Shown piece after piece: positions 1 through 5,619 of a stretch of 5,619 nucleotides of DNA. A program made the position numbers and the translations under genes. Under the pieces are notes generated by a model. That model was not told the origin of the DNA, made no database searches, and saw only the letters and a program-made list of their open reading frames with translations. Position 1 is the first letter of the stretch. Every line of letters starts with the position of its first letter. The DNA comes from Rudanella sp. (GTDB lineage: Bacteria > Bacteroidota > Bacteroidia > Cytophagales > Spirosomataceae): NCBI GenBank assembly GCA_026785985.1, contig JAJAYX010000265.1, positions 1-5,619 on the forward strand, given 5' to 3'.

Positions 1-140
1 AGACGCAATCCTTTGCGTCTCAGGCACCGGATGGCAGCGTACTCGTCTCAGGCACCGGATGGCAGCGTACCTCGTCTCAGGCACCGGACAACTATTTCGT
101 TTGTATTGCTGTCGCATCTGAGACGCAAAGGATTGCGTCT
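1..140. repeat. Composite inverted repeat with hairpin-forming arms
   Basis: Bases 1-23 are the exact reverse complement of bases 118-140, a 23-bp perfect inverted repeat separated by 94 bp. Each arm also folds on itself: AGACGCAA, a 4-base loop (TCCT on the left, AGGA on the right), then TTGCGTCT. The left arm begins at the window edge, so the element may extend further left. It lies 70 bp beyond the stop codon of the GH30 gene and contains no credible gene. Palindromic elements with AGACGC/GCGTCT ends are, as I recall, scattered in Bacteroidota and cyanobacterial genomes, so this is probably an interspersed REP- or MITE-like element. The hairpins might also act as a 3' end or RNA-stabilising structure for the GH30 transcript, although no T-run follows them. 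No transposase is present. Confidence 0.8.
17..88. repeat. Short tandem repeat, 28-29 bp unit, about 2.5 copies
   Basis: Three head-to-tail copies of a unit that starts GTCTCAGGCACCGGA are visible: 17-44 (28 bp), 45-73 (29 bp, with one extra C near its end) and a partial 15-bp copy at 74-88. The first copy begins inside the left arm of the larger inverted repeat, so the array probably arose by duplication of the arm's inner edge plus adjoining bases. Copies are contiguous with no spacers, which rules out a CRISPR array. The sequence after the third copy (89-117) is unrelated to the unit. The 28/29-bp unit length is not a multiple of three throughout, consistent with non-coding DNA. Confidence 0.85.
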
Positions 141-209
141 CTACGTGAATCATCACCATATTCAACCCAATGGCAAAGGTAACGTGAAGCAAGCCACCGT
201 CGAAATGCC

Positions 210-1637
210 TTACCAAATATACGTACCAACGGCTCCGGTTGGCAACGAGGTGCTTACTAACACGCCTTTTTCGCGGATGCTGAACGGTTGGGTAAACTCT
301 GTAGCATTCAGTACAATCAGCACGTTACGGCCATCGGGCGTTTTGAACGCTACATTAGGCAGCGCATCCGAGGTATTGGATTGAATACGAACGGACCCCG
401 GCCGCACAAATTTGGATGCTACGGCCACAATATAGTACGCTGGGTTACGCGTCACCGTGTTGCCATTCAGCGTTATGGCCCCGAGGCATTCCGTACATCC
501 ACCCGGCGTATGGGGTTCCTGTTTGGGATCGGCCGCCAGGTTCCATTCCAGCACCGCCCGACTCCAGTTGCGGGTTGCCCCAATAATGAGGTTTTTAACG
601 TGCCAGCCCAGATCGCCTTTCAGATTACCGGGGGCGCCAATCCATTGCTCAGTGAAATACAGGTTTTTGTCGGGATGCGCATTATGCACCTCCGTCAGTG
701 CCGTAACCGGGCCGCCATACAGGTGAAACGCCGACCCATCGACGTATTTCCGGGCTTCAATATCATTCAAAATTGAGATCGGGTAGTCTGGACGGTCGGC
801 GTTGTGGTCGTACAGAATGATTTTAGTATCGAGACCCGCTGCATTGAAAGCAGGCCCCAGGCTTTTTTTGATAAACGTAGCCTGCTCCTGGGGAAGCATC
901 AGCAAACTGGGGTTGTTTCCGGGGTGCAAAGGCTCATTCTGAATCGTAACGGCGTCAATTCTGATACCCTCGGCCTTCATTCCCTTGATATATTTTACAA
1001 AATACTGGGCGTAGGCATCGTAATACTCCGGCTTCAGGCTACCTCCTTTCGCATTGTTGTTGGTTTTCATCCAGGCTGGTGGCGACCAGGGCGACCCTAA
1101 AATCCGAATGGTTGGGTCGATGGCTAAAATGGCTTTCGGAATCGGAATCAGGTAGGTTCGATCTGGGTCCAGTGAAAACTTATCCAGCCTGACATCGGTC
1201 TGCCCATCCGGCAAATCGTCGTACGAAAAGACCCGGTCGTCTAGGTCCGATGCGCCAATACTAACTCTCAGGTAGCTGACTCCAATGCTATTGCCCTCCG
1301 TCGAAAACAATTCCCGCAATAATGCCGCCTTGGTGTTCGCATCCATACGACTCAGGAGCATAGCACTGCCCCCTGTTAGTGTGTAGCCAAACCCGTCGAT
1401 AGACTGAAATTGCTGTGTTTCATCAATGTCGATGGTCGGGTTCTGATTGGTTGAAGTGCTGAACGGAAGGGGTCCCGGTTGCTTCACGAACAGGGCCGAG
1501 CGATCCGGGTTCGTTAGCCAGACCTCTACGGCCCCCGATGCGCTTTGCAAGCCTGGACTTCGTTGACAGCCAGCTAACAGGCTCAGAACAATGACAATAT
1601 ATAGTGCAGTGAATTTCTGAAAAGGTCGGACTCGCAT
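210..1637 (-). CDS. Glycoside hydrolase family 30 (GH30) lipoprotein
   Basis: A 475-aa retaining glycosidase of family GH30 (glucosylceramidase / beta-1,6-glucanase type), expected to cleave beta-linked glucosyl or related glycans in the periplasm or at the outer membrane. The chosen start is the ATG at 1635-1637: it is followed at once by a lipoprotein signal (MRVRPFQKFTALYIVIVLSLLAGC) with the modified Cys at residue 24. The frame stays open upstream to a TTG at 1724, but that would bury the signal behind 29 residues. GH30 signatures in order: SIDGFGYTLTG near 79-89, YLRVSIGASD near 122-131, SPWSPPAWMKTN near 182-193, acid/base Glu235 in TIQNEP, and nucleophile Glu330 in YFTEQ. A small beta domain follows (about 395-475), usual for GH30. 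The CTEC stretch near 381-384 and the WNLA motif suggest subfamily 1 or 3; I cannot decide which, so the substrate is open. The acidic outer-membrane export motif often seen after the lipid-bearing Cys in Bacteroidota is absent. It is divergent from the DUF1080 gene. Confidence 0.92.
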   Translation of the reverse strand: MRVRPFQKFTALYIVIVLSLLAGCQRSPGLQSASGAVEVWLTNPDRSALFVKQPGPLPFSTSTNQNPTIDIDETQQFQSIDGFGYTLTGGSAMLLSRMDANTKAALLRELFSTEGNSIGVSYLRVSIGASDLDDRVFSYDDLPDGQTDVRLDKFSLDPDRTYLIPIPKAILAIDPTIRILGSPWSPPAWMKTNNNAKGGSLKPEYYDAYAQYFVKYIKGMKAEGIRIDAVTIQNEPLHPGNNPSLLMLPQEQATFIKKSLGPAFNAAGLDTKIILYDHNADRPDYPISILNDIEARKYVDGSAFHLYGGPVTALTEVHNAHPDKNLYFTEQWIGAPGNLKGDLGWHVKNLIIGATRNWSRAVLEWNLAADPKQEPHTPGGCTECLGAITLNGNTVTRNPAYYIVAVASKFVRPGSVRIQSNTSDALPNVAFKTPDGRNVLIVLNATEFTQPFSIREKGVLVSTSLPTGAVGTYIW

Positions 1638-1695
1638 CGGTGGGGCCTGGTTTTGAAACGATATAATTCTATCTACAAACAAGAGACTTCCAGAA

Positions 1696-1715
1696 CCTGT
1701 TTCTAACCGAACAGG
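1696..1715. promoter_or_regulatory. Inverted repeat in the divergent intergenic region
   Basis: CCTGTT and AACAGG form perfect 6-bp arms around an 8-base spacer. The repeat lies 58 bp upstream of the GH30 start codon and about 55 bp upstream of the -33 element of the DUF1080 promoter, where an operator acting on GH30 could sit. No convincing TAnnTTTG box was found for the GH30 gene itself. Six-bp arms can arise by chance, so this is a weak candidate. Confidence 0.25.
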
Positions 1716-1769
1716 CCTTAGCAAAACGACCTAAATCTAACTTGCTTGTCTGTAGCCACACTTTATTTA

Positions 1770-1801
1770 TTGGCGATAAATTATTCCAACAAGTAATTTT
1801 G
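1770..1801 (+). promoter_or_regulatory. Bacteroidota-type promoter for the DUF1080 gene
   Basis: TAATTTTG at 1794-1801 matches the Bacteroidota -7 consensus TAnnTTTG exactly, and a TTG at 1770-1772 lies 21 bp upstream, in the range expected for the -33 element. Transcription would start near 1808 and give a leader of roughly 78 nt. The leader holds two small hairpin-capable stretches (GCCC/GGGC around 1847-1859 and AGTC/GACT around 1866-1877) directly before the start codon; neither resembles a riboswitch I know. Confidence 0.6.
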
Positions 1802-1885
1802 ACCATTCGGGACTTTTATACAAAATGAAACTTCACAACAGATTCGGCCCTTTCGGGGCGCACCGAGTCTGTAGACTTTAACTGT

Positions 1886-2578
1886 ATGAAACGAACCTTC
1901 TTTTTGGTTGGACTTTTGTCGGCCACACTGACGTTGGCCGGTCTGCCCGTGAAAAAAGCCAAGTGGACAACCCTCTTCGATGGTAAGACGACCACCGGCT
2001 GGCACCGTTACCTGAAAACCGACACCAACGGATGGCGCGTGGATAATGGCACCCTCACCACCGATGGCAAACAGGGTGATCTGGTCACGGATAAAGAATA
2101 CGGAAACTTTGATCTGGAGTTCGAGTTCAAAGTACAGCCCAAGGGCAACAGTGGCGTAATTTATAAAGTGCAGGAAGATCCCCAGAATAGCCAGCCGTAT
2201 TATTCAGGGCCTGAATTTCAGGTGATCGACGACAAAGGCTACGAATGGCGCGACAAAGAAGGTAAGCTCATTCAACTGAACAACAACCAGTTAACCGGAG
2301 CAAACTACGACATGATTCCCCCCGGCGACCTCAGTGCCGTGAAACCAGCCGGCGAATGGAACAAAGGCCGGATTTCGATTCAGAACAACCACGTTGAACA
2401 CTGGCTGAATGGTAAAAAAATGGTTGAATACGATTATGGCTCCGATGCCTGGAAAGCAATGGTCGCCAAAAGCAAATTCTCCAAATGGGCCTACGCCACG
2501 CCCCATGCCAAAGGCAAAATTGCCCTCCAGGGCCACGGCGACGTTGCCTGGTATCGGAATATAAAGATTAAGGAGTAG
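1886..2578 (+). CDS. Secreted DUF1080 (3-keto-disaccharide hydrolase family) protein
   Basis: A 230-aa exported protein with a single DUF1080 / 3-keto-disaccharide hydrolase domain (PF06439), a concanavalin-like beta-sandwich common in Bacteroidota and Planctomycetota. The family name comes from work on 3-keto-glycoside cleavage, but most members are uncharacterised, so the substrate is not known. Residues 1-19 form a signal peptide (MKRTFFLVGLLSATLTLAG) with no lipobox Cys, implying a soluble periplasmic or secreted protein. Family motifs seen: TLFDGKTTTGWH (29-40), YGNFDLEFEFKV (72-83), GNSGVIYKV (87-95), GPEFQVIDD (108-116), HWLNGKK (172-178) and the terminal GHGDVAWYRNIKIKE (216-230). Length is typical of single-domain members. 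The ATG follows an A/T-rich leader without a Shine-Dalgarno site, usual for the phylum. It has its own promoter and terminator, so it is probably monocistronic. Divergence from the GH30 gene hints at a shared role in glycan breakdown, but this is inference. Confidence 0.93.
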   Translation: MKRTFFLVGLLSATLTLAGLPVKKAKWTTLFDGKTTTGWHRYLKTDTNGWRVDNGTLTTDGKQGDLVTDKEYGNFDLEFEFKVQPKGNSGVIYKVQEDPQNSQPYYSGPEFQVIDDKGYEWRDKEGKLIQLNNNQLTGANYDMIPPGDLSAVKPAGEWNKGRISIQNNHVEHWLNGKKMVEYDYGSDAWKAMVAKSKFSKWAYATPHAKGKIALQGHGDVAWYRNIKIKE

Positions 2579-2590
2579 GGCCTAAAAAGC

Positions 2591-2627
2591 AAAAAAGGGA
2601 GCGACCGAAAAGTCGCTCCCTTTTTTT
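2591..2627. terminator. Strong intrinsic terminator, probably bidirectional
   Basis: A perfect 9-bp stem (GGGAGCGAC at 2597-2605, GTCGCTCCC at 2612-2620) closes a 6-base loop, CGAAAA. It is followed by seven T (2621-2627) and preceded by six A (2591-2596). It begins 12 bp after the DUF1080 stop codon. Because the A-tract becomes a T-tract on the other strand, the same structure can stop transcripts of the minus-strand tyrosinase unit that converge on it. Confidence 0.92.
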
Positions 2628-2677
2628 GAACTATCTACTGGCCCAGCATCAACCTTGCTCCAGTGCTCATAATTACC

Positions 2678-2788
2678 TTACCACCCGCTCCATGGATTAC
2701 CCGGCCTGGAATCATCGTTTTGGGCCAACAGGGTGGTGCCGTTGGCAGCCTATAGCTTGAGGTAAGTTTTCGTTAACGTATTATTGAT
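2678..2788 (-). pseudogene. Decayed fragment resembling a PPC domain
   Basis: Read on the minus strand from 2788, one frame gives NNTLTKTYLKL, a stop (TAG at 2750-2752), then AANGTTLLAQNDDSRPGNP and a second stop (TAA at 2678-2680). The string Y-L-K-L-x-A-A-N-G-T-T-L-L-A-Q-N-D-D-S closely matches the central strand-turn-strand of bacterial pre-peptidase C-terminal (PPC) domains (pattern yLrLydanGttLaxnDDS), with the first stop where a Tyr or similar is expected. The rest of the domain and any parent protein are missing, and there is no start codon. It starts only 2 bp after the stop of the 177-aa gene, in a different frame. I read it as a relic of a larger secreted protein, possibly cut off when its neighbours were inserted or rearranged. 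A chance match over about 20 residues remains possible. Confidence 0.4.
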
Positions 2789-2790
2789 TA

Positions 2791-3324
2791 TTACTCAACC
2801 GAACTAAGTCGGATTCGACCACCACTAAGTTGCCCGGCTTCCTGAGCCGCTTTGCCGGTTGGTAATATATTCCCTCGAAACACAAGACTCACAAAACAGC
2901 GGTTGAGCGACGCGCCCCGCCAGTGATGAACCGCTTCGGTAGCGTCTAAGCAGAGCGATTGGGGTTTGGTAGATGCCGTCAGTTGATAGGTGTCGAGGAC
3001 ACCCACAAAGGCCGGGCTTTCGGGTTTAAGATGGGATACGAGCGTGGTTTGTTGGGTGAGATAAACTTCATAAACACCCTCTGGATTTCTGCTAAGCCGT
3101 ACTGAATCAAAGCAAAGGGCGTATTGATAATGAGGGCGGTATGTTCTGGTCTGTGGAGTGGTCAGGGCAAGCTGAACGCCCGGACGTTGCCGGCTCAGGA
3201 GCCACGGCCGGGTCTGTGCAGCCAGCCGCACCGAATCGGAAACGGCCTTTCCGTTGCCGCCCGAAGGCAGCAACGGTGAAGACCCAAACCAGGTTGTACT
3301 CATTAGAAGAAGCCAGAGAAGCAT
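2791..3324 (-). CDS. Secreted free-standing tyrosinase C-terminal (KFDV-like) domain protein
   Basis: A 177-aa protein of unknown function that I recognise as a divergent paralogue of the last 125 or so residues of the tyrosinase encoded just upstream. Shared motifs come in the same order and at similar spacing: PEGVYEVYL (81-89; PEGVVEVYM in the tyrosinase), FVGVLD (106-111, identical), DATEAV (127-132, identical) and FRGN (149-152; TRGN). It has no copper-binding His pattern and no catalytic domain. The N-terminus (MLLWLLLMSTTWFGSS) looks like a signal peptide, though it lacks the usual basic residue; a second ATG at 3301-3303 would remove most of it. Three Cys (71, 125, 143) in the mature part are not matched at the same positions in the tyrosinase. 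The start codon lies 11 bp after the tyrosinase stop, so the two are very probably cotranscribed. In plant polyphenol oxidases this domain covers the active site; a stand-alone copy could act in trans as a lid or copper-loading partner. That role is inference. Confidence 0.8.
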   Translation of the reverse strand: MLLWLLLMSTTWFGSSPLLPSGGNGKAVSDSVRLAAQTRPWLLSRQRPGVQLALTTPQTRTYRPHYQYALCFDSVRLSRNPEGVYEVYLTQQTTLVSHLKPESPAFVGVLDTYQLTASTKPQSLCLDATEAVHHWRGASLNRCFVSLVFRGNILPTGKAAQEAGQLSGGRIRLSSVE

Positions 3325-3335
3325 GTCGATTGTGC

Positions 3336-4799
3336 TTATTGAATTACCCGGTTAATAACGAAATTAATGCCGTTTACGCGCACCGTGCCATCTGCTTTTA
3401 CCGGGCGGCCATTGAGCGTGTTTCCGCGTGTAAAAAACGTGAGTTCAGCCCGTTGCAGATCATCCACAGTCAGACCCAGTTTCCGCACAGCCTCCGTAGC
3501 ATCAACGTCCACGGCTTTTGGCGCGTGTCGGTGGGCTTTGGATGGCATGGCTGTGAACAAATCGAGCACCCCCACAAACGAGCGACTTTGCGGATTTGGT
3601 TGTTCAGTACGGGGCAGGTTCATATACACTTCCACCACGCCTTCGGGTTGTTTATCAACTTGAATCCCTTCGAGTTCAATAATCAACCGATCCGATTTGC
3701 CATCATTTGCAAACTGAAACCGTTCCAGTTTGTTGGTGCGTTTTACCTGCTCGAACTGGGCTTTGTTGGTTCGCTCAAACGGCACACGGGTAAGTTCGGC
3801 TAAGGTGCCAAGGGGAGGTATTTTCACCAACTGAATCTTTGTAAATTTCCATTGTTGCCAGTTTGCAAGAATATTACAGGGCAGTTGTACCGGAAAATCG
3901 TAGCGATAGTTGAGCGATACCGCCGTGTTCAGCACCTGGCTGGCAGTCATGACGACGGCGGCTCCGGTTTCGTTGAAAAACGTGTAACTTTTGTTCATCC
4001 AGGGACTATTGGCGGCCGCCGTTGGATTCGACCGCCCTCCGCATTGCCGCAGCCATTGCTCCCACAAACGGTCGATGTTGGTGTGATGGAGCCAGAAAAC
4101 CGGATCCAAAGCAGCCCGATTTATAGACGACATATTGCCGCCAATGGCCCCGTGCAAGGCACCATGTGGCCCTTCGAGCGCACTGTTGAACGAGAAATAA
4201 TTGATGTTAACGGCGGCAGTCAGGGCGGTGGCAATGCTCACCATCGGCGCATTGGGCAAGCTACCGCCCGCATTGATCGACGCGGCCCGCGTGTCGAACA
4301 GCACATTGCCGGGTGTGTTGGCCCGGTAAGCGGCATGGAGTACCGGGTTAGTCTGGTAGTTCCAGTAGGGTAATGTCAGGTTGGGGTTGCCTGATTTAGC
4401 GCGGAGAATACGCTCGAAAAAGTAAAGATACATCCGATGCCAGGCCAGAAAAAACTGGCTACCATGCGTACACGAATTCCAGGAAGGCAGGTTGTTAGTC
4501 AGGAGGGTGCCATGAATGGCGGCCTGATACTGCCAACTGGTTTTGTTGGTTACGGGCAGGGCTTTCATGGCGGCAATGCCCGTTTTGATGGAGGCAATGT
4601 CGGCGGCTGACAACGAATTGACGTTTCGGCGAACCATAACGGCCTGTGGCGCAATCATTTCGGGCGAGAAAGGCATGGCATCGGCTATAGCGGGGCTGCT
4701 CAGACAGTTAGTGATGGCCACAGGGGCAGGGCTGTCGGCTGTGTTACCGCCCCAAAGCGACATCAACAGGGCAAGGACGGGTATAAGAATGGTTTTCAT
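3336..4799 (-). CDS. Secreted tyrosinase / polyphenol oxidase with C-terminal shielding domain
   Basis: A 487-aa type-3 copper oxidase that would oxidise phenols and/or catechols to quinones outside the cytoplasm. Residues 1-20 are a signal peptide. The CuA ligands are His96 (AAIHG), His112 (CTHGSQFF) and His121 (AWHRMYLYFFER). The CuB ligands are His212 and His216 (EGPHGALHG) and His239 in DPVFWLHHTNID, which fits the tyrosinase signature DPxF-x3-H-x3-D. Cys110 two residues before His112 gives the C-x-H arrangement that forms a thioether bridge in fungal tyrosinases. Glu209 is placed like the 'waterkeeper' Glu, while the residue after the first CuB His is Gly213 rather than the Asn linked to monophenolase activity, so catechol oxidase activity may dominate. 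Residues about 370-485 resemble the plant PPO1_KFDV domain (ELEGIQVDKQPEGVVEVYMN, FVGVLDLF, DATEAVRKLG, GTVRVNGINF), which shields the active site until removed. There is no tyrosinase-like caddie gene; the next gene encodes a lone copy of this C-terminal domain. Confidence 0.95.
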   Translation of the reverse strand: MKTILIPVLALLMSLWGGNTADSPAPVAITNCLSSPAIADAMPFSPEMIAPQAVMVRRNVNSLSAADIASIKTGIAAMKALPVTNKTSWQYQAAIHGTLLTNNLPSWNSCTHGSQFFLAWHRMYLYFFERILRAKSGNPNLTLPYWNYQTNPVLHAAYRANTPGNVLFDTRAASINAGGSLPNAPMVSIATALTAAVNINYFSFNSALEGPHGALHGAIGGNMSSINRAALDPVFWLHHTNIDRLWEQWLRQCGGRSNPTAAANSPWMNKSYTFFNETGAAVVMTASQVLNTAVSLNYRYDFPVQLPCNILANWQQWKFTKIQLVKIPPLGTLAELTRVPFERTNKAQFEQVKRTNKLERFQFANDGKSDRLIIELEGIQVDKQPEGVVEVYMNLPRTEQPNPQSRSFVGVLDLFTAMPSKAHRHAPKAVDVDATEAVRKLGLTVDDLQRAELTFFTRGNTLNGRPVKADGTVRVNGINFVINRVIQ

Positions 4800-4819
4800 C
4801 GAAAAAGTGACGGTTTATA

Positions 4820-4839
4820 ATTGACAGACGTTTGTCAAT
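4820..4839. promoter_or_regulatory. Perfect palindrome upstream of the tyrosinase, operator candidate
   Basis: ATTGACA (4820-4826) and TGTCAAT (4833-4839) are exact reverse complements around the 6-base spacer GACGTT. The site ends 20 bp before the tyrosinase start codon. Size, symmetry and the TTGACA...TGTCAA half-sites are typical of dimeric repressors such as the TetR family. No regulator gene is in the window, so the binding protein is unknown. If transcription starts near 4911 as proposed, the site would lie in the leader and act as a roadblock or an RNA hairpin; otherwise a nearer promoter exists that I did not recognise. Confidence 0.5.
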
Positions 4840-4917
4840 CGGCAAGGACTTAAGAAGTGTCCTCTGTGCCTTAGTCGTCTAAGCTGATTTAGGAGAAACA
4901 GCCTGCGTATTCCGTCA

Positions 4918-4934
4918 CAAAAATACAGCTGTAT
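4918..4934 (-). promoter_or_regulatory. Possible tyrosinase promoter -7 box overlapped by a 12-bp palindrome
   Basis: On the minus strand TATTTTTG (4925 to 4918) matches the Bacteroidota -7 consensus TAnnTTTG, but there is no TTG at the expected -33 distance, only a T-rich stretch. Overlapping its upstream edge, ATACAGCTGTAT (4923-4934) is a perfect 12-bp palindrome, a position from which a bound protein would block the promoter. This promoter would give a leader of about 110 nt before the tyrosinase. Confidence 0.4.
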
Positions 4935-4947
4935 AATCCCTTGTAAA

Positions 4948-4964
4948 AAACTGATAATCAGTTT
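4948..4964. promoter_or_regulatory. 17-bp palindrome AAACTGAT-A-ATCAGTTT
   Basis: Two perfect 8-bp arms flank a single central A. The site lies just upstream of the candidate -7 box for the tyrosinase and 38 bp after the stop codon of the YitT gene. It could be an operator or activator site for the tyrosinase unit. The one-base spacer disfavours an RNA hairpin, so a DNA-protein contact is the more likely role. No T-rich terminator was seen between the YitT stop and this site, so read-through from YitT into the tyrosinase unit is possible. Confidence 0.45.
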
Positions 4965-5001
4965 GTTTACCGTTTAATAAAGAGGATCTGGAGGGCTTTC
5001 A

Positions 5002-5619
5002 CTAATGCAGCGGCCTTCCCTTTACCTGCCCGCCCCGTGCATCGTCGATGCCGTGCTGAATGATGAAGGCGTTGGCGTCTATTAGCTCCACGGCATCGCG
5101 GATATTGCTCAGTTCTAAGCGCGTTACCACCGAGTATAGCACGTCGGTGTCTTGCCGATCCTGGCCGCGTTTGCCGTATCCTTTTTGCCCTTTCAACACG
5201 GTAACGCCCTTTTTCAGGTCTTCGGTGAGCATCAGTCGGATGGTTTCGGCCTGATCCGACACGATAATCACGGCGGTGTATTCTTCGATACCATGCACAA
5301 TGAAATCAATGGCTTTCGACGCGCCAAAGTAGGTAATCATAGAATACAGGGCCACGTCGATGCCGAGGAAGAAAGCCGCTGCTCCGAAAATAAATACGTT
5401 GATTATCAGGATAATATCACCCACTCGCAGCATCGCCGACCGCCGACTGAGCAGCAGGGCGGCTGCTTCGGTGCCATCCAGCACGGCCCCGCCCCGCATG
5501 GCCAATCCAATACCGGCACCGATGAACGCCCCCCCAAATATGGCCGTGAGCAACAGGTCGGGGGTAACATCGGGGAAGGGAACAACCGCCAGGCAGAGAG
5601 CTAAACCGACGATGCCCAA
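5002..5619 (-). CDS. YitT-family membrane protein (DUF161-DUF2179), C-terminal part
   Basis: The gene runs off the right edge, so only the last 204-205 residues are present and the start codon is outside; the TTG at the edge is not a credible start. The visible part begins in hydrophobic segments: about 2-15, 21-40 with the conserved GGAFIGAGIGLAMRGGAVLDGTE, 66-87 and 88-109. A soluble C-terminal DUF2179 domain follows (about 113-192), with KGVTVLKGQKGYG near 137-149 and VVTRLELSNIRDAVELIDANAFI near 164-186. This arrangement is standard for YitT proteins, inner-membrane proteins of unknown transport or sensing function. The insert after the glycine-rich turn (KRGQDRQDTDVLYSVV) is usual in the family. 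It is on the same strand as the tyrosinase but separated by 202 bp with several palindromes, so a shared function is not implied. Confidence 0.93.
   Translation of the reverse strand: MGIVGLALCLAVVPFPDVTPDLLLTAIFGGAFIGAGIGLAMRGGAVLDGTEAAALLLSRRSAMLRVGDIILIINVFIFGAAAFFLGIDVALYSMITYFGASKAIDFIVHGIEEYTAVIIVSDQAETIRLMLTEDLKKGVTVLKGQKGYGKRGQDRQDTDVLYSVVTRLELSNIRDAVELIDANAFIIQHGIDDARGGQVKGRPLH

Follow-up and report, generated by a model that had tools for sequence, protein, structure and literature searches.

A free-standing homologue of the tyrosinase lid domain encoded beside a lidded tyrosinase in Rudanella sp.

Known caddies and lids, and the Rudanella gene pair

In Streptomyces the tyrosinase is accompanied by a caddie protein, MelC1, which has conserved copper-binding His, Cys or Met residues and is encoded upstream of the tyrosinase gene. 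Passages of the literature on this MelC1/MelC2 system (PF06236) describe a small separate protein from the same operon as the tyrosinase, an arrangement that resembles the pair reported here. Tyr98 of the caddie sits in the copper site (PMC6312201, PMC11608171) and is converted by the tyrosinase (to dopaquinone, which is partly that paper's inference), whereupon the caddie departs and forms aggregates (PMC6312201). As portrayed in passages of PMC11608171, the Streptomyces tyrosinase is without a built-in lid, whereas the tyrosinase described here has a predicted one. In lidded tyrosinases such as HcTyr1 of Hahella sp. CCB MM4 (8b74), the Ralstonia enzyme (7xio) and the plant polyphenol oxidases (PPOs; 6els, 6hqi and 4z11-4z14), the lid lies within the enzyme. 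The HcTyr1 lid residue Phe397 is a placeholder that projects to the copper site in the crystal structure, and the enzyme is approximately tenfold more active after the lid is shed (PMC11609597); self-cleavage of the lid is described for this enzyme and for apple PPO (PMC6563526). The isolated C-terminal domain of apple MdPPO1 (6elt, 6elv) is a cleavage product or laboratory construct and has no gene of its own.

The residue that plugs the copper site differs among these systems. Passages of PMC10526336 name Tyr for caddies and Phe for the aromatic cis plugs (those of V. spinosum and two fungal enzymes), with aliphatic residues at this position in plant and Burkholderia lids, and according to PMC11609597 the position is Tyr or Phe in most known tyrosinases. 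Judged by title and abstract, no paper among those listed from the open-licence PMC literature has a free-standing lid gene as its subject, and passages of the HcTyr1 and lidded-tyrosinase literature make no mention of a second, free-standing lid gene. Lidded tyrosinases and caddies are already known, and what is new, by the listed titles and abstracts of the open-licence literature, is a natural second lid gene beside a tyrosinase that still has its lid.

The window, by which we mean the whole stretch of DNA that was analysed, is a contig of 5,619 nucleotides from Rudanella sp. (JAJAYX010000265.1). Its two central ORFs are as the earlier note described them, encoding a 487-aa tyrosinase and a 177-aa protein 11 bases apart, likely as one transcript.

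3336..4799, minus strand: ORF of the lidded tyrosinase, 487 aa
3325..3335, minus strand: intergenic spacer of 11 bases, from the ORF coordinates
2791..3324, minus strand: ORF of the free-standing paralogue of the lid, 177 aa, with a hydrophobic N-terminus and possibly exported
2591..2626, found on the minus strand: terminator-like 16-pair hairpin from a consensus scan, between the pair and the convergent 3-keto-disaccharide-hydrolase-type gene
1886-2578, plus strand: gene for a 3-keto-disaccharide hydrolase (PF06439) protein
210-1724, minus strand: GH30-type glycoside hydrolase gene
5002-5619, minus strand: YitT/DUF2179 membrane protein gene, upstream of the tyrosinase gene on the same strand with a 202-base gap
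1-141: left end of the contig, an inverted repeat with 23-nt perfect arms at 1-23 and 118-140

The tyrosinase gene comes first and the small gene second, the reverse of the order in Streptomyces, where MelC1 is upstream. There are three terminator-like sites in the whole stretch and 3.4 in shuffles, a count not above chance. By eye, neither the GH30-type gene nor the 3-keto-disaccharide hydrolase gene lies beside the pair at other loci. The inverted repeat at the contig end encloses a 27-nt direct repeat (two perfect copies and one 67% copy), and two more copies of this 27-mer lie at the extreme end of a second contig (C565) of the genome, so the repeat probably broke the assembly here.

The tyrosinase has a hydrophobic N-terminus, a type-3 copper catalytic domain at approximately residues 55-260 that matches PF00264 (Tyrosinase central domain) at E=9.9e-37, a PPO1_DWL segment at 264-305, and a C-terminal lid domain at approximately 316-487 that is delimited by homology and modelling. 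His96, 121, 212, 216, 238 and 239 are invariant in 60 sequences, and the remaining CuA His falls in no single fixed column. Besides PF00264 and PPO1_DWL, Pfam places DUF7868 (PF25271) on the enzyme, the C-terminal domain scoring 28.9 bits against a cut-off of 25; with PPO1_KFDV (PF12143) the score is 19.1 bits, below the cut-off of 26, such that KFDV, the name used in the earlier note, fits it only loosely. A catalytic domain is absent from the small protein, for which no Pfam or NCBIfam model scores at E≤1, and the proposed profile check against PPO1_KFDV and related families returned no match. DUF7868 and PPO1_KFDV are C-terminal-domain families of such enzymes and the free-standing protein belongs to neither; membership in either, or in MelC1, is ruled out by the lack of a match to any of them. 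The signal peptide proposed for it is plausible and may be present, in that the N-terminus is hydrophobic and residues 7-29 have pLDDT below 50. Both proteins are likely exported.

Homology, predicted fold and distribution of the free-standing lid

Four sequence blocks are common to the two proteins and occur in the same order.

Block 1: PEGVYEVY, residues 81-88 of the small protein; PEGVVEVY, residues 385-392 of the tyrosinase
Block 2: FVGVLD, residues 106-111; residues 408-413
Block 3: DATEAV, residues 127-132; residues 433-438
Block 4: RGN, residues 150-152; residues 458-460

The alignments demonstrate that the 177-aa protein and the C-terminal domain of the adjoining tyrosinase are homologous. 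BLASTP aligns the two with 32 identities in 101 columns (32%; E=3e-10), and the Smith-Waterman score of 102 is reached by none of 2000 shuffles (mean 32.9, maximum 57). Profile-profile comparison of the small protein with the tyrosinase C-terminal domain gives a probability of 99.0 and E=3.4e-18 over 110 columns. Descent from the lid domain by duplication, as the earlier note supposed, is borne out by BLASTP, by the profile comparison and by the trees described below.

Structure prediction for each protein indicates that the small protein and the tyrosinase lid share a fold. The AlphaFold2 model of the small protein (pLDDT 84.5) is a lid-type jelly roll, which would place it in the lid superfamily, and the structures closest to it are those of lidded tyrosinases and plant polyphenol oxidases; the tyrosinase model matches 8b74 over its whole length. 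MelC1 is not among the fold matches listed for the small protein, although this is uninformative as evidence. Against PDB sequences, neither the lid alone nor the small-protein profile found anything but unrelated leucine-rich proteins and myosin. PF06236 was found in none of the six genomes that carry the pair, and as 14 control genomes also gave none, this absence is no evidence.

The free-standing gene follows the tyrosinase gene in all six genomes found with such a tyrosinase, across two orders: that of the window, Runella aurantiaca, Pseudarcicella hirudinis, a Pseudobacter MAG, a Bacteroidota MAG and a further genome, G1251. Among 222 genomes of the family (the window's own included) the tyrosinase query matched in 14, with full-length relatives above 50% identity in three (window, R. 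aurantiaca and P. hirudinis), and the small gene is present in all three. A 294-genome sample of the Pseudobacter MAG's family contains a full-length relative in that MAG alone, and 228 genomes of its order add one more, G1251, in which 115 bases separate the tyrosinase gene from the small gene after it; 395 sampled genomes across the phylum and 222 from the order yielded no further full-length tyrosinase relatives. When the small-protein alignment was run against named genome contigs, four loci came up (Runella, Pseudarcicella, the Pseudobacter MAG and the Bacteroidota MAG), each with the tyrosinase directly upstream. The six loci are a small sample and two were found with the small protein itself as query; counting tyrosinase queries alone, and leaving out the window and the Pseudobacter MAG around which genomes were sampled, the pair is present in three cases of three. 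The spacers in the five relatives are 8, 2, 5, 4 and 115 bases, so that with the window five loci have 2-11 bases and one has 115.

When the ORFs of all 114 loci are searched with a profile, a free-standing lid appears at these six only, where all the partner tyrosinases are full length and each itself matches the small-protein profile. No free-standing lid adjoins any of 46 other tyrosinases with at least 300 bases of downstream DNA (53 other tyrosinase-like places, leaving out two without a locus, of which 51 have a tyrosinase-profile ORF and 46 the downstream DNA). The ORF lists reveal, by eye, no wider gene neighbourhood common to the six loci, and the conserved unit therefore seems to be the two genes alone. 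The distribution is patchy. The three other genomes of the window's genus match neither gene, the small gene occurs in the window and Runella only among the 395 phylum genomes, and plasmids searched with the small protein gave no match. The earlier note had staked its reading on structural similarity of the small protein to the lid and on presence of the pair in related genomes, and here the predicted fold is similar and the pair is kept across genera and two orders.

Several tyrosinases of other form were seen in these searches. The nearest relative seen without the pair (L052, in genome G704) is 46% identical over query residues 66-306 and has a C-terminal domain of its own. Four genomes of the Chitinophagaceae sample have 310-aa tyrosinase ORFs (L055-L058) too short for a lid domain and with no free-standing lid adjoining; a 279-aa tyrosinase ORF at a contig end in the same sample (L054) is also too short for a lid domain. 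A 300-aa tyrosinase on a 623-kb contig (P0124), from a search that gave 1511 tyrosinase homologues and listed 120 of them, shares 67% identity with the window enzyme across 59% of its length and has no listed lid domain.

In the trees (20 free-standing lids, 34 tyrosinase lids and four distant C-terminal domains) the free-standing lids form one group with an SH-aLRT value of 91, or 100 without the four distant long-branch domains. Of 26 small proteins, six (P0001, P0004, P0006, P0007, P0008 and P0022) were dropped as close copies; 34 of 63 tyrosinase lids were retained, and four distant tyrosinases were lost because no C-terminal piece was cut or there was no ORF. Recent duplication of the window's small gene from its own lineage's tyrosinase is rejected by the AU test, with a p value of 0.0029 that is somewhat optimistic since the test group was chosen after viewing a first tree. 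Together the single group and the rejection of own-lineage grouping show, at the level of tree inference, that the free-standing lids go back to a single ancient split and have been paired ever since. Distances among the small proteins correlate with those among the catalytic domains (r=0.71 for nine pairs, 0.56 without one near-copy, and 0.66 for the five pairs seen in DNA, the other four being matched by the equal length of the longest contigs of the two proteins), a correlation that speaks of co-inheritance and not of contact. The small protein evolves faster, with 18-33% identity between most lineages as against 50-75% for the catalytic domain.

The plug position and class-specific residues

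The features that bear on the predicted plug and on the residues that separate the two classes of lid are as follows.

3555..3557, minus strand: codon of tyrosinase Phe415, the predicted cis plug (placeholder), in FVGVLDLF
2986..2988, minus strand: codon of small-protein Tyr113, the predicted trans plug, in FVGVLDTY
3061..3084, minus strand: codons of residues 81-88, PEGVYEVY, the small protein's best conserved block
3070-3072, minus strand: codon of small-protein Tyr85, which separates free-standing from built-in lids
2878-2880, minus strand: codon of small-protein Phe149, which also separates them

Profile alignment places FVGVLDLF of the tyrosinase on FVGCIGLF of 8b74, with Phe415 on chain position 397. 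The profile was built from five DNA-verified C-terminal parts, and the chain numbering agrees with that of the HcTyr1 paper, query residue 210 falling on chain position 209 and His212 on the paper's His211. The mapping is a single profile alignment and its lid stretch is weak, at 0.8 bits; the mapping is in line with the fold match over the whole length and with the short helices at 113-116 in the small-protein model and 414-417 in the tyrosinase model. At this column, which the earlier note does not mention, the aligned sequences of the two classes differ clearly: Phe is present in 61 of 61 tyrosinases, all close relatives of the window enzyme, whereas the free-standing lids have Tyr in 25 of 27 and Phe in two, which form one branch. 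By its alignment to HcTyr1, the column is predicted to be the plug over the copper site.

Two further positions separate the classes. Tyr85 is present in 27/27 free-standing lids and is replaced by Val, Ile or Met in 61/61 tyrosinases, and Phe149 is present in 27/27 as against Val in 53/61; these two residues of the small protein may pack together. Together with Pro81, Gly83, Glu86 and Phe106 they are the positions invariant in all 27 free-standing lids. Segments 80-90 and 105-116 are the best conserved two of twelve in the small-protein alignment, and the former has a mean information of 3.55, compared with 1.93 for residues 31-176. A His-rich stretch behind the plug, with at least two His, is present in 51 of 60 tyrosinases as against three of 26 free-standing lids.

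No column of the 26-row small-protein alignment has His, Cys or Met in half of the rows, Met1 aside, and the small protein thus differs from the MelC1 caddie in lacking conserved copper ligands as well as a MelC1 match. We also note a loose lipobox-like pattern with Cys in the N-termini of several free-standing lids (loci L037 and L039 and proteins P0019, P0021, P0022 and P0023), to which that of the window's small protein does not conform; the free-standing lid may be a lipoprotein in some lineages.

Proposed roles of the free-standing lid

There are several models to consider. The one that we favor, with a probability of about 0.47, is that the small protein is a trans-acting lid which would dock on the tyrosinase copper site, with Tyr113 placed where the built-in lid would put Phe415, and would assist the exit of the cis lid. 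Bound to the copper-site face in competition with the cis lid, it would cap the tyrosinase during export and copper loading and aid the cleavage or departure of the cis lid (lid exchange). In contrast to Phe, a Tyr plug carries a phenol group that could be oxidised by the copper-loaded enzyme, and oxidation would release the trans lid. The small protein would in this way act as a caddie or maturation factor outside the caddie family. Binding, exchange, oxidation and export are steps that we infer. In its fullest form the proposal is that a second lid with an oxidisable Tyr ousts the inert Phe lid, guards copper loading and is consumed or released at the first turnover of the enzyme, so that a cis lid would have given rise, independently, to a caddie with the Tyr solution of MelC1; this form is tentative, and we would not expect it to hold in full.

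Lid exchange is favored by the behavior of Tyr98 in the Streptomyces caddie, by the Tyr/Phe pattern of plugs in the literature, and by a trans effect of the apple lid, in which, reportedly, the pro-enzyme cleaves itself faster when isolated PPO lid is supplied in trans (PMC6563526). With this precedent, an activating role is at least as likely as capping. There are also considerations that argue against a trans-acting lid. The tyrosinase is already lidded, such that displacement or cleavage of the cis lid is needed first, and the fast divergence of the free-standing lid is loose for a tightly fitted partner. A Tyr plug is not peculiar to trans lids, and its occurrence at the plug position of other tyrosinases (PMC11609597) slightly lowers the odds of a trans lid and of lid exchange. 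The His-rich stretch is mostly missing, Phe is kept in two of the 27, the mapping stretch is weak, and there are six loci only. Jelly-roll folds, moreover, are common in carbohydrate-binding proteins too.

The main rival to lid exchange is that the small protein is purely an inhibitor or safety cap, which would re-cap tyrosinase whose lid has been cleaved and hold off quinone production near the cell, with no activation and with its Tyr unoxidised. The predicted fold and plug column, which are the same as those of the built-in lid, would suit such a cap, and a lipoprotein-like N-terminus, if the loose pattern in some lineages is taken as such, would tether it to the cell envelope. Passages of the apple study also describe a cleaved lid that remains bound and an enzyme that stays latent (PMC6563526), and Tyr is found in the built-in lids of other tyrosinases (PMC11609597). 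However, a simple cap does not need the near-complete switch in this clade from an inert Phe to an oxidisable Tyr, and the external apple lid sped cleavage (PMC6563526); we consider a cap without activation unlikely.

The jelly roll could instead have lost its lid role after duplication and become a substrate- or cell-wall-binding module that brings the enzyme to a polymer or surface, for which the frequency of this fold in carbohydrate-binding proteins leaves room, but which we think decidedly improbable. We give still less credence to a strict copper-carrying caddie that, like MelC1, takes up copper and passes it on to the enzyme: the tandem gene order, the likely export and the predicted Tyr plug, as in MelC1, fit this, but no column beyond Met1 holds His, Cys or Met in half of the small proteins, and the lidded vsTyr loads copper without a caddie (PMC10526336). 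A neutral or decaying duplicate with no role, which the low identity between lineages might suggest and which the earlier note had listed as an alternative, is hardly credible, being contradicted by open frames of 177-185 aa at six of six loci, lengths of 177-178 aa in all eight close relatives, six positions invariant in 27/27, and a single old origin with persistent pairing.

Returning to the favored trans-acting lid, the caddie-like two-component system that the earlier note proposed holds with respect to duplication, predicted fold and conservation of the pair, but not with respect to the MelC1 family, there being no match and no conserved His, Cys or internal Met. The small protein resembles the MelC1 caddie in its proposed role, though not in family, and a separate gene adjoining that of the tyrosinase, as for MelC1, is found at 6/6 loci. 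In the literature covered, and in the passages that bear on it, a trans effect of a lid is seen with an isolated plant domain in vitro only. A natural pair of a lidded tyrosinase and a separate lid makes a trans role testable, and the Phe/Tyr difference offers a sharp mutational test. If the proposal is true, it would reveal a new way to switch such enzymes and could provide a protein switch for biocatalyst tyrosinases, and caddies would have evolved on two or more occasions, on one of them out of the lid of the tyrosinase itself.
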